DNA of 60,179 nucleotides from contig JAGVZA010000016.1 of assembly GCA_018302985.1 (NCBI GenBank), positions 1 through 60,179 of the forward strand. Reading direction: 5' to 3'. A program made the position numbers and the translations under genes. Source of the DNA: Candidatus Woesearchaeota archaeon (GTDB lineage: Archaea > Nanobdellota > Nanobdellia > SCGC-AAA011-G17 > UBA489). The notes under the pieces were generated by a model. It saw only the letters and a list, made by a program, of their open reading frames with translations. It was not told the DNA's origin and ran no database searches. Each line of letters begins with the position of its first letter. Positions within the stretch are counted from its first letter, which is position 1. Positions 1 to 60,179 of the stretch are shown piece after piece.

Positions 1-321
1 CACATCTTGCGGTGATTTATTTTCTAACATTGCTTGGAATTCAGATTGAGTTGTATGTACAGGAAGAGCGATGTGTAGATCTTCCAAAGGTTGTGCTTCG
101 TCATTTTCTAATTGATGATTATTATTTTTGTCTAGAACATCGTAGATTACATCAATAGTTCTGAATTTTTGTAGTGTTGGATAATAGGCAATACTTAGGA
201 CTGCTGCAGCGCCTACTAGAGCACATGCTCCTGCGATAATTCGCTTTCTTAAAGAGGAATATCTTAGTCGAACAGGATTAATTATAACTTCCGCTGGACC
301 TTCAGAGAGCATTGTTTTCAT
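1..321 (-). CDS. Partial membrane-anchored protein with EF-hand-like loop
   Basis: The reading frame is open from the window edge to an ATG at 321, so the C-terminus is missing. About 23 polar residues precede one hydrophobic helix (IIAGACALVGAAAVLSIAYY), followed by an outward-looking part that includes DKNNNHQLENDE. That stretch fits the EF-hand/dockerin calcium loop (D at 1, N at 3 and 5, hydrophobic at 8, E at 12), with His where Gly is usual. The frame stays open somewhat upstream of 321 but has no other ATG. It diverges from the eL43 gene. I do not recognise the family; a calcium-binding, surface-exposed protein is an inference. Confidence 0.6.
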   Translation of the reverse strand, partial: MKTMLSEGPAEVIINPVRLRYSSLRKRIIAGACALVGAAAVLSIAYYPTLQKFRTIDVIYDVLDKNNNHQLENDEAQPLEDLHIALPVHTTQSEFQAMLENKSPQDV

Positions 322-473
322 GAGCTTTGCTTCATTCCTTTTCTTTTTAAGCTTATCTAACTCCCTTTTAGAGAGAGGCGCATTTATAGTAACCTTTAAA
401 AAGGCATTTTAAACACTCTTGTACACAGTTCTTTCCCAGCATATAGCTCATAAGGGAAGAACAGGTATAGACT

Positions 474-686
474 ATGGCAACAAAGAAAGTTGGTTCTGCA
501 GGAAGATTCGGTAGCCGTTATGGTAAAACTATTCGAGTTAAAATAGCTGAAATAGAGAAACGCCAACGAGGAACACATGTTTGTCCTTACTGCAGCAAGC
601 AACAAGTTCGCCGTGTAAGCTTAGGCATTTATGAATGCAGAAAATGTCGAGCTAAATTTACTGGAAGAGCATATACTCTAGCATAA
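474..686 (+). CDS. rpl37ae: Large-subunit ribosomal protein eL43 (L37Ae)
   Basis: This 70-residue protein has the L37Ae zinc-ribbon layout: CPYC near residue 37 and CRKC near 55. The basic N-terminus (MATKKVGSAGRFGSRYG) is typical of the family. It binds 23S rRNA in the archaeal and eukaryotic large subunit. It opens a tight plus-strand cluster with rpoP and prefoldin beta (4-nt and 3-nt gaps), the conserved archaeal order L37Ae-RpoP-prefoldin. A TTTAAAAA box at 394-401 or an ATATAG at 441-446 could be the TATA element; an AGGT motif precedes the ATG. Confidence 0.95.
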   Translation: MATKKVGSAGRFGSRYGKTIRVKIAEIEKRQRGTHVCPYCSKQQVRRVSLGIYECRKCRAKFTGRAYTLA

Positions 687-690
687 CACC

Positions 691-837
691 ATGACCACTA
701 ACACAACCTACAAATGTTTCTCCTGTGAAAAAATAGTCAAACAGGAATATGTTAAGAAGAAAATTAGATGTCCTTATTGCGGTTATAAAATTCTTTACAA
801 GCCACGTACTAGCACTGTGAAGATTCTTGCGAGGTAA
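691..837 (+). CDS. rpoP: DNA-directed RNA polymerase subunit P (Rpb12-like)
   Basis: This 48-residue ORF contains CFSC and CPYCGYKILYKPR, the four-Cys zinc ribbon and C-terminal signature of archaeal RpoP and eukaryotic Rpb12. RpoP is a small RNA polymerase subunit that stabilises the enzyme and the open complex. The length matches the family. It begins 4 nt after the eL43 stop and ends 3 nt before the prefoldin beta ATG, so the three are probably cotranscribed. Confidence 0.95.
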   Translation: MTTNTTYKCFSCEKIVKQEYVKKKIRCPYCGYKILYKPRTSTVKILAR

Positions 838-840
838 ACC

Positions 841-1173
841 ATGGCTGCCAATTCTGCCGCTGAGGAACAGATTGCTCACCTTCAACAGCAAGAACAACAA
901 CTTCAACAGATGATTTTACAGAGACAAACTATGCAATCACAACTCTTAGAAACTGACAATGCATTGGACACTTTACAAAAAACAGAGGAAAAACCCTTTA
1001 AGATGGTTGGTCCTTTATTGATTGCTATTGACAAAAAAGAATTAACTGAAGACTTAACTTCAAAAAAAGAAACACTCACTATTCGCTTAAAAAATGTAGA
1101 AGAACAAGAAGAGCAAATGCGCAAGAAGTTTCAAGAATTGCAAGACAAACTTCTTAAACAGATGCAACAGTAA
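841..1173 (+). CDS. pfdB: Prefoldin subunit beta
   Basis: This 110-residue protein is a helical hairpin: an N-terminal Gln/Glu-rich coiled coil, a central turn (residues about 50-70, PFKMVGPLLI), and a second coiled coil ending in KQMQQ. This matches archaeal prefoldin beta in size and motif. Four beta and two alpha subunits form the hexameric chaperone that hands unfolded protein to the thermosome. The alpha subunit is encoded at 32670-33110. It is cotranscribed with rpoP and UPF0147. Confidence 0.93.
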   Translation: MAANSAAEEQIAHLQQQEQQLQQMILQRQTMQSQLLETDNALDTLQKTEEKPFKMVGPLLIAIDKKELTEDLTSKKETLTIRLKNVEEQEEQMRKKFQELQDKLLKQMQQ

Positions 1174-1188
1174 AGGGAAGTGATTACT

Positions 1189-1434
1189 ATGGACTTACAA
1201 TTAATTATGGATTCATTGGCAACGATTGAGGAAGATAACAGCGTTCCTAAAAACGTTCGAGCAAAAATCAAAGATGCTATGAGTTTACTACTCGATGAGA
1301 ACGGAAAATCAACTGCTATTAAACTAGACCAAGTTATGCAGCACTTAGACGAATTAAATGACGATCCTAATCTACCGCCGTACACGAGAACACAGATTTG
1401 GAGTGTTGTGAGCACACTTTCACAAAAACAATGA
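1189..1434 (+). CDS. UPF0147 family protein
   Basis: This 81-residue helical protein contains DEDNSVPKNVR-like and DPNLPPYTRTQIW elements typical of archaeal UPF0147. Its function is unknown; the family commonly sits beside prefoldin beta, as here. A GTG at 1180 is in frame, but the AGGGAAG motif at 1174-1180 is better placed as the ribosome-binding site for the ATG at 1189, so the shorter start is used. Confidence 0.88.
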   Translation: MDLQLIMDSLATIEEDNSVPKNVRAKIKDAMSLLLDENGKSTAIKLDQVMQHLDELNDDPNLPPYTRTQIWSVVSTLSQKQ

Positions 1435-1495
1435 TGCGCTATAGAAATCTTTATATATCAAGACCATGTCAGAGTAACAACAGGTGATAAAAAAC

Positions 1496-1891
1496 ATGCC
1501 ACTCTTTTCCCGCATTAAAGAACGCCTAGGTTTTGGCGCACCAGTAGATGACTATGCGGAAGAATATGAAGACGATTTTGTCGAGATTGACACTAAGAAA
1601 GACATAGGCAATAGATCTAAGATTATTGTTCGCTCTTTTGTCTTGACTGAATTTGCAGACGTTAAAGACGCTTTAGATGCTTTACGAGAAGGCTATACTA
1701 TTGCTTTAATCAATATCAAACCCTTAAGAGACAAAGATATGGTTGAATTAAAACGCGCTATTGAAAAGATCAAGAAAACCTGCGACGCTTTAGAAGGAGA
1801 TTTAGCAGGCGTCAGCGAAAATTTCATTGTAGTCACCCCTTCCTTTGCTCATATCTATAGAAGTGTTGAAACTGAAGAAGTTAAAGCTTGA
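1496..1891 (+). CDS. sepF: Cell division protein SepF
   Basis: This 131-residue protein has the SepF layout: an N-terminal amphipathic membrane anchor (MPLFSRIKERLGF), an acidic linker, and the SepF core from about residue 42 with the VRSFVLTEFADVKDALDALR segment. In FtsZ-based archaea, SepF anchors FtsZ to the membrane. A TTATATA box lies at 1451-1457 and an AGGTGAT Shine-Dalgarno at 1482-1488, 7 nt before ATG 1496. The in-frame GTG at 1484 lies inside that motif and was rejected as the start. Confidence 0.92.
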   Translation: MPLFSRIKERLGFGAPVDDYAEEYEDDFVEIDTKKDIGNRSKIIVRSFVLTEFADVKDALDALREGYTIALINIKPLRDKDMVELKRAIEKIKKTCDALEGDLAGVSENFIVVTPSFAHIYRSVETEEVKA

Positions 1892-1984
1892 ATTCTGAAA
1901 TAACTACTAGCACTGCTTTGTCCTGAACAGTGAGAAGAATCTTTCAAAGCAAACCTTTTTAAATTTTCTTTTTCTAGCACTTGT

Positions 1985-2524
1985 ATGCAAACTTTAGACG
2001 GACAGCCCTGCCCTATGTGTTTGAAAAAAACACTCACGCTTTCAGAGGACGCTATAGATATTCCTCCTTTTGGCAAATTTTTTGTATTCGGCATGCACTG
2101 TAAAGATCCCGAATGTACCTTTCAAAAATCTGATGTAGAGTCTGAACAACCTAGAGATCCTTGCAGAATTACATTTACTATTGAAAAAGACAAAGACATG
2201 ACTGTGCGCGTGATTAAATCTTCTGCTGCAAAACTTTCTTTTCCTCAATTAAAGTTAAGCGTTGAACCTGGCGTAGATGCAGTTGGATATATTTCTAATG
2301 TTGAGGGAGTACTCCAGCGCTTCGAACAAGTTTTGAAAACTGAAAGAGATATTGCAGAAGAAGACGAAGACAAAACCAAGTGTAAAAATCTCTTGAAGAA
2401 GATTTGGAAGATTAAATGCGGGGATGTCCCAACGAAAATGGTTATAGAAGATCCTACAGGGAATAGTTTAGTGGTTTCTGATAGGGCTGTTGTTGAAAAA
2501 TTGAAAGTGAAACAAGGAAAATAA
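1985..2524 (+). CDS. zpr1: ZPR1-type zinc-finger protein
   Basis: This 179-residue protein begins with a C4 zinc ribbon (CPMC about residue 9, then CKDPEC about 38) followed by the ZPR1 beta-domain (GVDAVGYISNVEGVLQRFE, about residues 95-115). The single-module form is typical of archaea. Eukaryotic ZPR1 binds and helps fold elongation factor 1A; the archaeal role is inferred from homology. A TTTTTAAATTTTC element about 25 nt upstream suggests leaderless transcription. Confidence 0.88.
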   Translation: MQTLDGQPCPMCLKKTLTLSEDAIDIPPFGKFFVFGMHCKDPECTFQKSDVESEQPRDPCRITFTIEKDKDMTVRVIKSSAAKLSFPQLKLSVEPGVDAVGYISNVEGVLQRFEQVLKTERDIAEEDEDKTKCKNLLKKIWKIKCGDVPTKMVIEDPTGNSLVVSDRAVVEKLKVKQGK

Positions 2525-2533
2525 ACTTAAATT

Positions 2534-2989
2534 ATGACTACAACTCAAAATACTTATGCTTATCCTGTTCAGATAACTCAACGAGTAACTATAACTTATG
2601 ATGCATCACCAGCACATGTTGGAAAGCTAGAGTATGCAGTTGATTTTATTGTTCCTGAAAACACTCCAATTCTAGCAGCACTTGATGGTGGTGTTGTTGA
2701 TGTCAAACAAGACTCTAATGTTGGCGGAGAAGATAAATCCTATGATACACAAGGCAACTATATAGAAATTCAACATGCTAAAAATGAATATTCCATCTAT
2801 GAACATATTCGACAACAAGGTTCATTAGTAAAGATAGGAGATAAAGTCAAAACTGGTCAAATTATTGGTTATTCTGGAAAGACTGGCTGGATAGCACATT
2901 TAGGACCGCATCTTCACTTTGACGTACATATTTATCTTAGTAATAATCCAGAAGACTATCAAACATTAAAAATTCATTGGAAAGAATAA
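2534..2989 (+). CDS. M23/LytM-type metallopeptidase domain protein
   Basis: This 151-residue protein carries an M23 beta-fold: YAVDFIVPENTPILAALDGG near residues 34-53, a KIGDKVKTGQIIGYSG segment, and GPHLHFDV near 126, which supplies the HxH zinc motif. The usual His four residues before the Asp is Glu here; a His lies slightly earlier (PAHVGK). No signal peptide is visible. M23 enzymes cut peptidoglycan cross-links, so in an archaeon the target may be a bacterial wall or another peptide (inference). It starts 9 nt after zpr1. Confidence 0.8.
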   Translation: MTTTQNTYAYPVQITQRVTITYDASPAHVGKLEYAVDFIVPENTPILAALDGGVVDVKQDSNVGGEDKSYDTQGNYIEIQHAKNEYSIYEHIRQQGSLVKIGDKVKTGQIIGYSGKTGWIAHLGPHLHFDVHIYLSNNPEDYQTLKIHWKE

Positions 2990-3196
2990 TTATATAGCAG
3001 GGTTCCATTTCTTAGGGTGCATTCTAATATTTCCTTCGACATCGATTTCAAAACAATGATGGTGACCCGTATCCTGCACTCTGCGAGGTTTTCTCATTCC
3101 TATAGCTCTTACTGTCGCTTTTGAAAAAGAATTCATAAAGAACAACCATTTCTCTTCATTTATTATTTTCACTGGCACTTCAATTACTTCATTCAC
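2990..3196 (-). CDS. Small hypothetical protein, second gene of a palindrome-controlled pair
   Basis: This 68-residue protein has a beta-like N-terminus (VIEVPVKIINEEKW) and a His-rich centre (TGHHHCFEIDVEGNIRM). No family is recognised and no membrane segment is seen. Its ATG overlaps the end of the upstream HTH-like gene by 8 nt, so the two are translationally coupled on one transcript. The M23 gene on the other strand ends at the adjacent base. Confidence 0.6.
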   Translation of the reverse strand: MNEVIEVPVKIINEEKWLFFMNSFSKATVRAIGMRKPRRVQDTGHHHCFEIDVEGNIRMHPKKWNPAI

Positions 3197-3398
3197 TTTC
3201 TGTCACTACACCTTCTCTTTCCAGTTTCATCATAATTTTATTTATCTGTTCTGTAGGGAGTTTTAGATCACTATAAACATCAAGCACATTAAAAGATTTG
3301 ACGATTTTCTTTTTTCTTTCTTCTATAAATGCTCTTATTTGTATTTCTGCTTCTCTATCTGATACTTCTTGGATTTGATATGTGATTGTTCGCATCAT
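3189..3398 (-). CDS. Small winged-helix-like protein
   Basis: This 69-residue protein has a charged N-terminal half and a C-terminal helix-turn-helix-like stretch (FNVLDVYSDLKLPTEQINKI, then MMKLEREGVVTE). A minus-strand TATA-like element (ATATATAAAG) lies about 25 nt upstream and the CGGAAA-TTTCCG palindrome at 3447-3459 lies just beyond it. As a candidate DNA-binding protein next to that site, it could be the regulator of the three-operon set; this is inference. Confidence 0.6.
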   Translation of the reverse strand: MMRTITYQIQEVSDREAEIQIRAFIEERKKKIVKSFNVLDVYSDLKLPTEQINKIMMKLEREGVVTESE

Positions 3399-3446
3399 TT
3401 TATTCTAAGAATATCTACTTCTTTATATATTTTGCTGAGAAAAATC

Positions 3447-3459
3447 CGGAAACTTTCCG
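3447..3459 (-). promoter_or_regulatory. Palindrome CGGAAA-C-TTTCCG, copy 1 of 3
   Basis: This is a perfect 13-bp inverted repeat (6-bp arms, 1-bp centre) upstream of the TATA box of the gene starting at 3398, leaving 48 nt between palindrome and ATG. On the minus strand it is followed by GGATTTTTCTCAGCAAAATA, shared in part with the other two copies. Its position beyond the TATA box is typical of an activator site in archaea (inference). Confidence 0.7.
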
Positions 3460-3463
3460 AGAT

Positions 3464-4450
3464 TTATAAAAATCCTCTATTCAGAAGATCTTCCCACGTA
3501 GAATCTCCGACCACAACCGCAAATTCTCTTGCTGTTAACAAAGGCTTTTCAAATTTAGCGACGTCTTCAATAGCAATACGAGGACATGCTAACTCAACAA
3601 AGACATCCACATTGTAAAGATTGACTAATTTATCATTGGTAATTTCATTCATTGTAATAACGACGTATTTCTTTCCAACTTTCTTGAGTCTCTCCATAGC
3701 ATATTCCACTGAACCAAATTGCTGACCTTCTTTCACACCGACAATAATGCCAAAAGTTTTTGCTTCCTTTGCCTTTTCAATAGCTGCGAAACGTTGCTTG
3801 ATAATTTTATTTCGCAATGCATCCATATTAGCAATTTCTTCATTATATGGGTCAAGTAAAATAATGGGTTTTGGTACTGCTAGAGCTGCACCTAATGCGT
3901 GAAAATTATTTCCTAAAATTAAGAAAGCTTCAATATTTTTACTGACTATTTTTAATGCATTATACTCACAGCCTAAAACCTGACCATCATAGAATGCATG
4001 TCCTTTTTTCAGAGGGATGATAACTTTCTTTCCAGCTTTCTCCAAGACTTCTTGCACTTTAGGCAATTGATGGAGATGTTGTACTGAGGCAATGAGACCA
4101 ATATTAGTATAGGCTTTTAATTCTGGCAGTGTTTTTTTCAGTAACTTATCGATGTTTTTTCTATAATGTGCTTCTACATAGACTACTGGAAAACTTGGCT
4201 TATAAAAGGGAGCATGCCCATAGATGACAATTAAGTCTGCTTGGATAATTTTTGCTTCACTAATAGCAATGTCACAGGCGCCCCATAAAGGTTCACCTGA
4301 GACTACGACTTGGACTTTAGCTTTGTCTTGGATTAATTCTGCTAAACGAACTGCTTCTTTCTTGAGACCTTCAGGTACTTGCAACAATACTCTCTTTGGT
4401 TTTCGCTGCTTTAACTCCTTGAGGAGTCGTTCTTCTTCAAAGTCGTACAT
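3464..4450 (-). CDS. dph2: Diphthamide synthase, Dph2 family
   Basis: This 328-residue radical enzyme transfers the aminocarboxypropyl group of S-adenosylmethionine to a histidine of elongation factor 2, the first step of diphthamide synthesis. The three conserved cysteines that bind the 4Fe-4S cluster are seen in PLWGACDIA (about residue 60), VLGCEYNA (about 165) and VELACPRIA (about 280). The frame is open further upstream, but the TATA box at 4474-4480 lies 24 nt before ATG 4450, which also gives the usual family N-terminus (MYDFEEERLLKEL). Confidence 0.93.
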   Translation of the reverse strand: MYDFEEERLLKELKQRKPKRVLLQVPEGLKKEAVRLAELIQDKAKVQVVVSGEPLWGACDIAISEAKIIQADLIVIYGHAPFYKPSFPVVYVEAHYRKNIDKLLKKTLPELKAYTNIGLIASVQHLHQLPKVQEVLEKAGKKVIIPLKKGHAFYDGQVLGCEYNALKIVSKNIEAFLILGNNFHALGAALAVPKPIILLDPYNEEIANMDALRNKIIKQRFAAIEKAKEAKTFGIIVGVKEGQQFGSVEYAMERLKKVGKKYVVITMNEITNDKLVNLYNVDVFVELACPRIAIEDVAKFEKPLLTAREFAVVVGDSTWEDLLNRGFL

Positions 4451-4473
4451 ATGCAAAAAGCGCAACAAAAGGG

Positions 4474-4480
4474 TTATAAA
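4474..4480. promoter_or_regulatory. Shared bidirectional TATA box of dph2 and glyS
   Basis: TTATAAA lies 24 nt from the dph2 ATG (4450, minus) and 23 nt from the glyS ATG (4503, plus). It is the only TATA-like element between the two starts and is close to a palindrome, so one TBP site probably serves both directions. Confidence 0.7.
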
Positions 4481-4502
4481 TCTTAGCGTTAGCTGTCTTC
4501 TG

Positions 4503-6020
4503 ATGAAAGGGCATGAAAAGAGCGAGAAGATCATGAATATTGCCACTAAGCGAGGCTTCTTTTTTCCTACTGCTGAAATTTATGGTGCTAAGGCTGGATT
4601 CTGGACTTATGGTCATCTTGGAACCTTAATGAAACATAGATGGCAAGACCTCTGGAGAAGTTATTTTCTTGGATTAAGTCCTGATTACTATGAGATTGAG
4701 GGCGGTTATATTTTACCAGAAAAAGTCTTTCAAAACTCTGGACACTTAGCAAACTTTCATGATCCTTTAGTGGAATGTAAAAAATGTCACACTCGTTTTC
4801 GAGCAGATGATTTTGTTGAAGAACAATTAAAAATTAAAACATATGGATTAGACACTGCAGCGTTAGACAAATTGATTAAAGACAATACGTTAGCATGCAC
4901 TAATTGTAAATCAAAAGATTTTGATACAGTCAAATGGTTTAACATGATGTTCCAGATGCAATTGGGGGCTACTAAAACTGAACCTGTCTACTTATCTCCT
5001 GAGACTGCACAAAACCCGTTCTTATCTTTTAAACGAGAGTTCATGGCTTTACGCGAAAGAATTCCTATGGGACTAGCGATGATTGGCAAAGCATTTAGAA
5101 ATGAAATTAGCCCAAGACAAGGATTTTATAGACTCAGAGAATTTTGGCAAGCAGAACTCCAAATATTTTTTGATCCAGCAACGATTAATGAGTGTGTAGA
5201 TTGGAAGTCTGTTGAAAAATATAAATTACAAATTGCTTTCGCTGAAAAAGGAAAAGCTGGAGCAGTTAAAGAAGTTACTTGCGACGCTTTAAACAAAGAG
5301 AAACAAATTCCTAAGTTCTATACTTATCACATGGCTAAGATCCAACAATTTTATCTAGATAAACTGCAGATTCCCAAAGACAAATTTAGATTTAGAGAAT
5401 TAGACAGCAATGAACGCGCATTCTACAACAAAATCCACTTCGATATGGAACTAGACTTGGAAACTTTAGGAGGCTTCAAAGAGGTTGGGGGTTGTCATCT
5501 ACGCGGATCACATGACTTAGAAGGTCATCAGAAAGGATCCAATGAAAAACTAGAAGTCTTATCTGATGGGAAAAAGATCTTACCCCATGTTCTCGAATTA
5601 AGCTTTGGGATTGACAGAAATATTTGGGCTTTACTAGACATTAACTACAAGATGGAGAAAGAACGTGAATTCTTTACTTTGCCTGCTGTGGTTGCACCGA
5701 TTCAAGTGGCTGTATTTCCTTTAGTCAATAAAGACAAGCTCCCAGAGAAAGCTGATGAAGTGTATGGTTTGTTGAAAGATCATTTTAAGACGGTTTATGA
5801 TAGCAAAGGAAGTTTGGGAAAAATGTATAGACGTATGGATGAGATTGGCACGAAAGCTACAATTACTATAGATCATCAAACATTAAAAGATAACACTGTT
5901 ACTCTTAGAGACCGAGATTCTATGCAACAAATAAGAGTATCTATAAAAGAAATATGTGAAAAAGTAAAAGAATTTTTACATGGAACATCTTTAGAAAAGC
6001 TAGGCAAAATTATTAACTAA
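4503..6020 (+). CDS. glyS: Glycyl-tRNA synthetase, class II dimeric type
   Basis: This 505-residue enzyme charges tRNA-Gly. It has the archaeal/eukaryotic GlyRS landmarks: RGFFFPTAEIYGAKAGFW near the N-terminus, a zinc-ribbon insert (CKKCHTRF and CTNCKSKD), the SPETAQ substrate loop, class II motif 2 (GKAFRNEISPRQGF), GGCHLRGSHDLEGH, and motif 3 (ELSFGIDRNIWALL), then an anticodon-binding domain. The open frame reaches back to 4224, antisense within dph2, but the TATA spacing selects ATG 4503. Its stop overlaps the convergent gene at 6017. Confidence 0.96.
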   Translation: MKGHEKSEKIMNIATKRGFFFPTAEIYGAKAGFWTYGHLGTLMKHRWQDLWRSYFLGLSPDYYEIEGGYILPEKVFQNSGHLANFHDPLVECKKCHTRFRADDFVEEQLKIKTYGLDTAALDKLIKDNTLACTNCKSKDFDTVKWFNMMFQMQLGATKTEPVYLSPETAQNPFLSFKREFMALRERIPMGLAMIGKAFRNEISPRQGFYRLREFWQAELQIFFDPATINECVDWKSVEKYKLQIAFAEKGKAGAVKEVTCDALNKEKQIPKFYTYHMAKIQQFYLDKLQIPKDKFRFRELDSNERAFYNKIHFDMELDLETLGGFKEVGGCHLRGSHDLEGHQKGSNEKLEVLSDGKKILPHVLELSFGIDRNIWALLDINYKMEKEREFFTLPAVVAPIQVAVFPLVNKDKLPEKADEVYGLLKDHFKTVYDSKGSLGKMYRRMDEIGTKATITIDHQTLKDNTVTLRDRDSMQQIRVSIKEICEKVKEFLHGTSLEKLGKIIN

Positions 6021-6280
6021 ATTTTGTTCTCTATCTTTACAAGACGATCTTCAATCCTAGATAATCTAAAATTTGTTGTCTTTAAATTCTCATCAATTCT
6101 CCCTAACTTATAACTAATACTAAATAAATAGACAATTAGTGCTGTAAGAATGGTATAAATCACTTGTGTCTCTGTTGGACTATGTCCTGTTAGCTTTAGA
6201 GAGAGTTGTATAATCAGAATAGTTGCAAAAATAACAATTAGTATTTGCAGAATAATGCTTATGACAGTTTCTTTTTTCAT
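6017..6280 (-). CDS. Two-helix membrane protein with coiled-coil tail (cassette A)
   Basis: This 87-residue protein has two hydrophobic segments (SIILQILIVIFATILIIQL and VIYTILTALIVYLFSI) followed by a charged coiled-coil tail (RIDENL, RLSRIEDRLVKIENKI). The same architecture, in the same two-gene arrangement, recurs at 21037-21417. It begins 2 nt after the 32-residue membrane peptide gene. An in-frame extension to 6367 is rejected because it runs antiparallel to nothing useful and overlaps that peptide gene. Confidence 0.7.
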   Translation of the reverse strand: MKKETVISIILQILIVIFATILIIQLSLKLTGHSPTETQVIYTILTALIVYLFSISYKLGRIDENLKTTNFRLSRIEDRLVKIENKI

Positions 6281-6282
6281 TG

Positions 6283-6381
6283 TTAAAAAAATCCTACTTT
6301 TGTGATTACATAGATAAGGAATAAGATAAATGCTATAAGAAGCAACCAATCCACTTTTGTTACCCATTGTCCTTTTTTCAT
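6283..6381 (-). CDS. 32-residue membrane peptide (cassette A)
   Basis: ATG at 6381 opens a short ORF beginning MKKGQWVTKVDW, with one transmembrane helix (LLLIAFILFLIYVI) and a TAA 2 nt before the next ATG. The matching gene at 21419-21511 has the same size, the same GQ near the N-terminus and the same position before a coiled-coil membrane gene. Upstream are a TTAATTAA box and palindrome copy 2. The function is unknown. Confidence 0.65.
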   Translation of the reverse strand: MKKGQWVTKVDWLLLIAFILFLIYVITKVGFF

Positions 6382-6428
6382 TACAAGAAAGAGAATATGC
6401 TTCTTAATTAACCTTTCTGAGATTTTTC

Positions 6429-6441
6429 CGGAAACTTTCCG
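6429..6441 (-). promoter_or_regulatory. Palindrome CGGAAA-C-TTTCCG, copy 2 of 3
   Basis: This is a perfect 13-bp inverted repeat with 47 nt between it and the ATG of the membrane peptide gene (6381). On the minus strand it is followed by GGAAAAATCTCAGAAAGG and then the TATA-like TTAATTAA, the same arrangement as copies 1 and 3. Confidence 0.75.
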
Positions 6442-6482
6442 AGCAACAGCTTAATAAATCCGATTTTATCCGTAAATTTTGT

Positions 6483-6572
6483 GGGCCGGTAGTTCAGCTC
6501 GGTAGAACGCTCCCATGGCATGGGAGACTGTAAAAGCTCAATAGGCCTTGGGTTCAAATCCCGACCGGTCCA
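6483..6572 (+). tRNA. tRNA-Ala(GGC), with 21-nt variable region or intron
   Basis: The acceptor GGGCCGG pairs with CCGGTCC and includes the G3:U70 wobble that identifies alanine tRNA; the discriminator is A. The D stem is GTTC/GAAC, the anticodon stem CTCCC/GGGAG with loop ATGGCAT (anticodon GGC), and the T arm TTGGG-TTCAAAT-CCCGA. Between the anticodon and T stems there are 21 nt instead of about 5, which suggests an intron of about 16 nt in the variable loop. A TTAATAAAT box lies about 25 nt upstream. Confidence 0.9.
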
Positions 6573-6576
6573 CTCT

Positions 6577-7068
6577 TTATTTATTTTTGATATACCTAAG
6601 AATTTCTTTGATACAGTCTTCTATTGGCCTGTTTACATCTATAATATTACCATAATCAAATTCTGTTGATTTATTGTGTACAACTCTTGCCGCATCTTCA
6701 CCGTGTGTTTTTCCCCGTTCAATGTCTCTTGATATACATACGTCCACAGGAGCTTTCAATGTAAAAACAAAATGTGGAAACTTTAGTTGTTTAATCAAGT
6801 CATCAATTTGCGATCTCCAGTAAAAATTGCCATCGAATATAACTATTTTACCACCCTCTAACATCCTTTCTGCTTTGGGAACAATTATTGCATTTGCTCT
6901 AAGAAAGCTTTTTTGTGCAATATATCCTTCTTCCTTATCTTTTGTTAAATCGTATTCGTCAAGAACTCTATCAATAGGAATGCATTCTGCGTTGAGATTC
7001 TTTGCTAGCTTTTTTGCTATAGTAGACTTCCCGCATCCCAAGGGTCCTCGAATAATAATGAAGAACAT
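6577..7068 (-). CDS. P-loop kinase-like ATPase (AAA_33 type)
   Basis: This 163-residue protein begins with a beta strand and Walker A motif (IIIRGPLGCGKSTIAKKL). It has VIFDGNFYWRSQIDDL in the middle and a lid-like Arg segment (CISRDIERGK), like small nucleotide, shikimate or zeta-toxin kinases. The substrate cannot be named. A clear paralog is at 23478-23975, sharing RGPLGxGK[ST]T, the KIVIFDGNFY block and the CI-RD-K segment. It diverges from the HIT gene over a shared TATA box. Confidence 0.82.
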   Translation of the reverse strand: MFFIIIRGPLGCGKSTIAKKLAKNLNAECIPIDRVLDEYDLTKDKEEGYIAQKSFLRANAIIVPKAERMLEGGKIVIFDGNFYWRSQIDDLIKQLKFPHFVFTLKAPVDVCISRDIERGKTHGEDAARVVHNKSTEFDYGNIIDVNRPIEDCIKEILRYIKNK

Positions 7069-7088
7069 ACCTTTAATCTCCGCTACAC

Positions 7089-7096
7089 ATATAAAT
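7089..7096. promoter_or_regulatory. Shared TATA box of P-loop kinase and HIT genes
   Basis: The ATATAAAT element lies about 22 nt from the kinase ATG (7068, minus) and about 22 nt from the HIT ATG (7117, plus). No other TATA-like element is seen between the starts. Confidence 0.65.
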
Positions 7097-7116
7097 ACCT
7101 TTCACTTGTATTTTCT

Positions 7117-7533
7117 ATGCAAATGTCAGACTGTCTCTTCTGTAAGATTGTCAAGGGAGAGATTCCTAGCTTTAAAGTCTATGAAGATGCACAAACACTA
7201 GCTATCTTAGATGTTGCTCCAGTCAATAAAGGACACACCCTGGTTATTCTTAAAGAACACTATGTAACTATTTTAGATACACCTGAAGAACTCTTAATGC
7301 CTGTTATTAAGACCATTAAGAAAGTAGCTGGCGCTTTAACAAAGTACGCTGAGGGCGTGAATATTACTGAAAATGTGAACAAGGCTGGCGGACAACTGAT
7401 TAATCATCTGCACTTCCATATCATTCCCAGATATCTGCGGGACGGATTGCAACTCTGGCCATCACAAGGCGGCTATGCTAAGGATGAAGTTATTGCGACG
7501 TTGGCTGCTATTCGGAAACTTTTAAAAGAGTAG
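7117..7533 (+). CDS. HIT family nucleotide hydrolase
   Basis: This 138-residue protein starts with CLFCKIVKGEIPS, the HIT-family zinc/Cys segment, and ends its core with HLHFHIIPR, the His triad (HxHxHxx) in which the middle His attacks the phosphate. The relatives are HINT/Fhit-like enzymes that hydrolyse dinucleotides or AMP-lysine-type conjugates. The TATA box ends 22 nt before ATG 7117, so the first of two close ATGs is chosen. Its last codons contain the TTTTAAAA box of the following tRNA-Met. Confidence 0.92.
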   Translation: MQMSDCLFCKIVKGEIPSFKVYEDAQTLAILDVAPVNKGHTLVILKEHYVTILDTPEELLMPVIKTIKKVAGALTKYAEGVNITENVNKAGGQLINHLHFHIIPRYLRDGLQLWPSQGGYAKDEVIATLAAIRKLLKE

Positions 7534-7553
7534 TTTAGCACGTATTTCTTATT

Positions 7554-7628
7554 GTCTCTGTAGCTCAGTCTGGTCAGAGTACGAGTTTCATAAGCTCGGG
7601 GTCGGGTGTTCAAATCACCCCGGAGACA
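7554..7628 (+). tRNA. tRNA with CAT anticodon (Met elongator or Ile2)
   Basis: The 75-nt cloverleaf has acceptor GTCTCTG/CGGAGAC, discriminator A, D stem GCTC/GAGT, anticodon stem CGAGT/GCTCG with loop TTCATAA, and T arm GGGTG-TTCAAAT-CACCC. The anticodon stem lacks the three stacked G-C pairs of an initiator, so it is elongator Met or the Ile2 precursor. The TATA-like TTTTAAAAG at about 7520 lies inside the end of the HIT gene. The last 19 nt overlap the end of the LAGLIDADG gene on the other strand. Confidence 0.93.
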
Positions 7629-8374
7629 TACTCTTTATTGATTAATTCTCTTTCCTTTTTTTGTAGATTTATAGGCACTTCTCTTCGCATTTTTTCATAT
7701 TGTTTATGGTATTTGAGAAATCCCTCATACTTTTTTTGATGTTTTGAATTGACAAATCCTATTAAATTCTGAAATAATCTTAAATTGTTAACTCCATGAA
7801 ATTGGAAATAATAGTTCTGTCTCTTAGACCTCCAACCTTTACGAGGTCTAGGTTTTGCACTATGAAAGTTTCCTGTCAAACCTAAAGATCTTAGATACCT
7901 ATATAGCACTAACATCAAGTCTTTATGTGTTGTCCTAATAACAACTCTAGGATAGAAATAATTATTATTTTTTGTTATTGATAAACAACCGTCCGTAGCT
8001 AAAAATCCTTGCACAATATATTTTTTTAAGTTATTTTTTTGAAAAGAAATCGGCAGTTGAATATCTATCCCTTTTTCTCCAATAGGAAAACCTGCCTTAT
8101 GCATCTTATTAAAAAATTCTTCATCGCAAAAATTTAATTCTATTGCTCCATACTTAGGTTTTTCTTTAAGAGGAATCTGTTTCCCTCTAAAATGAACAAA
8201 TAAAGGAATCACTACCTCTTCAAAGAAAGGTCTATCGCTATAATAATTACCAGTTACTGAAATAAAGTGATATTCCTTTCTATTAGAAATGCAGTAAGAG
8301 AGACACCCATCACCTAGCATAATCCCATACAGTAAAGCAAATTTTTCGCCTTCTTTTAATTCATTAATACTCAT
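7610..8374 (-). CDS. LAGLIDADG homing endonuclease-like protein, free-standing
   Basis: This 254-residue protein has two LAGLIDADG helices, LLYGIMLGDGCL (about residues 15-26) and YIVQGFLATDGCL (about 122-134), each carrying the acidic metal residue, so it is a single-chain pseudo-dimer. The C-terminal part is basic. A TTTATAAA box at 8397-8404 is 23 nt before ATG 8374; an upstream in-frame TTG is rejected. No host intron or intein is visible. Its last 19 nt lie antisense within the tRNA-Met gene, so the two probably arrived or evolved together (inference). Confidence 0.88.
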   Translation of the reverse strand: MSINELKEGEKFALLYGIMLGDGCLSYCISNRKEYHFISVTGNYYSDRPFFEEVVIPLFVHFRGKQIPLKEKPKYGAIELNFCDEEFFNKMHKAGFPIGEKGIDIQLPISFQKNNLKKYIVQGFLATDGCLSITKNNNYFYPRVVIRTTHKDLMLVLYRYLRSLGLTGNFHSAKPRPRKGWRSKRQNYYFQFHGVNNLRLFQNLIGFVNSKHQKKYEGFLKYHKQYEKMRREVPINLQKKERELINKEYVSGVI

Positions 8375-8510
8375 GCTACACAATAATCTATTTTAATTTA
8401 TAAACTGTCTTCTGCTCTTTGAGAAGTAAACAGATACTAGAATATGACCATCAGAAGATATAATATATTTACTACAAATATTTATATACTTCTCTCTGAC
8501 AAACTATTCT

Positions 8511-8645
8511 ATGAGTTTAGATGACACTGTTCAAAAAGAATCTCCTGCCGTGGAACAACGCTCGTTACCAAGCTATTTATTAGAGACTATTCCTGGTCCG
8601 GGCGTGATAGGTTTGTGTGATTTCGGTGGGCGTCGAATAATATAG
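8511..8645 (+). pseudogene. 5' part of an interrupted small gene
   Basis: ATG 8511, 23 nt after a TTTATATA box at 8481-8488, opens 44 codons (starts MSLDDTVQKESPAVEQRS) that end in a stop created at the left edge of the insert. Joining base 8637 to 10491 restores one 109-residue frame with the 3' part. It may still be expressed as a short peptide. The family is not recognised. Confidence 0.7.
8638..8644 (+). repeat. TAATATA, left direct repeat of the insert
   Basis: This 7-bp sequence is repeated exactly at 10491-10497. The two copies bound the segment whose removal restores the broken reading frame, as expected for a target-site duplication. Confidence 0.7.
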
Positions 8646-8679
8646 AAAAGTATAAAATCGTAAAACATATTATTTGATT

Positions 8680-10404
8680 ATGGATAAATTAGAAATTATG
8701 AATGGAAAATACAAATCTCTTTTGATGGCAGATAAGATTAAAGCGGTAATAACCGATTTGGATAATACTCTTTGGTCTGGAATACTTGCTGAGAAACAGA
8801 AACTCGTTTTAAATGAGCAATATTATGAATTTCTAAAAACAATTTATAGTAAGGGCATTCAAATTATCATTGTTTCAAAAAATGATGAATCTGATGTTTT
8901 AAATGCTTTCAATAAATTGAAAATTGACAAAAACATATTTACTTTAATAGTATCTAATTGGGATCCTAAATATCTTAATATTGATAAGATTATACAACAA
9001 ATGAATTTTAGACCTGAAACTATAATCTTTATTGATGATAACCCATTTGAGCGTAATGAAGTTAAAAGTAAAATTCCTAAGATTAATTGTTTAGATATTC
9101 AAGACTGGAATTTGTTGATGGGTTTACCCTATATAAAAAATAAGCAAGTTGAAAACAAATCTGAAATTAAAGAAAGGGTTAATAGGTACATAACCTCTTT
9201 TAAGGCAAATGAGTTGAGAAAAAACTTCAAAGAAGATATCGAATTTTTGAAAAGTCTTAAAAGAGAGTTGAGTATAGGGCTCATTTCACCAGATAATCTT
9301 GATAGGTTTACACGCCTTTTTGTTGTAACTCATAGACTTAACTTCAATCCGGGAAAATTAGAAGACTATGATATAGCCTTGGATTATTTATATAATAAAA
9401 TAAACTCAGGATACAAACTTTATGCTATTTCTACAAGGGAAAATGATGTTTCTTTAGGATTAACTGGGGCCTTTGTTGTAAAAATTGAGGGAGATAAAGC
9501 TATAATTGAGAATGGCACTTTTTCATGCGGGATAATTGGAAGGGATTTTGAACAAAAAGCTCTTATTGCTTTAATAGATTTACTAAAAAAAGATAAAATT
9601 AGGAAACTTGATATTTTTGTAACCCTTACTTCTACAAATAAAAGAGTTAAAGAGATTCTTGAAGAGTTAGGTTTCAAGGATACTATAAGCAATGAAAATC
9701 AGATGATTTATAACATTAGTTTAGATAATTTTAAACCTAAGAAATATTATGAGTGGATTAAAATTTTGTCAATGCCTCCAGAAATGGACTATTTTGGAAT
9801 ACCCTCGGTTATCAATTTTTTTAATAAAATAGTTAAACCATTAATAAAGAAAAAATCTAATATAATTAATTTAGGTTCTGCTAGGGGAGAAGTCTTAGGT
9901 CACCTTCAAAAGGATGCTAAAGATGAGTTTTATAAATTTATTAAAAACTATAACATTCAATACACTAAATTAGATTTAGATTCTTATCCTGAAGAGGATA
10001 ATCTTGTGGGTAATGCTGAAAATATGAAGAGCATTATTAAAGAAGAAAGCCAGGATTTAGTCATAGCAATAGAACTATTAGAACACACTGAAAGTTATTG
10101 GAACGTAATAAATGAAATGATAAGGGTCTGTAAGGTTGGGGGCTATATCTTTGTCACAGTTCCATCATATAATTATCCTAAACATGAATATCCTATTGAT
10201 AAATGGAGAATAGGCCCAAAAACATTAAGTAACTTCTTTCCATCAACACATTTTAAAGTCATTAACTTAGAACTAGAGGGAAATGTAAAGGCTCCTAGAA
10301 GATGTATGATTCTTGTTCAGAAGTTAAATGTCTTTTCTCCAAATTATGGCATTCCAAAGAATGGAAAAACGGATTGGAGAACGGGGCTAACCCTGTTCGA
10401 TTAG
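8680..10404 (+). CDS. FkbH-like HAD/GNAT protein fused to SAM methyltransferase
   Basis: The 574-residue protein has three parts. Residues about 15-160 are a HAD-IIIC domain with VITDLDNTLWSGILAE (nucleophile Asp) and FIDDNPFERNEV. Residues about 210-335 match the FkbH acyltransferase-like half (RLNFNP, SCGIIGRDFEQKAL). Residues about 395-560 are a class I methyltransferase (INLGSARGEVLGHL, DLVIAIELLEHTE, VGGYIFVTVPSYNYP). FkbH proteins load glyceryl or similar units in polyketide and surface-glycan pathways; the fused methyltransferase suggests a glycan- or lipid-modifying role (inference). TATAAAA at 8651-8657 is 23 nt before the ATG. It lies wholly inside the insert. Confidence 0.85.
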   Translation: MDKLEIMNGKYKSLLMADKIKAVITDLDNTLWSGILAEKQKLVLNEQYYEFLKTIYSKGIQIIIVSKNDESDVLNAFNKLKIDKNIFTLIVSNWDPKYLNIDKIIQQMNFRPETIIFIDDNPFERNEVKSKIPKINCLDIQDWNLLMGLPYIKNKQVENKSEIKERVNRYITSFKANELRKNFKEDIEFLKSLKRELSIGLISPDNLDRFTRLFVVTHRLNFNPGKLEDYDIALDYLYNKINSGYKLYAISTRENDVSLGLTGAFVVKIEGDKAIIENGTFSCGIIGRDFEQKALIALIDLLKKDKIRKLDIFVTLTSTNKRVKEILEELGFKDTISNENQMIYNISLDNFKPKKYYEWIKILSMPPEMDYFGIPSVINFFNKIVKPLIKKKSNIINLGSARGEVLGHLQKDAKDEFYKFIKNYNIQYTKLDLDSYPEEDNLVGNAENMKSIIKEESQDLVIAIELLEHTESYWNVINEMIRVCKVGGYIFVTVPSYNYPKHEYPIDKWRIGPKTLSNFFPSTHFKVINLELEGNVKAPRRCMILVQKLNVFSPNYGIPKNGKTDWRTGLTLFD

Positions 10405-10490
10405 TTATCTATCACTCCAATCTCGACAATGCTTTTAAACTCAAACAATATTAGAAATATTGTACTAAAATTGTACATAAAACGGCTCAC

Positions 10491-10497
10491 TAATATA
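10491..10497 (+). repeat. TAATATA, right direct repeat of the insert
   Basis: This is an exact copy of 8638-8644. Reading resumes in the original frame immediately after it (ATA-ATA-TAC when joined to base 8637). Confidence 0.7.
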
Positions 10498-10693
10498 CCA
10501 CAATAGCCTCATTGCTGGTATAAGACTTGGCGTTAATGCAGTTCGCCATCGCAGAGGACAGAGTACTCTTTATAGGAATAATGAAAATGAAGCATGGCAA
10601 GACATTTTTTCTTTCATGGGTCTTGTTTCACAAACTCCTGCTCGTCTAGCTTTATTTTTGATTGGTTGCTGTGCTGCTGATCTTTATCTTTAA
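10491..10693 (+). pseudogene. 3' part of the interrupted small gene
   Basis: The frame continues YHNSLIAGIRLGVNAVRH and ends in a hydrophobic C-terminus (LALFLIGCCAADLYL) at TAA 10691-10693. There is no start codon of its own near the junction. Together with 8511-8637 it makes 110 codons without a stop until the end. The stop overlaps the end of the convergent antiporter gene by 4 nt. Confidence 0.7.
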
Positions 10694-12381
10694 ATATTAT
10701 GATGATTTTTTAAAGATAATAAATGCTCGATATGTTTCTTCTTGAGTTGTTGCATATGTTTTTTATCTGTAACTTTTTTTCGCAAGAGATCTGCAACATG
10801 TTCTCCGCCCAAGAGATGGGGAACAATAACATAATCTGCTCCTTGTTTGTATAATGCAAGCGCTTCTGGGACTGTCTTTGCTGTAGCATAAATTGTAGCT
10901 TTTTTGTTTGCTCTTCTGAAAGTTTGTGCAACTACCAGATTATCTTCAAAAAGATGAATGGTCGAAATAACGGTTTTTGGCTTGTATTTTTTTAATTCCC
11001 GCAGGATTTCATCATCACTGACATCACCATAAAGACAGGGAATATTTCTTTCCATGAGACTACGAATAATTGCTGGATTATAATCGACTACTAAACATTT
11101 TATTTTTTGCTCTTGCAGATGTTTTAAGACATTATACCCTATACGATGATATCCTAAAAGAAGCATGTCATATTGCTTTTCTTTTGTATGTAAAGATAAT
11201 CTTTTTTCATGGACATGTTTGCGTTCACACCACCTCATGAATGGAGCACAGTAGGCATAGATCTTATCCCCATAAGTAATCATGTAAGTTGAACCTGCAA
11301 TAGTGATAATGCCTACTAGAGTAGTTAACCCGAGTATCTCTTGAGGGATATGTCCTAATTTTACACCTAAGGCTATCATAATCAAAGAGAATTCACTAAT
11401 CTGCGCAACGATCAATCCTGTTAAGAAACTTGTTCTAGAACGATAGCCTAGCATTCCCATGAGTATAATTACGACTAAAGGATTGCCTATTAAGATGAAC
11501 AAAGACAAGATGATTGCAGGGAGAATCAGTGCAGTAGCACCAGTAAATGTTAATTGTGTTCCTAAGATAACAAAGAAAATAATGATGAAGAAATCACGCA
11601 GAGGTTTCACTTTGCCAGCAATATCTAAACTAAAGGGAAGACTTGCCAAGGTGACTCCAGCGAGGAAGGATCCTATTTCAATGGATAACCCAAATTGTTC
11701 AGCAACTAACGACAATAAGAAACACCAAGCAATGGCAATCAAGTAGAGTAATTCTTGTGAGCGAGCAACGACATCAAAATATTTTTTGAAAAGTTTTTGT
11801 GCAAAGAAAGCAATAAGGAACAGAGCAATGCCTTTGAGTATTAAAGGTAAAAATGTTTGTGCGCTAATATTTCCGCCATCTGATGCAACGATGAAGATCA
11901 ATAAAAAGATAGCAATAAAATCCTGTACTAACAAAATACCGATAGCAATTTTTCCATAGAGAGCATCGAGATCATTTTTGTCTGTTAATAGCTTGACTAC
12001 AATAATAGTGCTGCTAAAAGTTAAGGCAATTGCAAGATAGAGTGCTGCCAGAGGATCAAATCCAAGCCATCTGACTAAAGGATAGCCAATGGCTGCTGTG
12101 AAGATCACTTGACCTAGTCCCGTAATAAGAGAAGTTTTTCCTACTTCCTTGAGAATGCGCAGATCCATATTGAGACCTACAATGAATAAGAGAAGAGCAA
12201 TACCTACTTCAGCAAGTGACTGATACGCTTCCGCAGACAATAATCCTTGAGAGAACTGCGCGATGAGCAGACCTGTCGCGATATAAGCAAGAATCAAAGG
12301 CTGCTTGATAGCGCGGCACGCTACTCCTAATATAGACGCGATGATTAAAATGATTCCCAATTCAGCAAAAACACTAACCAA
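10690..12381 (-). CDS. CPA2-type cation:proton antiporter with TrkA-N domain
   Basis: The 563-residue protein has about 12 membrane helices over residues 1-375 (LGIILIIASILGVACRAIKQ; FIVGLNMDLRILKEVG; ALTFSSTIIVVKLLTDKNDL; LSIEIGSFLAGVTLASLP), the Kef/NapA-like exchanger fold. A cytoplasmic Rossmann RCK domain follows (LLLGYHRIGYNVL, about 400-520), which normally senses nucleotide. Its role is Na+/H+ or K+/H+ exchange. The start is TTG, preceded by GAGGTGG as Shine-Dalgarno; no nearer ATG exists. A TATATATTTA element upstream fits a short leader. Confidence 0.9.
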   Translation of the reverse strand: MVSVFAELGIILIIASILGVACRAIKQPLILAYIATGLLIAQFSQGLLSAEAYQSLAEVGIALLLFIVGLNMDLRILKEVGKTSLITGLGQVIFTAAIGYPLVRWLGFDPLAALYLAIALTFSSTIIVVKLLTDKNDLDALYGKIAIGILLVQDFIAIFLLIFIVASDGGNISAQTFLPLILKGIALFLIAFFAQKLFKKYFDVVARSQELLYLIAIAWCFLLSLVAEQFGLSIEIGSFLAGVTLASLPFSLDIAGKVKPLRDFFIIIFFVILGTQLTFTGATALILPAIILSLFILIGNPLVVIILMGMLGYRSRTSFLTGLIVAQISEFSLIMIALGVKLGHIPQEILGLTTLVGIITIAGSTYMITYGDKIYAYCAPFMRWCERKHVHEKRLSLHTKEKQYDMLLLGYHRIGYNVLKHLQEQKIKCLVVDYNPAIIRSLMERNIPCLYGDVSDDEILRELKKYKPKTVISTIHLFEDNLVVAQTFRRANKKATIYATAKTVPEALALYKQGADYVIVPHLLGGEHVADLLRKKVTDKKHMQQLKKKHIEHLLSLKNHHNI

Positions 12382-12483
12382 TTCTCCACCTCTTTCTCCT
12401 TTTCTAAGACTTGAAATGTTTATATATTTATCTTAAGGCTCACAGACGAAAAGGTTATATAGCTCTTCTTTGACAACTTTTTT

Positions 12484-12801
12484 ATGAATCTCCAAGATCG
12501 TCAACGACAAGAATTAAGCAGTTTACTTGTTGGACTTTCTATTCCAAAATTCGATGATCTAGATCCTCAGCCTCTTTCTCTTACTACAACTACTTTTGGT
12601 TTACCTGATTTATTCAAGAGACTTACAGCAGCTACAGTAGTTATTCTTACTTATACTTTAGTTCCTCCTCTAAAGCACCCAAAACAACATTATCCAACAA
12701 CTCAAATTCGCTCCCCACGTCAAGTTCCTTTAGATCGTTTTAGGAGAACACCTGATCAGGAAGGATGTTCTTTTGCAGGAAAGGTTTATTGCAATTATTG
12801 A
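12484..12801 (+). CDS. Hypothetical single-helix membrane protein
   Basis: This 105-residue protein has a polar N-terminus, one hydrophobic stretch (LTAATVVILTYTLVPPL, about residues 47-63) and a basic, Pro-rich tail. TTATATA at 12455-12461 is 23 nt before the ATG, which supports expression. No family is recognised. It faces the alba gene convergently with a 1-nt gap. Confidence 0.55.
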   Translation: MNLQDRQRQELSSLLVGLSIPKFDDLDPQPLSLTTTTFGLPDLFKRLTAATVVILTYTLVPPLKHPKQHYPTTQIRSPRQVPLDRFRRTPDQEGCSFAGKVYCNY

Positions 12802-12802
12802 T

Positions 12803-13126
12803 TTATTTTCTCTTCAGAAATAATTCTATAGTACTTACACGAATTAATTTTCCTTCTTCATTGGTAAATTGTTCAGAATTAGTTTTAATATCATGAATAT
12901 GGACTTGATTATCTAAAAACCTTTTCATAGCAACTTCCGCGATGTCTACTGCTTTGGAGATAAACTTTCCACGAGCTTTGATAGCTACCTCTGGCGCATT
13001 ATGACTGGTAAACTGCATAACAATACCCGTGACATAATTCATCAAGGGCTTACTACCTACAAAAATAGTGTGATCGTTTTTGGTCGGCGTTATTTCTTCT
13101 CCGCCTTTGTCACTTTCTGTCACCAT
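12803..13126 (-). CDS. albA: DNA/RNA-binding protein Alba
   Basis: This 107-residue protein contains IFVGSKPLMNYVTGIVMQF and VAIKARGKFISKAVDIAEVA, the Alba core strand-helix pattern with the conserved Lys in the GSKP loop that contacts nucleic acid and is an acetylation/methylation site in relatives. Alba dimers coat DNA and bind RNA. The cell also encodes a histone (48066-48275). It lies 44 nt downstream of eS17 on the same strand. Confidence 0.94.
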   Translation of the reverse strand: MVTESDKGGEEITPTKNDHTIFVGSKPLMNYVTGIVMQFTSHNAPEVAIKARGKFISKAVDIAEVAMKRFLDNQVHIHDIKTNSEQFTNEEGKLIRVSTIELFLKRK

Positions 13127-13170
13127 TGTGTTTAAAGTAGTATTGGTGAAGAAAGCATTAGATATAAGCT

Positions 13171-13440
13171 TTATCGTGGTCTAGACATAGGTTTTCCATA
13201 TCTAGGAGTACGTGAAGCTAGAGGAGACATCTTTGGCTTAGGCTTACTGCCTGTAGTTTTCTGCTTGGATAAACGGGCTAAATACCCTGCGATGATGTTG
13301 CGCATTTTCTTGTTTGGGTTTTGTAAATGAGTAGAAACCACTATTTTGTTTTCTTCAAAAGAAGGCTTAATTTCTGCTGTATACTTTGCGAATAGTTTTC
13401 TGGCAGTGCGTTTGATTAGCTGTGTTTTAATTCGACCCAT
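13171..13440 (-). CDS. rps17e: Small-subunit ribosomal protein eS17
   Basis: This 89-residue protein has the family signature MGRIKTQLIKRTARKLF and NKKMRNIIAGYLARL. The C-terminal tail is basic and Pro/Ser-rich. It belongs to the archaeal and eukaryotic 30S/40S beak-side proteins and probably shares a transcript with alba. Confidence 0.94.
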   Translation of the reverse strand: MGRIKTQLIKRTARKLFAKYTAEIKPSFEENKIVVSTHLQNPNKKMRNIIAGYLARLSKQKTTGSKPKPKMSPLASRTPRYGKPMSRPR

Positions 13441-13518
13441 TGTGGGAATGGTTTACTTAGAGGGGTTTTTAAAGCTTTCTTAGCCTTAACGTCTAGAGGT
13501 CAACAGAGGGTATTTCTT

Positions 13519-14628
13519 CTAACGAACAGAAGTATATCCGCCAGGAATTCCTTTTTTAGAAAATACTATCTGCCATAGTTGTGTGCGACGAGCTCTGAAA
13601 GCACCAGCGCATGCAAGCAAATAATAAGACCACATTCTCTTAAATCTTTTATCATATTGTTTACTTAATTTATCCCAGTTTTTTTCCACATTCTTATACC
13701 ATGCCATAAGCGTCGGATCATAATAAGCACCAAAATTGTGCCAGTCTTCTAAAACGAACAAGCCTTGCGCCGCTTTCATAATTTGTTTTTCCTTTGGGAT
13801 GGATCCATTAGGGAAGATATATTTTGCAATCCAAGGATCTGAAGCTTTTTTTGCGTCTGCGCTTCCAATAGTATGCAATAAGAATATTCCTTCTTTTTTT
13901 AAGCATCGATGTACAACTTGCATATAAGTACGATAATTTTTTATTCCTACATGTTCGAACATGCCTAAAGAAACAATATGGTCGAAACGTTCGTTGAGTT
14001 CTCTATAATCTTGCAATCGAAACTGAATGGGCAACCCCTTGCAGAGCTGTTCTCCGAGTTCTTTCTGCTCTTTGGAGATGGTTACACCTACACAACTGAC
14101 TTTGTATTTCTGTGCTGCGAACTTCATGAAACTTCCATAACCGCAACCTATATCGAGAATTTTCTGTCCTGGTTTCAAGTGTAATTTTTTACAGACTAAA
14201 TCCAACTTTGCTTCTTGGGCCTCATCCAGAGTCTTTGCTTTTTTCCAATAGCCACAGGTATAAGTTAATCTCTTGTCCAACATGGCCTTGAAGAGATCGT
14301 TGCCTAAATCGTAATGTTTTTCTCCTACTTCAAATGCTTTTTTCTTGGATTGTTTGTTAGTTATTTTTGCATGGACATAAGCGAGCGTTGCTTTGAATGT
14401 TAGTTTTTCTTTTTTATCGATCTCATTTACAAGGAGTTTGCAGAAAAATTTATCCAAGGTTTTACAATCCCACCATCCTTCTACATAAGATTCTCCTAAT
14501 CCCAGAGAGCCTTCAGCAAGAACTTTCTGATAGAACGCCTTATTATGGACTTGAATATCCCAAGGCCTTGTTCCATTGATTTGAATATCTGCAGGAGCAA
14601 AATATGCTTTGAGGATTGCTTTGGTCAT
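13519..14628 (-). CDS. cfa: Cyclopropane-fatty-acyl-phospholipid synthase family
   Basis: The 369-residue protein aligns over its length with bacterial Cfa as I recall it: EGSLGLGESYVEGWWDC, EHYDLGNDLF-type motif (KHYDLGNDLFKAML), SAM site ILDIGCGYGS, VGVTISKEQ, LQDYREL, SLGMFEHVG, KYIFPNGSIP, EDWHNFGAYYD and CAGAFRARRTQLWQ. The bacterial enzyme methylenates unsaturated acyl chains. Archaeal lipids are isoprenoid, so the substrate here is uncertain. TTATAAA at 14651-14657 lies 23 nt before ATG 14628, favouring this start over ATG 14703. Acquisition from bacteria is likely (inference). Confidence 0.92.
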   Translation of the reverse strand: MTKAILKAYFAPADIQINGTRPWDIQVHNKAFYQKVLAEGSLGLGESYVEGWWDCKTLDKFFCKLLVNEIDKKEKLTFKATLAYVHAKITNKQSKKKAFEVGEKHYDLGNDLFKAMLDKRLTYTCGYWKKAKTLDEAQEAKLDLVCKKLHLKPGQKILDIGCGYGSFMKFAAQKYKVSCVGVTISKEQKELGEQLCKGLPIQFRLQDYRELNERFDHIVSLGMFEHVGIKNYRTYMQVVHRCLKKEGIFLLHTIGSADAKKASDPWIAKYIFPNGSIPKEKQIMKAAQGLFVLEDWHNFGAYYDPTLMAWYKNVEKNWDKLSKQYDKRFKRMWSYYLLACAGAFRARRTQLWQIVFSKKGIPGGYTSVR

Positions 14629-14819
14629 ATTAGGTAGTTTTCTTAAGTACTTATAAATTTTTTCTTCACTTAAAATATACACTACTGTTAATCTATTTAA
14701 CATCCTCTTATTTACTATACTATTTTGTTTTGTTTTTATCTTATTAGTCTTTTTTATCCTTTTTTGTTAGTTATTACTCTATAACAAGATTTAAATAACC
14801 TTTTTGTTAAGTAACTTTC

Positions 14820-15077
14820 ATGGGACATAGTAGCAATTACCTAGACAAGTTCTTATTTACTTATTCCTTGACTCATCTTACTGCTTCAGACAAAATTCGC
14901 TTCTATTATGCCTTGAAAGGACGAGATGGCAAAACTGGTGTTGTTAAAGAGTATCACATTGCACAATTAGGAAGAACAGTTTTATTAGTTCCTTCACCTT
15001 TTGCAGCTGACGTCGAATCCTTTTTAAAACTATGGAAATGTAGCATGACTAAGAAACAGGTGATGATAGAACCATGA
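14820..15077 (+). CDS. Small hypothetical protein, first gene of surface-protein/MinD operon
   Basis: This 85-residue protein has no signal peptide or membrane helix. It contains KIRFYYALKGRDGKTGVVKE and a short hydrophobic strand (GRTVLLVPSPFA), suggesting a small alpha/beta fold. A TTTAAATAA box at about 14790-14798 precedes the ATG by 22 nt. The stop overlaps the ATG of the next gene by 4 nt (ATGA), so the two are coupled. No family is recognised. Confidence 0.65.
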   Translation: MGHSSNYLDKFLFTYSLTHLTASDKIRFYYALKGRDGKTGVVKEYHIAQLGRTVLLVPSPFAADVESFLKLWKCSMTKKQVMIEP

Positions 15078-17812
15078 TGACTAGAGAAGGGGTGATCTTA
15101 GTACTTAGCTGTTTACTACTCATAAGTCTAGTTGCTGGTTTCCAATATACCCTTACTACTCAAACTGATTTTGATCAAGGTACTTATAACAACACGCTGT
15201 ATAATAGCACAAATCTTTCTCTGCAACTTTCTCCTGGAAATACTAGCGGTACTTACACTAGCGCTGTCTTTGACGGTTTAGATACTAGTCAATGGAATAC
15301 TCTTACTTTAACTTCAGTATTACCTATAGAACCTTTGTTACTGAGTGTAGACGGCGATGATGATGTCTGGACGTCTCATGATGGTATACATTGGGTTCTT
15401 CTTATTGATAATTATAACAATGGTGATGGTGGTAGTGATGCTGATTTTGCTTTTGGAGATTATCAAAATTATTTTTATTCAGTCGAAGATGACGATGATG
15501 TCTGGAGATCAACAACTAGAGGATTAACTTGGAGCAAAGTGAATGATGATTACAATAGTGAGGGACAACATGTAGTTCGCGCTGTCTCAGATTATAATAA
15601 TAACCTCTATATTATTGAAGATGATGAAGATGTTTGGAAATCTACTGACAGTGGATTGAACTGGAGCAAAGTCAATGGTAGTGACTTTAATGGAGGCAAT
15701 GGAGATCCTGCTGGTTTTGTAGTTAACAGCTCTAACACTTTACTTGTTGTTGACAATAGCGAAGATGTTTGGGCAAGTACTGATGGTGTTGCTTGGTATT
15801 TTGTTGCTAATGACTTTAATGGTGGAGAAGGTAGTGATGTTGATTATCTAGTTATTGATGGTCAAGATTACTTATACGCGATTGAAGACGATGATGATAT
15901 TTGGCAATCTACTACTTCTGGATTTACCTGGACAAAAATTCGCACTGATTATAATGGCGAAGGACAACATGTTACTAGAGCAACCATAGATTCTTTTGCT
16001 AATTTTTATATTATTGAAAGCGATGAAGATGTCTGGAAATCTACTGATGGTGGATTGAACTGGAGCAAAGTCAATGGCAGTGACTTCAATAATGGCAATG
16101 GGGATGTTGTTGGATTGTTCAGCATTAATTCGACGACTAATATTTCTGCTCAAGCACGCTCTTGTACCTTGTCAGATTGTAGTGATACTTCCTTTAGCGC
16201 AACTGAAGCTTCTTTGAGTCTTACTTCAAATAGATATTTCCAATTTCATCTTACTTTAACTGCAGATGCAACAGATTTAACACCAACGGTTTCTCAAGTT
16301 ACTCTTGATTATGTAGATGTTGGAGTTCCGAGTGTAACTAGTGTTGCACCTCAGAGCGCTAATTTTACTACGAATGATAGCATATCACTTAATGCGACAA
16401 TTACTGATGGAAGAAGCCTGGACATTGTTCTGGCAAATATTACTTTACCCAATGGAACATCAACATTAGTACAACTCTTTAACACTAGTGACACCTTTTA
16501 TGTAACAGACTATACCACTTCCCTTACTGGTGACTATCAATTTACCCTTCTTGTTAATGATACTTCTAATAATCTTAATGATACTGGAACTGGAAGTTTT
16601 TCTTTAAGCGCACCTGATGCGGATACTCCTCTTATTACTCTTGGCAGTTGCACTCCAAATCCTAGCACCATTGGAGAAGAAGTTACTTGCACTGCAACCA
16701 TTACTGATAATATTCAAGTAGCAACTGTATTAGCAAATATCACTTTACCAGACACTACAGTTCTAGAACCAACTTTAAGCAACACAAGTAATCTGTATCA
16801 ATTTACAGTTAATATTTCTCTAGTTGGTACTGCCTCAGTCTTTTGGTTCGCCAATGATACTACAGGCAATGAACAAAGTGATGGATCTCAACAATTTACT
16901 GTGGAAGCAGCTAATCAAAGTTCTGGCAGTGGCAGTCAGTCAGGTGGCGGTTCTGGATCTTCTTTACCTCCCGGAAATAGTGGATTGGGCGCATTACGTA
17001 ACGCTCCTCCTGGAACTTCCATCATCAACAAGCAACCACAACCTAATCAACCTTCTTCGCAAACTCCAGAAAGTTCACGACGACAAGGGCAAACCATAGT
17101 ACAACCTCCTCGATCAACTGAAACTAATGGAGTAACAGGTGCAGCTATTGGTGCATCTTCCGGAAGCAGTACTTTCAAAAAAATTACAGCAACATTCCTA
17201 ATTTTAGCGCTACTTTTCTTCGTCATCAGTTATATTTTACGCGAACGACGAGTGGCAACGAAGCATTTATATATGAAAAAGCTGCGAAGAAAGATTATGG
17301 TGAAAGATCCGCAGCTGCTGGACAAACTTCAAGGCTATGTCAGCGCTGAAGTTCTCAGTAAACTCAAAAAAGGAGACAATTTACAACAGAAGCGTGTTGA
17401 TCCTAAAGATAAAGAATTCGCTCATCAATTCCCAGAAACTGCTAAAGAGATTCAAGAAAAGAATATTCAAGTGCATCCCAAGAAATTCAATTATGAGCGC
17501 TTAGAACAAGCAAAAAAAGATATTTTTAAAGAGAATAAATCTATTTCTGCAACAGACATGAGGAAGATTTTCCCAGAAACTTTAGGAAAGACAGCTCATC
17601 TACAACAAGAGAACTTTTCTTTCACTCCACGCACTAAAGAAATTAAAGAAAAAGTAGGAGAAGAGGACTTTACTAGATATTATGACATTAAAGAAACTAA
17701 AAAAGCAGCTCCAGTTGAACAAAAACAAGCTCCTCAAACAAGTAGAAAGATTAATAAGACATCAAAAGATGGTGTATTGAAAGGATTACAAGAGGTGTAT
17801 AAGATTGAGTAG
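15074..17812 (+). CDS. Large surface protein with Asp-box repeats, Ig-like domains and cytoplasmic tail
   Basis: The 912-residue protein starts with a signal peptide (ILVLSCLLLISLVAG). Residues about 95-360 hold six Asp-box/BNR-like repeats (for example STDSGLNWSKV, STTSGFTWTKI), each preceded by an acidic DDDDVW-type strand, as in sialidase or sortilin beta-propellers. Two Ig-like domains follow (about 415-600; VLANITLPNGT, VLANITLPDTT), then a Gly/Ser/Pro linker, a membrane helix (FLILALLFFVISYIL, about 705) and a charged tail of about 190 residues. Many N-x-S/T sites suggest N-glycosylation. It overlaps the next gene by 8 nt. Confidence 0.85.
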   Translation: MMTREGVILVLSCLLLISLVAGFQYTLTTQTDFDQGTYNNTLYNSTNLSLQLSPGNTSGTYTSAVFDGLDTSQWNTLTLTSVLPIEPLLLSVDGDDDVWTSHDGIHWVLLIDNYNNGDGGSDADFAFGDYQNYFYSVEDDDDVWRSTTRGLTWSKVNDDYNSEGQHVVRAVSDYNNNLYIIEDDEDVWKSTDSGLNWSKVNGSDFNGGNGDPAGFVVNSSNTLLVVDNSEDVWASTDGVAWYFVANDFNGGEGSDVDYLVIDGQDYLYAIEDDDDIWQSTTSGFTWTKIRTDYNGEGQHVTRATIDSFANFYIIESDEDVWKSTDGGLNWSKVNGSDFNNGNGDVVGLFSINSTTNISAQARSCTLSDCSDTSFSATEASLSLTSNRYFQFHLTLTADATDLTPTVSQVTLDYVDVGVPSVTSVAPQSANFTTNDSISLNATITDGRSLDIVLANITLPNGTSTLVQLFNTSDTFYVTDYTTSLTGDYQFTLLVNDTSNNLNDTGTGSFSLSAPDADTPLITLGSCTPNPSTIGEEVTCTATITDNIQVATVLANITLPDTTVLEPTLSNTSNLYQFTVNISLVGTASVFWFANDTTGNEQSDGSQQFTVEAANQSSGSGSQSGGGSGSSLPPGNSGLGALRNAPPGTSIINKQPQPNQPSSQTPESSRRQGQTIVQPPRSTETNGVTGAAIGASSGSSTFKKITATFLILALLFFVISYILRERRVATKHLYMKKLRRKIMVKDPQLLDKLQGYVSAEVLSKLKKGDNLQQKRVDPKDKEFAHQFPETAKEIQEKNIQVHPKKFNYERLEQAKKDIFKENKSISATDMRKIFPETLGKTAHLQQENFSFTPRTKEIKEKVGEEDFTRYYDIKETKKAAPVEQKQAPQTSRKINKTSKDGVLKGLQEVYKIE

Positions 17813-18620
17813 GGAAAGCAAAATCATCGGAGTTATTTCGATAAAGGGTGGTGTAGGAAAGACTTCTGTTACTGCTAATATCGGTGCTGCACTTGCTCGA
17901 GAATTTGGTAAAAACGTTGTTATTGTAGATGCTAATTTTTCTGCTCCTAATTTAGGATTACATTTCGGACTTACACAGCCTACTGTTACTTTACATGATG
18001 TGTTAAGCAATAAAGTTGACATAGGTGATGCGATTCATGAGTATGATAAAAATCTCCACATAGTTCCAGGCAGTTTATTGAATGATAAAGTTAATCCTTA
18101 TAATCTGCGAGAGAAAGTCAAGAAACTGAAAAGTTATTATGATATTATCTTGTTAGATTCTTCTCCTAATCTCAATGATGAGTTACGTGCTGTCATGTTA
18201 GCAGCTGAACAACTGATTGTAGTTACTAACCCTGATTTTCCTACTTTAAGCACGACTATGCATGCAGTTAAAGTCGCAAGACAAAAACGCGTTCCCATCA
18301 TGGGTATTATCTTGAACAGAGTGCGCAATAAAAGCTTTGAGTTAAGCGTTGAAGAGATTGAAGAAAGTTGTGGTGTACCAGTCATTGGAGTCTTACCAGA
18401 AAATATTACTATGTTAGAATCTGTCGCTGAAACAACGCCTGCAACCCTCTATAAACCTAATACTGATGTAGCTATTGAATTCAAGAAAATCGCAGCCTCC
18501 TTGATAGATGCACGCTATGATGATCCACGTTTCTCGACTAAATTAAAGAGAATGTTCAGTTCAGATCCTAAGAAAGAAGATGTCAATAGGGATATGCTTA
18601 GAAAAGGCGTCATGTACTAA
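17805..18620 (+). CDS. minD: MinD/ParA-type ATPase
   Basis: This 271-residue P-loop ATPase has the deviant Walker A SIKGGVGKTS with the signature Lys, VVIVDANFSAPNLGLHFG (switch I/A' region) and DIILLDSSP (Walker B-like). MinD proteins position division or surface complexes by ATP-dependent dimerisation. The start is TTG at 17805 with AGAGGTG at 17791-17797 as Shine-Dalgarno; no ATG is near. It overlaps the end of the surface-protein gene, so it may organise that protein's cytoplasmic tail (inference). The C-terminal 30 residues are charged rather than the usual amphipathic helix. Confidence 0.9.
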   Translation: MSRESKIIGVISIKGGVGKTSVTANIGAALAREFGKNVVIVDANFSAPNLGLHFGLTQPTVTLHDVLSNKVDIGDAIHEYDKNLHIVPGSLLNDKVNPYNLREKVKKLKSYYDIILLDSSPNLNDELRAVMLAAEQLIVVTNPDFPTLSTTMHAVKVARQKRVPIMGIILNRVRNKSFELSVEEIEESCGVPVIGVLPENITMLESVAETTPATLYKPNTDVAIEFKKIAASLIDARYDDPRFSTKLKRMFSSDPKKEDVNRDMLRKGVMY

Positions 18621-18624
18621 TATA

Positions 18625-19719
18625 TTATTTTTTGATTATTTCTTTTGCTTTGTCTTTCTGTAAAATATAGATGTAACGATTTATCTTATCTTTTTTATCA
18701 ATATATGGAATTGGGTTTTGAATACTAGAAAGAATGGGTGCTAACTTAAATCCTGAACGTGTAATAATTGTGTACATATCCAACGAAACAATGTCTCCGC
18801 TTCTGGTTTTTAATTCTGGGAAAATGATTACTACTTTTCCTGTGACTTTCTTGGCCAACTCCATCAAAGTACCTCTATATAAAATTCTCAATTCGTCTGC
18901 TATTTTTTCTGCTTCTTCTACAGTTGGTAATCCGAGATGAAATGGACCTAAATAAGGTTCTGTGACGACTGCTTCAATGGTCTTGAACTTTCTCAAATCT
19001 GTTGCATCTCCTTGGAATACTTGCCAATGACTTTTTATTTGCGTATATCTTTGTTCTAACCATTCTAGATTTTTTCTTGCTGCATGCGCTTCCTTATCCA
19101 CACCCCAGACTAAATAATCCATCAATAATGCTTCCTGCAGAATAGTTCCTGTACCGCAGAAAGGATCAAATATTTCTCGCTGTGCTTCAGACAAATTAAT
19201 AAGGATTTTTGCCAGGCGAATAGAGATAACTTTCAAAGGATCATAGATTGGACGTGTAGCATCTCGCAGCTTGTATTCTTTTGGATTAGAGACTGCAGTA
19301 GTTGTATAAATAGTGTTTCTATAAGCAATAAATTCATAATCTAGATTTTGTGCTTTGGATGGATCGATTTTTCTTGTCTTTCCATGACGTCTTGTTCCTT
19401 TCAATTCTTCTTGTGCTAGTAATTTTTTAATTTTTTGATCCATCTGGACTGGATCTGCCTTAATATAATTGACTGCATAGATGACTTTATTTTTTGTACC
19501 TTTATAGTTGAGGAGCTCTGGTTGAGGACGAGCAATCTTGACAGTGCCGCCTAATTCCTTGATAGCGATATGTTCATCAAATCCCTGCATGTCAAATACT
19601 GCTATTTCCTCATTGGAGTCTATCATAGTGTATCTAATCTTCTTTCTCTTACAATAGGCTAGAATTTCCAAGAGACTTAAGTCTGGATTACGACCTAAGA
19701 CGAAGAGATACTGTGTCAT
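18625..19719 (-). CDS. tRNA guanine-N2 methyltransferase, Trm11/Trm-G10 type
   Basis: The 364-residue protein has an N-terminal THUMP-like part (QYLFVLGRNPDLSLLEILA) and a C-terminal Rossmann methyltransferase with the SAM loop EIFDPFCGTGTILQEALL (about residues 190-207). The catalytic motif, normally (D/N)PPY, reads TEPYLGP here. Family members dimethylate G10 of tRNA. TTTTTATAGCC at about 19742-19750 is 23 nt before the ATG. The motif change may alter activity or mark a subfamily. Confidence 0.87.
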   Translation of the reverse strand: MTQYLFVLGRNPDLSLLEILAYCKRKKIRYTMIDSNEEIAVFDMQGFDEHIAIKELGGTVKIARPQPELLNYKGTKNKVIYAVNYIKADPVQMDQKIKKLLAQEELKGTRRHGKTRKIDPSKAQNLDYEFIAYRNTIYTTTAVSNPKEYKLRDATRPIYDPLKVISIRLAKILINLSEAQREIFDPFCGTGTILQEALLMDYLVWGVDKEAHAARKNLEWLEQRYTQIKSHWQVFQGDATDLRKFKTIEAVVTEPYLGPFHLGLPTVEEAEKIADELRILYRGTLMELAKKVTGKVVIIFPELKTRSGDIVSLDMYTIITRSGFKLAPILSSIQNPIPYIDKKDKINRYIYILQKDKAKEIIKK

Positions 19720-19905
19720 ACTTAGACGTGTTTTAAAGGCTATAAAAAGGTGATTATTCGTTCCTTACCTGCGGTAAATTGGTTCTTCTATTTTTCTTCT
19801 GTATACAATTCTTGTCGTACATCGCATAATAACTACCACTTAATGAGAATTTTTATAGATTACTTCTAGTATGTATTTATATAATCATGTAGAAAATTAT
19901 CAATA

Positions 19906-20277
19906 ATGACAAAACCAAAACTCTATCTTGCAGGACTCATGACTCCAAATTGGAGAGAAGGAGTTATCAGAGAGTTAGAAGCTTTATTTATAATCTATGA
20001 TCCTATAAAAGACTCTAGACAAGACTGTCAAATGCATTATAGCTCTGATGATATTGAGGCAGCCAGATCTTCAAACTTCTTGCTTGCATATCAACCAGGA
20101 GATAAAAAGCCTTGCTTAGCAATGGCTGTTGAGGCTGCTATATGCTTTGAAAATAAGGGTGTAGTGATCTATGTAGATGAAAGCACTGCTCCTGATCCAT
20201 TGATGATTGGAATATCTAAAAGACCATTTTCTAAATTAGAAGATGCATTACACTTTTTAAAATTTCTTGCTGCATAA
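19906..20277 (+). CDS. Nucleoside 2-deoxyribosyltransferase-like protein
   Basis: This 123-residue protein has the flavodoxin-like pattern of the family: KLYLAGLMTPNWREGVI, YDPIKDSRQ, a segment DDIEAARSSNFLLAYQPG that names an Asp-containing partner site, and a Glu near the end of MAVEAAICFENKGVVIYVDE as candidate nucleophile. Relatives exchange bases on deoxynucleosides or cleave nucleotides. A TTTATATA box ends 23 nt before the ATG. It is a monocistronic unit. Confidence 0.72.
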   Translation: MTKPKLYLAGLMTPNWREGVIRELEALFIIYDPIKDSRQDCQMHYSSDDIEAARSSNFLLAYQPGDKKPCLAMAVEAAICFENKGVVIYVDESTAPDPLMIGISKRPFSKLEDALHFLKFLAA

Positions 20278-20368
20278 GAATTAAGAGAGAATCTAAATGT
20301 TCAAAAAGATTTAGGACTAAGCTTGCAATAAACAAACCTTTAAAAGTAACTCTTCATAGAATGAACTT

Positions 20369-21022
20369 ATGTTAGATCTTTATTTTATTCGTCATGCAGA
20401 ATCAGCAATGAATTGTGAAGCACATCTTATTGGGGGAAGATCAGAAGGAACACCTTTATCTGACAAAGGCAAATCACAAGCACAATTATTAGGCAAACGT
20501 TTTTTATTACAAGGCATTAAGTTTCATAAAATCTATTCGTCTCCTTTACTGAGAAGTATTGACACTGCACGTCTTGTTGGAGAACAAATAGGTTATCCTG
20601 GAAAAGAACTTATAATTTCTGATGATCTTATAGAACTTTCACAGGGTGATTGGGAAGGACAACCACGGACTGAGATCTATACTCCGGAAACACTTGCACG
20701 TATTAATGCCGATAATTGGAATTTCACCCCACCCAAAGGAGAATCACAAAGAGCTGTAGAACAAAGAATGCTTAGATTTGTTAAGAATGAACTTTTACCT
20801 CTTGATCAACCCAATAAAAATATAATTTGTTGCATTTTTACTCATGGTGTTGCTATTAAATGTTTACTTCGAGGTATTATGAAATTCACTCCAAAGATAA
20901 CTTATAGAGTATGGCTGGACAATGCAGCAGTAACAAGATTACAACATACTGACCATAAATGGTATGTGATGAATATTAATGATACTGGACATCTTCTTGG
21001 AGTATCTCCAGAGAATATATAA
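20369..21022 (+). CDS. Histidine phosphatase family protein
   Basis: This 217-residue protein has the phosphoglycerate mutase-like signature FIRHAES at residues 6-12 (RHG/RHA motif with catalytic His), TPLSDKGKSQAQLLG, IYSSPLLRSIDTA, a Glu-containing acid motif (IELSQGDWEGQ) and the second His in CIFTHGVAIKC. It may be a phosphoglycerate mutase, a broad phosphatase or a cobalamin-type phosphatase; the substrate cannot be read from sequence. A TTTAAAA box lies 24 nt upstream. Confidence 0.88.
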   Translation: MLDLYFIRHAESAMNCEAHLIGGRSEGTPLSDKGKSQAQLLGKRFLLQGIKFHKIYSSPLLRSIDTARLVGEQIGYPGKELIISDDLIELSQGDWEGQPRTEIYTPETLARINADNWNFTPPKGESQRAVEQRMLRFVKNELLPLDQPNKNIICCIFTHGVAIKCLLRGIMKFTPKITYRVWLDNAAVTRLQHTDHKWYVMNINDTGHLLGVSPENI

Positions 21023-21036
21023 AATTCGCTAATAGA

Positions 21037-21417
21037 TTATTTTCTTTTTTTCAATGATACTTCTACTTTATGCCCTAATTTGTTAATCCCGTTTCTTAAA
21101 TTAGAAAATTCATTTTTTAAACCAGTAAAATCGTTTTTTAAATCCGAAAATTCTCTTGTCTGCTCTTTGAAATCTGTAGCAAGGCTGTGAAATTGACTTC
21201 TTAGATGTCTTACCTCTGTTTTTGTCTCTGTCATTTTCATAGCTAACCCAAAAGTAAATCCTATGTGTAAAACTACCAAACCAAATATCAGAGTTTCAAT
21301 GCCCCAAGAACCACCAAACATCCTTCTTAGAATTTGATAGAGCATGAAAAGACCGAACAAGCTTACAATTATGTCTACTGCCAGCTGCACTTTTTTATTA
21401 AGTAAAATATTTTGCAT
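21037..21417 (-). CDS. Two-helix membrane protein with long coiled-coil tail (cassette B)
   Basis: This 126-residue protein has two hydrophobic segments (VDIIVSLFGLFMLYQIL and LIFGLVVLHIGFTFGLAM) and a heptad-like charged tail (DFKEQTREFSDLKNDFTGLK and onward). It is the counterpart of the 87-residue protein at 6017-6280, with a longer coil. It starts 1 nt after a 30-residue membrane peptide gene. The function is unknown; the geometry resembles a membrane-tethered oligomer. Confidence 0.7.
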   Translation of the reverse strand: MQNILLNKKVQLAVDIIVSLFGLFMLYQILRRMFGGSWGIETLIFGLVVLHIGFTFGLAMKMTETKTEVRHLRSQFHSLATDFKEQTREFSDLKNDFTGLKNEFSNLRNGINKLGHKVEVSLKKRK

Positions 21418-21418
21418 A

Positions 21419-21511
21419 TTACTTGATCCCTATAATAAAGAGCCAAATAAGCAAGACTATCATAATCATCAGCATAACAATCATAGAGTATGTTTGACCT
21501 TTATTTTGCAT
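21419..21511 (-). CDS. 30-residue membrane peptide (cassette B)
   Basis: ATG 21511 opens a short ORF starting MQNKGQTYS with a single very hydrophobic helix (MIVMLMIMIVLLIWLFIIG) and a TAA 1 nt before the next ATG. It parallels the 32-residue peptide at 6283-6381. A CATATAAAC TATA-like box and palindrome copy 3 lie upstream. Confidence 0.65.
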   Translation of the reverse strand: MQNKGQTYSMIVMLMIMIVLLIWLFIIGIK

Positions 21512-21557
21512 AGGACTTAGAAATCAAACTAGTTTATATGTTTTGCCTGAAAAAATC

Positions 21558-21570
21558 CGGAAAGTTTCCG
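21558..21570 (-). promoter_or_regulatory. Palindrome CGGAAA-G-TTTCCG, copy 3 of 3
   Basis: This is a perfect 13-bp inverted repeat; only the central base differs from copies 1 and 2. There are 46 nt between it and the ATG at 21511. On the minus strand it is followed by GGATTTTTTCAGGCAAAACA and then the TATA-like box, closely resembling copy 1. Confidence 0.75.
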
Positions 21571-21640
21571 ATACTAAGCAGAAACCTTTCATCTTTTGCG
21601 CATAATAATCTTTTTAAAGACCGTTTTCCGCAGATATTCC

Positions 21641-23113
21641 ATGAAACCTGAAGATCTTATGATTGAGGATCGCAAGAAGAAATTAGATGCTTTACGCAAA
21701 GAGGGTGTAAATCCTTATCCCTATCATTTTGAACATAAAGACCATGCTGCTGACCTTCTCAAGAAATTTGAATATTTAGGCAATCATGAAGAGACAGACC
21801 ATACAGTTTCTCTTGCTGGCAGAATCATGACTCATAGAGTGATGGGTAAAGCTGGCTTCGCACATCTCCAAGATCAAAGCGGTAGAATTCAGATTTATGT
21901 TCGTGAAGACGTGTTAGGAGAGAAAGAGTATAAACATTTTGCTACTACTGATTTAGGAGATATTCTTGGTGTTCAAGGAACTATTTTCAGAACAAAGATG
22001 GGAGAAATCACTATCAAAGTCAAAAAGTTTGAGCTCCTAGCTAAATGCTTACGTCCTTTACCAGAGAAATGGCATGGACTCAAAGATATGGAACAGAGAT
22101 ATAGGTATAGATATTTAGATTTAATTTCTAATCCAGATGTCAAGCATGTCTTTTTCAAGCGCAGCAAAATTTTAAACACTGTAAGAAAAGTTTTAGATGG
22201 ACAAGGATTTTTAGAAGTGGATACTCCAGTATTACAACCAGTCTATGGTGGAGCAAATGCACGTCCTTTCAAGACATTTTTACATGACCTCAAGATGGAT
22301 GTCTATATGCGCGTCTCTGATGAATTGTACTTGAAGCGATTGGTTGTTGGTGGCTTTGAAAAAGTGTATGAGATTGGCAGAGACTTCAGAAATGAAAGCA
22401 TTGACAGAACTCATAATCCTGAATTTACGATGATGGAATGCTACTGGGCTTTCGCGGATTATCACGATGTCATGGAATTGACACAAGAGATCTTTACTAC
22501 TGTTGCTCAAGAAGTGCTCAATACTTCAACCTTTGACTATCAAGGGCATACTATCAACATGAAGACTCCTTGGCAGAAAATAACCATGAAAGACTCATTG
22601 AAGAAATATGCAAAAATAGAATTTGACAAACTCAAAGATGTTGATCTTAAAAAACTCATTAAAGAACATAAATTAGATGTAGATGAAAAAGCTAGCAGAG
22701 GAATGATTATGCAAGCACTCTTTGATGAACTAGTAGAAGAGCATCTGATTCAACCTACTTTTATTACTGAGTACCCTTGTGAAAGCACTCCTCTTTGTAA
22801 ACCTAAACGTGATGGTCCTGAAGAGATTATTGAACGTTTTGAATTGTTTATTGCAGGTATGGAATTTGCGAATGCCTATTCAGAATTAAATGATCCTGTA
22901 CTCCAGAAAAAGTTCTTTGAAATGCAGAAGACTAATGTGAAGAAAGATGAACAACATCCTGTAGATATGGACTACTTGAAAGCCATGGAATATGGTATGC
23001 CCCCTATGGGTGGATTAGGCATTGGTTTAGACAGAATGATTATGTTATTTACAAATAGTGCTTCTATTAGAGATGTTATTCTGTTTCCGTTCATGAAACA
23101 AGAAGAAGAATAA
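21641..23113 (+). CDS. lysS: Lysyl-tRNA synthetase, class II
   Basis: The 490-residue enzyme has the OB-fold anticodon domain (SLAGRIMTHRVMGKAGFAHL, about residues 70-90) and class II motifs: motif 1 with FLEVDTPVLQP, motif 2 YEIGRDFRNESIDRTHNPEF, ITEYPCESTPLCKP, and motif 3 GLGIGLDRMIMLF. Most archaea use a class I LysRS; the class II form is the bacterial/eukaryotic type, so ancient transfer is likely. TTTTTAAAG at 21611-21619 is about 23 nt before ATG 21641; the longer frame to 21596 is rejected. Confidence 0.95.
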   Translation: MKPEDLMIEDRKKKLDALRKEGVNPYPYHFEHKDHAADLLKKFEYLGNHEETDHTVSLAGRIMTHRVMGKAGFAHLQDQSGRIQIYVREDVLGEKEYKHFATTDLGDILGVQGTIFRTKMGEITIKVKKFELLAKCLRPLPEKWHGLKDMEQRYRYRYLDLISNPDVKHVFFKRSKILNTVRKVLDGQGFLEVDTPVLQPVYGGANARPFKTFLHDLKMDVYMRVSDELYLKRLVVGGFEKVYEIGRDFRNESIDRTHNPEFTMMECYWAFADYHDVMELTQEIFTTVAQEVLNTSTFDYQGHTINMKTPWQKITMKDSLKKYAKIEFDKLKDVDLKKLIKEHKLDVDEKASRGMIMQALFDELVEEHLIQPTFITEYPCESTPLCKPKRDGPEEIIERFELFIAGMEFANAYSELNDPVLQKKFFEMQKTNVKKDEQHPVDMDYLKAMEYGMPPMGGLGIGLDRMIMLFTNSASIRDVILFPFMKQEEE

Positions 23114-23229
23114 ATGCCTAAATATTTTAAGCGAAACTCTCGTAAAACAGCTCGAAAGTGCCTTTTTCTGCCATTTTAGGAGAAAGCTTTATATACTAGT
23201 ATCTCGTCAAAAAGCAGAGGTACACAACC

Positions 23230-23400
23230 ATGTCAGACTTATTAGTAGTTAAAGCAAAAGTTAAAGAATTTGCAAAGGGAATGAACGTAGCAGGTGATTT
23301 CGCTGAAGCTTTAAGTGAAAAAGTAGCTGGATTAATCAAAGATGCAGCTCAACGCGCTAAAGACAACGGCAGAGCTACAGTTAAAGCACGCGACTTATAA
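23230..23400 (+). CDS. 56-residue histone-fold-like protein (DUF1931-like)
   Basis: The ORF begins MSDLLVVKAKVKEF and ends NGRATVKARDL. The end resembles the last histone-fold helix motif (GRxTVxxxDL) seen in DUF1931 proteins and archaeal histones. It is shorter than a full histone fold, so it may be half a domain that dimerises. TTTATATA at 23188-23195 and an AGAGGT Shine-Dalgarno about 9 nt before the ATG mark a strong, leadered gene. The family assignment is moderate. Confidence 0.7.
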   Translation: MSDLLVVKAKVKEFAKGMNVAGDFAEALSEKVAGLIKDAAQRAKDNGRATVKARDL

Positions 23401-23410
23401 CATCGCATTC

Positions 23411-23432
23411 CTTTTTTTTATTTTTTCTTCTT
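23411..23432 (+). terminator. T-rich archaeal-type terminator
   Basis: Runs of eight and six T separated by one A follow the stop of the mini histone-fold gene by about 10 nt. No hairpin is needed for archaeal termination at such tracts. Confidence 0.55.
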
Positions 23433-23477
23433 CCTTTCTCCTCAATCTTTAAAAAGTCTTCACGATACAACATAAGC

Positions 23478-23975
23478 ATGAGCTATTACATTATTATTCG
23501 CGGTCCTTTAGGGATTGGAAAAACTACTATAGCTACAAAGCTTACTCAATTAGTACAAGGCTATTATATTTCTCTTGATGCTGTGTTGACCAAACATGGA
23601 TTAGATAAAATACCGCCTAATGCACCATCCATTCCAGTTTCACATTTTCTACAAGCACAGAAATTTGTCCTTCCTGAAGTCCTTAACTCCTTACAACAAG
23701 ATAAGATTGTTATTTTTGATGGTAATTTTTACTACAAAGAACAGTTAGAGGATTTAGTCCATCAGCTGTCTGCGTATAAAGGCTTTATATTTACCCTACA
23801 AGCTCCTTTAAGTGTCTGTATAGAACGCGATAGTAAAAGGAAACTAGTCTATGGTGAAGGTGCAGCTATAGCACTTCATACTCTCGACGCAAAATTTGTA
23901 ACAGGAATTATAATCCCTACGGAAAACAAAACCGTTGCACAAACCGTCGCAAAGATTCGATCTTATTTACCTTAA
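23478..23975 (+). CDS. P-loop kinase-like ATPase, paralog of 6577-7068
   Basis: This 165-residue protein has Walker A (IIIRGPLGIGKTTIATKL), the KIVIFDGNFYYKEQLEDL block and the lid-like CIERDSKRK segment, all shared with the gene at 6577-7068. The paralog differs most in the region after Walker A. The family is the small AAA_33/zeta-like kinases; the substrate is unknown. A TTTAAAAAG box ends about 22 nt upstream. Confidence 0.82.
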   Translation: MSYYIIIRGPLGIGKTTIATKLTQLVQGYYISLDAVLTKHGLDKIPPNAPSIPVSHFLQAQKFVLPEVLNSLQQDKIVIFDGNFYYKEQLEDLVHQLSAYKGFIFTLQAPLSVCIERDSKRKLVYGEGAAIALHTLDAKFVTGIIIPTENKTVAQTVAKIRSYLP

Positions 23976-24020
23976 TCTCATTCCGAAATCTTCATAAACT
24001 CCTCTTTTTGCATATTTGCT

Positions 24021-24356
24021 ATGCATTACTGGTACACTATTTATGGTCTGGAAAGAGCTCAAAGCGGGCTTTCCTATGCGGCTACTTTAATGAGTGATGT
24101 TCCTACTCAACCTCTTGTAGTTAGAAATCCTGTTATTATTCCTGAAGGTCGTACACTTGATCAACTGGCTGAATCTCTTGTACTCTTAGGTGATGAGCGA
24201 GCACTTGAAAGTTTTTATTTTGTTAGTGAAAAAGAAGCTGGAAGCCTTATATTACCGTCTGTACGAAGAGTTGTAGCTGTTAGTTGGAGAGAGCAACAAG
24301 AATTTGTAGCTCGTTATAGAGCCTATAGTCAACAGGCAAAAAAAGTTCTTGTGTAA
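24021..24356 (+). CDS. Hypothetical protein
   Basis: This 111-residue protein begins MHYWYTIYGLERAQSGLSYA and contains short beta-like strands (QPLVVRNPVIIPEGRTL, RRVVAVSWREQQEFV). No signal peptide or membrane helix is seen and no family is recognised. It sits alone between the kinase paralog and the convergent HxlR regulator. Codon use resembles its neighbours, which supports it being real. Confidence 0.6.
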   Translation: MHYWYTIYGLERAQSGLSYAATLMSDVPTQPLVVRNPVIIPEGRTLDQLAESLVLLGDERALESFYFVSEKEAGSLILPSVRRVVAVSWREQQEFVARYRAYSQQAKKVLV

Positions 24357-24394
24357 CTCTTCTCAAATAAGTCATAACCTATTATCGATAAAAT

Positions 24395-24751
24395 TTAACC
24401 TGTAGACGGATTGTTTTCTTTATACCATAAGCCCATTTTATCTAAAGCTTTTTTCAGAGATTTTCCTTTTTCTGTAATAGCATACTGTACTTCAAGAGTT
24501 TTTCCTGGAATCACTGTACGAGATAGCAATCCATTTGATTCCAATTTTTTAAGTTTCAGAGCAAGTGTTCTAGAACTAATGGGTTTTAAAGAACGAAACA
24601 ATTGATTAAATCTTTGTTGCTTGACTCCATAGAGAAATTCTCTTAGAATAAAAAGTGTCCATCTATCGCCAATTAGCAGAATAGTTTTATGAATAGGACA
24701 AGTATACTGACCATATTCTGTTGTTTCTTTTTTCCATTCGTAAGAGGTCAC
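24395..24751 (-). CDS. HxlR-family winged-helix transcription regulator
   Basis: The 118-residue protein has the HxlR core: a Cys near the start (YTCPIHKTILLIGDRWTLFI), the recognition helix region (RFNQLFRSLKPISSRTLALK) and the wing (KLEVQYAITEKGKSLKKAL-like). HxlR proteins are homodimers that often respond to aldehydes or redox through that Cys. The start is GTG 24751, 22 nt from the TATA box at 24773; longer frames run through the divergent gene. It probably binds the palindrome at 24781-24795. Confidence 0.87.
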   Translation of the reverse strand: MTSYEWKKETTEYGQYTCPIHKTILLIGDRWTLFILREFLYGVKQQRFNQLFRSLKPISSRTLALKLKKLESNGLLSRTVIPGKTLEVQYAITEKGKSLKKALDKMGLWYKENNPSTG

Positions 24752-24772
24752 TTTACCTTGAGATAGCTTGGA

Positions 24773-24780
24773 TTTATATA
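24773..24780. promoter_or_regulatory. Shared TATA box of hxlR-type and SnoaL-like genes
   Basis: TTTATATA is 22 nt from GTG 24751 (minus) and 23 nt from ATG 24803 (plus). It appears to be the only TATA element for both divergent genes. Confidence 0.65.
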
Positions 24781-24795
24781 CTTTACTTAGTAAAG
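24781..24795. promoter_or_regulatory. Candidate HxlR operator, CTTTACT-T-AGTAAAG
   Basis: This is a perfect 15-bp palindrome (7-bp arms) directly abutting the shared TATA box, between it and the ATG at 24803. A dimeric regulator bound here would block TFB/RNA polymerase at the plus promoter and touch the minus one. Confidence 0.7.
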
Positions 24796-24802
24796 CACTT
24801 CT

Positions 24803-25216
24803 ATGAATAAAAAACACTTGATTGAAAGTTATTTCAAAGCGCGTGCAACATCGGATCTTCAAGCACTGCAGACAATATTTACTGATGATATTGCAATTTA
24901 TAATGTTCATTTTCCCGTCTTTCAAGGAAGAGAGGGTGTCAAGTCTTATTGTACTGATTTTCAACAGAGAATTTCTTCCTGTACTTTTGACATTCTTGAG
25001 ATCCTAGAAAAAGAGGCTGTAGCTATGGTAGAATGGACTGCAAAACTAACTTATAGAACAGGCGCAATAGTGGCTGGTTTAGCAGTTGCAAGACCTTTTA
25101 CTCTAGAGTTGCGAGGAATAAATCGTTTTGACTTTACGAATGATAAAATTAGTTGTCTTAGAGTCTACCATGAAACTAGTAGTGTTCTCAATTTAGTAAA
25201 AGAGCATGCTAAATAA
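24803..25216 (+). CDS. SnoaL-like/NTF2-fold protein
   Basis: This 137-residue protein fits the NTF2-like cone fold: an N-terminal helix (HLIESYFKARATSDLQALQT), IFTDDIAIYNVHFPVFQGREG, and alternating strands ending RGINRFDFTNDKISCLRVYHE. SnoaL-like proteins are small isomerases, hydrolases or binding proteins; the ligand is unknown. Its pairing with an HxlR regulator over a palindrome suggests inducible expression, perhaps for a toxic small molecule (inference). Confidence 0.82.
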   Translation: MNKKHLIESYFKARATSDLQALQTIFTDDIAIYNVHFPVFQGREGVKSYCTDFQQRISSCTFDILEILEKEAVAMVEWTAKLTYRTGAIVAGLAVARPFTLELRGINRFDFTNDKISCLRVYHETSSVLNLVKEHAK

Positions 25217-25271
25217 AGTTCTACTTAACATTTATAAAGAAGGCTTTATTTTTCTATTAGGGTGATTATCT

Positions 25272-25682
25272 ATCTCAAAAGCTAAAGGCAGTCGCACTGA
25301 AAGAGAGTTATTACATATGTTCTGGGAAGCTGGACACTTTTGTTTACGAGTAGCAGGCTCTGGAAGCATGCCCTTTCCCTGTCCTGATCTCTTAGTGGGT
25401 AAAGCTGGTAGAAGCTTTGCTATTGAATGCAAGTCGTGTAAAAGTGATAAAAGATATATTACTGAAAGTCAAATCAATGAACTTAAGGAGTTTGCTCATG
25501 GCTTTGGTGCTGAACCTTGGATTGCTATGCGCTTTGATAGAACCGGATGGAAATTCTTTAAACCTGAGGAACTCGGGAGAAACGGCGGAAAGAATTTCTT
25601 TGTGTCGAAAGATTTATGCAAAGAGAAGGGAATTACCTTTGAAGAGTTGATTACCAGCGGAAATTCTTCAGTTTCACCGTAA
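25272..25682 (+). CDS. hjc: Holliday junction resolvase Hjc, apparent AUC start
   Basis: The 136-residue nuclease has the Hjc active site: Glu in SRTEREL, Asp in PCPDLLV, and the E-x-K in AIECKSCKS, plus RVAGSGS. It cuts four-way DNA junctions. The first ATG in frame (25317) would remove the catalytic Glu, yet homologous sequence continues upstream to ISKAKGSRTEREL. The only start that fits is ATC at 25272, where ATG is expected, with GGTGA at 25261-25265 as Shine-Dalgarno 6 nt before it. A sequence error is the alternative. Confidence 0.85.
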   Translation: MSKAKGSRTERELLHMFWEAGHFCLRVAGSGSMPFPCPDLLVGKAGRSFAIECKSCKSDKRYITESQINELKEFAHGFGAEPWIAMRFDRTGWKFFKPEELGRNGGKNFFVSKDLCKEKGITFEELITSGNSSVSP

Positions 25683-25736
25683 GATTTTCGATAATTCTTA
25701 GCAAACACAGATATAAACTGCTTCTTTTGTTTTAGT

Positions 25737-27173
25737 ATGCAACTCTGGTATCTGCTCTTTGTACCGTTCTTATGCGGTTTTCAAATTACTGAGATTATGT
25801 ATGATCCAGAGGGCAATGATAACAACCAAGAATATATAGAATTGTTTACTAATGCAACTTCTCTGTCTGACATTCTTTTTGAAGATCTTGCTTCCTCTGA
25901 TACTTTAACTCTGATGCAGGATTTTGCCACCCCTTATGTTCTGATTGTAGAAGAAGGATTTAATTTGACTGATCTTAATGTCACTGCTTATACCACTGGA
26001 GCAACTTTAGGTAATAATTTAAACAATGATAGAGACCTTGTCTTATTTCGCGATAATGAATCCATTTCGGATGTTTTTTTCTATGTGAGTGATCGTGATG
26101 GTGCAAGCAATGATGGACATGCTCTCTGCCGCTCTCATGATATATTTACTCCTTGTTCTCCAACTCCTGGGCTAGAAAATGATTTGAATCAGACCACTCC
26201 GGAACAGAATTACACTTTGCGCATTAGTGAATTTTTACCAGATCCTATAGGTGATGACAGAGCTTCTCGACCAGGAGGAGAGTGGATAGAACTGTATAAT
26301 TATGGAGAGGAAACTTTAGATCTTCGTGGTTTATTATTAGAAGACGCACGTAATGCTACAGTAGTTATCTCAGATATGCATGTAACAGATCCTTTGCTTA
26401 CGCCCAACACTTATCAAGTTGTTTATTTGCAAGGACAATCACTACTTAATAATGCAGGATTTGAACAAGTTAAGTTGAGTACTCCTCTCCAGTTGCTTGA
26501 TCAAGTGAGCTATAGTTTTTCTAAAGAGGGATTAAGCTGGTCACAAGATTTTACTACAAACTCTTTTAGCCTTTCTGTACCGACTCCCGGAGCAAGTCAC
26601 AGACCAGTAGAAGTTTCTTTGAACTCTTCATTAGTTCTCGAACGAGTTTATGTAGGCAATGATGATGTTGTTCGCTTTGGAGAATCTTTTCGTGTACGGT
26701 TACGAGTCTATAAAGGAGATACTGAAAAAACTACTCTCAAAGTATCTGTACTTAATCTCAGCAAGCAAACAACGGTGAGCATTGAAGAGAAATTTGTAGA
26801 ACATGTCTTTACTCTAACAATTCCTTTACTATCTAATTGTCAGGGAAAACTAAAGGATGGGACTTATACAGTTGTAGCAGAAGGACTTGATACTCTAACA
26901 ACACTTCCTGTAACTATTCGGGGCACTGCAAAAGACTCTTGTGTTATTCTAGAGCAAAATACCAGCAGCAGTGTGGGATTAAAAGAAGCACAACAAAGCT
27001 CTGCAACTGTCAAAAAAGAAACTGTGCAACGACAGGTGTCCGACAACTTTATAAACGCTACAGGGCGCCTAGTCTATGAATCCAGCGATGCTAAGGCAAA
27101 ACGATGGGCAGTCTACTTTTTCTGCTTGACGTTGCTCTTGGTGATTGCAGCATTACTCACGAACCATGGCTAA
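25737..27173 (+). CDS. Secreted, C-terminally anchored protein with two lamin-tail-like domains
   Basis: The 478-residue protein has a short signal peptide (LWYLLFVPFLCG), a first lamin-tail domain (ITEIMYDPEGNDNNQEYIEL, about residues 18-115), a second (ISEFLPDPIG, GGEWIELYNYG, about 160-275), a beta-rich region, and a C-terminal helix (YFFCLTLLLVIAALL). Such domains occur in surface proteins and bind nucleic acid, wall or protein partners. N-x-S/T sites are frequent. An ATATAAA box lies about 20 nt before the ATG. It overlaps the next gene by 8 nt. Confidence 0.85.
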   Translation: MQLWYLLFVPFLCGFQITEIMYDPEGNDNNQEYIELFTNATSLSDILFEDLASSDTLTLMQDFATPYVLIVEEGFNLTDLNVTAYTTGATLGNNLNNDRDLVLFRDNESISDVFFYVSDRDGASNDGHALCRSHDIFTPCSPTPGLENDLNQTTPEQNYTLRISEFLPDPIGDDRASRPGGEWIELYNYGEETLDLRGLLLEDARNATVVISDMHVTDPLLTPNTYQVVYLQGQSLLNNAGFEQVKLSTPLQLLDQVSYSFSKEGLSWSQDFTTNSFSLSVPTPGASHRPVEVSLNSSLVLERVYVGNDDVVRFGESFRVRLRVYKGDTEKTTLKVSVLNLSKQTTVSIEEKFVEHVFTLTIPLLSNCQGKLKDGTYTVVAEGLDTLTTLPVTIRGTAKDSCVILEQNTSSSVGLKEAQQSSATVKKETVQRQVSDNFINATGRLVYESSDAKAKRWAVYFFCLTLLLVIAALLTNHG

Positions 27174-27576
27174 ACTCAAAGCACGTGCAATTCTTGAAAT
27201 TCTAGGTAGTCCAGAAGAGCATGTTAAGAAGACTATGCAGATGATTCTAGAGAAAGCTAAGCAATATCCTGATGCTAAGATAACTAATGAAAAGCTCTTT
27301 CCCTCTGAAAAAATGGGCGATAAGAATTTATGGAGCACCTTTGCTGAACTTGATATGGAAGTTAAAACTATACAAGTCTTGACTGGTTTTTGCTTTGATT
27401 TCATGCCTTCTTCTCTTGAGATTGTAGAACCAGAAGAATTACAACTGCAACATCATGTAGTAAGCGATGTTTTGAATGATCTCTTAGCACGCTTGCACCA
27501 ATATGACATGGTTTTGAAAAACATTCATGCAGAAAATATTCTTCTCAAAAAGAAACTAGAAGCACAAAAGAAATAA
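27166..27576 (+). CDS. Hypothetical cytoplasmic protein with C-terminal coiled coil
   Basis: The 136-residue protein starts MAKLKARAILEILGSPEEHV, has a charged middle (NEKLFPSEKMGDKNLWSTF) and ends in a helical LLARLHQYDMVLKNIHAENI coil. It is coupled to the lamin-tail gene by an 8-nt overlap. A possible start at 27145 is less likely because the ATG at 27166 (GAACCATGG) gives the conserved-looking N-terminus. I do not recognise the family. Confidence 0.75.
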   Translation: MAKLKARAILEILGSPEEHVKKTMQMILEKAKQYPDAKITNEKLFPSEKMGDKNLWSTFAELDMEVKTIQVLTGFCFDFMPSSLEIVEPEELQLQHHVVSDVLNDLLARLHQYDMVLKNIHAENILLKKKLEAQKK

Positions 27577-28851
27577 TTATTTTCTTATCTTTTTAATATA
27601 CTCATCGAATGTTTCTTCTTTTATAGGCTTTTTCTTTTTCAAAACATAGAATGCAATTAAAATTCCTAGGATAAATAAAGTTACGATTATTAATCCAAGA
27701 GGATATTCTTTTTGTGCTTGCTGCGGAGTTGGTTTGGAGAGATTGATATTGAGAGGATTTTGCTCTCCGTCATCTGGCAGTTCGTTCTGTTTTAAGTCTA
27801 GATTTACTTCAGTTGCATTGATTTCTCCACCACTAGTTTCTTCTTGGACTTCAATGCTTAGAGGGAAAGATGCTGTTTCAGTGCCTGTTGCTGCCTGTAA
27901 AACACCTTCATAGAGGAAAGGAACAGCATCACGATTTTGATTGATAGTTAAAGTAATATCTACACTTTGCTGTGGCTCCAAACTTGGAATAAAAGTAGTG
28001 TCTATAGTTGTTATTGCTCGTATATTGCCTACAAGAGCAAGCGAAATGTTGTCTAGAGAAGTATTTCCTTGGTTCTTAAGACTTAAAGTACCTGCCAATA
28101 CTATTCCAGGTTGGATGATTTGTTTCACTTCTGATTTAGTGGCTATGAAAGTTAAAGCTGCTGGTGTTTGCGATGGCTGTGGTTGTTGCTGAGCAATTTC
28201 TTGTCGCTGCATCACAGGAATAGTATACAAAATATCATTATGGTTTAGAGTAATATGTGCATCTGATCCTAGTTTTGTTTGATCTACTTTGAATTTGAAT
28301 ATGCGTTTACCATTGAGGTTCACTGTTTGTAATTGCTCACTGTAAGGGTGTGCTATACTTGATGATGCTGTAATATTCAATCCAGTACTGCCTTTTTTAT
28401 TCTCAATTTGTATCTGAAATTCTTTTTGATTCGTGCCCAATACTACGAACGCTGGAATAATGGATAAGACAGAAAGAGGGTCATTCACTATTGTTATCTC
28501 TTTTTCTACTCTAATTTCTTTAAGTACTTCACTTCCTTTATACAAGATTTTTTCTACTTTCAAATATACGGGACCGTTGACTACCATTGGTAAATCGAAG
28601 TAGAGTAAGTATGAGTTTACACTATAATGAGTAAAAAATGGAGCTATTGGTTTTTTTATATCATTTACATATAATTCAAATTGTTCTGCTTTCAGAGCTC
28701 TTTCTAGAGGCTCTGTAGATATGATTGCTTGAACTGTTTCTCCGGCACCGTACCCTTCTTTGAGAAAATCGATATCGACTACTTCTTGCTCTGCCCAGAC
28801 AGCATTTATAAGTACTATACCTAGGAGCACGTATAAGATTTGTTTCAGCAT
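27577..28851 (-). CDS. Secreted beta-domain protein with C-terminal membrane anchor
   Basis: The 424-residue protein has a signal peptide (ILYVLLGIVLINAVWA), several Ig/CARDB-like beta domains (SVLSIIPAFVVLGTNQKEF; GTLSLKNQGNTSLDNISLAL; VDITLTINQN), a Gln/Pro linker, and a C-terminal helix (LGLIIVTLFILGILIAFYVL) followed by Lys-rich cytoplasmic residues. It resembles archaeal surface proteins that carry extracellular binding modules. It lies 12 nt downstream of the alpha-toroid gene in a two-gene operon. Confidence 0.8.
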   Translation of the reverse strand: MLKQILYVLLGIVLINAVWAEQEVVDIDFLKEGYGAGETVQAIISTEPLERALKAEQFELYVNDIKKPIAPFFTHYSVNSYLLYFDLPMVVNGPVYLKVEKILYKGSEVLKEIRVEKEITIVNDPLSVLSIIPAFVVLGTNQKEFQIQIENKKGSTGLNITASSSIAHPYSEQLQTVNLNGKRIFKFKVDQTKLGSDAHITLNHNDILYTIPVMQRQEIAQQQPQPSQTPAALTFIATKSEVKQIIQPGIVLAGTLSLKNQGNTSLDNISLALVGNIRAITTIDTTFIPSLEPQQSVDITLTINQNRDAVPFLYEGVLQAATGTETASFPLSIEVQEETSGGEINATEVNLDLKQNELPDDGEQNPLNINLSKPTPQQAQKEYPLGLIIVTLFILGILIAFYVLKKKKPIKEETFDEYIKKIRK

Positions 28852-28863
28852 TAGGAAATGACG

Positions 28864-30639
28864 TTATAACTTCTTCAAAAGCTTTTTGGCTTCTTCCAAG
28901 GACTTATCAAGATCGTCTTCTATTTTTGTTTTGAGCGAGGATCCTGATGAGGAAGGCATATTCCACTTTGGTTGTTGTGTCTGTGTTTTCTCCATTTGAG
29001 AAGTGAACGGTCTGTATTCTTGAGTTGTCTTGCCTGCTGGCTTACTGCTGCCTTTTCCTTTATTTCTGACATAGAAAAATCCTGCTGCTGCGAGTAAGAG
29101 GAATATGAAAATCATGAGCAACCATTTGCCTACTCCTCCACTTTCTTCTACTTCACAACTACAGGAACTAGTACAAAGACCAGGACAAGTGCTATCATCA
29201 GCACCATCACATTCTTCTGTACCTTCTGCTACATCATCACCACAAAATTCTGCTGGTTGATCATTACCACAGTCAGTTGCGCAAGCATTTGTTGAGCGTT
29301 CATAATCATCACAAATTTGATCGCCGCAGTAACAATCTGCACTACAATTATCACTGTCTTCGCCTGCAGCTGCTTCACAAGCACTATTTTCATTGCACAC
29401 AGAACTAATTGTTTCACAATCTTGCGGACAAGTGAATACTGTTTCATCGCCACTGCAGATTTCATCTCCACAAGAAGGCGCTCCATTTGGACCGTTAAAG
29501 TTTGGCGCTGGAAGAGAGACTGGAACATTTGTAAATGCACTGTATAATGCTAAGGCTGTGTTTTGGACATTTTCCCAAGAACCATCACTTTGCTGCTTTG
29601 TCTTTAACCACTCTGTAGCTGCATTTAATTCTGTAGTGCTTCCTGATTTTTTCAATGCGAGCATAGCAAAGACAGTTTCATGCACATCATTGTTGAAGCT
29701 TCCATCATTGCGTTGTGCTTTGATAAGATTGCTAATATAAGTGGATGTAGTCTCTTTAGCTGCTAAAGCAAATAAGGCATTATCTAATGGCTTTAACGGA
29801 TCATAGACTGTTTTTAACCAAATTTCAACATTTGTAGATGCTGCCACCTGCGCTAAAATCCAATTGGTGAATAAAGAAGCATCTTTGCTACAAGTATTTG
29901 TAGTGGATACATCACTAAAACATCCATTGTTAATGACTGCTTGATAGCGATCTGTTGTTGCTTGTTGTACTAAAGAATAACTATTTTGTGTATTGTAAAT
30001 TATAGAGATAATAGAACTAGCACCTAAATCTGCACAATTGATATCAAAATCAACTGAAGAACGAGTTGCTACAACGTCTCGTATTCTTAGACATTGGTTG
30101 AGATCAAAAAAAGTATTTGTGGTTGCTGCAGTACATTGTGGAAAAGTACCTGCTTCTACTTGAATAGTTTCTTCTTCTCTGCCATTTGGTCCTGGGTAAG
30201 AAATACGACAAGAACCGCTGTTAGTGGTGACAATCTCTAGATACCAATTTCTTTGCAGTGCTGGAATTAAAGCACTTTTTAAGTATTCTTCACCAGCATC
30301 AGTGTTTTCTCCGAATTCATTTAAAGCCCAGATAGCGAAAGCAGTATCTTTACTTTTACAATTTCCTTTTGGCCAACAATGTTGTGTAATATCTTCTTGA
30401 GATTTTAACCAAGCGAATGCTTGTTCTGCATGCGCAGTTGCACCAACGTCTTTGAAAGCAAGAGCAACTATTGCTGTGGTAATAACATTTTCATATTTTC
30501 CATTCTCATTTTTACTAGCAAGAAACTCATATCCTTTGACAGGATTAAAACTTAAAGGATCTTCTGCATATGCTATAGCTATGACGCTTAAAAACAAAGT
30601 GAATGTAATGAAGATGCTGTTTAGTACTTTTGCCTGCAT
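28864..30639 (-). CDS. Secreted alpha-toroid protein with Cys-rich region and membrane anchor
   Basis: The 591-residue protein has a signal peptide (ITFTLFLSVIAIAYA), prenyltransferase/squalene-cyclase-like helical repeats (TTAIVALAFKDVG; DTAFAIWALNEFG; DNALFALAAKET; ETVFAMLALKKSG with DGSF/DGSW motifs), then a Cys-rich part with CGDEICSGDE-, CGDQICDDYE- and CGDDVAEGTEECDG-type segments (about 385-490), and a TM helix (WLLMIFIFLLLAAAGFFYV). Such toroids often bind lipid or peptides. GAGGGAT precedes the ATG. It heads the operon with the beta-domain protein. Confidence 0.82.
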   Translation of the reverse strand: MQAKVLNSIFITFTLFLSVIAIAYAEDPLSFNPVKGYEFLASKNENGKYENVITTAIVALAFKDVGATAHAEQAFAWLKSQEDITQHCWPKGNCKSKDTAFAIWALNEFGENTDAGEEYLKSALIPALQRNWYLEIVTTNSGSCRISYPGPNGREEETIQVEAGTFPQCTAATTNTFFDLNQCLRIRDVVATRSSVDFDINCADLGASSIISIIYNTQNSYSLVQQATTDRYQAVINNGCFSDVSTTNTCSKDASLFTNWILAQVAASTNVEIWLKTVYDPLKPLDNALFALAAKETTSTYISNLIKAQRNDGSFNNDVHETVFAMLALKKSGSTTELNAATEWLKTKQQSDGSWENVQNTALALYSAFTNVPVSLPAPNFNGPNGAPSCGDEICSGDETVFTCPQDCETISSVCNENSACEAAAGEDSDNCSADCYCGDQICDDYERSTNACATDCGNDQPAEFCGDDVAEGTEECDGADDSTCPGLCTSSCSCEVEESGGVGKWLLMIFIFLLLAAAGFFYVRNKGKGSSKPAGKTTQEYRPFTSQMEKTQTQQPKWNMPSSSGSSLKTKIEDDLDKSLEEAKKLLKKL

Positions 30640-30702
30640 AGTATCCCTCTTTTACCTTATTTTCGGCAGTAATTATTTAAATAGCTTTCTATACGTGTTT
30701 TT

Positions 30703-31266
30703 ATGGAGTTTTTAGCACGCGGCAAGAGAGGGGAAGTCTTTCTTACTCAATATAAAGGAAAAACTGTTGTTGTCAAGCAAGTTAGACCTACTAGCCAAGC
30801 TCTTTCGACGTTAGAGAATGAAGCAGGATGGTTACAAAGAGTGAATACAGAGCATATTGGACCGAAATTCTTCAAACTGGAGGAAGGCAAGTTATTTATG
30901 GAATATATTCAAGGAGTGCCCATCGGAGAGTATGTAGAAAAACATCCACTCAGCACGGCATTAGCGAAAGAAATTCTCGATCAATGTTGTGTCTTGGATA
31001 AGTTACATGTGAATAAATTTGAGATGCATCACCCCACGAAACATATTTTAATCAAACAAGGAAAACCTTCGCGCAAGACTGTTGTAATGATCGATTTTGA
31101 ACGCTGTCGATGGACTGAAAAGCCGAAGAATGTAACACAATTTGTACAATTTTTACAACGCTATACGCCTTTTAAAGAAAAAAATGTTAGTGAGTTACTC
31201 AAACAATATAAAGAGAAGCAAGATATGAAAACTTATAAACTTTTATTGGATGTTTTGTTTTACTGA
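30703..31266 (+). CDS. Small protein-kinase-fold protein (RIO/ABC1-like)
   Basis: The 187-residue protein has a Gly-rich loop (GKRGEVFL), an ATP-site Lys in VVVKQV, an alpha-C Glu in ENEAGWL, and MEYIQGVPI at the hinge. The catalytic loop reads EMHHPTKHILI where kinases have HxDxKxxN, and the metal loop is MIDFER in place of DFG. The missing catalytic Asp suggests a divergent or pseudokinase branch; related archaeal proteins have similar EMH-P-KH loops. Its end overlaps the convergent primase gene by 24 nt. Confidence 0.8.
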   Translation: MEFLARGKRGEVFLTQYKGKTVVVKQVRPTSQALSTLENEAGWLQRVNTEHIGPKFFKLEEGKLFMEYIQGVPIGEYVEKHPLSTALAKEILDQCCVLDKLHVNKFEMHHPTKHILIKQGKPSRKTVVMIDFERCRWTEKPKNVTQFVQFLQRYTPFKEKNVSELLKQYKEKQDMKTYKLLLDVLFY

Positions 31267-32628
31267 ATTATTTTCTTTTGTATGCTTGTCTATTTTTACT
31301 TTAGGCTTTCTACCTCGAGGTTTCTTTTCATTTTGTTTCTCTATTTTTAATCTGTATCTTACATATTGCACTGGATTTCTAATTTTTGAGCACCAATTAT
31401 CTGGCTTGCAAATACCCATAGATGGATAGTAGGCTTCATTATTGCAATTGGGAGGAAGAATAGTTTGTCCCGCGTTTTTATGCCATTTTACATGAGAAAT
31501 AATCATACCATCACGCAGAGGTTCATAGTTTTTTTGATTCCATTCTAAGAGTTGTTGTTCGATTTCTTGCGCTGTGTAGCCCATATGTGTTAAGAAATTA
31601 GTTAGAATAAAAATAGCCCGTTTACGACCATCAGTTTGCAATCCTTTTAATGCCAAGTGAATACAGGGTGGAAAGTACTCTGGCTTTATTTTTTCCTTTG
31701 GAATTTGATATTCATCATATTTTTTTTCTTTTTTACTTTCTTCTTCCTTTTGATTATAAGCAGTATAAGCTGGCTTCATTACCTTATCAAAGGCTTCAAT
31801 AATCAATTGTTTTGCTTCTGCTGTCTCTGCAGTTTTGAAGAAAGGAATGGAAGTATCTACATTTTCTATTTTTGCCTGCTTGAGAGAAAAGTTTTTCACT
31901 TGTTCTGGGTTTACTGGGACACTCACCATACCAGATTTCTCATTGATAGAGAATACTGAGCGAAACATATGTCGTGAGGAAATAGCTACATTATCAATAT
32001 CAACCAAAGCAAATGGATTTAATTTTCCATGCACGAGGAGTTCTTCTTCTTTCTTGCCTGAACTTTTAATCATTTCTTCAATAGTGTTCATACTTAAGAG
32101 CCGATCAGTCAATGGCTTTTGAATCATGAGCTTGAGATATTGTGCAATAGTTTTCAGTCCTTCTGGAAAGAGCAATCTAGTTTCCTGCTCATTGACTGTT
32201 GGTGGCAAAGACTCAAAAGGCACGAGCAGATGAAATCCAGAACGACCACTGAACTTGAGACCAAGAGTTTTGATGTTATTGAATTTTAATGCTTCTACTA
32301 ACAACTCTGCTGTGGTCTTGGAATATTCTAGAAAATTAGTATCAATATCTATAACTATGTCCCATCCTATGCGCAATTCATCTAATTGTTTTCTGGACAA
32401 GCCTGCTTTGAGTTGCAGAGGATCTTTCCAACGTTCTTCTGAGACGTGAAATGAGGTTGCTCCTTCCTTGGCAAATTCATAGATGTCTGAAGTGTATTGT
32501 ATAATCTGTGGACGCTTGCCAAAGTTTTGCAATCCATACATGACACCTACCTCTCGATCTTTGGATAGGGTGAGAATAGTTTGCTGTACATCCTTTCTTG
32601 CATAGTATTTTAAGATTCTTTCATCCAT
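31243..32628 (-). CDS. priS: DNA primase, single-chain PriS core with PriL-type Cys domain
   Basis: The 461-residue protein combines an archaeo-eukaryotic primase core (IVIDIDTN with the metal-binding DxD about residue 94, and LKFSGRSGFHLLVPF about 123) with a C-terminal region bearing FPPCIHLALKGL, PPNC and GICKPDNWC, four cysteines as in the iron-sulfur domain of the large subunit. In most archaea these are two proteins; a fused form is known in Nanoarchaeum. It makes RNA/DNA primers for replication. It is the last gene of the ribosomal block. A basic Lys-rich tail follows. Confidence 0.88.
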   Translation of the reverse strand: MDERILKYYARKDVQQTILTLSKDREVGVMYGLQNFGKRPQIIQYTSDIYEFAKEGATSFHVSEERWKDPLQLKAGLSRKQLDELRIGWDIVIDIDTNFLEYSKTTAELLVEALKFNNIKTLGLKFSGRSGFHLLVPFESLPPTVNEQETRLLFPEGLKTIAQYLKLMIQKPLTDRLLSMNTIEEMIKSSGKKEEELLVHGKLNPFALVDIDNVAISSRHMFRSVFSINEKSGMVSVPVNPEQVKNFSLKQAKIENVDTSIPFFKTAETAEAKQLIIEAFDKVMKPAYTAYNQKEEESKKEKKYDEYQIPKEKIKPEYFPPCIHLALKGLQTDGRKRAIFILTNFLTHMGYTAQEIEQQLLEWNQKNYEPLRDGMIISHVKWHKNAGQTILPPNCNNEAYYPSMGICKPDNWCSKIRNPVQYVRYRLKIEKQNEKKPRGRKPKVKIDKHTKENNSVKQNIQ

Positions 32629-32669
32629 GAATTAGAACAAGCTGAAATGCGTTTATATAACTTCTGGGG

Positions 32670-33110
32670 TTATTTGAGAATTTCTTTCGGTTTCTTCGGT
32701 TGTTTTTCCGAGAGAGCCATCATTTCTTTATGCAATTGTTGTCCTTTCTTCATCATCTCTTGGACTCTGTTTTCCACAGTTTCAACCACATTCTGCAAAT
32801 CATCGATCTGCTCTTCAATAATCTGCTTTGTTTCCTCGAGAGTTTTAGAGACTACTACATCTGCACCTACATTAGTCAATACTTTTTTAGTCTCTGTAAT
32901 AATACTTTTCACATATAAACCGCCGCCCAAAGGAGCATACATCTTGCTTTGTGGTTTTACTGTATCTAATTCATCTAAAGTTTGAGAAAGAGATAATAAT
33001 TCATTTTTTTGCTGCTCTAAGACTTGAGATTGCTGATGCAATTGCTGGATCTGTTGATTGAGTGTTTGTACTTCAAGATATTTCTGTTGGAGCAGTTGAT
33101 CGTCACTCAT
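32670..33110 (-). CDS. pfdA: Prefoldin subunit alpha
   Basis: The 146-residue protein has two long coiled-coil arms around a central beta region (MYAPLGGGLYVKSIITETKK, with GADVVVSKTLEE), the alpha-subunit pattern. Together with prefoldin beta (841-1173) it forms the hexameric chaperone. It follows the eL14 gene by 5 nt and precedes primase. Confidence 0.92.
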   Translation of the reverse strand: MSDDQLLQQKYLEVQTLNQQIQQLHQQSQVLEQQKNELLSLSQTLDELDTVKPQSKMYAPLGGGLYVKSIITETKKVLTNVGADVVVSKTLEETKQIIEEQIDDLQNVVETVENRVQEMMKKGQQLHKEMMALSEKQPKKPKEILK

Positions 33111-33115
33111 AAGTA

Positions 33116-33496
33116 TTACTTCTTAGCTTCCTTTGTTGCTGGTTTTTTCTCTACTTTCTTTTCAGCTGCCTTTGCCGGATTTTTTTCAGGAGCTTTGGTT
33201 TGCTTTTCTTTTTGCTTTCGTTGATGTATTGGTTTATTTCCTTTTTTCGTCTTTGGCTTTGTAGTAATAATTGCAAGTCCAATTTTTTCAAACGCCTTTA
33301 CAACGTCTGCATGAGAGGCACCTTTTTTTACATCTACAGTTTTTTCTAAAGGTTCTAAGTGAGCAAGATTACATTTTTTTCTTCGCACTTGACCATCAAC
33401 CATAACAAAATTATTATCTAAAGTGTCTACAATAGTGCAAAATTTACCTGCATCTCTTCCTGCAGTCTTTACATAAACTCTACCAATTTCAGTCAT
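33116..33496 (-). CDS. rpl14e: Large-subunit ribosomal protein eL14
   Basis: The first 75 residues fit L14e (MTEIGRVYVKTAGRDAGKFC, HLEPLEKTVDV). A Lys/Ala/Pro-rich tail of about 45 residues extends beyond the usual end and is probably disordered and rRNA-binding. The ATG overlaps the eL34 stop by 4 nt. Confidence 0.92.
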   Translation of the reverse strand: MTEIGRVYVKTAGRDAGKFCTIVDTLDNNFVMVDGQVRRKKCNLAHLEPLEKTVDVKKGASHADVVKAFEKIGLAIITTKPKTKKGNKPIHQRKQKEKQTKAPEKNPAKAAEKKVEKKPATKEAKK

Positions 33497-33777
33497 TCTT
33501 GTTTCCTCATGAATGCTTGCGCATTTTCAATAATTTTTAATCGTGTACAGGGAGAACAAAGCATACCTCCATAAGGTCTTTCTGGACGCTTCATGGTTTT
33601 TGCTGTTGTACGTGCTTTGAATGCTCTCAATTGAGGCATACCGCTTAAAGGTCTGCGACACGCAGCACAATGTGCTTTCTTTGGCTTTCTGTGCTCATAT
33701 TGAACGTGAGTTGCACCACCAGGTACTTTCTTGTAAATTCTTCTAAATGAACGTGAACGGTGTTTTTGGCTTGTCAT
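33493..33777 (-). CDS. rpl34e: Large-subunit ribosomal protein eL34
   Basis: The 94-residue protein has the L34e basic N-terminus (MTSQKHRSRSFRRIYKKVPG) and a zinc-ribbon pair CAAC and CSPC separated by about 40 residues. The in-frame extension to 33843 is rejected because the family begins near ATG 33777. Confidence 0.92.
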   Translation of the reverse strand: MTSQKHRSRSFRRIYKKVPGGATHVQYEHRKPKKAHCAACRRPLSGMPQLRAFKARTTAKTMKRPERPYGGMLCSPCTRLKIIENAQAFMRKQE

Positions 33778-33790
33778 GTTTTGAGGGCGT

Positions 33791-34276
33791 TTAGTGTATT
33801 TTAAAAAGCTTTCTAATGACCATACTTGCAACAATAGAAGCAAGTAAATAGGTCCATAACCAGCCTATACCAGTACCCCAAGGCCATATACTTACTCCCC
33901 AAGAGAAGATTTCTCCTGCCGGCAGGAAAGTTACCTTGAGCCAACTGAAAATTAAAAGGATGGGTACGAGCGTGAACAGCATAGGTCGCATACTGTGCTT
34001 CATATATTTGAGATTTTTTTCCAAGACTTGCTGATTAATTTGACTTACTTTAGCAGTATCATCTTTATATTTCTTCATGTCATCGCGCAAGGTCTTCATT
34101 TCTTCCTTTAAAGTCTTCATTTCTTTTTGATTAGTCAAAAATTTGTAGGCTAATGTGGATAAGAGTGTAATAATAATAGAAATAATAATTAAAGACCAAC
34201 GAGGAGATAAAAAATTAGTAATAGGATAAAAAATAAAATCAAAAAGGCCGCCTAAGAGAGCCACGTTATTCTCCAC
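33791..34276 (-). CDS. DUF106 family membrane protein (Oxa1/YidC superfamily, EMC3/TMCO1-like)
   Basis: The 161-residue protein has three membrane segments (SLIIISIIITLLSTLAYKFL; PMLFTLVPILLIFSWL; GIGWLWTYLLASIVASMVI) with a charged coiled coil between the first and second (MKTLKEEMKTLRDDMKKYKD). This is the archaeal DUF106 pattern, thought to act in membrane protein insertion beside SecY. It overlaps the end of secY by 11 nt, which supports that role. Confidence 0.9.
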   Translation of the reverse strand: MENNVALLGGLFDFIFYPITNFLSPRWSLIIISIIITLLSTLAYKFLTNQKEMKTLKEEMKTLRDDMKKYKDDTAKVSQINQQVLEKNLKYMKHSMRPMLFTLVPILLIFSWLKVTFLPAGEIFSWGVSIWPWGTGIGWLWTYLLASIVASMVIRKLFKIH

Positions 34277-35675
34277 CCATCATCTTACGCATCATAGGAT
34301 TCATGTCCATCATATGTTGTTGTGCAATATCTTCATATAACTTGTAAATAATCATGACTGTTAATAAAATACCTGTACCATTTGCTAGTGCTCCTAAAAG
34401 ATCAGCTGATGCTGCTAAAACACCTACAGAAACTGCACCTAAAACTGTTAAAGGCATAATATATCTTTTTAATATTTGTTCAATGACACGAGGATCACGC
34501 CTAAATCCTGGAACTTGCAAGCCTGAAGCCATAATTTGTTTCGCTTGTGATGCTGCATCCATACCTGAAGTTTGTACCCAGAAAATAGAGAATACTACTG
34601 CACCAACAACCATCAAGAGTATATAGGAAAATGCATAGAGTATGTGCATAAAAGAGAGACTACCAGTAATTAATTCCTGAATAATATTTGGTGGGAAAAT
34701 CCATAAGACTAAACCAGATGCAGGCGTATTACCTGCGAATGTACCGAGCCAAGCATGCCCCCAATTTTGCATTAAACGTGCCCAGAGTTGAATATTTGCT
34801 AACAGAGCCGCTGTTAAAATAACTGGAATGTTTGATGTATACATAAATTTTAATGGCCAGCGAATACCATGACCGCGAATACGACCAAAAGATAAAGGAA
34901 TTTCTACTTTCATCGCCTGACCATATACAGACACCACAAAAATAATGATAGTTGCGAGAATTGCTGCTAATGCTAAGAATGCGCCAGTTGGATTTCTGTT
35001 AATTAATGACGCAAATAATACCCAGACTTGACCGACAGGCGCTTGTCCTGTACCGAAAGCAAAAGTACCTGCACTAGTTAATGGAGAGAACGCTCTAATG
35101 AAAATAGAGCTAGATACACCAGCTGCGATGAATAAAGACAGTCCTGAACCAAAGCCCCATTTAGTAACAATTTCATCCATATACATGACGATGAAACCAC
35201 CTACAATTAATTGCAATACTAGAATTAGTTCCATAGTAAAATAAGCACTAGTACCTAAAAGTTCTGGTGAAGGAGCTAAACCACCCATGAAGACATAGAT
35301 AATAGCTTCAAAAATAATAAAGAAGATGGACATAATTTTTTGTAAACTTTGGAAGAACTTTTTTCCTTCAGGCTTGGTAATATCCACTTTCAACATACCA
35401 GATCCCACTAACAATTGCAGAACGATAGAAGCTGTTACGAGGGGACCAATACCTAAAGAAAGAATAGAACCAAAACTAGCACCCAAAATAATGGATAAGG
35501 ATTCGAATTGTGCAAGCGCATTTTGTCCTAAACCAAATAAAGGAATTGCAGAGAGCAAGAAGAATGCAACTAAAACTAATAAAGTCCACTTTAATTTGCT
35601 TTTAAAGGAAACATGCTTTTCCTGTGGGCTTGCGACTTCAGGTAAGAATGCTAGGACATTATCAAGAGCACTCAT
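34266..35675 (-). CDS. secY: Protein translocase subunit SecY
   Basis: The 469-residue protein has ten membrane helices and SecY landmarks: the N-terminal FLPEVASP stretch, GIGPLVTASIVLQLL, WGFGSGLSLFIAAGVSSSIF, the cytoplasmic YGQAMKVEIPLSFGR loop, YTSNIPVILTAALLAN, and VPGFRRDPRVIEQILKRYI. It forms the Sec channel. It overlaps the uL15 stop by 4 nt, the conserved archaeal order. Confidence 0.97.
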   Translation of the reverse strand: MSALDNVLAFLPEVASPQEKHVSFKSKLKWTLLVLVAFFLLSAIPLFGLGQNALAQFESLSIILGASFGSILSLGIGPLVTASIVLQLLVGSGMLKVDITKPEGKKFFQSLQKIMSIFFIIFEAIIYVFMGGLAPSPELLGTSAYFTMELILVLQLIVGGFIVMYMDEIVTKWGFGSGLSLFIAAGVSSSIFIRAFSPLTSAGTFAFGTGQAPVGQVWVLFASLINRNPTGAFLALAAILATIIIFVVSVYGQAMKVEIPLSFGRIRGHGIRWPLKFMYTSNIPVILTAALLANIQLWARLMQNWGHAWLGTFAGNTPASGLVLWIFPPNIIQELITGSLSFMHILYAFSYILLMVVGAVVFSIFWVQTSGMDAASQAKQIMASGLQVPGFRRDPRVIEQILKRYIMPLTVLGAVSVGVLAASADLLGALANGTGILLTVMIIYKLYEDIAQQHMMDMNPMMRKMMGGE

Positions 35676-36079
35676 TGTTCTTCAGAAATAATTTTTCCCC
35701 CGGCTTTTTCAATCTTTTCCTTCGCTTTTGCGGAACACAGAGCCACTTTAATTTCATATTTCATGGCAGGTATACCTTTGGATAAAAGCTTGTCATAGCC
35801 TAGAGTAGATAAATCTAACGGTGATTGACGAGGTAGATCTCTGATGTTAATTGCCTTGATAACACGTCTTACTTCTGGTGGAACGATGAATCCGTGCTTT
35901 CCAAAATAGGTGTGTCCATATTCTTTCAAGATAGAAATCTTTTGACTGTGAGAACGTTTTCCTGTACCGGCCATTCCTTTACCACCGCGGTTACCAGAAC
36001 CACGATTTTTCTTGTAACCATATCCATGAGTACGAGAACCTCGCTTGCGATGCACATTTTTCTTTCTTCTGACTGTCAT
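35672..36079 (-). CDS. rpl15: Large-subunit ribosomal protein uL15
   Basis: The 135-residue protein has the Gly/Arg-rich N-terminus (RGSRTHGYGYKKNRGSGNRG) and the KAGGKIIS end of archaeal uL15. It is part of the spc-type gene order before secY. Confidence 0.95.
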   Translation of the reverse strand: MTVRRKKNVHRKRGSRTHGYGYKKNRGSGNRGGKGMAGTGKRSHSQKISILKEYGHTYFGKHGFIVPPEVRRVIKAINIRDLPRQSPLDLSTLGYDKLLSKGIPAMKYEIKVALCSAKAKEKIEKAGGKIISEEQ

Positions 36080-36081
36080 TA

Positions 36082-36561
36082 TTACATCATCCTACGCAAT
36101 AGTTCATTGATCTTGTCTTTACGGTAGCCTAAAACACCACCCATAGAATAAGGAGTTTTGATGCCTTTTCTTTCAAAGCCATGAATTGGTGGATTGAGCC
36201 TGAAAAATCCTTTGAGACCTGGAACTTCTTTTAATTCTTTTTTACAAGCCATAAATTCTTTAGCAAATTGAGCGAATGAAGTATTGCATTTTTCTTTGAG
36301 ATATTGTTCTGTTAAGGGAGCTTTGCCAGGCAGCTTACCTCGTTTTTCTAAAAGGAGTTTGAAAGTTTCTTCGTCTATTTCTCCCCAGGTAACTGCATCT
36401 TGAATTTTTACAAGCATACCGGCATATGTTGGAGCATTGCTTACTACAACTGCATTATTTTTCTTGTATAATTTCAGCATATCAAAAGTGTCCTTTACAG
36501 TTTTCTTTAAACCTGGCTTTCCTTTAATCCTGATGATTGCAATTCGTTGTAAGTCAGTCAT
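36082..36561 (-). CDS. rpl30: Large-subunit ribosomal protein uL30
   Basis: The 159-residue archaeal/eukaryotic long form has IAIIRIKGKPGLKKTVKDTF, NPPIHGFERKGIKTPYSMGG and LGYRKDKINELLRRM. It overlaps the uS5 gene by 4 nt. Confidence 0.95.
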   Translation of the reverse strand: MTDLQRIAIIRIKGKPGLKKTVKDTFDMLKLYKKNNAVVVSNAPTYAGMLVKIQDAVTWGEIDEETFKLLLEKRGKLPGKAPLTEQYLKEKCNTSFAQFAKEFMACKKELKEVPGLKGFFRLNPPIHGFERKGIKTPYSMGGVLGYRKDKINELLRRMM

Positions 36562-37385
36562 TGTTTAGTTGCTACCTTTTTCATTCCTGGTTTCATTTTT
36601 ATTTGTGAGAGCAAACGTAATGCTTCAAATATGGATTTAAGATGATTTAATTTTGTTCTTGTCTGACCGTAAGTTCTGGAATAGATATCTTTGATACCTG
36701 CTAATACTAAAATTTTTGCTGCTTCTTTTTCCATAGCAAGACCAGTACCTTTTGGTGCTGGCAAGAGTTCTACTACTACTGAACCACATTTAGCGATAAT
36801 TTTACAAGGAATAGAATGATTTCCGCTGCAGCCACATTCCCATGAACCGCAACCACGTTGTACTTTGATCATGTTTAATTTTGCTTTTCTTACTGCTTTT
36901 TCTCTTGCTGGCAAAGTCTCACGAGCTTTTCCATATCCTAATCCAACATATCCATTTTTGTTACCGACAACAACAAGTGCTGCGAAACTAGGTTTATTAC
37001 CTTCGGCAGTTTTTTTCTGTACTTGACGCCAGATACTTTTTTTACCGCCACCAAATTTACCCTTGGATTGGCCAATGGCTAATAAGTCTGATTCCAAATT
37101 ATGCACTAGTGCATCAACAATAGATGCTTCCAATACAGGGAAACCTGCATCAAGAATCTGATCGAGATTAGTAATTTCCCCATTCTTTACTTTTAGACCA
37201 AGAGCAGTTTTAGGTTGCCATGCTTCTTTATCGAATTCTTTTTCTGTTAAAATGCCCATAGGTGCTTCTACAGGAGCAGTAGGAATAATTTCCTTCACTA
37301 TTTCTTCTGCAGCAACAACAGTCTTCACTATTTCAGCTACTGGAACTGTTGCTTTAACTTCATTTGGTGTTGTTTTTCGTGGCAT
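36558..37385 (-). CDS. rps5: Small-subunit ribosomal protein uS5
   Basis: The 275-residue protein has the S5 core (GNKNGYVGLGYGKARETLPA; SIPCKIIAKCGSV; LLPAPKGTGL; GIKDIYSRTYGQTRTKLNHL). An N-terminal extension of about 45 residues (Pro/Val/Glu-rich) is longer than usual. A CGSWECGCSGNHS segment adds three cysteines and a His, a possible zinc site. Confidence 0.95.
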   Translation of the reverse strand: MPRKTTPNEVKATVPVAEIVKTVVAAEEIVKEIIPTAPVEAPMGILTEKEFDKEAWQPKTALGLKVKNGEITNLDQILDAGFPVLEASIVDALVHNLESDLLAIGQSKGKFGGGKKSIWRQVQKKTAEGNKPSFAALVVVGNKNGYVGLGYGKARETLPAREKAVRKAKLNMIKVQRGCGSWECGCSGNHSIPCKIIAKCGSVVVELLPAPKGTGLAMEKEAAKILVLAGIKDIYSRTYGQTRTKLNHLKSIFEALRLLSQIKMKPGMKKVATKQ

Positions 37386-37388
37386 GGT

Positions 37389-37910
37389 TTATTTTGATGG
37401 TTTTGGTTTGGATTGTAGGATTGCTGCTTTGACTTTATCGAATGAAGCGTTTTTAAACTTAATGTGTTTACCTGTCATGCGATCTTCTTTAGGCAATGTT
37501 GCTGGATTGAAAGGCACAGAAAATCCTGCGTCATTCGCTCCTTTTACTACTGCAAAAATTAAGGAACCGTGAGTGACTTTTTGTAAGCCCAAGTCGAGGA
37601 TAGCTTCTTTCAATTTCTTTTCTTTGGCTTTCATACCTGCGAGCATTCCTGTCAAGTAGGCTGCTGGAGTATTTCTAGTAGCAATATCCCAACCAAAGTT
37701 TTTTTGTAATTCTTTGGAAGTTATTGTTAAGAGTACATGATCTCCTTGAGGAGCATACTCAATAATTTGTACTAAGACATGTTTTAAGGAACGTCTTACT
37801 ACAAAACGTGGTTTTCTGGACTTCAAGAGCGCCAATCTTGCTCTATAGTCTGTTCTACCTTGTCTCTTTCTTTTGAAAGGCAGACCGAATCGTTTACTTT
37901 GTTTTTTCAT
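37389..37910 (-). CDS. rpl18: Large-subunit ribosomal protein uL18
   Basis: The 173-residue archaeal-length protein begins MKKQSKRFGLPFKRKRQGRT and contains DYRARLALLKSRKPRFVVRR and AAYLTGMLAGMKA. It binds 5S rRNA. It overlaps the eL19 stop by 17 nt. Confidence 0.94.
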   Translation of the reverse strand: MKKQSKRFGLPFKRKRQGRTDYRARLALLKSRKPRFVVRRSLKHVLVQIIEYAPQGDHVLLTITSKELQKNFGWDIATRNTPAAYLTGMLAGMKAKEKKLKEAILDLGLQKVTHGSLIFAVVKGANDAGFSVPFNPATLPKEDRMTGKHIKFKNASFDKVKAAILQSKPKPSK

Positions 37911-38358
37911 GTTTCGTTAGTTTAGCGTGTTCATCCAGGTAGAGTTTAATGTGACGTCTACTTCTGAAGAATCCACCTTTTGCTTTCTTATATAATAAGT
38001 GGAACGTTGTTGTATCAACAATCTTCTTTGTTTTGAGTTCTTTGAGGAAAGAACGTTGTGTTCTAATCTTATCCATCCAGCGACGCTTAGCTGGCAATCG
38101 CGCGAATTTACTTCCTTCACGTGTTGCTGCGCCTTGTCTTCTTCCTTTTTTCTTTTGTCCTTCGTGATGTCTTGCACGACCGCGAGAGATACCTTGTTTA
38201 GCTCTCTTTTGGACTGCGAGATCATTAATCAATCTGCGAACATCATTCTTGGTAATTGCTTCTTTGACTTCAGGAAGTCTAGCTGGGTCGAACCATACTC
38301 TATGTTCGCCGCACTTCAATAATTGCGCTGCCAATCTTCTTTGTGATCCTATGTTCAT
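37894..38358 (-). CDS. rpl19e: Large-subunit ribosomal protein eL19
   Basis: The 154-residue protein starts MNIGSQRRLAAQLLKCGEHR and contains WFDPARLPEVKEAITKNDVR and GRRQGAATREG, the L19e signature. It overlaps eL32 by 4 nt. Confidence 0.95.
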   Translation of the reverse strand: MNIGSQRRLAAQLLKCGEHRVWFDPARLPEVKEAITKNDVRRLINDLAVQKRAKQGISRGRARHHEGQKKKGRRQGAATREGSKFARLPAKRRWMDKIRTQRSFLKELKTKKIVDTTTFHLLYKKAKGGFFRSRRHIKLYLDEHAKLTKHEKTK

Positions 38359-38921
38359 TGTTCAAGCACCTTTCGTTTTTCTTCTGCTTCACGCTTTTCT
38401 TTTTCTTCTGTTGTTTCTACTTTCTTGTTTTTGTCTTTTTCTTTTTCAGCAGCTTTCTTAAGTGATTCTTGCTTGGTCTTTTCTTTCTTAGACATTCTTA
38501 CTTTTTCTTGTTCTTTACGAGACTTGAGATCTTCTTCGATGTCTTTTATTGTTTGAGCAGTATCTTGGAAGTTAAGCACTTTGAGTTTCATTTCTTGAGC
38601 TTTCTTTAATAAGATCATGCGTTTTCTGCCGCCTAAAGTTCTAGCGATAATGCATGCACCTTTGACTTTAGCTAAATCTTCTAGCGTATAGACTACAACT
38701 TGTTCAAACCCTTCAGGAGATAATCCATAAGCATCACGAGGAGAGCCCCAACCAATTCTTGCTTGTCTTGGGTGACCACGTAGCTTTCTTCGAATCTTAT
38801 TATCTCCGCCTTTTGGCTTGTGCCATTTCATTTCCAGGCGAGGAACACGATGAGCATCACTACGTCTAAAGCGAGGCTTCTTTGCCTTTCTTGCATTGCG
38901 TAATTCTACTGCTTTTTCCAT
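38355..38921 (-). CDS. rpl32e: Large-subunit ribosomal protein eL32 with charged C-terminal extension
   Basis: Residues 1-120 fit L32e (PRFRRSDAHRVPRLEMKWHK; GHPRQARIGWGSPRDAYGL). The last 65 residues are a Lys/Glu-rich single helix (QEKVRMSKKEKTKQESLKK and onward) absent from ordinary L32e, a possible lineage-specific extension. Confidence 0.93.
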   Translation of the reverse strand: MEKAVELRNARKAKKPRFRRSDAHRVPRLEMKWHKPKGGDNKIRRKLRGHPRQARIGWGSPRDAYGLSPEGFEQVVVYTLEDLAKVKGACIIARTLGGRKRMILLKKAQEMKLKVLNFQDTAQTIKDIEEDLKSRKEQEKVRMSKKEKTKQESLKKAAEKEKDKNKKVETTEEKEKREAEEKRKVLEQ

Positions 38922-38922
38922 G

Positions 38923-39489
38923 TTAATGCACTTTTACCGGTTTTTCAATAATATAAATACCGTCTTGGAATGTACGACGATCGCGACCTTTGATCTTTGT
39001 TGCAATTTCAATATTAGCCGCAGTTTGTCCTGCTGTTTCTACATTTGCAGCATCGACAGTGATAGTATCTTTGTCAATTTTTACTTTTGCACCAGGCATA
39101 ATCTGTGCAGTTCTTGGAATTTTTTCACCGAGGAAGTTGCTAACGACTATTTTTTCTCCTTCTTGTTTGACTGTCATGGGAAAGTGACCTGAACAAATCT
39201 TTAATTTATAAGTGAATCCTTCTTTAGCACCACGAAACAAGTTCAGGATGTGTGCATGATAACTATTTACCATGCGCTTGCTTTTTTTCTTGCTTGATTT
39301 GGTTATAAGTGTAAGGCCATTACCTTCTTTCTTGATGGACACTAGAGGATGCATTAATTGTCTTATTGCTTCGCCTTTTGTTCCTTTAACTTTTATTACT
39401 CCAGTCTCATTCATTTCTAAAGAGAGACCTTCAGGTACATTCATCTTGTACATGATCCCCTTGTCCTTTGTTCTTTGTTGCGTTGCCAT
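38923..39489 (-). CDS. rpl6: Large-subunit ribosomal protein uL6
   Basis: The 188-residue protein has two L6 beta-sheet domains (SKKKSKRMVNSYHAHILNLF; HFPMTVKQEGEKIVVSNFLG; KGRDRRTFQDGIYIIEKP). ATG 39489, 2 nt after the uS8 stop, is preferred; the frame continues to 39507 inside uS8. Confidence 0.94.
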   Translation of the reverse strand: MATQQRTKDKGIMYKMNVPEGLSLEMNETGVIKVKGTKGEAIRQLMHPLVSIKKEGNGLTLITKSSKKKSKRMVNSYHAHILNLFRGAKEGFTYKLKICSGHFPMTVKQEGEKIVVSNFLGEKIPRTAQIMPGAKVKIDKDTITVDAANVETAGQTAANIEIATKIKGRDRRTFQDGIYIIEKPVKVH

Positions 39490-39490
39490 G

Positions 39491-39877
39491 TTAGTAAATG
39501 AATGCAATTAATTTGCCTCCGAGGCCTTTTTGTTTTGCTTCTCCATGAGTCATCAAACCTTGTGATGTAGAGACAATAATCATACCAAAGTCACGTGCTG
39601 GTAAGAAACGCTTCTCGAATTTAGTATAGTCTTCTTTTTGGACAGAGAAGCGCGGCTTGATAACTCCGCATTTGTTGACTGTTCCTAAGAGAGTAATATT
39701 AGCAATACCGCCCCTGATGTCTTTGTATTCTACTGCACCAATATAATGACCGTCCTGCATCATTTGCAAGACTTGTTTAGTCATTTTTGATACGGGTGTT
39801 GCTATACAGGACATCTTACCAACGCGCTGTGCGTTCATGATGTTATTCAAAACATTTGCTAGTGGGTCGTTTAACAT
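39491..39877 (-). CDS. rps8: Small-subunit ribosomal protein uS8
   Basis: The 128-residue protein begins MLNDPLANVLNNIMNAQRVG and ends with the S8 signature ISTSQGLMTHGEAKQKGLGG. It binds 16S rRNA helix 21. Confidence 0.95.
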   Translation of the reverse strand: MLNDPLANVLNNIMNAQRVGKMSCIATPVSKMTKQVLQMMQDGHYIGAVEYKDIRGGIANITLLGTVNKCGVIKPRFSVQKEDYTKFEKRFLPARDFGMIIVSTSQGLMTHGEAKQKGLGGKLIAFIY

Positions 39878-39889
39878 TTTTTTGTTCCT

Positions 39890-40120
39890 TCAACTGTATT
39901 TTCTGAATCCAATCTTCAATGCGATATCACGGAAACATCGCCTACATAAATGAAGACCGTATTTTTGAATATGTGCTCGCGTATTGCCGCAACGCCTGCA
40001 TTTTTTCCCCATAACGCCACAGTTGCGTTTCTTAGGAGCATTATGCTTCTTATACTTCTCCAGTTTTGCTGGCTTGTTTTTCAATTGCTTGAATACTTTG
40101 TTGTAGTTGCTTGTGGTCAT
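39890..40120 (-). CDS. rps14: Small-subunit ribosomal protein uS14, zinc-binding
   Basis: The 76-residue protein carries CRRCGNTRAHIQKYGLHLCR followed by RCF, the C4 zinc site of archaeal uS14. The N-terminal 35 residues are longer than in many archaea (Lys-rich). Confidence 0.94.
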   Translation of the reverse strand: MTTSNYNKVFKQLKNKPAKLEKYKKHNAPKKRNCGVMGKKCRRCGNTRAHIQKYGLHLCRRCFRDIALKIGFRKYS

Positions 40121-40121
40121 T

Positions 40122-40640
40122 TTAGGCCTCGATTGTTAGGTTGAATTTTTCTTTCATATATTGCATGCTTTCTTCTTGCGTTATGCGATGACTGCTTGGA
40201 ATTGGATGGGCCATAACACGGCGTCTTGCAATTCTATAGCCATTACGTTTGAGTGAGACTGCACATTCGAAACCAATAATTCCTATGGTAGAGTCATACT
40301 CAACTCCAGGGATACTGATGTATTCTTCAACACCGAAGGAAAGATTTCCGAACTTATCGAACTTTCTTTTAGCAAGCTTATTTTTCTTGGCAACTAATAA
40401 TCTTTTTAAAAGCTCTTCAGCTTTTTTTCCTCTGATGGTTACTTTTGCGCCAATTTCCAAATTAGGACGAATTCCCCAGGTTGGGATACGCTTTTTGGTT
40501 TTTGTTTTTACTGGAATCATGTCTGAGACTTTTTTTAAGAGCTTCAATGCTTTTTCAAGCTTGTCACCAGGTCCACCTGAACCTATATTTAGGGTGATCT
40601 TGTCGATCTTGATTTCACGCATAAGGTTTTTGTCTGTCAT
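40122..40640 (-). CDS. rpl5: Large-subunit ribosomal protein uL5
   Basis: The 172-residue protein contains KITLNIGSGGPGDKLEKALK, TWGIRPNLEIGAKVTIRGKK and the L5 tail with RIARRRVMAHPIPSSHRITQ. It binds 5S rRNA and contacts P-site tRNA. Confidence 0.95.
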   Translation of the reverse strand: MTDKNLMREIKIDKITLNIGSGGPGDKLEKALKLLKKVSDMIPVKTKTKKRIPTWGIRPNLEIGAKVTIRGKKAEELLKRLLVAKKNKLAKRKFDKFGNLSFGVEEYISIPGVEYDSTIGIIGFECAVSLKRNGYRIARRRVMAHPIPSSHRITQEESMQYMKEKFNLTIEA

Positions 40641-40642
40641 GT

Positions 40643-41329
40643 TTAGTGTGTGAATGCCTTTTCAATGATGTAGGCATATTCCTGCAATGTTTCGATTTTA
40701 CCTTCTTTGGTTTTAAAAATAATATGATCAGATTGGATGCCTTCCATAGGTTTAATTTCTTCTAAGGTACCGACGGTTCCTTTGTGTTTACCACCAATTA
40801 AATAGATAGTAGCACCTTTTTCGAACTTCAAATGCTTCTTGATCTTGTTGTCTGCTGTCAGCAAAATTGTATCTCCGACACGATAGTCTCCCTTGTCTAC
40901 TAGAAGATTTCTTCCATCGAACAAATTGATTTGAGTTTTCTTTCCTGCCAACATTTTTTTACCGATGATCTTGACTACCTTGTGATCAGCTTCCTCTTTA
41001 CTGATTTTTTGAGGATGAATATGCCCTGTTTTATCATAAAGCATTATGAAGTTTTCATTAATTGCCGGTATGCTAATAATATCGAAGATACCTACAGGGA
41101 AACGATGATCTTTTCTTATCTTACCATTGATCAATATTTTTCCTTCCTGCATAATCTTTTTACATTCTCTTGTCGTTCGCACTTCTTTTAACATATCACG
41201 AAGGACTACTGTAATTGCGAGCGCATGCTCATATTTCTGTGGACCTGCGCTTGGTTTCACTGTAAATGTCTGTTCTTTACGATTTAATCTCCAAGCTTTA
41301 GGTGCTGATAAGCGTTTGACGTGTGCCAT
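40643..41329 (-). CDS. rps4e: Small-subunit ribosomal protein eS4
   Basis: The 228-residue protein has the S4e N-terminus (HVKRLSAPKAWRLNRKEQTF), the S4 RNA-binding motif (KKIMQEGKILINGKIRKDHR) and a KOW-type segment (GKHKGTVGTLEEI). It abuts uL24. Confidence 0.95.
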   Translation of the reverse strand: MAHVKRLSAPKAWRLNRKEQTFTVKPSAGPQKYEHALAITVVLRDMLKEVRTTRECKKIMQEGKILINGKIRKDHRFPVGIFDIISIPAINENFIMLYDKTGHIHPQKISKEEADHKVVKIIGKKMLAGKKTQINLFDGRNLLVDKGDYRVGDTILLTADNKIKKHLKFEKGATIYLIGGKHKGTVGTLEEIKPMEGIQSDHIIFKTKEGKIETLQEYAYIIEKAFTH

Positions 41330-41712
41330 TATTTTTTAACCTCGAACATTGCTTTGCGTTTTTTGTCTTCCAAAACTAAGTCCTCGATGCGGACTTTTGA
41401 TGCATGAATAGGATAGAGGATTTTTGAACCATCGCGCTTGATTGTTTGCGCTCCTTCGATAAATATTCTTGATCTTTTAATATCGACACGATCAACTTTT
41501 CCTTTATGTTTATTAAATTGTCCACGAAGAATAGTCACTGTGTCTCCTTTGCGCACTTGTGCTGTACGTTTTCCATATTTCTTACGTAATGCTTCAGCCA
41601 ATGGCGCTGCAAGGAAGCGTTGACGAACATTCAGAGGAGCGTTATGTCTATATTTGCGCTGCTTGCGTGTTTGCGTGCTTCTATTCCATTGTGAAGAAAA
41701 TTTGTTATTCAT
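41329..41712 (-). CDS. rpl24: Large-subunit ribosomal protein uL24
   Basis: The 127-residue archaeal form contains NVRQRFLAAPLAEALRKKYG and the KOW motif VRKGDTVTILRGQFNKHKGK. It is an early assembly protein of the 50S subunit. Confidence 0.95.
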   Translation of the reverse strand: MNNKFSSQWNRSTQTRKQRKYRHNAPLNVRQRFLAAPLAEALRKKYGKRTAQVRKGDTVTILRGQFNKHKGKVDRVDIKRSRIFIEGAQTIKRDGSKILYPIHASKVRIEDLVLEDKKRKAMFEVKK

Positions 41713-41714
41713 AG

Positions 41715-42116
41715 TTAAATCACGATGCTAGCTACTTTGGCAATTTCAGGCCAACGTTCTGCTGCCTCCTTAGCGATAGGTCCCTTGAAGATTGTTCCTT
41801 TTGGAGATCCTTTTTCATCTTTCAAAACAACTGCTGCATTGTCTTCGAAACAAACACGAGTACCATCTGGTCTTCGATATTCTTTTTTCTGACGAACAAT
41901 AACTGCTGGGACTACTGTCTTTCTCATTTCTGGACTTCCCTTGATAACTGAAGCCATAATGAAGTCACCAACTCCACATTTAGGATATCTTCCCTTGACT
42001 GTTTTTTGACCACGAATAGATGCAATACGCAATACTTTTGCACCAGAGTTATCACAAGTTGGCACTTGCGCTCGATGTGGCAATGATTTTACAATATTTG
42101 CTTTGACTGCTTTCAT
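41715..42116 (-). CDS. rpl14: Large-subunit ribosomal protein uL14
   Basis: The 133-residue protein has VPTCDNSGAKVLRIASIRGQ, GDFIMASVIKG and the GTIFKGPIAKEAAERWPEIA end. It overlaps uS17 by 4 nt. Confidence 0.95.
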   Translation of the reverse strand: MKAVKANIVKSLPHRAQVPTCDNSGAKVLRIASIRGQKTVKGRYPKCGVGDFIMASVIKGSPEMRKTVVPAVIVRQKKEYRRPDGTRVCFEDNAAVVLKDEKGSPKGTIFKGPIAKEAAERWPEIAKVASIVI

Positions 42117-42484
42117 TCTTTCATAACCTCAACTGCAACGAAATTTTTTGTCTTTGATAATGGACGTGTTTCTGCTATTTTCAACATATCTCCTTTCGCT
42201 ACATCGAGACATGCTGGAATATGAGCCTTGATACGCGTTCTTCTTTTTTCATAACGCTCATACTTAGGCACATAAAATTGACGCGCGAATTCTATAGTGA
42301 CTGTCTTGTGGAAAACATCCTTGATGACTGTTCCAACAAAGATACGACCATGTACTTTCAAGTTGCCATGGAATGGGCATTTCTCTTCAGTGCAGCTTTT
42401 CTGCGGGAAAGGCACATCTATACCGATTGATCGCTCGTTCTTAGGAGCTGCTTCTGTTTTTTTTGTTTGTTTTTTTGTTTCCAT
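42113..42484 (-). CDS. rps17: Small-subunit ribosomal protein uS17
   Basis: The 123-residue archaeal form has an N-terminal segment with a Cys pair (SCTEEKCPFHGNLKVHGRIF) and the OB-fold core (TVTIEFARQFYVPKYERYEK; RIKAHIPACLDVAKGDML). Confidence 0.95.
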   Translation of the reverse strand: METKKQTKKTEAAPKNERSIGIDVPFPQKSCTEEKCPFHGNLKVHGRIFVGTVIKDVFHKTVTIEFARQFYVPKYERYEKRRTRIKAHIPACLDVAKGDMLKIAETRPLSKTKNFVAVEVMKE

Positions 42485-42486
42485 TG

Positions 42487-42756
42487 TTATTTTTTTACAC
42501 GATCCTCGGATCTTCCAAGGAGCATCTTACCATCAATCCGGACGGTGTTTCCATCCATCTTGACTTGGAGCGTGACTTGATCTTTGAACACTGTTTTTGT
42601 TTTGTTTTCGTGTTCAATGACGAGTGTGTTCTTCGTTTCGTTGACCATGATTCCATGGATACCGATGAGGTCTTTGTTGCTTGCATCGACGACCTTCACT
42701 TCGAGCCCTATGAGCTCGCGACGTGGAATGTCTCTTCGGTGCATCTTAAGCGACAT
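42487..42756 (-). CDS. rnp1: Ribonuclease P protein component 1 (Rpp29/Pop4)
   Basis: The 89-residue protein starts [20 protein letters not shown] and contains [17 protein letters not shown] and the Sm-like barrel end [18 protein letters not shown]. It is a subunit of the tRNA 5'-processing ribonucleoprotein. It sits between uS17 and aIF1 in the conserved archaeal order and overlaps aIF1 by 11 nt. Confidence 0.94.
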
Positions 42757-43054
42757 CGATTGTTTCAGCAGCGAAACCGAGTTTTATTAGCTCTTCTTTG
42801 ACCTTGTGTCTGTGCTCACCTTGCAATTCGATGATGCTGTTTTTGACTGTGCCGCCACATGCCAACTTCGACTTCAGCTTCTTTGCGACATCTTTGATGT
42901 CGATAGATTTTGGGTCGATGCCGGTAACCATTGTTGTCAACTTACCAAACTTTCGCTTGATTGTTGTGATGGTGATGCGCTGATCTTCTCTGGCGATCGT
43001 CTCACAAACACAGAGCTCTTTAAAGAGCCCACACTTCGGGCAAATTTCACTCAT
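42746..43054 (-). CDS. Translation initiation factor aIF1 (SUI1), with N-terminal zinc ribbon
   Basis: The 102-residue protein has an N-terminal CPKC...CVC cluster and the SUI1 core ([40 protein letters not shown]). It monitors start-codon selection on the 30S subunit, relevant here because two genes in the window seem to use non-AUG starts. Confidence 0.95.
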
Positions 43055-43361
43055 GTCTTTTGCTCTTACCTCCTGTCTCCTTTGATGGAGTCTTTGGTTT
43101 AGATGTATGTGATTTTGCTTCTTGTTTTGCTTTTACTTTTTCTACAACTTTTTTTGCATGCTCTATTCGCATTCCACTCAAACGTGTTAAAATGCGTGCT
43201 TTAGTCTTTCTTATAAGCTTAACCTTCCCTGGATTTTCCAAAGTTGTGTGCATTGCTCTCTGACCATTTAATTTCAAAAGCTCTTTCTCTAATTCAACGA
43301 GCTTTCCATTCATTTGCTGCTCATTCATTTGCTTCAGTTCATTCTTTTTTATCAGTGACAT
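43047..43361 (-). CDS. rpl29: Large-subunit ribosomal protein uL29
   Basis: The first 65 residues fit L29 ([33 protein letters not shown]). The last 35 residues are a Lys-rich extension. It overlaps uS3 by 23 nt and aIF1 by 8 nt. Confidence 0.93.
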
Positions 43362-44136
43362 TTTCTTCCTTCTTCTCTTTTGCTTTGCGAGGAGCGCGTT
43401 TTTTTGGCTCGCTTGCTTTTTCTGTTGCTTGTGTAGATGGTGCTGGAGTTACTTCTGTTGGAGCAACTGCAGGCACACTATCTGCTGCATCAGTAACTGT
43501 GACTTCAATTTTCTTTTCGTGTGGAGTAAGCACAGGATCTTCTTTGAGTGCCAACATCTTATCAGGCAATTCAATATCAGGAGTCATGATACTTACTTTG
43601 ATACCTATGGTACCTGATTTCAGGTTAACACCAATAATTGCTTTTTTGACTTTGCAGAGATGAATTTCTCCAGACTTCTTCAAGTATCCAGCGGAGAATC
43701 TCCAGGAACGTGCACGTGCACTTGGAATCTTACCGGATAACACTACTTCAGCACCTAAAGCACCTGCATCAATAACATCTTGCAATACTTTGTAACCGAT
43801 AGATTTGAAACGTTTAGATCCGAAGCGTTCTAAGTTGAATGCGATACGATCTGCGATATAATTAACATCCATTGCCGGATTTTCCACATCACCGATTTCG
43901 ATTTGTGGATTTTCCATTTTGAATTTCTTTTTTAGGTAAGCTGTTAATTTCTTAATATTGTCTCCTTTCTTACCTACAACGAGACCTGGGCGAGTAGTAT
44001 AAATGATTACTTTTTCACCTAAAGGAGTGCGTCTGATTTCTGTGTGAGAGTATCCAGCTTTAGCTAAGGTACTTGCCATGTATTCCTGAATTTGGAATTC
44101 CTTTAGCTTTTGTGCAACGAACTTACGTTCAATCAT
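43339..44136 (-). CDS. rps3: Small-subunit ribosomal protein uS3
   Basis: The 265-residue protein has the KH domain (TTRPGLVVGKKGDNIKKLTA) and C-terminal domain (GALGAEVVLSGKIPSARARS; IGVNLKSGTIGIKVSIMTPD). A low-complexity tail of about 55 residues (Thr/Ala/Lys/Glu) is longer than usual. Confidence 0.95.
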   Translation of the reverse strand: MIERKFVAQKLKEFQIQEYMASTLAKAGYSHTEIRRTPLGEKVIIYTTRPGLVVGKKGDNIKKLTAYLKKKFKMENPQIEIGDVENPAMDVNYIADRIAFNLERFGSKRFKSIGYKVLQDVIDAGALGAEVVLSGKIPSARARSWRFSAGYLKKSGEIHLCKVKKAIIGVNLKSGTIGIKVSIMTPDIELPDKMLALKEDPVLTPHEKKIEVTVTDAADSVPAVAPTEVTPAPSTQATEKASEPKKRAPRKAKEKKEENVTDKKE

Positions 44137-44609
44137 TGCTTAGTCTCCTGTTTCTTTGGTGCTTCTTTTGGAGCAGGCTTTTCTTTCTTTTCTTTTACTT
44201 CCCATTCAGCAACAATTACTTTTACATTAGTATTGCGTGCTTTGATACCTCGTGTACGACCAGCACGATAACCTCGTGAAGCCTTGTTTGCTAAGATAGT
44301 ATGAATGTATAATTTGTCTGTATCTAATCCTTTGTCCTGTGCATTAGACTCAACGGAATTTAAGAGAGCTAATACAAACTTGCAAGACTTTACTGGATAA
44401 CGACCAGCTGCCATTGGTCCAGGTTTGTGCGCTACATTCATTTTGAATCTGCGATAAGGAACAGCTTCCTCCATCCTCATAACACGTTCCAAGAAAGCTT
44501 TTGCTTTGACCAGACTTTTTCCTCGCACTGCACTGCATATTTCTACAGACTGCTTTGTAGAGATTGGTACATTTGATATCGTTGCTGTTGCTGTGTGTTC
44601 GTCCGTCAT
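44133..44609 (-). CDS. rpl22: Large-subunit ribosomal protein uL22
   Basis: The 158-residue protein contains EICSAVRGKSLVKAKAFLER, PYRRFKMNVAHKPGPMAAGR and YRAGRTRGIKARNTNVKVIV, the archaeal uL22 pattern. It overlaps uS3 by 4 nt. Confidence 0.95.
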   Translation of the reverse strand: MTDEHTATATISNVPISTKQSVEICSAVRGKSLVKAKAFLERVMRMEEAVPYRRFKMNVAHKPGPMAAGRYPVKSCKFVLALLNSVESNAQDKGLDTDKLYIHTILANKASRGYRAGRTRGIKARNTNVKVIVAEWEVKEKKEKPAPKEAPKKQETKQ

Positions 44610-44611
44610 GT

Positions 44612-45016
44612 TTACTTCGCCTTACTTGCTTGTGCTGTACTGGATTTTGTAGCTCCAATACCTGGTGCAGAGTGTTCTACTTTTCTACGAGTCATTGCAA
44701 ACTCGCCAAAGAAGTGACCAAGCATTTCCTTTGTGAATGTGATTGGAACAAATTCTCTTCCATTGAAGATGTGAATAGTCATGCCAACCATGGTTGGTAA
44801 AACAATCATATCACGAGCGTGAGTTTTTACTGGCTTTTTACGAACACCTTTCTTTACTGATTCTAGCTTCTTGAAGAAAGGCTCATAGCGTTTCAAGCTT
44901 TCTCTCTTTAAGGAACGACGCTGTCGTGCTGGCAACATCTTGATAAATTCAATCATGTCCATTTTCGCAACTTCTTCGAATGTTTTTCCGTGGAATTTGT
45001 ATTCGTCTTGTACCAT
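44612..45016 (-). CDS. rps19: Small-subunit ribosomal protein uS19
   Basis: The 134-residue protein contains EFIKMLPARQRRSLKRE, KTHARDMIVLPTMVGMTIHI and NGREFVPITFTKEMLGHFFG, the S19 signature. Confidence 0.95.
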   Translation of the reverse strand: MVQDEYKFHGKTFEEVAKMDMIEFIKMLPARQRRSLKRESLKRYEPFFKKLESVKKGVRKKPVKTHARDMIVLPTMVGMTIHIFNGREFVPITFTKEMLGHFFGEFAMTRRKVEHSAPGIGATKSSTAQASKAK

Positions 45017-45018
45017 AC

Positions 45019-45744
45019 TTATCTACCTCGTCCTGTCTTGCGTGCTCCAACTAGACCTACTTTTCTACCAGGAGGAGCATTACGTGAAACTGTCTTTGGT
45101 TTACCTGGGTGACGACCACGACCAGAACCGAATGGATGGTCTACAGCGTTCATCGCTACACCAGATGTTCTTGGATATAATTTTCCATGAGCGCGCATGT
45201 GATGATGCATTTTTCCTGCCTTGACAAATGGCTTGTCTCTCTTACCTGCGCCAGCAACAATACCTATAGTTGCACGACACATAGGATCAAACTCACGTTG
45301 TTTCTTTGAAGGAAGCATAACAGTCACTTTATCAGGAGCACTCATGAGCACTCGAGCAGAACCACCTGCAGAGCGAACAAAAGAACCACCATCTGCTGGC
45401 TGATTTTCGATGTTGTAAATATCAGTTCCTTCTGGAATATTTTTGAGAGGCAAGGTATTACCAGTTTTTACTGGAGCTTGTACGCCTACTGTAATAGTAT
45501 CATGCACTTTAATATTAATGGGAGCAATAATGTGTAAACTTTCTCCATTTTCGAAAACGACTTTAGCTAAAGGAGCATTAAATCCTGGATTGTGAAAGAT
45601 GTCAGTTATTTTTCCGTTGAGCATACTTGTTTTTTCCATTTCATCATAAGCGCGATATTTGATAGCAATTTTCCAACGATGACTGTGAGACTTGTAAGTA
45701 GGAGAACCTCGTCCTCTACGTTGCGTGATAATCTGCTTACCCAT
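45019..45744 (-). CDS. rpl2: Large-subunit ribosomal protein uL2
   Basis: The 241-residue protein begins MGKQIITQRRGRGSPTYKSH and ends with the peptidyl-transferase-centre region (PRTSGVAMNAVDHPFGSGRG). It is essential for subunit joining. Confidence 0.96.
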   Translation of the reverse strand: MGKQIITQRRGRGSPTYKSHSHRWKIAIKYRAYDEMEKTSMLNGKITDIFHNPGFNAPLAKVVFENGESLHIIAPINIKVHDTITVGVQAPVKTGNTLPLKNIPEGTDIYNIENQPADGGSFVRSAGGSARVLMSAPDKVTVMLPSKKQREFDPMCRATIGIVAGAGKRDKPFVKAGKMHHHMRAHGKLYPRTSGVAMNAVDHPFGSGRGRHPGKPKTVSRNAPPGRKVGLVGARKTGRGR

Positions 45745-45745
45745 C

Positions 45746-45997
45746 TTAGATTGCTCCTAATTGTGTCGCGATATCCATTGCTGGATTTTCAGGTGCGAGC
45801 TTGATAAATGCTTTCTTTGTACCTTCTGGCGTGACTAAAAGATTAACCGAGATAACTTTGACCTTGAAATTTGTTTCAATTGCTTTTTTAATTGATGGTT
45901 TTGTTGCTGTGTCTTCTACAATGAAAGTCAATTTATTTTCTGCTTCCATCATACGTACAGCTTTTTCTGTGGACAATAAGTGTTTGATAATGTTCAT
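45746..45997 (-). CDS. rpl23: Large-subunit ribosomal protein uL23
   Basis: The 83-residue protein begins with the L23 signature (HLLSTEKAVRMMEAENKLTF) and contains KKAIETNFKVKVISVNLLVT. It lines the exit tunnel where SRP docks. It overlaps uL4 by 4 nt. Confidence 0.95.
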   Translation of the reverse strand: MNIIKHLLSTEKAVRMMEAENKLTFIVEDTATKPSIKKAIETNFKVKVISVNLLVTPEGTKKAFIKLAPENPAMDIATQLGAI

Positions 45998-46878
45998 TGT
46001 TTAGTTTTCTTCTCCACAGTTTTTACTTTTGGAGCTTCTTTTTTAGGTGCTGCTTTTTGAGCAACTGTGCGAGTGTTCATGAAAAGTTGTTCTTGTTTTA
46101 TTTTTTCCATTGCTTTTTCTGAGAATATAGTAAATCTCCCTGCGTCGCCACCAGGAGCTAAGGCATTAATATTTAATTTATTTACTTCACAGATTTCAAT
46201 ACCGGGAATGCTTGCTGCAGCCTTTTGGAGAGGGCAACTTTCAGAAACAACCAGCAATGGCCCTTTCTTACTCTTGTATCTGCGTCCTCTTCTCTTACCT
46301 TTGCCTGCACGAATTTTTCTTTCTCCAACACGAGTTAATTCTGTTTCGAGTTTTAGAGCATGTAAAGCTTGAACAACATCTTTTGTTTTTTGCAAAGTTT
46401 CGATTTTCGCATCGACAACAGATACTAAATGCTTGAATTCATGACCACGTTCTTTAACAACTTCCTGATCTAAAGTTGCTGCTAATGCAGATCTGATAGC
46501 TTTTCTTCTTTCTTTGATATTGATTTTGAGATCATAGATTTTCCAAGGTTTTGGAGGATGAGCACGACGACCACCAGGAGTATTAGGAGAGAATGCACCT
46601 ACCCAACCAAATTGACGACCACGATGCCATACAATTTTTCTTGGTGTACGAGCAATACCGTGTCCATAAGATGTCTTGAGAGCACGTCTGCGCTTAGGAA
46701 TATTTACTACTTGTCTTTTACCAGCTTCAGGGAATGCACCATAAGGCTGACGATTATGACTCATGAAAGCTAAGAATACTCGACGAATTAAATCTGGACG
46801 ATATTCTTCAGAGAATTGTTCTGGAACATCTATGGATTTTGTCTTTGTTCCCTCAAGAGAAAATACGTCAACTTTCAT
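45994..46878 (-). CDS. rpl4: Large-subunit ribosomal protein uL4
   Basis: The 294-residue archaeal form has SYGHGIARTPRKIVWHRGRQ, the tunnel loop (GAFSPNTPGGRRAHPPKPWK) and GKGKRRGRRYKSKKGPLLVV. A Lys/Ala-rich tail follows. It overlaps uL3 by 4 nt. Confidence 0.95.
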   Translation of the reverse strand: MKVDVFSLEGTKTKSIDVPEQFSEEYRPDLIRRVFLAFMSHNRQPYGAFPEAGKRQVVNIPKRRRALKTSYGHGIARTPRKIVWHRGRQFGWVGAFSPNTPGGRRAHPPKPWKIYDLKINIKERRKAIRSALAATLDQEVVKERGHEFKHLVSVVDAKIETLQKTKDVVQALHALKLETELTRVGERKIRAGKGKRRGRRYKSKKGPLLVVSESCPLQKAAASIPGIEICEVNKLNINALAPGGDAGRFTIFSEKAMEKIKQEQLFMNTRTVAQKAAPKKEAPKVKTVEKKTKQ

Positions 46879-47819
46879 TGTTTACTCGCTGTGCTAATGA
46901 ATTTTACTTCAGCAACTTCTGATTTTCTTCTTGTTGGGCGAGCAGCTTCTGTGATAATAATTGCACGTTTTGCTGGACCTGGAATAGAACCTTTGATGAG
47001 AAGAACGTCGTTTTTAACCATACCATAATGGAGGAAACCGCCTTTTGGATTGACAGCCTTAGGATCAGTAATCATCTTGATGAGCCACTTGTTGAATTCT
47101 GTTCTGGTGTGATAACCCATCTTACCTGCTTGAGCAACACGCCAAGAAACTTTTTTTGGACGCCAAGAACCGAGAGTACCTACACCACGTTTTGTTTTTT
47201 CAGACTTATGCTGACGAATCTTAACACCGAAACGCTTGACTGTACCTTGGTATCCTTTTCCTTTGGTAACACCATGTACATCAACATATTGACCTTCTTT
47301 GAAAACATCTTGGATTTTAATTTCTTTATTTAATAATTCTTTACCGAGCTTGAGTTTTTCTTCATTTGTTTTTCCATTCATAGGAAGTTCGAAGACATCA
47401 GGTTTTTTCTTGCCGAAGTCTGTCATCTTTGGTTGTGTGTGTACGACCAAGCGCAGATCATGGAAGTCAGCAATTTCTTTCCCTTGTGTTTTTGGTTTTT
47501 TGAAAGCTTTATCGAGTTTATCAGAATATACTTCAGAGACGAGCTTGAGACCATCAACAGAAACAGAATAAAAGCGTAGAGCAATTGGTTTTAAAGAAGG
47601 ACATTCAACGACTGTAACGGGTAAAGCTACGTTTTGTCCTTTTGTTAAGGATTTAGGATTGTTATCGCGAATGAGCACATGAGTCATACCCACTTTATAG
47701 CCCATGAAGCCAACCACTTTAGAAGCATCTACTTCGACCCAGGTTCTTATTCTGGGGTGCTGTCTCTTGGCACGTGATCTGTGCCAGAACTGCATTGAAC
47801 CGTGACGCGGCCAAAACAG
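46875..47819 (-). CDS. rpl3: Large-subunit ribosomal protein uL3, apparent CUG start
   Basis: The 314-residue protein has the L3 core (VVGFMGYKVGMTHVLIRDNN; GVTKGKGYQGTVKRFGVKIR). Annotation from the first ATG (47795) would drop FWPRHGS, which matches the conserved PR-GS segment before the L3 'GF/QF' turn. The frame has no ATG, GTG or TTG further up, but CTG at 47817-47819 is preceded by AGGAG at 47828-47832 with an 8-nt gap. It is the first gene of the ribosomal block. Confidence 0.93.
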   Translation of the reverse strand: MFWPRHGSMQFWHRSRAKRQHPRIRTWVEVDASKVVGFMGYKVGMTHVLIRDNNPKSLTKGQNVALPVTVVECPSLKPIALRFYSVSVDGLKLVSEVYSDKLDKAFKKPKTQGKEIADFHDLRLVVHTQPKMTDFGKKKPDVFELPMNGKTNEEKLKLGKELLNKEIKIQDVFKEGQYVDVHGVTKGKGYQGTVKRFGVKIRQHKSEKTKRGVGTLGSWRPKKVSWRVAQAGKMGYHTRTEFNKWLIKMITDPKAVNPKGGFLHYGMVKNDVLLIKGSIPGPAKRAIIITEAARPTRRKSEVAEVKFISTASKQ

Positions 47820-47846
47820 TCTATTTGCTCCTGCCTTTGTGTTATT

Positions 47847-47882
47847 AGTGGATTTGTGTCCACTGGTTGCCCCTCGTAAGGG
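47847..47882 (-). promoter_or_regulatory. Structured 5' leader of the ribosomal block
   Basis: On the predicted transcript, CCCT-TACG-AGGG (47882-47871) forms a hairpin at the very 5' end and AGTGGA-CACAAA-TCCACT (47864-47847) a second six-pair hairpin, followed by the AGGAG ribosome-binding site. Leaders of this kind can bind a ribosomal protein for feedback control; that role is inference. Confidence 0.55.
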
Positions 47883-47905
47883 TAAGAAAATCGAGCGGTG
47901 GAGGC

Positions 47906-47913
47906 TTTATAAA
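47906..47913 (-). promoter_or_regulatory. TATA box of the ribosomal block
   Basis: TTTATAAA lies on the minus strand about 23 nt before the predicted transcript start near 47883, giving a leader of about 64 nt up to the CTG start of uL3. Confidence 0.65.
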
Positions 47914-48065
47914 ACTTGTGGATTTTTATTATTTATACTATTATAGGATTTATTTTTTCTAAAGAAACTGTTTAGTAACTCAATATTATTTCCTTTTTAT
48001 AGCCACTACCTTTATAAAGAACAAAGCCCTATTTACATTTATCTGGTTGAGAAAGGAGGATTCCT

Positions 48066-48275
48066 ATGAGAGAAGGCACTTTACCGGTTGCAGGCATGGA
48101 GAAATTATTGAAGAAGGCTGGCGCAGCACGGGTTTCACAAGACGCTAAAGAAGCATTACGCGATGTTTTAGAAGAATATGCTATGACTTTGGGTGCTAAG
48201 GCTATTAAATTCGCACATCATTCTGGCAGAAAAACTGTTAAAAGCAGCGACGTCAAATTAGCATCAAAAGAATAA
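48066..48275 (+). CDS. Archaeal histone
   Basis: The 69-residue protein is a single histone fold: LPVAGMEKLLKKAGAARVSQ, DVLEEYAMTLGAKAIKFAHH and GRKTVKSSDVKLA, with the conserved Arg/Lys of the DNA-binding loops. It forms dimers and longer polymers that wrap DNA. TTTATAAA at 48011-48018 and a strong GGAGGA ribosome-binding site at 48056-48061 mark high expression. Confidence 0.96.
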   Translation: MREGTLPVAGMEKLLKKAGAARVSQDAKEALRDVLEEYAMTLGAKAIKFAHHSGRKTVKSSDVKLASKE

Positions 48276-48286
48276 TTCTTATAAAC

Positions 48287-48306
48287 ACTTTTTTCTTTTC
48301 TTTTTT
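48287..48306 (+). terminator. T-rich tract after the histone gene
   Basis: Three T runs (6, 4 and 6) lie between the histone stop and the next ATG, downstream of the next gene's TTATAAA box. This is a plausible archaeal terminator that overlaps a neighbouring transcript start. Confidence 0.4.
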
Positions 48307-48906
48307 ATGGTCCATATTGGTTTTGACATTGACGGTGTTTTAGCAGACTTTGCTGGCATTTTTGTTCCGTGGTATAATGAACGCTATGGGACTGCTTTTG
48401 TTGAAAGTGATTTTTGGACGCATGAATTTTATAGAATATTTGGTGTTACTCGAGAACAACTTAATGCAGACATAAGACTTTTTGTTCAAACTCCTCTGGT
48501 AGAGCAAATACAACCTTATCAAGAAATGCCTGCAATTGTTCAACGTTTAGCACAGACGTATGGGCAACATTCTCAAGTCACGGCACGCTTTACTGCAGAA
48601 GCACAGCAAAGATCGAGAGCATTTAGCGATCGACATTACCCTAATTGTTTTAGTAACATCCATATATCTCATCATCCAGAAGAAAATCCTCGAGGCTATA
48701 AGGGAGCTGTTTGTAAACAAAACGGCATTAGTGTTCTTGTTGAAGATCAAGTAGATTATGCAGAGGAAGCTCTTACACATGGTATTCAGGTCATTCTCAT
48801 TAATAGACCCTGGAATATTGGACATGCACTTCATCCTAGTGTACCGAGAATTACTGTTCAAGATTTAGAAACTACTCTTGCTCATATGTTCAATGGTGTA
48901 CATTAA
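48307..48906 (+). CDS. HAD-family 5'(3')-deoxyribonucleotidase-like protein (NT5C type)
   Basis: The 199-residue protein begins HIGFDIDGVLADFAGIF, the HAD nucleophile motif in the DIDGV form of 5'-nucleotidase type C, and has a late acidic motif (VLVEDQVDYAEEA). Family members dephosphorylate deoxypyrimidine or other nucleotides. A TTATAAA box lies 24 nt upstream, and the stop overlaps the end of the convergent zinc-ribbon gene by 4 nt. Confidence 0.85.
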   Translation: MVHIGFDIDGVLADFAGIFVPWYNERYGTAFVESDFWTHEFYRIFGVTREQLNADIRLFVQTPLVEQIQPYQEMPAIVQRLAQTYGQHSQVTARFTAEAQQRSRAFSDRHYPNCFSNIHISHHPEENPRGYKGAVCKQNGISVLVEDQVDYAEEALTHGIQVILINRPWNIGHALHPSVPRITVQDLETTLAHMFNGVH

Positions 48907-49319
48907 CGCATTTTTTTAGTAACAAACATTTTTTGCTGACAGGACTGACAATTAAATTGCACTGCATCTACAGTTACATTTTTCCCTGCTTCTTCATCAA
49001 ACATTTTTGCTTTTTTTCTTTTGAAAGGAGTTTGCAATTCTCCAGATTTTTTACATTTAGGACAAGTATAGAGGATGGACATGGTTAATGTGCCTTCATA
49101 CTCTTCTATTGGTGCTTGATGTTTACAAGAAGGACATTGATATTCTTTTGCACGCAATTTGTATTTGCCTGTTTTAGGATCGCGAGGTTTTTGCATTAAA
49201 CCATTTTTGCATTTAGGACATTGCTCTCTCATCACCCAAGCTTTTATTCTACTGTCACCTAGAGTTCTATTCGTAAAATAGACACAATCATCCATAGAAG
49301 CCGGTGGTGTTATAGGCAT
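48903..49319 (-). CDS. Multi-zinc-ribbon protein
   Basis: The 138-residue protein has four CxxC pairs (CPKC, CPSC, CPKC and CQSC) forming two or more zinc ribbons, with Lys-rich linkers. The N-terminal MPITPPASMDDCVYFTNRTL precedes them. The ATG at 49319 lies 1 nt after the CutA stop, so it is in operon with cutA. Nucleic-acid binding is likely; the function is unknown. Confidence 0.78.
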   Translation of the reverse strand: MPITPPASMDDCVYFTNRTLGDSRIKAWVMREQCPKCKNGLMQKPRDPKTGKYKLRAKEYQCPSCKHQAPIEEYEGTLTMSILYTCPKCKKSGELQTPFKRKKAKMFDEEAGKNVTVDAVQFNCQSCQQKMFVTKKMR

Positions 49320-49320
49320 A

Positions 49321-49626
49321 TCATTCAGTCTCTTTTTGCAACCATTGTTTGTAAAGTTTATCCACGTCTTGTACTGCAATAGAAAATATTGCTGGTGTTT
49401 CGTAGCTATGGACTTTTTTAATTTCTTCTTGGACTTTATTAAAGTTTTCCTTTCTTGTTTTGATTAGTAAAGCAACTTCTGGCTCTTTCATAGTCTTTCC
49501 TTTCCACGCATACATTGCAGTTATTGGAAAACTATTAGTACATGCACATAACTTTTTTGTCAAGAGGTGATCAGAAATGCTATTTGCTTCTTCTTGGTCA
49601 GCGCAGGTTGTGTAGATAATAATCAT
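49321..49626 (-). CDS. cutA: CutA-type divalent cation tolerance protein
   Basis: The 101-residue protein has the CutA1 pattern: IIIYTTCADQEEANSISDHL, KKLCACTNSFP, MYAWKGKTMKEPEVALLIKT and HSYETPAIFSI. CutA1 forms stable trimers with a PII-like fold; a link to copper tolerance is known from bacteria but the mechanism is unclear. The TATA box at 49648-49655 is shared with tRNA-Gln. Confidence 0.92.
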   Translation of the reverse strand: MIIIYTTCADQEEANSISDHLLTKKLCACTNSFPITAMYAWKGKTMKEPEVALLIKTRKENFNKVQEEIKKVHSYETPAIFSIAVQDVDKLYKQWLQKETE

Positions 49627-49647
49627 AGAATTGCCTAGTCACGAAGA

Positions 49648-49655
49648 TTTATAAA
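49648..49655. promoter_or_regulatory. Shared TATA box of cutA and tRNA-Gln
   Basis: TTTATAAA is 22 nt from the cutA ATG (49626, minus) and 25 nt from the first base of tRNA-Gln (49680, plus). It is a perfect palindrome. Confidence 0.7.
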
Positions 49656-49679
49656 GTTTCTTTCGGACGCTCTGCTTGA

Positions 49680-49752
49680 AGCCCCTTCGTCTAGCGGTCA
49701 AGGATGCGGCCCTCTGGAGGCTGCGACGACAGTTCGAATCTGTCAGGGGCTA
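49680..49752 (+). tRNA. tRNA-Gln(CTG)
   Basis: The 73-nt cloverleaf has acceptor AGCCCCT/AGGGGCT, discriminator A, D stem GTCT/GGAT, anticodon stem CGGCC/GGCTG with loop CTCTGGA (anticodon CTG), and T arm GACAG-TTCGAAT-CTGTC. No intron is seen. Confidence 0.94.
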
Positions 49753-50391
49753 TTATTTTTTTATAATGATTTTATTTAATTCTTTCATACCTGTCCCATT
49801 TAAAGGCTTTTTGTACAATTCATTAACTAACCATAAACCGCTTTCTCTAATCTTTTCTTTTGGAGAATGTTTACCAAACCAAGTGGAAGAGGGTTTACAA
49901 AAATCACATGTAGAAATTGACGAAATTATTTTTGATTCTAATTCGAGTCGTTTTTCTTTATCATCCACTTGAAATACAATGAAACTGCAGTGTTCTTGCA
50001 AGTATTTAGTGACTGCTTGTTCTACTTCTTTCTGCTTATTCGCATCTATTTTTTCTGAGAAAGCTTCTTTTGCTTTTTTAGTGGTTAAATCCAACTCCCA
50101 ATGTTGTAAAAATGGATTCTTATTCTTATTTAGCAGTGCTCTTCCAATGTTTTTTCTAAATATGCTTCTGTCTTTATTTTCATTGATAAAATGTTGTTTT
50201 AGTCTTGATCTCAGTTGATCTTGACCTGTATGAGTTCCTACCCTTACTATTCTTTCTGTATTATGAGCTTTCTCTCCTTTCTCAAAGAGAATGTATATAC
50301 CATTTTCAGGAATATCTTTTTCATTAAAAGGAAATGTCATTCGCTTCATACTATTAAATAATATATGTAGTTCCTCGCAGATGTTACTCAT
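49753..50391 (-). CDS. GIY-YIG nuclease-like protein
   Basis: The 212-residue protein has GIYILFEKGEK (GIY), IVRVGTHTG (the YIG equivalent), a conserved Arg/His in RSRLKQHF and a Glu in ELESKIIS, the layout of a GIY-YIG domain with insertions. It overlaps the DUF6884-like gene by 8 nt and ends right beside tRNA-Gln, so its 3' edge abuts the tRNA. DNA cleavage in repair or defence is an inference. Confidence 0.72.
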   Translation of the reverse strand: MSNICEELHILFNSMKRMTFPFNEKDIPENGIYILFEKGEKAHNTERIVRVGTHTGQDQLRSRLKQHFINENKDRSIFRKNIGRALLNKNKNPFLQHWELDLTTKKAKEAFSEKIDANKQKEVEQAVTKYLQEHCSFIVFQVDDKEKRLELESKIISSISTCDFCKPSSTWFGKHSPKEKIRESGLWLVNELYKKPLNGTGMKELNKIIIKK

Positions 50392-50803
50392 GCTGCACCT
50401 TACCTTTAAGAAATTGTAATTGTTTACCTATACCCAATCCTTGTAGAGGAATTTTATAGTTCTTTATGTGAGGAATCAAATATTTTCTATATCTACTGCC
50501 TGCAAGAAATATTATTTCATCAGTATTAAGATCAACTTCTTTTTTTAACTCATGAATTACTTGTTCAGCCCAGGATTTTATTTCTTTATCTTTCATAGTA
50601 TTTAATGTCTGGTTGTAGGGATCAATTTCTTTTTCTAAAGGTACTAAACCATATTTTGCAGAGAGGATAAGTATATTTTCTGGATTTAGAGTACGAGCAT
50701 ATCTAAGATTATATTTGAACAAAGGACTAATATAGAGGTCTTTTGCTTTTGCTCGATGGGTTAGCTTAGAACTGACGCAAGAGATAAGGACTGTTTTAGC
50801 CAT
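50384..50803 (-). CDS. DUF6884-like protein
   Basis: The 139-residue protein starts VLISCVSSKLTHRAKAKDLY and contains ILILSAKYGLVPLEKEIDPY and IFLAGSRYRKYLIPHI, the small alpha/beta pattern of DUF6884-type proteins, which share SC-SK and SA-YG-V motifs. The catalytic role is unknown. A purine-rich GGAGAGG motif lies about 10 nt upstream and a TTTTATATAG box further up. It forms a coupled pair with the GIY-YIG gene. Confidence 0.72.
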   Translation of the reverse strand: MAKTVLISCVSSKLTHRAKAKDLYISPLFKYNLRYARTLNPENILILSAKYGLVPLEKEIDPYNQTLNTMKDKEIKSWAEQVIHELKKEVDLNTDEIIFLAGSRYRKYLIPHIKNYKIPLQGLGIGKQLQFLKGKVQHE

Positions 50804-50890
50804 ACTTTTTACCTCTCCTTTAGCTATATAAAATTAGCATATCGTTTTATGAGAAAGCTTAAATAGCATTTTTCAAACAGTTTAGTCAGT

Positions 50891-50993
50891 GCTCCCTTCG
50901 TCTAGTGGTCAATTAATACTGTGAAAGCAGGTTAAGCCAAAAGGACGAGAGCTTCTCGAGCTCTAAACTCGGGTTCAAATCCCGGAGGGAGCG
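50891..50993 (+). tRNA. tRNA-Glu(CTC) with intron in the D loop
   Basis: The acceptor is GCTCCCT/AGGGAGC, discriminator G; the anticodon stem is AGAGC/GCTCT with loop TTCTCGA (anticodon CTC); and the T arm is TCGGG-TTCAAAT-CCCGG. The D arm starts GTCTAGTGGTC and ends AGGAC, but about 30 extra bases lie between. Removing them gives a normal 73-nt tRNA-Glu. The insert can fold as TTAA-TA-CTG/CAG-G-TTAA. A CTTAAATAG box lies 25 nt upstream. Confidence 0.9.
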
Positions 50994-51047
50994 CTCTTCT
51001 TTTCTCCCATGCCATAGTTTTATAAACCCATTTTTTAGCACATATCT

Positions 51048-51491
51048 ATGAGAGACAACAGATCAGACCGCAGAGGCGGAAGCGGATTCCGTGGAAGATC
51101 AGAAGGTAGAGATGGATTTAGAGGACGATCTAGCGGAAAGCGTTTTGAAGGCGACTTTGAAGAAAGAGGCGGTTTCAGTGAACGCAGAGGCGGTGGAAGA
51201 TTTGAAAGAAGACCTATGGAAATGCATGATGTTGTCTGCGCTAAATGCGGCAAAGATTGTCAAGTTCCTTTTAAACCTACCAGCGATAAACCTGTCTATT
51301 GTAGTGACTGCTTCAAAAGTGAAGGCGGAAGAACTGAGAGAGGCGGCACTGGTGGAGCTGGTATAAGTCCAGAACAATTCAAACAGCTTAATACTAAACT
51401 TGATAAGATTCTTGAGATTTTAGAAAACATAACTGTAGAAGAAGAAGATGAAGAAGAAGTAGATGAAGAATCTGAAGAAGACAAAAAGTAA
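51048..51491 (+). CDS. RGG-rich CxxC zinc-ribbon protein
   Basis: The 147-residue protein has an N-terminal Arg/Gly/Phe-rich half (RGGSGFRGRSEGRDGFRGRS), a single zinc ribbon (CAKCGKDCQVPFKPT, then CSDC, the CxxC-x17-CxxC type), a short coiled coil (FKQLNTKLDKILEILENI) and a strongly acidic tail. RGG boxes bind RNA; the acidic tail may self-mask. A role in RNA handling is inferred. Confidence 0.82.
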   Translation: MRDNRSDRRGGSGFRGRSEGRDGFRGRSSGKRFEGDFEERGGFSERRGGGRFERRPMEMHDVVCAKCGKDCQVPFKPTSDKPVYCSDCFKSEGGRTERGGTGGAGISPEQFKQLNTKLDKILEILENITVEEEDEEEVDEESEEDKK

Positions 51492-52202
51492 TTATTTTCT
51501 AGCAATTTTCCATAACAAATTAAAATGATTTTTATATCCCTCAGCTATTTCTTTATCTCTAATTAAAATAACAAATGGATTTTCTTTGCTCCAATGGATA
51601 ATAGCAACACGATCTGCATAGATATTCATAGATGCTGGATTGTCGTAGTCTCTTGGTAAATATTTTATCTCTGCAAGCTTGATGTTTCTTTCTCTTCTTT
51701 CTTTTCCACTGTATAACAATTTGAGTTTAATCTTCTTTTGGATGCGCCTCTTATTATAACTATGAAAATAATATTCCAAGACTTCTTTAGCCAGAGAAGA
51801 GGCACTAATGATCAGAATTTCTTTTGCTGTTGCTAAATGATCCTCGAAAACACTTTTCAAACCGTTTTTCCCTCGATAGAATAATGTTTCTGATTTCTCT
51901 TTTGTTTGGTTGTATCTTGCTTGTAATTGCGGAAGCAGCTCTTGGACTGTAGCTTCTTTTTCCCTGAGTAAATCTACTAATCGCTCTGGATTGGTAGCTT
52001 CAAAATATTTCCTGTTGTTATTGACTATGTATCCCACTAATCCCTTCTGAATCAAACGTTCTAATGCATCATATACAGATCTACGATGAATTCCTGACTT
52101 TCTTGTTATTAAACCTGCTAAGGAAGGACCTAGATCAAGCAAGGTTAAGTATACTTTTTCTTCCATTATAGTTAAACCGAAGAGATTTGTAAGACTTCCC
52201 AT
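51492..52202 (-). CDS. TrmB-family transcription regulator
   Basis: The 236-residue protein has an N-terminal winged helix (GLTIMEEKVYLTLLDLGPSL; TRKSGIHRRSVYDALERLIQ), a coiled-coil linker and a C-terminal effector-like domain (TLFYRGKNGLKSVFEDHLAT). TrmB proteins regulate sugar uptake and metabolism in archaea; the ligand here is unknown. TATATATAA at 52224-52232 is 22 nt from its ATG and may also serve the divergent gene. Confidence 0.86.
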   Translation of the reverse strand: MGSLTNLFGLTIMEEKVYLTLLDLGPSLAGLITRKSGIHRRSVYDALERLIQKGLVGYIVNNNRKYFEATNPERLVDLLREKEATVQELLPQLQARYNQTKEKSETLFYRGKNGLKSVFEDHLATAKEILIISASSLAKEVLEYYFHSYNKRRIQKKIKLKLLYSGKERRERNIKLAEIKYLPRDYDNPASMNIYADRVAIIHWSKENPFVILIRDKEIAEGYKNHFNLLWKIARK

Positions 52203-52304
52203 ACTCTTTTTTAGGTCTTTCTCTATATATAATTTATGGTGTTCTTTCTCACCACACTATTTTATTACTGCTTTTCTTCGCTTTTGTCCCATGGAGGAAA
52301 TACT

Positions 52305-53348
52305 ATGACACAAACAACTATAGACAAAGAACAATTTTTTAGTTATCCTGGAGTAAAAGCAATTCGAGAAGGAAGAACTAATTTAGAACATCTGGGAAGA
52401 GATCTCGTTGATGTTATCGTCGAAGCTGGAGATGTAGTAGTGATTACTGGAGAACATGTAGTACCTTATAGCAAACGCATGCAAGAAGGCTATAGACATG
52501 CACAAAATTTCTTAAAACGCGGGCAAGAAGTTTCTCTTCCTATTCCTCACACTCAAGAAGAAGCACAAGCACATCAGATAGGTCCTGGACGAAGAAGATT
52601 ACGCGCTTTTGAATCTGTTAAACCTGATGAACAAAGATGTGGTTATGTATGGAGATCACTCAGAGATGGACTCAGAAGAAAAGTACATTTGGTGGATTGT
52701 TTAGAAGGAGCAAAAATCTATGCTTTTAGTCAGCAATCTCCAGAGCTTCCCCATACTATCACTGTCAAAGATTATACTAGAGTTCAAGGAGTTGCAAAAA
52801 CTGGTGGTGCTTTTGATTGTTTAGTCCCTTCTCGCAGCAGAGATCTGCAATTTTCCTTTGTTTTGCACTCTGTACCTCTTTTAGGAACGAAAGAACAACA
52901 CTATGTCTGGACACACTTGCATAGCGCTGGACATGGCGGTGGGGTAGTTGGCAAAGGATTGGATACTCGCTGCGGCTCAAAACAATATGACAAACTTACT
53001 TTTCGCAGTGTTGGTGGAGAACATGTTTTTTGTCCCCATGAAATTGCAGCTTATCTAGAAATTTCAAAAAGAGCAGCTACTGATGGACGAGGAAATATTA
53101 TGCTGCAACCTTTTGCACTGCCAACACCGGCAACTGTTGACTTTTATAAAAAATGCAGAACACAAGTCTTGTTGCAAGAAAAAAAGCTTACTCCTAAAGG
53201 CAAAGTTTCTACAAGACATAGGCCTTTGAATGAAGCAGAATTAGAAGTTTTGTTATGGCGATTTACTGCAAAACAAGGCTATGTGGATAGTTGGTATGCA
53301 AGTGAGGCAAAACATGGACAACGATTGGGAGACTATCGCTGGAACTAG
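52305..53348 (+). CDS. Hypothetical 347-residue protein, highly structured, unknown
   Basis: No family is recognised. It has no signal peptide or membrane helix. It contains EAGDVVVITGEHVVPYSKRM, a mid-protein Cys/His set (DEQRCGYVWRSLRDGLRR; GGEHVFCPHEIAAYLE) and a HLHSAGHGGGVVGKGLDTRC block that looks like an active or metal site. GGAGG at 52293-52297 lies 7 nt before ATG 52305; the frame to 52236 is rejected. It diverges from trmB, so that regulator may control it (inference). Confidence 0.75.
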   Translation: MTQTTIDKEQFFSYPGVKAIREGRTNLEHLGRDLVDVIVEAGDVVVITGEHVVPYSKRMQEGYRHAQNFLKRGQEVSLPIPHTQEEAQAHQIGPGRRRLRAFESVKPDEQRCGYVWRSLRDGLRRKVHLVDCLEGAKIYAFSQQSPELPHTITVKDYTRVQGVAKTGGAFDCLVPSRSRDLQFSFVLHSVPLLGTKEQHYVWTHLHSAGHGGGVVGKGLDTRCGSKQYDKLTFRSVGGEHVFCPHEIAAYLEISKRAATDGRGNIMLQPFALPTPATVDFYKKCRTQVLLQEKKLTPKGKVSTRHRPLNEAELEVLLWRFTAKQGYVDSWYASEAKHGQRLGDYRWN

Positions 53349-53387
53349 TTAGAAAGGTTTAAAACAACCTTCTTCTTTCTTTTTTCT

Positions 53388-54854
53388 ATGACTACCTTTT
53401 ACATAACCACAGCCATTGACTATGTGAATTCAAAACCTCATGTGGGCCATGCCTATGAGAAGATTATTTCTGATGTTTTAGCTAGATGGCATCGTCTTCT
53501 TGGTGAAGATGTTTATTTCTTGACAGGGACTGATGAAAATGCACAAAAAAATGCTCAAGCTGCACAAGAAGCAAAGATCGATACAAAAACTTTTGTAGAT
53601 AAAAATTCTCTAGCATTTAAGCACTTATGTGATGCTTTAGCGATTAGTTATGACGACTTCATAAAAACTACTGAAAAGAGACATGTTCAAGTTGCACAAC
53701 AGATCTTTGAGGAGCTCTCTAAAAAAGGCGATATTTACAAAGGAATGTATGAAGGACTTTATTGTTATGGTTGTGAAGCCTATTACAATGAAAAGGATTT
53801 AGTAGATGGTAAATGCCCAGAACATAATAAAGCTCCAACTTGGATTAAACAAGAAAGTTATTTCTTTAAAATAAGCAAATATGAAAAACAAGTTTTGAAA
53901 TTAGTGAAATCTAAAAACTTTATTTTGCCTGAAAGTAAACGTAATGAGATTGTTCAGCGTTTGGAAACTGATGGATTAAAAGATTTATGCGTCAGTAGAT
54001 ATGGTGCTGAATGGGGTATTGAAGTTCCTTTTGATAAAAAACATAAAATCTTTGTTTGGATTGATGCTTTAGTAAATTATATTTCTGCTTTAGGATATCC
54101 TGATCAGAAAAACTACAAAAAGTTTTGGCCAGCTAATGTTCATGTAGTTGGTAAGGGTATTAATTGGTTCCATTCAGTCATTTGGCCTTGTATCTTATTT
54201 AGTATTGGAGCAAAACAACCACAGACTATTTTAGTTCATGGTTATTTAACTGCTGAAGGAAAGAAAATTTCTAAAAGCTTAGGAAATGTCATCGATCCTC
54301 TTACTTTAATCCAGACTTATGGTGTAGATGCTTTACGTTATTTCCTTATTCGTGAGATCCCATTTTCACAAGATGGTGATTACTCTGAAGCATCTCTGAA
54401 AGCTCGATTGAATAATGAGCTCAACAATGATCTTGGTAATCTCGTCAGTAGAGTCTTAACTTTAGCTGAGAAAAACTTCAAAGAAATCAAGAAAGTTCCC
54501 GTTGACAAGACTTTAAGTGCAGCTTTTGATTTACAAAAAATTAAAGATATTGTAGACTCTTATGAATTACACAATGCTCTTTCAGAAATTTGGACTTTCG
54601 TACATGCAGTCAACCGTTATATTAATGAAAAGAAACTTTGGGAATGTAAAGGAGATGACTTACATCAACAAATCTATACTCTCTTGGAATGCTTACGTGT
54701 CTTGGGTATTGTCTTGTATCCTTTTATTCCTGGTGCTGCTGACAAAATTAATCAACAATTAGGAGTCAAACTAGGAACTTTCAAAGATTGTTCTTTTGGC
54801 AAGGTTGCCAGTTATAAAGTTAAGAAGGGAGCAAATCTCTTTACTAAAGTTTAG
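53388..54854 (+). CDS. metG: Methionyl-tRNA synthetase, compact form
   Basis: The 488-residue class I enzyme has the HIGH-like motif HVGHAY (residues 18-23), a one-knuckle zinc insert (YCYGCEAYYNEKDLVDGKC), the WIDALVNYISALG block and the KMSKS-like KISKSLGN, followed by the helical anticodon domain. It lacks the C-terminal tRNA-binding OB domain, which is encoded separately at 55195-55521. GTTTAAAAC at about 53358 is 23 nt before the ATG. Confidence 0.95.
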   Translation: MTTFYITTAIDYVNSKPHVGHAYEKIISDVLARWHRLLGEDVYFLTGTDENAQKNAQAAQEAKIDTKTFVDKNSLAFKHLCDALAISYDDFIKTTEKRHVQVAQQIFEELSKKGDIYKGMYEGLYCYGCEAYYNEKDLVDGKCPEHNKAPTWIKQESYFFKISKYEKQVLKLVKSKNFILPESKRNEIVQRLETDGLKDLCVSRYGAEWGIEVPFDKKHKIFVWIDALVNYISALGYPDQKNYKKFWPANVHVVGKGINWFHSVIWPCILFSIGAKQPQTILVHGYLTAEGKKISKSLGNVIDPLTLIQTYGVDALRYFLIREIPFSQDGDYSEASLKARLNNELNNDLGNLVSRVLTLAEKNFKEIKKVPVDKTLSAAFDLQKIKDIVDSYELHNALSEIWTFVHAVNRYINEKKLWECKGDDLHQQIYTLLECLRVLGIVLYPFIPGAADKINQQLGVKLGTFKDCSFGKVASYKVKKGANLFTKV

Positions 54855-54923
54855 AGCATTTGTAACTACTTTAAAGTAATTCTAATTACGAAGCTTTATA
54901 AAGCCATTTTTCGTATTATTCTT

Positions 54924-55172
54924 ATGACTCCCATAACAACCAAGAGAGTTCTTCTTTCAACAACTGTACTAGCTGCAAGTCTTAGTTTAACGTCTTATAT
55001 GCCTAACCCACAACCTGGCGCTTATCAAGCAGCTCTTCCTATCTCCAACCTAGAAGCAACTGTTGTTCCTCAAACGTCTTCTCAATCTCCATCACCTGAT
55101 GCTGCCTTGCTTTTACTTTGCGGTTTGGGTTTAGCAGGTCTTTCCATTTTCTATAGAAGAAAACTTTATTAA
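54924..55172 (+). CDS. Small secreted or anchored protein with C-terminal TM-Arg/Lys end
   Basis: The 82-residue protein has an N-terminal signal-like helix (VLLSTTVLAASLSLTSYM), a Ser/Pro/Gln-rich middle and a C-terminal tripartite end: SPSPDA, a hydrophobic helix (ALLLLCGLGLAGLSIF) and YRRKLY. The end resembles a sorting signal of the PEP-CTERM/PGF-CTERM kind, but the exact motif is absent. TTTATAAA lies 22 nt upstream. It sits between the two MetRS parts. Confidence 0.6.
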   Translation: MTPITTKRVLLSTTVLAASLSLTSYMPNPQPGAYQAALPISNLEATVVPQTSSQSPSPDAALLLLCGLGLAGLSIFYRRKLY

Positions 55173-55194
55173 ATCCTTTTTTCTTGCTCTTCTC

Positions 55195-55521
55195 ATGGAA
55201 ATAGCCTCTTATGATGATTGGAGAAAATTAGAGTTTCGTGTAGCTGAAGTAATGGAAGCCAAAGAACATCCTGAAGCTGACAAATTACTTATTCTCAAAG
55301 TTAAAATAGGAACTGAAGAACGAACGATTGTTGCAGGCATCAAACATCACTACAACCCCAAAGATTTAGTTGGTAAAAAAGTTATTGTTGTCGCCAATTT
55401 GCAACCAAGAACTTTGCGTGGCATTACTTCTGAAGGTATGGTCTTAGCAGCAGTAGATGGAGATCAAGTCGTTTTATTGCAACCTGAGAAAGATATTCCT
55501 TCTGGCGCTAAGGTTCAGTAA
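55195..55521 (+). CDS. tRNA-binding OB-fold protein (MetRS beta/Trbp111-like)
   Basis: The 108-residue protein has the tRNA-binding domain pattern: LEFRVAEVMEAKEHPEADKL, TIVAGIKHHYNPKDLVGKKV and ANLQPRTLRGITSEGMVLAA. It is the C-terminal domain of long MetRS as a free dimer, which raises tRNA affinity. A TTTATTAAA box precedes it. Its end overlaps the convergent gene at 55508 by 14 nt. Confidence 0.92.
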   Translation: MEIASYDDWRKLEFRVAEVMEAKEHPEADKLLILKVKIGTEERTIVAGIKHHYNPKDLVGKKVIVVANLQPRTLRGITSEGMVLAAVDGDQVVLLQPEKDIPSGAKVQ

Positions 55522-56116
55522 TATCAATATTAGGTCTTGTAAAAGAAAGTGCTATTTGTATTCCTCTTCTTGTAATAAAATGAATACCTTCATTATAAGT
55601 ATACACTCTAAGCACCATTGCAGATCCTTGAGTTACTGGCATTTGCTTCACACTGTCTGATTTTCCGAAGGCAATTAAAAATTCATCTTTAGCATAAGTC
55701 ACTTGAGTTCTTCCTTGTAAAAATACATTGAATGATGGCAAGACAGTTATTTTTTCTAAAGAATCTCCTTTAAATTGGAGAATAACTCCTGTTTCATTCA
55801 AGCTAAAAGCTTTGCCAAATTCCATGTTAGTAATATCTGGAGCGTAAATTGTTTGCGAGTCTGGATAGCCAACAGCATCTAACACTGTCTGCATACCATC
55901 ACCAATCTTTATGCCTTTCAAAGTGATTTGATCACCTTCGATACCTTTGACTGCTAAGACGTCTACTTCTGTGAGCTCATATGTTTTTTTCAGAGATGAA
56001 AAGTTTACAGAAGTTACTAAGAAAACAAGCAGAGCAATAACTACAATTGTAATCAATGCGACAACTATCTTGTTCTTGTGTTGTCGAATCTTTCTTTTCA
56101 TGCGACGTAGAGTCAT
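55508..56116 (-). CDS. N-terminally anchored extracytoplasmic protein
   Basis: The 202-residue protein has a basic start (LRRMKRKIRQHKNKI), one membrane helix (IVVALITIVVIALLVFLV) and a beta-rich outside domain (VDVLAVKGIEGDQITLKGIK; VGYPDSQTIYAPDITNMEFG). No family is recognised. TTTTATAAAA at 56139-56148 ends 23 nt before the ATG. Confidence 0.7.
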   Translation of the reverse strand: MTLRRMKRKIRQHKNKIVVALITIVVIALLVFLVTSVNFSSLKKTYELTEVDVLAVKGIEGDQITLKGIKIGDGMQTVLDAVGYPDSQTIYAPDITNMEFGKAFSLNETGVILQFKGDSLEKITVLPSFNVFLQGRTQVTYAKDEFLIAFGKSDSVKQMPVTQGSAMVLRVYTYNEGIHFITRRGIQIALSFTRPNIDITEP

Positions 56117-56160
56117 GTTCTTCTTTTGCTGTTTGTGGTTTTATAAAACTTTGGACAATA

Positions 56161-56237
56161 AATGAGCCCGAACAGATTTGAACTGTCGACCCCCGCCTTA
56201 TCAGAGCGGTATTCTAACCAGGCTGAACTACGGGCTC
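56161..56237 (-). tRNA. tRNA-Ile(GAT)
   Basis: The 77-nt cloverleaf has acceptor GAGCCCG/CGGGCTC, discriminator A, D stem GTTC/GAAT, anticodon stem CCGCT/GGCGG with loop CTGATAA (anticodon GAT), and T arm GACAG-TTCAAAT-CTGTT. No intron is seen. TTTATAAA at 56262-56269 is 25 nt upstream. Confidence 0.94.
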
Positions 56238-56293
56238 AGAGGTTAAAAGCACTAAAAATCATTTATAAAGTTTTGCCAGTAGGAAAAAGAAAG

Positions 56294-56379
56294 CGCCTTG
56301 GAGAGGATTTGAACCTCCGACCACATGGTGTCTGCTGTATTTAACAGCCATGTGCTCTACCAGGCTGAGCTACCAAGGC
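56294..56379 (-). tRNA. tRNA-Asn(GTT) with 12-nt intron at 37/38
   Basis: The acceptor is GCCTTGG/CCAAGGC, discriminator G; D stem GCTC/GAGC; T arm GGAGG-TTCAAAT-CCTCT. The anticodon stem CATGG/CCATG encloses 19 nt: the loop CTGTTA, a 12-nt insert (AATACAGCAGAC) and A. Its removal gives a standard 7-nt loop with anticodon GTT. CTGT and ACAG can pair to form the central helix of a bulge-helix-bulge, the EndA substrate. A TTTAAAAA box lies about 25 nt upstream. Confidence 0.93.
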
Positions 56380-56493
56380 ACTATAAAGCAGGGCTTTTAT
56401 GACGTTTAAAAAACTTTCTTATCTCCGCTTTTTTCGTAAGCTTTTCGCTTTTTTCTACAGAAGTGCTATAAATAGTATTTCCTTCTCTATTCC

Positions 56494-56595
56494 ATGCTCC
56501 CTCAACAACCTTTAACTATTCTGTTAGTAGGCATAACTCTCTATTTTCTTTTAGAAGTTATGATTTCTTTGCTCAGGACTAAAAGAGACGCTTGA
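56494..56595 (+). CDS. 33-residue membrane peptide
   Basis: ATG 56494, about 22 nt after a CTATAAATAG box, opens MLPQQPLTILLVGITLYFLL, a single hydrophobic helix, with a basic end (LLRTKRDA). The last 17 nt overlap the convergent surface-protein gene. No relatives are recognised. Confidence 0.5.
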   Translation: MLPQQPLTILLVGITLYFLLEVMISLLRTKRDA

Positions 56596-57403
56596 AAAAT
56601 AAGATAATTTTCTGCCATAAAGAGAGTGATTGTTCTTCCACTTTTTTTACTTCTGACTGGGTGGATTCTTTTTGACTTTTTTTACAACAACATACTTTTC
56701 CTGTAGCACAATACCCAGTTCCTTTGCTATATTCATCTGATAAACAAGAGACTACATTAGGATTGCTTTTTTGATCACGACATGATGATTCACCATAACC
56801 TTCTTCTTGACAGACATCAAAACAAGTAATATCTGCGCAATCAGAATAACATCTCTCACCACCATCACAAATACCATCTCCGCAAATTAAATCGGCAGGA
56901 TTTTTTTCTTTAGTTGTATTAATTTTCTCAAATTTCTCACCTGTAACAATTATACTTAAGGACTCTTTGAGGATTGGATAAGTCTTATAGTATGCAATGA
57001 TTTTTGCTGCTCTACGAGTATCTTCTAAAGAACTTCCAGCAATAATTAAATCGTTGCCTGCAACACGAAGCACTGCTTCTCCTTGCTTATAAGGCCATTC
57101 TTCACAGCTTATGGGGATGAGTCCATTGTCACAGGGATGACCAATGAGAATTTTTGATTCGTCTGGCGTTACTTCATCTTCTATAACAGTTTCCAGATCA
57201 GGTGCATTTACATTGAACTTTTTAATACCTATAGCAACATCTATGGCTGCAAAACTGTCTCCGCCTTTTGCTTTCGCTCCTAACACTATTTTATGCTGAT
57301 CATCTACTCTTTGTAAATATTCATAGATAGAATCTACTGCTGCAAAAGTTATTGGTGCACTTAGGAATAAACACAATACTAGTACTAGAACAACTCTTTT
57401 CAT
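56579..57403 (-). CDS. Secreted S-layer-domain-like protein with Cys-rich C-terminus
   Basis: The 274-residue protein has a signal peptide (VVLVLVLCLFLSAPITFA), a domain with KILIGHPCDN and LRVAGNDLIIAGSSLEDTRR, typical of archaeal S-layer-like proteins, then a Cys-rich module (CGDGICDGGERCYSDC) and a basic hydrophobic end (SLWQKIILFFKRLF) that may anchor it. Its ATG overlaps the end of the upstream wHTH gene by 4 nt. Confidence 0.78.
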   Translation of the reverse strand: MKRVVLVLVLCLFLSAPITFAAVDSIYEYLQRVDDQHKIVLGAKAKGGDSFAAIDVAIGIKKFNVNAPDLETVIEDEVTPDESKILIGHPCDNGLIPISCEEWPYKQGEAVLRVAGNDLIIAGSSLEDTRRAAKIIAYYKTYPILKESLSIIVTGEKFEKINTTKEKNPADLICGDGICDGGERCYSDCADITCFDVCQEEGYGESSCRDQKSNPNVVSCLSDEYSKGTGYCATGKVCCCKKSQKESTQSEVKKVEEQSLSLWQKIILFFKRLF

Positions 57404-58326
57404 ACTTTCCTTACCAACATGAATCCTTTTAAATTTTTTTCTTTGTATTCCTGAGCTTTTTTAGATAGTTCTCCGTTAGTTAGCAAAATGACTGGGAGTT
57501 TTTTTAATTGGCCTTGATTATGCGCTAAACTTAAATCTGAATCTGCAATCTTCTTCTTATTCTTTGCAATGACCACATATTCGAGCAATCCTACATTAGA
57601 AGGAACTTTGGCAATAAGCTCATATTCTTTATTTTTCTTCAGTATTTTTTCTTCAAGCACTTGAATATGGTTATTTTGTAAATAAGCTCTTATGATGGCA
57701 ATGAATGCGTCTGTAGATTCTTTTTTAACACTTGATTTTTTCTGTTCTTTCTGTGCTATTGGTTTTTCCTGCATTAAAGGTGATTTTTCTAGAACTGGTA
57801 CTGTTGGTTGTTTTGGAAGAGGTTGTACTACAGGCTGTTGGATTGGCTGCTGCACTTGCATTACAGGTTCTTGCACTAACACAGTTGGTTGAGGTGGTGT
57901 TAATGGTACATTGACTTTGACTGGTTGTTCTTCTTTGTTTTGCAGATACCATCGCCATATGATTTCTTGGTTTTCATTATAAAAGGGAATTGCAAAGTCT
58001 TTAATGGCTCGGAGAGCAACACGAATTGCTGGCTCTGTTTCTTTATCTTTGAGTATTTTTTTCTCTTTCAAGAGGTTAAAGGCTTCTTTTTCTTTTTGTG
58101 GAAGCCCATTGTATAACATAGTTAATTTTTCTTCTTGACCTGGAAAATAGTAGACGGGGGTTCCGCCAACTTTTGCACTACTAATCTTGATAATTTTACT
58201 ATTCAATAATTCTGAGAGAATTGCTCCGGCATAGAAAGTATCTTTTCCCAAGTCCTTTGCTACTTGCATGGGAATTACTGGTCCCTTAGCTTTAACAAAA
58301 GCAAGCACTTTATCACGCATTTCCAT
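57400..58326 (-). CDS. Winged-helix plus restriction-endonuclease-like domain protein
   Basis: The 308-residue protein begins with a wHTH (KVLAFVKAKGPVIPMQVAKD; SKIIKISSAKVGGTPVYYFP). A Pro/Gln/Val-rich linker (about 140-195) leads to a C-terminal alpha/beta domain (YELIAKVPSNVGLLEYVVIA, KKLPVILLTNGELS) similar to a nuclease-like fold but without a clear PD-ExK. Similar proteins are common in DPANN genomes (recollection). The role is unknown. Confidence 0.72.
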   Translation of the reverse strand: MEMRDKVLAFVKAKGPVIPMQVAKDLGKDTFYAGAILSELLNSKIIKISSAKVGGTPVYYFPGQEEKLTMLYNGLPQKEKEAFNLLKEKKILKDKETEPAIRVALRAIKDFAIPFYNENQEIIWRWYLQNKEEQPVKVNVPLTPPQPTVLVQEPVMQVQQPIQQPVVQPLPKQPTVPVLEKSPLMQEKPIAQKEQKKSSVKKESTDAFIAIIRAYLQNNHIQVLEEKILKKNKEYELIAKVPSNVGLLEYVVIAKNKKKIADSDLSLAHNQGQLKKLPVILLTNGELSKKAQEYKEKNLKGFMLVRKV

Positions 58327-58384
58327 AGCATGAAAATAAGAAAAGAAGTTTTTAAGGTTTGTTGTGATTTAGACTACTTTGGAT

Positions 58385-58828
58385 TTACCAATGTATCCAT
58401 TTTTCATATATGGCACTCCATGCATTAGTTATTAACCAGATAGGGAATAATTCCGATGTTTCTATTGTTAAAGAATACATAGCTCCTCCACTGGCAGCCA
58501 GCATTGCGAGAGGAGTCATAATATTTCTCGTAGTATCAGCTACGTTTCTTCTTACAGTTGTATAAATCTGTTTGTTAGAAGAAGGCATATTACTATCGAT
58601 TAGGTGGTTGTGATCAGGTAAACATGTTTCAACTAACCTCTCTATACTTGGTTTAATTCTACGCTCTACAAAGGAAGCCATTACAAAACTTCCTAGTACT
58701 CCAGTTAACGTACCTATAGTACTTCCTGCTGCTGCACCTATCAAAACTTCGGCACCAACTCTACAACGAGAATAAGGAGGCGTTTGTAGATCTTCTGCTA
58801 TTAAGGTAACTTGTTGTATGTCTGTCAT
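58385..58828 (-). CDS. Hypothetical membrane protein with Gly-rich helix
   Basis: The 147-residue protein has a Gly/Ala-rich hydrophobic stretch (VLIGAAAGSTIGTLTGVLGS, about residues 28-47) and a second weak helix (NIMTPLAMLAASGGAMYSL). It is preceded by an A/T-rich region. No family is recognised. Confidence 0.55.
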   Translation of the reverse strand: MTDIQQVTLIAEDLQTPPYSRCRVGAEVLIGAAAGSTIGTLTGVLGSFVMASFVERRIKPSIERLVETCLPDHNHLIDSNMPSSNKQIYTTVRRNVADTTRNIMTPLAMLAASGGAMYSLTIETSELFPIWLITNAWSAIYEKWIHW

Positions 58829-58955
58829 TTTTTAGAGAATTATAGTTTATTTATAAAAGTATGCTCTTCTTTTTTACTTCTTTTTAGGGACTTTAACTGT
58901 TACTTTACAAATACTAATATTATATTTTAGCTCTAGATAGAAATCAACTTCAAAT

Positions 58956-59192
58956 TTAAGGTCTTATCCAGCTGACTGTGTAATACGTAACATCCCCTTC
59001 ATCATCGACAATGCCAATTAACAAGTTCTTCCTAGTCGAATGCGCTACACGATTCTTAGCAGAGAATTCGTACCAGGTTTGTGTTTCGCCTTCGTGCACT
59101 GGATAGAGAATCCATTTTGCATGATCATCGCCTGGCTTGATGCCACGATCATACACTCTGAAGTCTGCGCCGAATTTTAAGGCAGTTTTCAC
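58956..59192 (-). CDS. endA: tRNA-splicing endonuclease EndA, C-terminal catalytic part
   Basis: The 78-residue ORF is the catalytic domain alone: LKFGADFRVYDRG with the catalytic Tyr, HAKWILYPVHEGE with the His, and VAHSTRKNLLIGIVDDEGDV with the Lys of the EndA triad. It starts at GTG 59192 (overlapping the N-part stop as GTGA); in the same frame the sequence reads NIVKTALKFG just upstream, like the family's IVKTGLKFG. The usual 40 residues between N- and C-domains are absent. It cuts bulge-helix-bulge tRNA introns. Confidence 0.88.
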   Translation of the reverse strand: MKTALKFGADFRVYDRGIKPGDDHAKWILYPVHEGETQTWYEFSAKNRVAHSTRKNLLIGIVDDEGDVTYYTVSWIRP

Positions 59193-59413
59193 AATATTTT
59201 TTTCTTCTCTACTAAATAACAGGCTTCGACTAATGAGTATACTTGTTTTCCTTCTTGTGGCTCACCAAAACGAGATTGATCATATAATGAACGAGCTTCT
59301 CCCTTGTCATCTGTAAGTACTCTTTCTCTTGAGAGCACTGCTTTGATCTTTTTCTTGCTGCTGAAACTTTGTTTCTCTGTTCCTTGTTGTACTTGTTCTT
59401 GTTTTTTTACCAT
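59189..59413 (-). CDS. endA: tRNA-splicing endonuclease EndA, N-terminal part
   Basis: The 74-residue ORF matches the EndA N-domain (VLSRERVLTDDKGEARSLYD; RFGEPQEGKQVYSLVEACYL) and stops soon after, at EKKKIL. It ends in a run of seven A before TTGTGA. Of three ATGs at 59419, 59416 and 59413, the last gives the 23-nt TATA spacing. It overlaps the C-part by 4 nt. One extra A, or a -1 shift on A7, would fuse the two parts. Confidence 0.82.
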   Translation of the reverse strand: MVKKQEQVQQGTEKQSFSSKKKIKAVLSRERVLTDDKGEARSLYDQSRFGEPQEGKQVYSLVEACYLVEKKKIL

Positions 59414-59435
59414 CATCATTGAGTGAATCGGAAAC

Positions 59436-59443
59436 TATATAAA
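59436..59443. promoter_or_regulatory. Shared TATA box of endA and rnz
   Basis: TATATAAA is 23 nt from ATG 59413 (endA, minus) and 23 nt from ATG 59466 (rnz, plus), so both tRNA-processing genes appear to fire from one element. Confidence 0.65.
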
Positions 59444-59465
59444 AAGCTTGTCTTTGTGTTGGTTT

Positions 59466-60179
59466 ATGGAAATAACCTTTCTCGGGACTGGTTCGATGTT
59501 GCCTACAAAGGAGCGTAATGGCACAGCTGTGCTGTTGACCTATAGAGATCAGGGTATTTTGTTTGATTGTGGAGAAGGAACACAACGACAATTACGGATT
59601 GCTAATATCCCTCCTACTAAGATTACTAAAATTTTAGTTAGTCATTGGCATGGTGATCATGTTTTTGGATTACCAGGACTTATTTTGACTCTTGGATCAA
59701 GTCATTATCAAGGCACGTTAGAGATGTATGGTCCAAAGAAAAGCAAACAACGTCTTGCAGATCTTCGTAAACCTTTTGTTGCTCAAAATACTTTACCTCT
59801 TACTTTAAAAGAAGTAGACAAAGGAGTCTTTTACGAGAATGATTTTTTCAAGCTGGAAGCATTGCCTTTGGAACATAGCACTACGGTCTTAGGTTATTCT
59901 TTTATTGAACAAGATAAGTTCCATATTAATTTACCTTATATTAAAAAAGTTGGTTTACTGAACAATCCTTTATTGAGTGATTTACAGAAAGGCAAGGATG
60001 TAGTATGGCAAGGCAAAAAAATCAAAGCGAAAGATGCTACTACACGCTCTCCAGGCAAAAAAATAACTTTTATCACAGATACTAAATATTGTGCTAATGC
60101 AGTCAAATTAGCCAAGCATGCTGATGTCCTTATTTGTGAATCTACTTACATGGATGAGTTGAAAGACAAAGCCAAAGAA
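59466..60179 (+). CDS. rnz: Ribonuclease Z, N-terminal portion (cut by window end)
   Basis: The frame starts MEITFLGTGSMLPTKERNG and has ILFDCGEGTQRQLR, the metallo-beta-lactamase zinc motif VSHWHGDHVFGLPGL, and ITFITDTKY. It continues past the window edge. RNase Z removes tRNA 3' trailers, so it pairs functionally with the divergent splicing endonuclease. Confidence 0.93.
   Translation, partial: MEITFLGTGSMLPTKERNGTAVLLTYRDQGILFDCGEGTQRQLRIANIPPTKITKILVSHWHGDHVFGLPGLILTLGSSHYQGTLEMYGPKKSKQRLADLRKPFVAQNTLPLTLKEVDKGVFYENDFFKLEALPLEHSTTVLGYSFIEQDKFHINLPYIKKVGLLNNPLLSDLQKGKDVVWQGKKIKAKDATTRSPGKKITFITDTKYCANAVKLAKHADVLICESTYMDELKDKAKE

Follow-up and report, generated by a model that had tools for sequence, protein, structure and literature searches.

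The tRNA-splicing endonuclease of M. jannaschii (EndA, structure 1A79) is of the alpha4 type and comprises one N-domain and one catalytic C-domain with conserved Tyr, His and Lys residues. In other archaea, (alpha beta)2 enzymes have been found (PMC6379350), which are made of two separately encoded subunits that have a fold of their own and are conserved among relatives. The shortest solved catalytic relative is the alpha subunit of the N. equitans enzyme (3IEY, 154 aa), which is short at its N-terminus. When endA is repressed in Haloferax volcanii, growth is severely affected and the maturation of both tRNA and rRNA is impaired (PMC7714728). With respect to recoding, one archaeal -1 frameshift is established, that of fucA1 in S. 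solfataricus; its slippery site A-AAA-AAT is in phase and the shift results in a complete protein (PMC8211752).

A 124-bp deletion in endA

The locus analyzed here lies in a window of 60,179 nts (the whole stretch of DNA under analysis), taken from a genome assembly, G000, of 1.04 Mb in 24 contigs that is about 88% complete. The initial annotation had described the N- and C-parts of EndA as separate ORFs overlapping by GTGA, with an A7 run just before a break that a -1 shift would bridge, and had noted that about 40 residues would be missing even from a fused protein. These observations were borne out. The two ORFs overlap by 4 bases (GTGA) and match PF02778 with 39.3 bits and PF01974 with 68.8 bits, above the curated cut-offs of 21 and 27 bits respectively, and the match of the pair to both EndA domains is far beyond chance. 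Each domain match is cut off on the side of the joint (Table 1), and the window copy offers no single open frame through both complete domains. A -1 shift at the A7 run joins the two frames; the fused product would be about 154 aa long and about 41 residues are absent from it compared to other archaeal EndA. Y131, H168 and K172 (or an adjacent invariant Lys), which are invariant in the EndA alignment and which we take to be the catalytic residues, are present in the C-part, where the conserved Tyr, His and Lys lie in the motifs YDRG and RVAHSTRK. The window endA is a broken copy of the gene and not a working member of the archaeal EndA family.

Table 1. Position of endA, of its deletion junction and of neighbouring features in the window
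Feature	Coordinates	Strand	Remarks
endA N-terminal part	59189..59419	minus	76 aa; PF02778 positions 1-52 of 67, E=4.6e-10
endA C-terminal catalytic part	58956..59192	minus	78 aa from GTG; PF01974 positions 19-85 of 85, E=4.2e-19
A7 run (T7 on plus strand)	59197-59203	minus	Immediately 5' of the joint; same A7 in the intact G002 gene
Deletion junction	59196/59197		124 bp of G002 absent; 59197 = L032 2775, 59196 = L032 2898; 2-bp microhomology (AT)
tRNA-Asn(GTT), 12-nt canonical-position intron	56293..56379	minus	ARAGORN, introns allowed; EndA-requiring substrate
tRNase Z-like metallo-beta-lactamase	59469..60179, runs off window	plus	PF12706, PF13691; gapless alignment to G002

Comparison with relatives, which the initial annotation had suggested, was carried out by blastn against locus L032 of G002, a genome of the same genus that encodes an intact EndA of 195 aa. 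The window is ~94% identical to this locus at the DNA level over 3.76 kb (window 56423-60178) and the sole gap in the alignment is the absence of 124 bp. Since this length is 3x41+1 and leaves a remainder of 1 modulo 3, one deletion accounts for both the 41 lost residues and the frame break. Of the earlier idea that a homopolymer error had occurred on top of an internal deletion, the deletion therefore stands and the second event is unnecessary. The layout of the intact gene, with one PF02778 and one PF01974 domain in about 195 aa, is alpha4-type; its product aligns end-to-end with 1A79 (E=1.2e-30) and has the N. equitans alpha subunit as its closest solved relative (E=4.4e-35). The window copy differs from the M. 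jannaschii enzyme in being out of frame and in missing 41 residues where the two domains join. We hold with high confidence that the locus is an ordinary single-chain archaeal endA, from a Woesearchaeota-type archaeon, lacking one contiguous 124-bp piece in the assembly.

The deletion takes out the codons for residues 75-116 (G002 numbering). The TGA stop of the N-part is reached only owing to the frame shift that follows, and the GTG start of the C-part is a chance codon, the true frame running on 5' up to the joint. The same 124-bp loss shifts the downstream frame, so that a ribosome meets the TGA just beyond the A7 run. What is made would be an N-terminal fragment without function, and the ORF that opens at the fortuitous GTG is a remnant.

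Relative to the intact G002 gene, the N-part shows 3 base differences in 216, with one amino-acid change, and the C-part shows 28 in 228, 26 of them at third codon positions, its 76 codons being identical at the amino-acid level. At least 12 of these 28 differences fall on the window branch when G001 is used as an outgroup. As they have changed no amino acid, the deletion is either very recent or an assembly error, and the pattern of substitutions indicates that endA was under full selection until very recently. Identity between the window and G002 is uneven, reaching 100% in some 100-bp stretches and falling to 76-82% at window 59023-59122 and 59523-59622, where the divergence within endA is nearly all synonymous; this patchiness may reflect recombination between strains.

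The A7 run and the lost segment

A functional shortened EndA could be produced by programmed -1 frameshifting or transcript slippage at the A7 run, as the initial annotation had proposed. The joining of the two frames by a -1 shift agrees with this, and fucA1 provides an archaeal precedent in which, as in the window, two overlapping ORFs adjoin an A-rich run ending in T. However, the fucA1 site is in phase and gives a complete protein, whereas the phase is wrong in the window, with 41 residues missing. The zero frame reads AAG AAA AAA ATA, which offers G AAA AAA as its sole tandem site and contains no X XXY YYZ heptamer in the zero-frame phase; nor is the frame break kept in any of the relatives surveyed. 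Furthermore, the intact G002 gene carries an A7 run of the same length in frame (GAG AAG AAA AAA ATG). It follows that the run belongs to the ancestral coding sequence and is not a recoding signal. Runs of at least 7 A or T number 62 in the 60-kb window and the presence of one beside the joint is not beyond chance.

The structural consequences of the deletion were assessed on an AlphaFold model of the intact G002 EndA (mean pLDDT 85.5). The lost segment comprises a strand (75-78) and two helices (87-97 and 101-113), and includes the invariant R114 and Y116 together with many nearly invariant positions. According to this model, both domains of the fused ~154-aa product would have an incomplete core and the product would probably be inactive. 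The N. equitans alpha subunit is about as long as this hypothetical product, but its shortness is at the N-terminus and it retains the segment deleted in the window, with the strand, the two helices and the invariant residues. We consider rescue by frameshifting or slippage most improbable.

The initial annotation had also considered a two-subunit enzyme, which would form by association of the N- and C-parts as separate chains. Both parts are indeed open and unmutated, and (alpha beta)2 enzymes occur in other archaea; however, the recency of the deletion accounts for the conserved state of the two parts, and the very segment lost in the window is covered by the alignment of solved alpha and beta subunits. 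The split is located inside the fold and not between duplicated units, it is shared by no relative, and G000 holds a single PF01974 and a single PF02778 domain, relatives having one whole gene. Two assembling chains are hardly credible here. Overall, a working splicing endonuclease without the strand and two helices, be it as two chains or frameshifted, in an archaeon with tRNA introns, is very unlikely.

endA in the genome and in relatives

A separate complete endA elsewhere had been raised by the initial annotation as counter-evidence; none was found in the 24 contigs of the ~88% complete genome, which holds a single PF02778 and a single PF01974 only. The lost segment was not found elsewhere in this genome with a 42-aa query, a result that is weak alone, and a 121-aa query matched the C-part only. 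On these searches, relocation of the segment as a trans-encoded piece was rejected. A generally error-prone assembly was likewise rejected: among 58 sampled G002 ORFs of at least 130 aa with a match in G000, 57 are in one frame there and endA is the only broken one.

PF01974 is present in 96 of the 103 genomes of the order, and is whole or nearly so in a single frame in 95 of these. All 95 match the profile from position 1-3 without an internal stop; the window's genome alone begins at position 12. At loci from named genomes, EndA is encoded in one frame in 79 cases out of 80. No recurrent split was seen among the 96 genomes bearing PF01974, and the frame break is common to no relative. Relatives nearly always carry one endA copy.

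The survey gave three further observations. Firstly, the endA gene at L076:2719-3295 (JAGVYN010000023.1, Woesearchaeota RIFOXYD1_FULL_40_14) has its frame broken by an exact 61-bp tandem duplication in the segment MRNRGYIIKTALKFGADFRVY. This is a further rearrangement (or error of assembly) that disrupts the endA frame, independent of the first and near the position of the window joint. Secondly, searches with PF01974, with the 195-aa protein and with a 42-sequence profile gave no EndA in G011, G033, G049, G070, G077, G089 and G093. Six of these seven genomes have RtcB and G011 is rated 100% complete; possible explanations are gaps in the assemblies, loss of the gene or an EndA that has diverged strongly. 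Thirdly, at G011:C53:1891-4692 and G073:C17:3145-5949, some 1.4 kb of additional sequence interrupts RtcB after about profile position 50-66. The frame stays open throughout, over about 1010 aa, and the interruption resembles an intein.

tRNA introns and the origin of the deletion

Using ARAGORN with introns allowed, at least five genes of G000 (tRNA-Asn, -Thr, -Tyr, -Ser and -Trp) were found to carry canonical-position introns of 12-14 nt, and all five intron-bearing tRNAs fold with a 3-nt bulge adjoining the intron helix; longer-intron candidates were also obtained, several of them doubtful-looking. RtcB is intact in this genome. Because intron-bearing tRNAs and RtcB have been retained, a working EndA is needed, and this need makes fixed loss, which is hard to reconcile with viability, less likely than a variant short of fixation or a local misassembly. 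On these grounds we lean slightly towards a misassembly or a minority variant.

Two origins of the deletion can be envisaged. It is just about probable that the gene is whole in the cells and that the assembler dropped 124 bp next to two similar A-rich tracts: G002 has two copies of the tract AAGAAAAAAAT 30 bp apart, one located at the junction and the other within the lost piece. The persistence of the tRNA introns and of RtcB points the same way, as do the flanking coding sequence, which shows no relaxation, and the existence of another MAG (L076) whose duplication disrupts the same gene. However, a de Bruijn misjoin would be expected to show more homology at its junction than 2 bp, and no comparable damage was seen in the sampled rest of the assembly. 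Alternatively, a real and recent deletion may be carried by some or all of the cells in the population, the loss-of-function allele being transient or else tolerated through an intact copy in the 12% of the genome that the assembly does not cover; we regard this origin as a serious possibility that falls somewhat short of probable. The clean junction, with microhomology as in illegitimate recombination, and the lack of other frame breaks in the sampled genes are consistent with such an event, but the severity of the H. volcanii knock-down and the EndA substrates still encoded in the genome argue against it, and a fixed real loss fits badly with tRNA introns and RtcB being present.

Whichever its origin, the case calls for caution, as an out-of-frame deletion imitates a split enzyme with a slippery site and deserves little weight as biology; in annotation, G000 would be scored as having no EndA or a heteromeric one. 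A deletion fixed in living cells would raise the question of how tRNAs with introns can be processed when no normal EndA is present. In both the window (59448-60179) and G002, endA is divergent from the tRNase Z-like gene, and these two tRNA-processing nucleases have an intergenic region in common.
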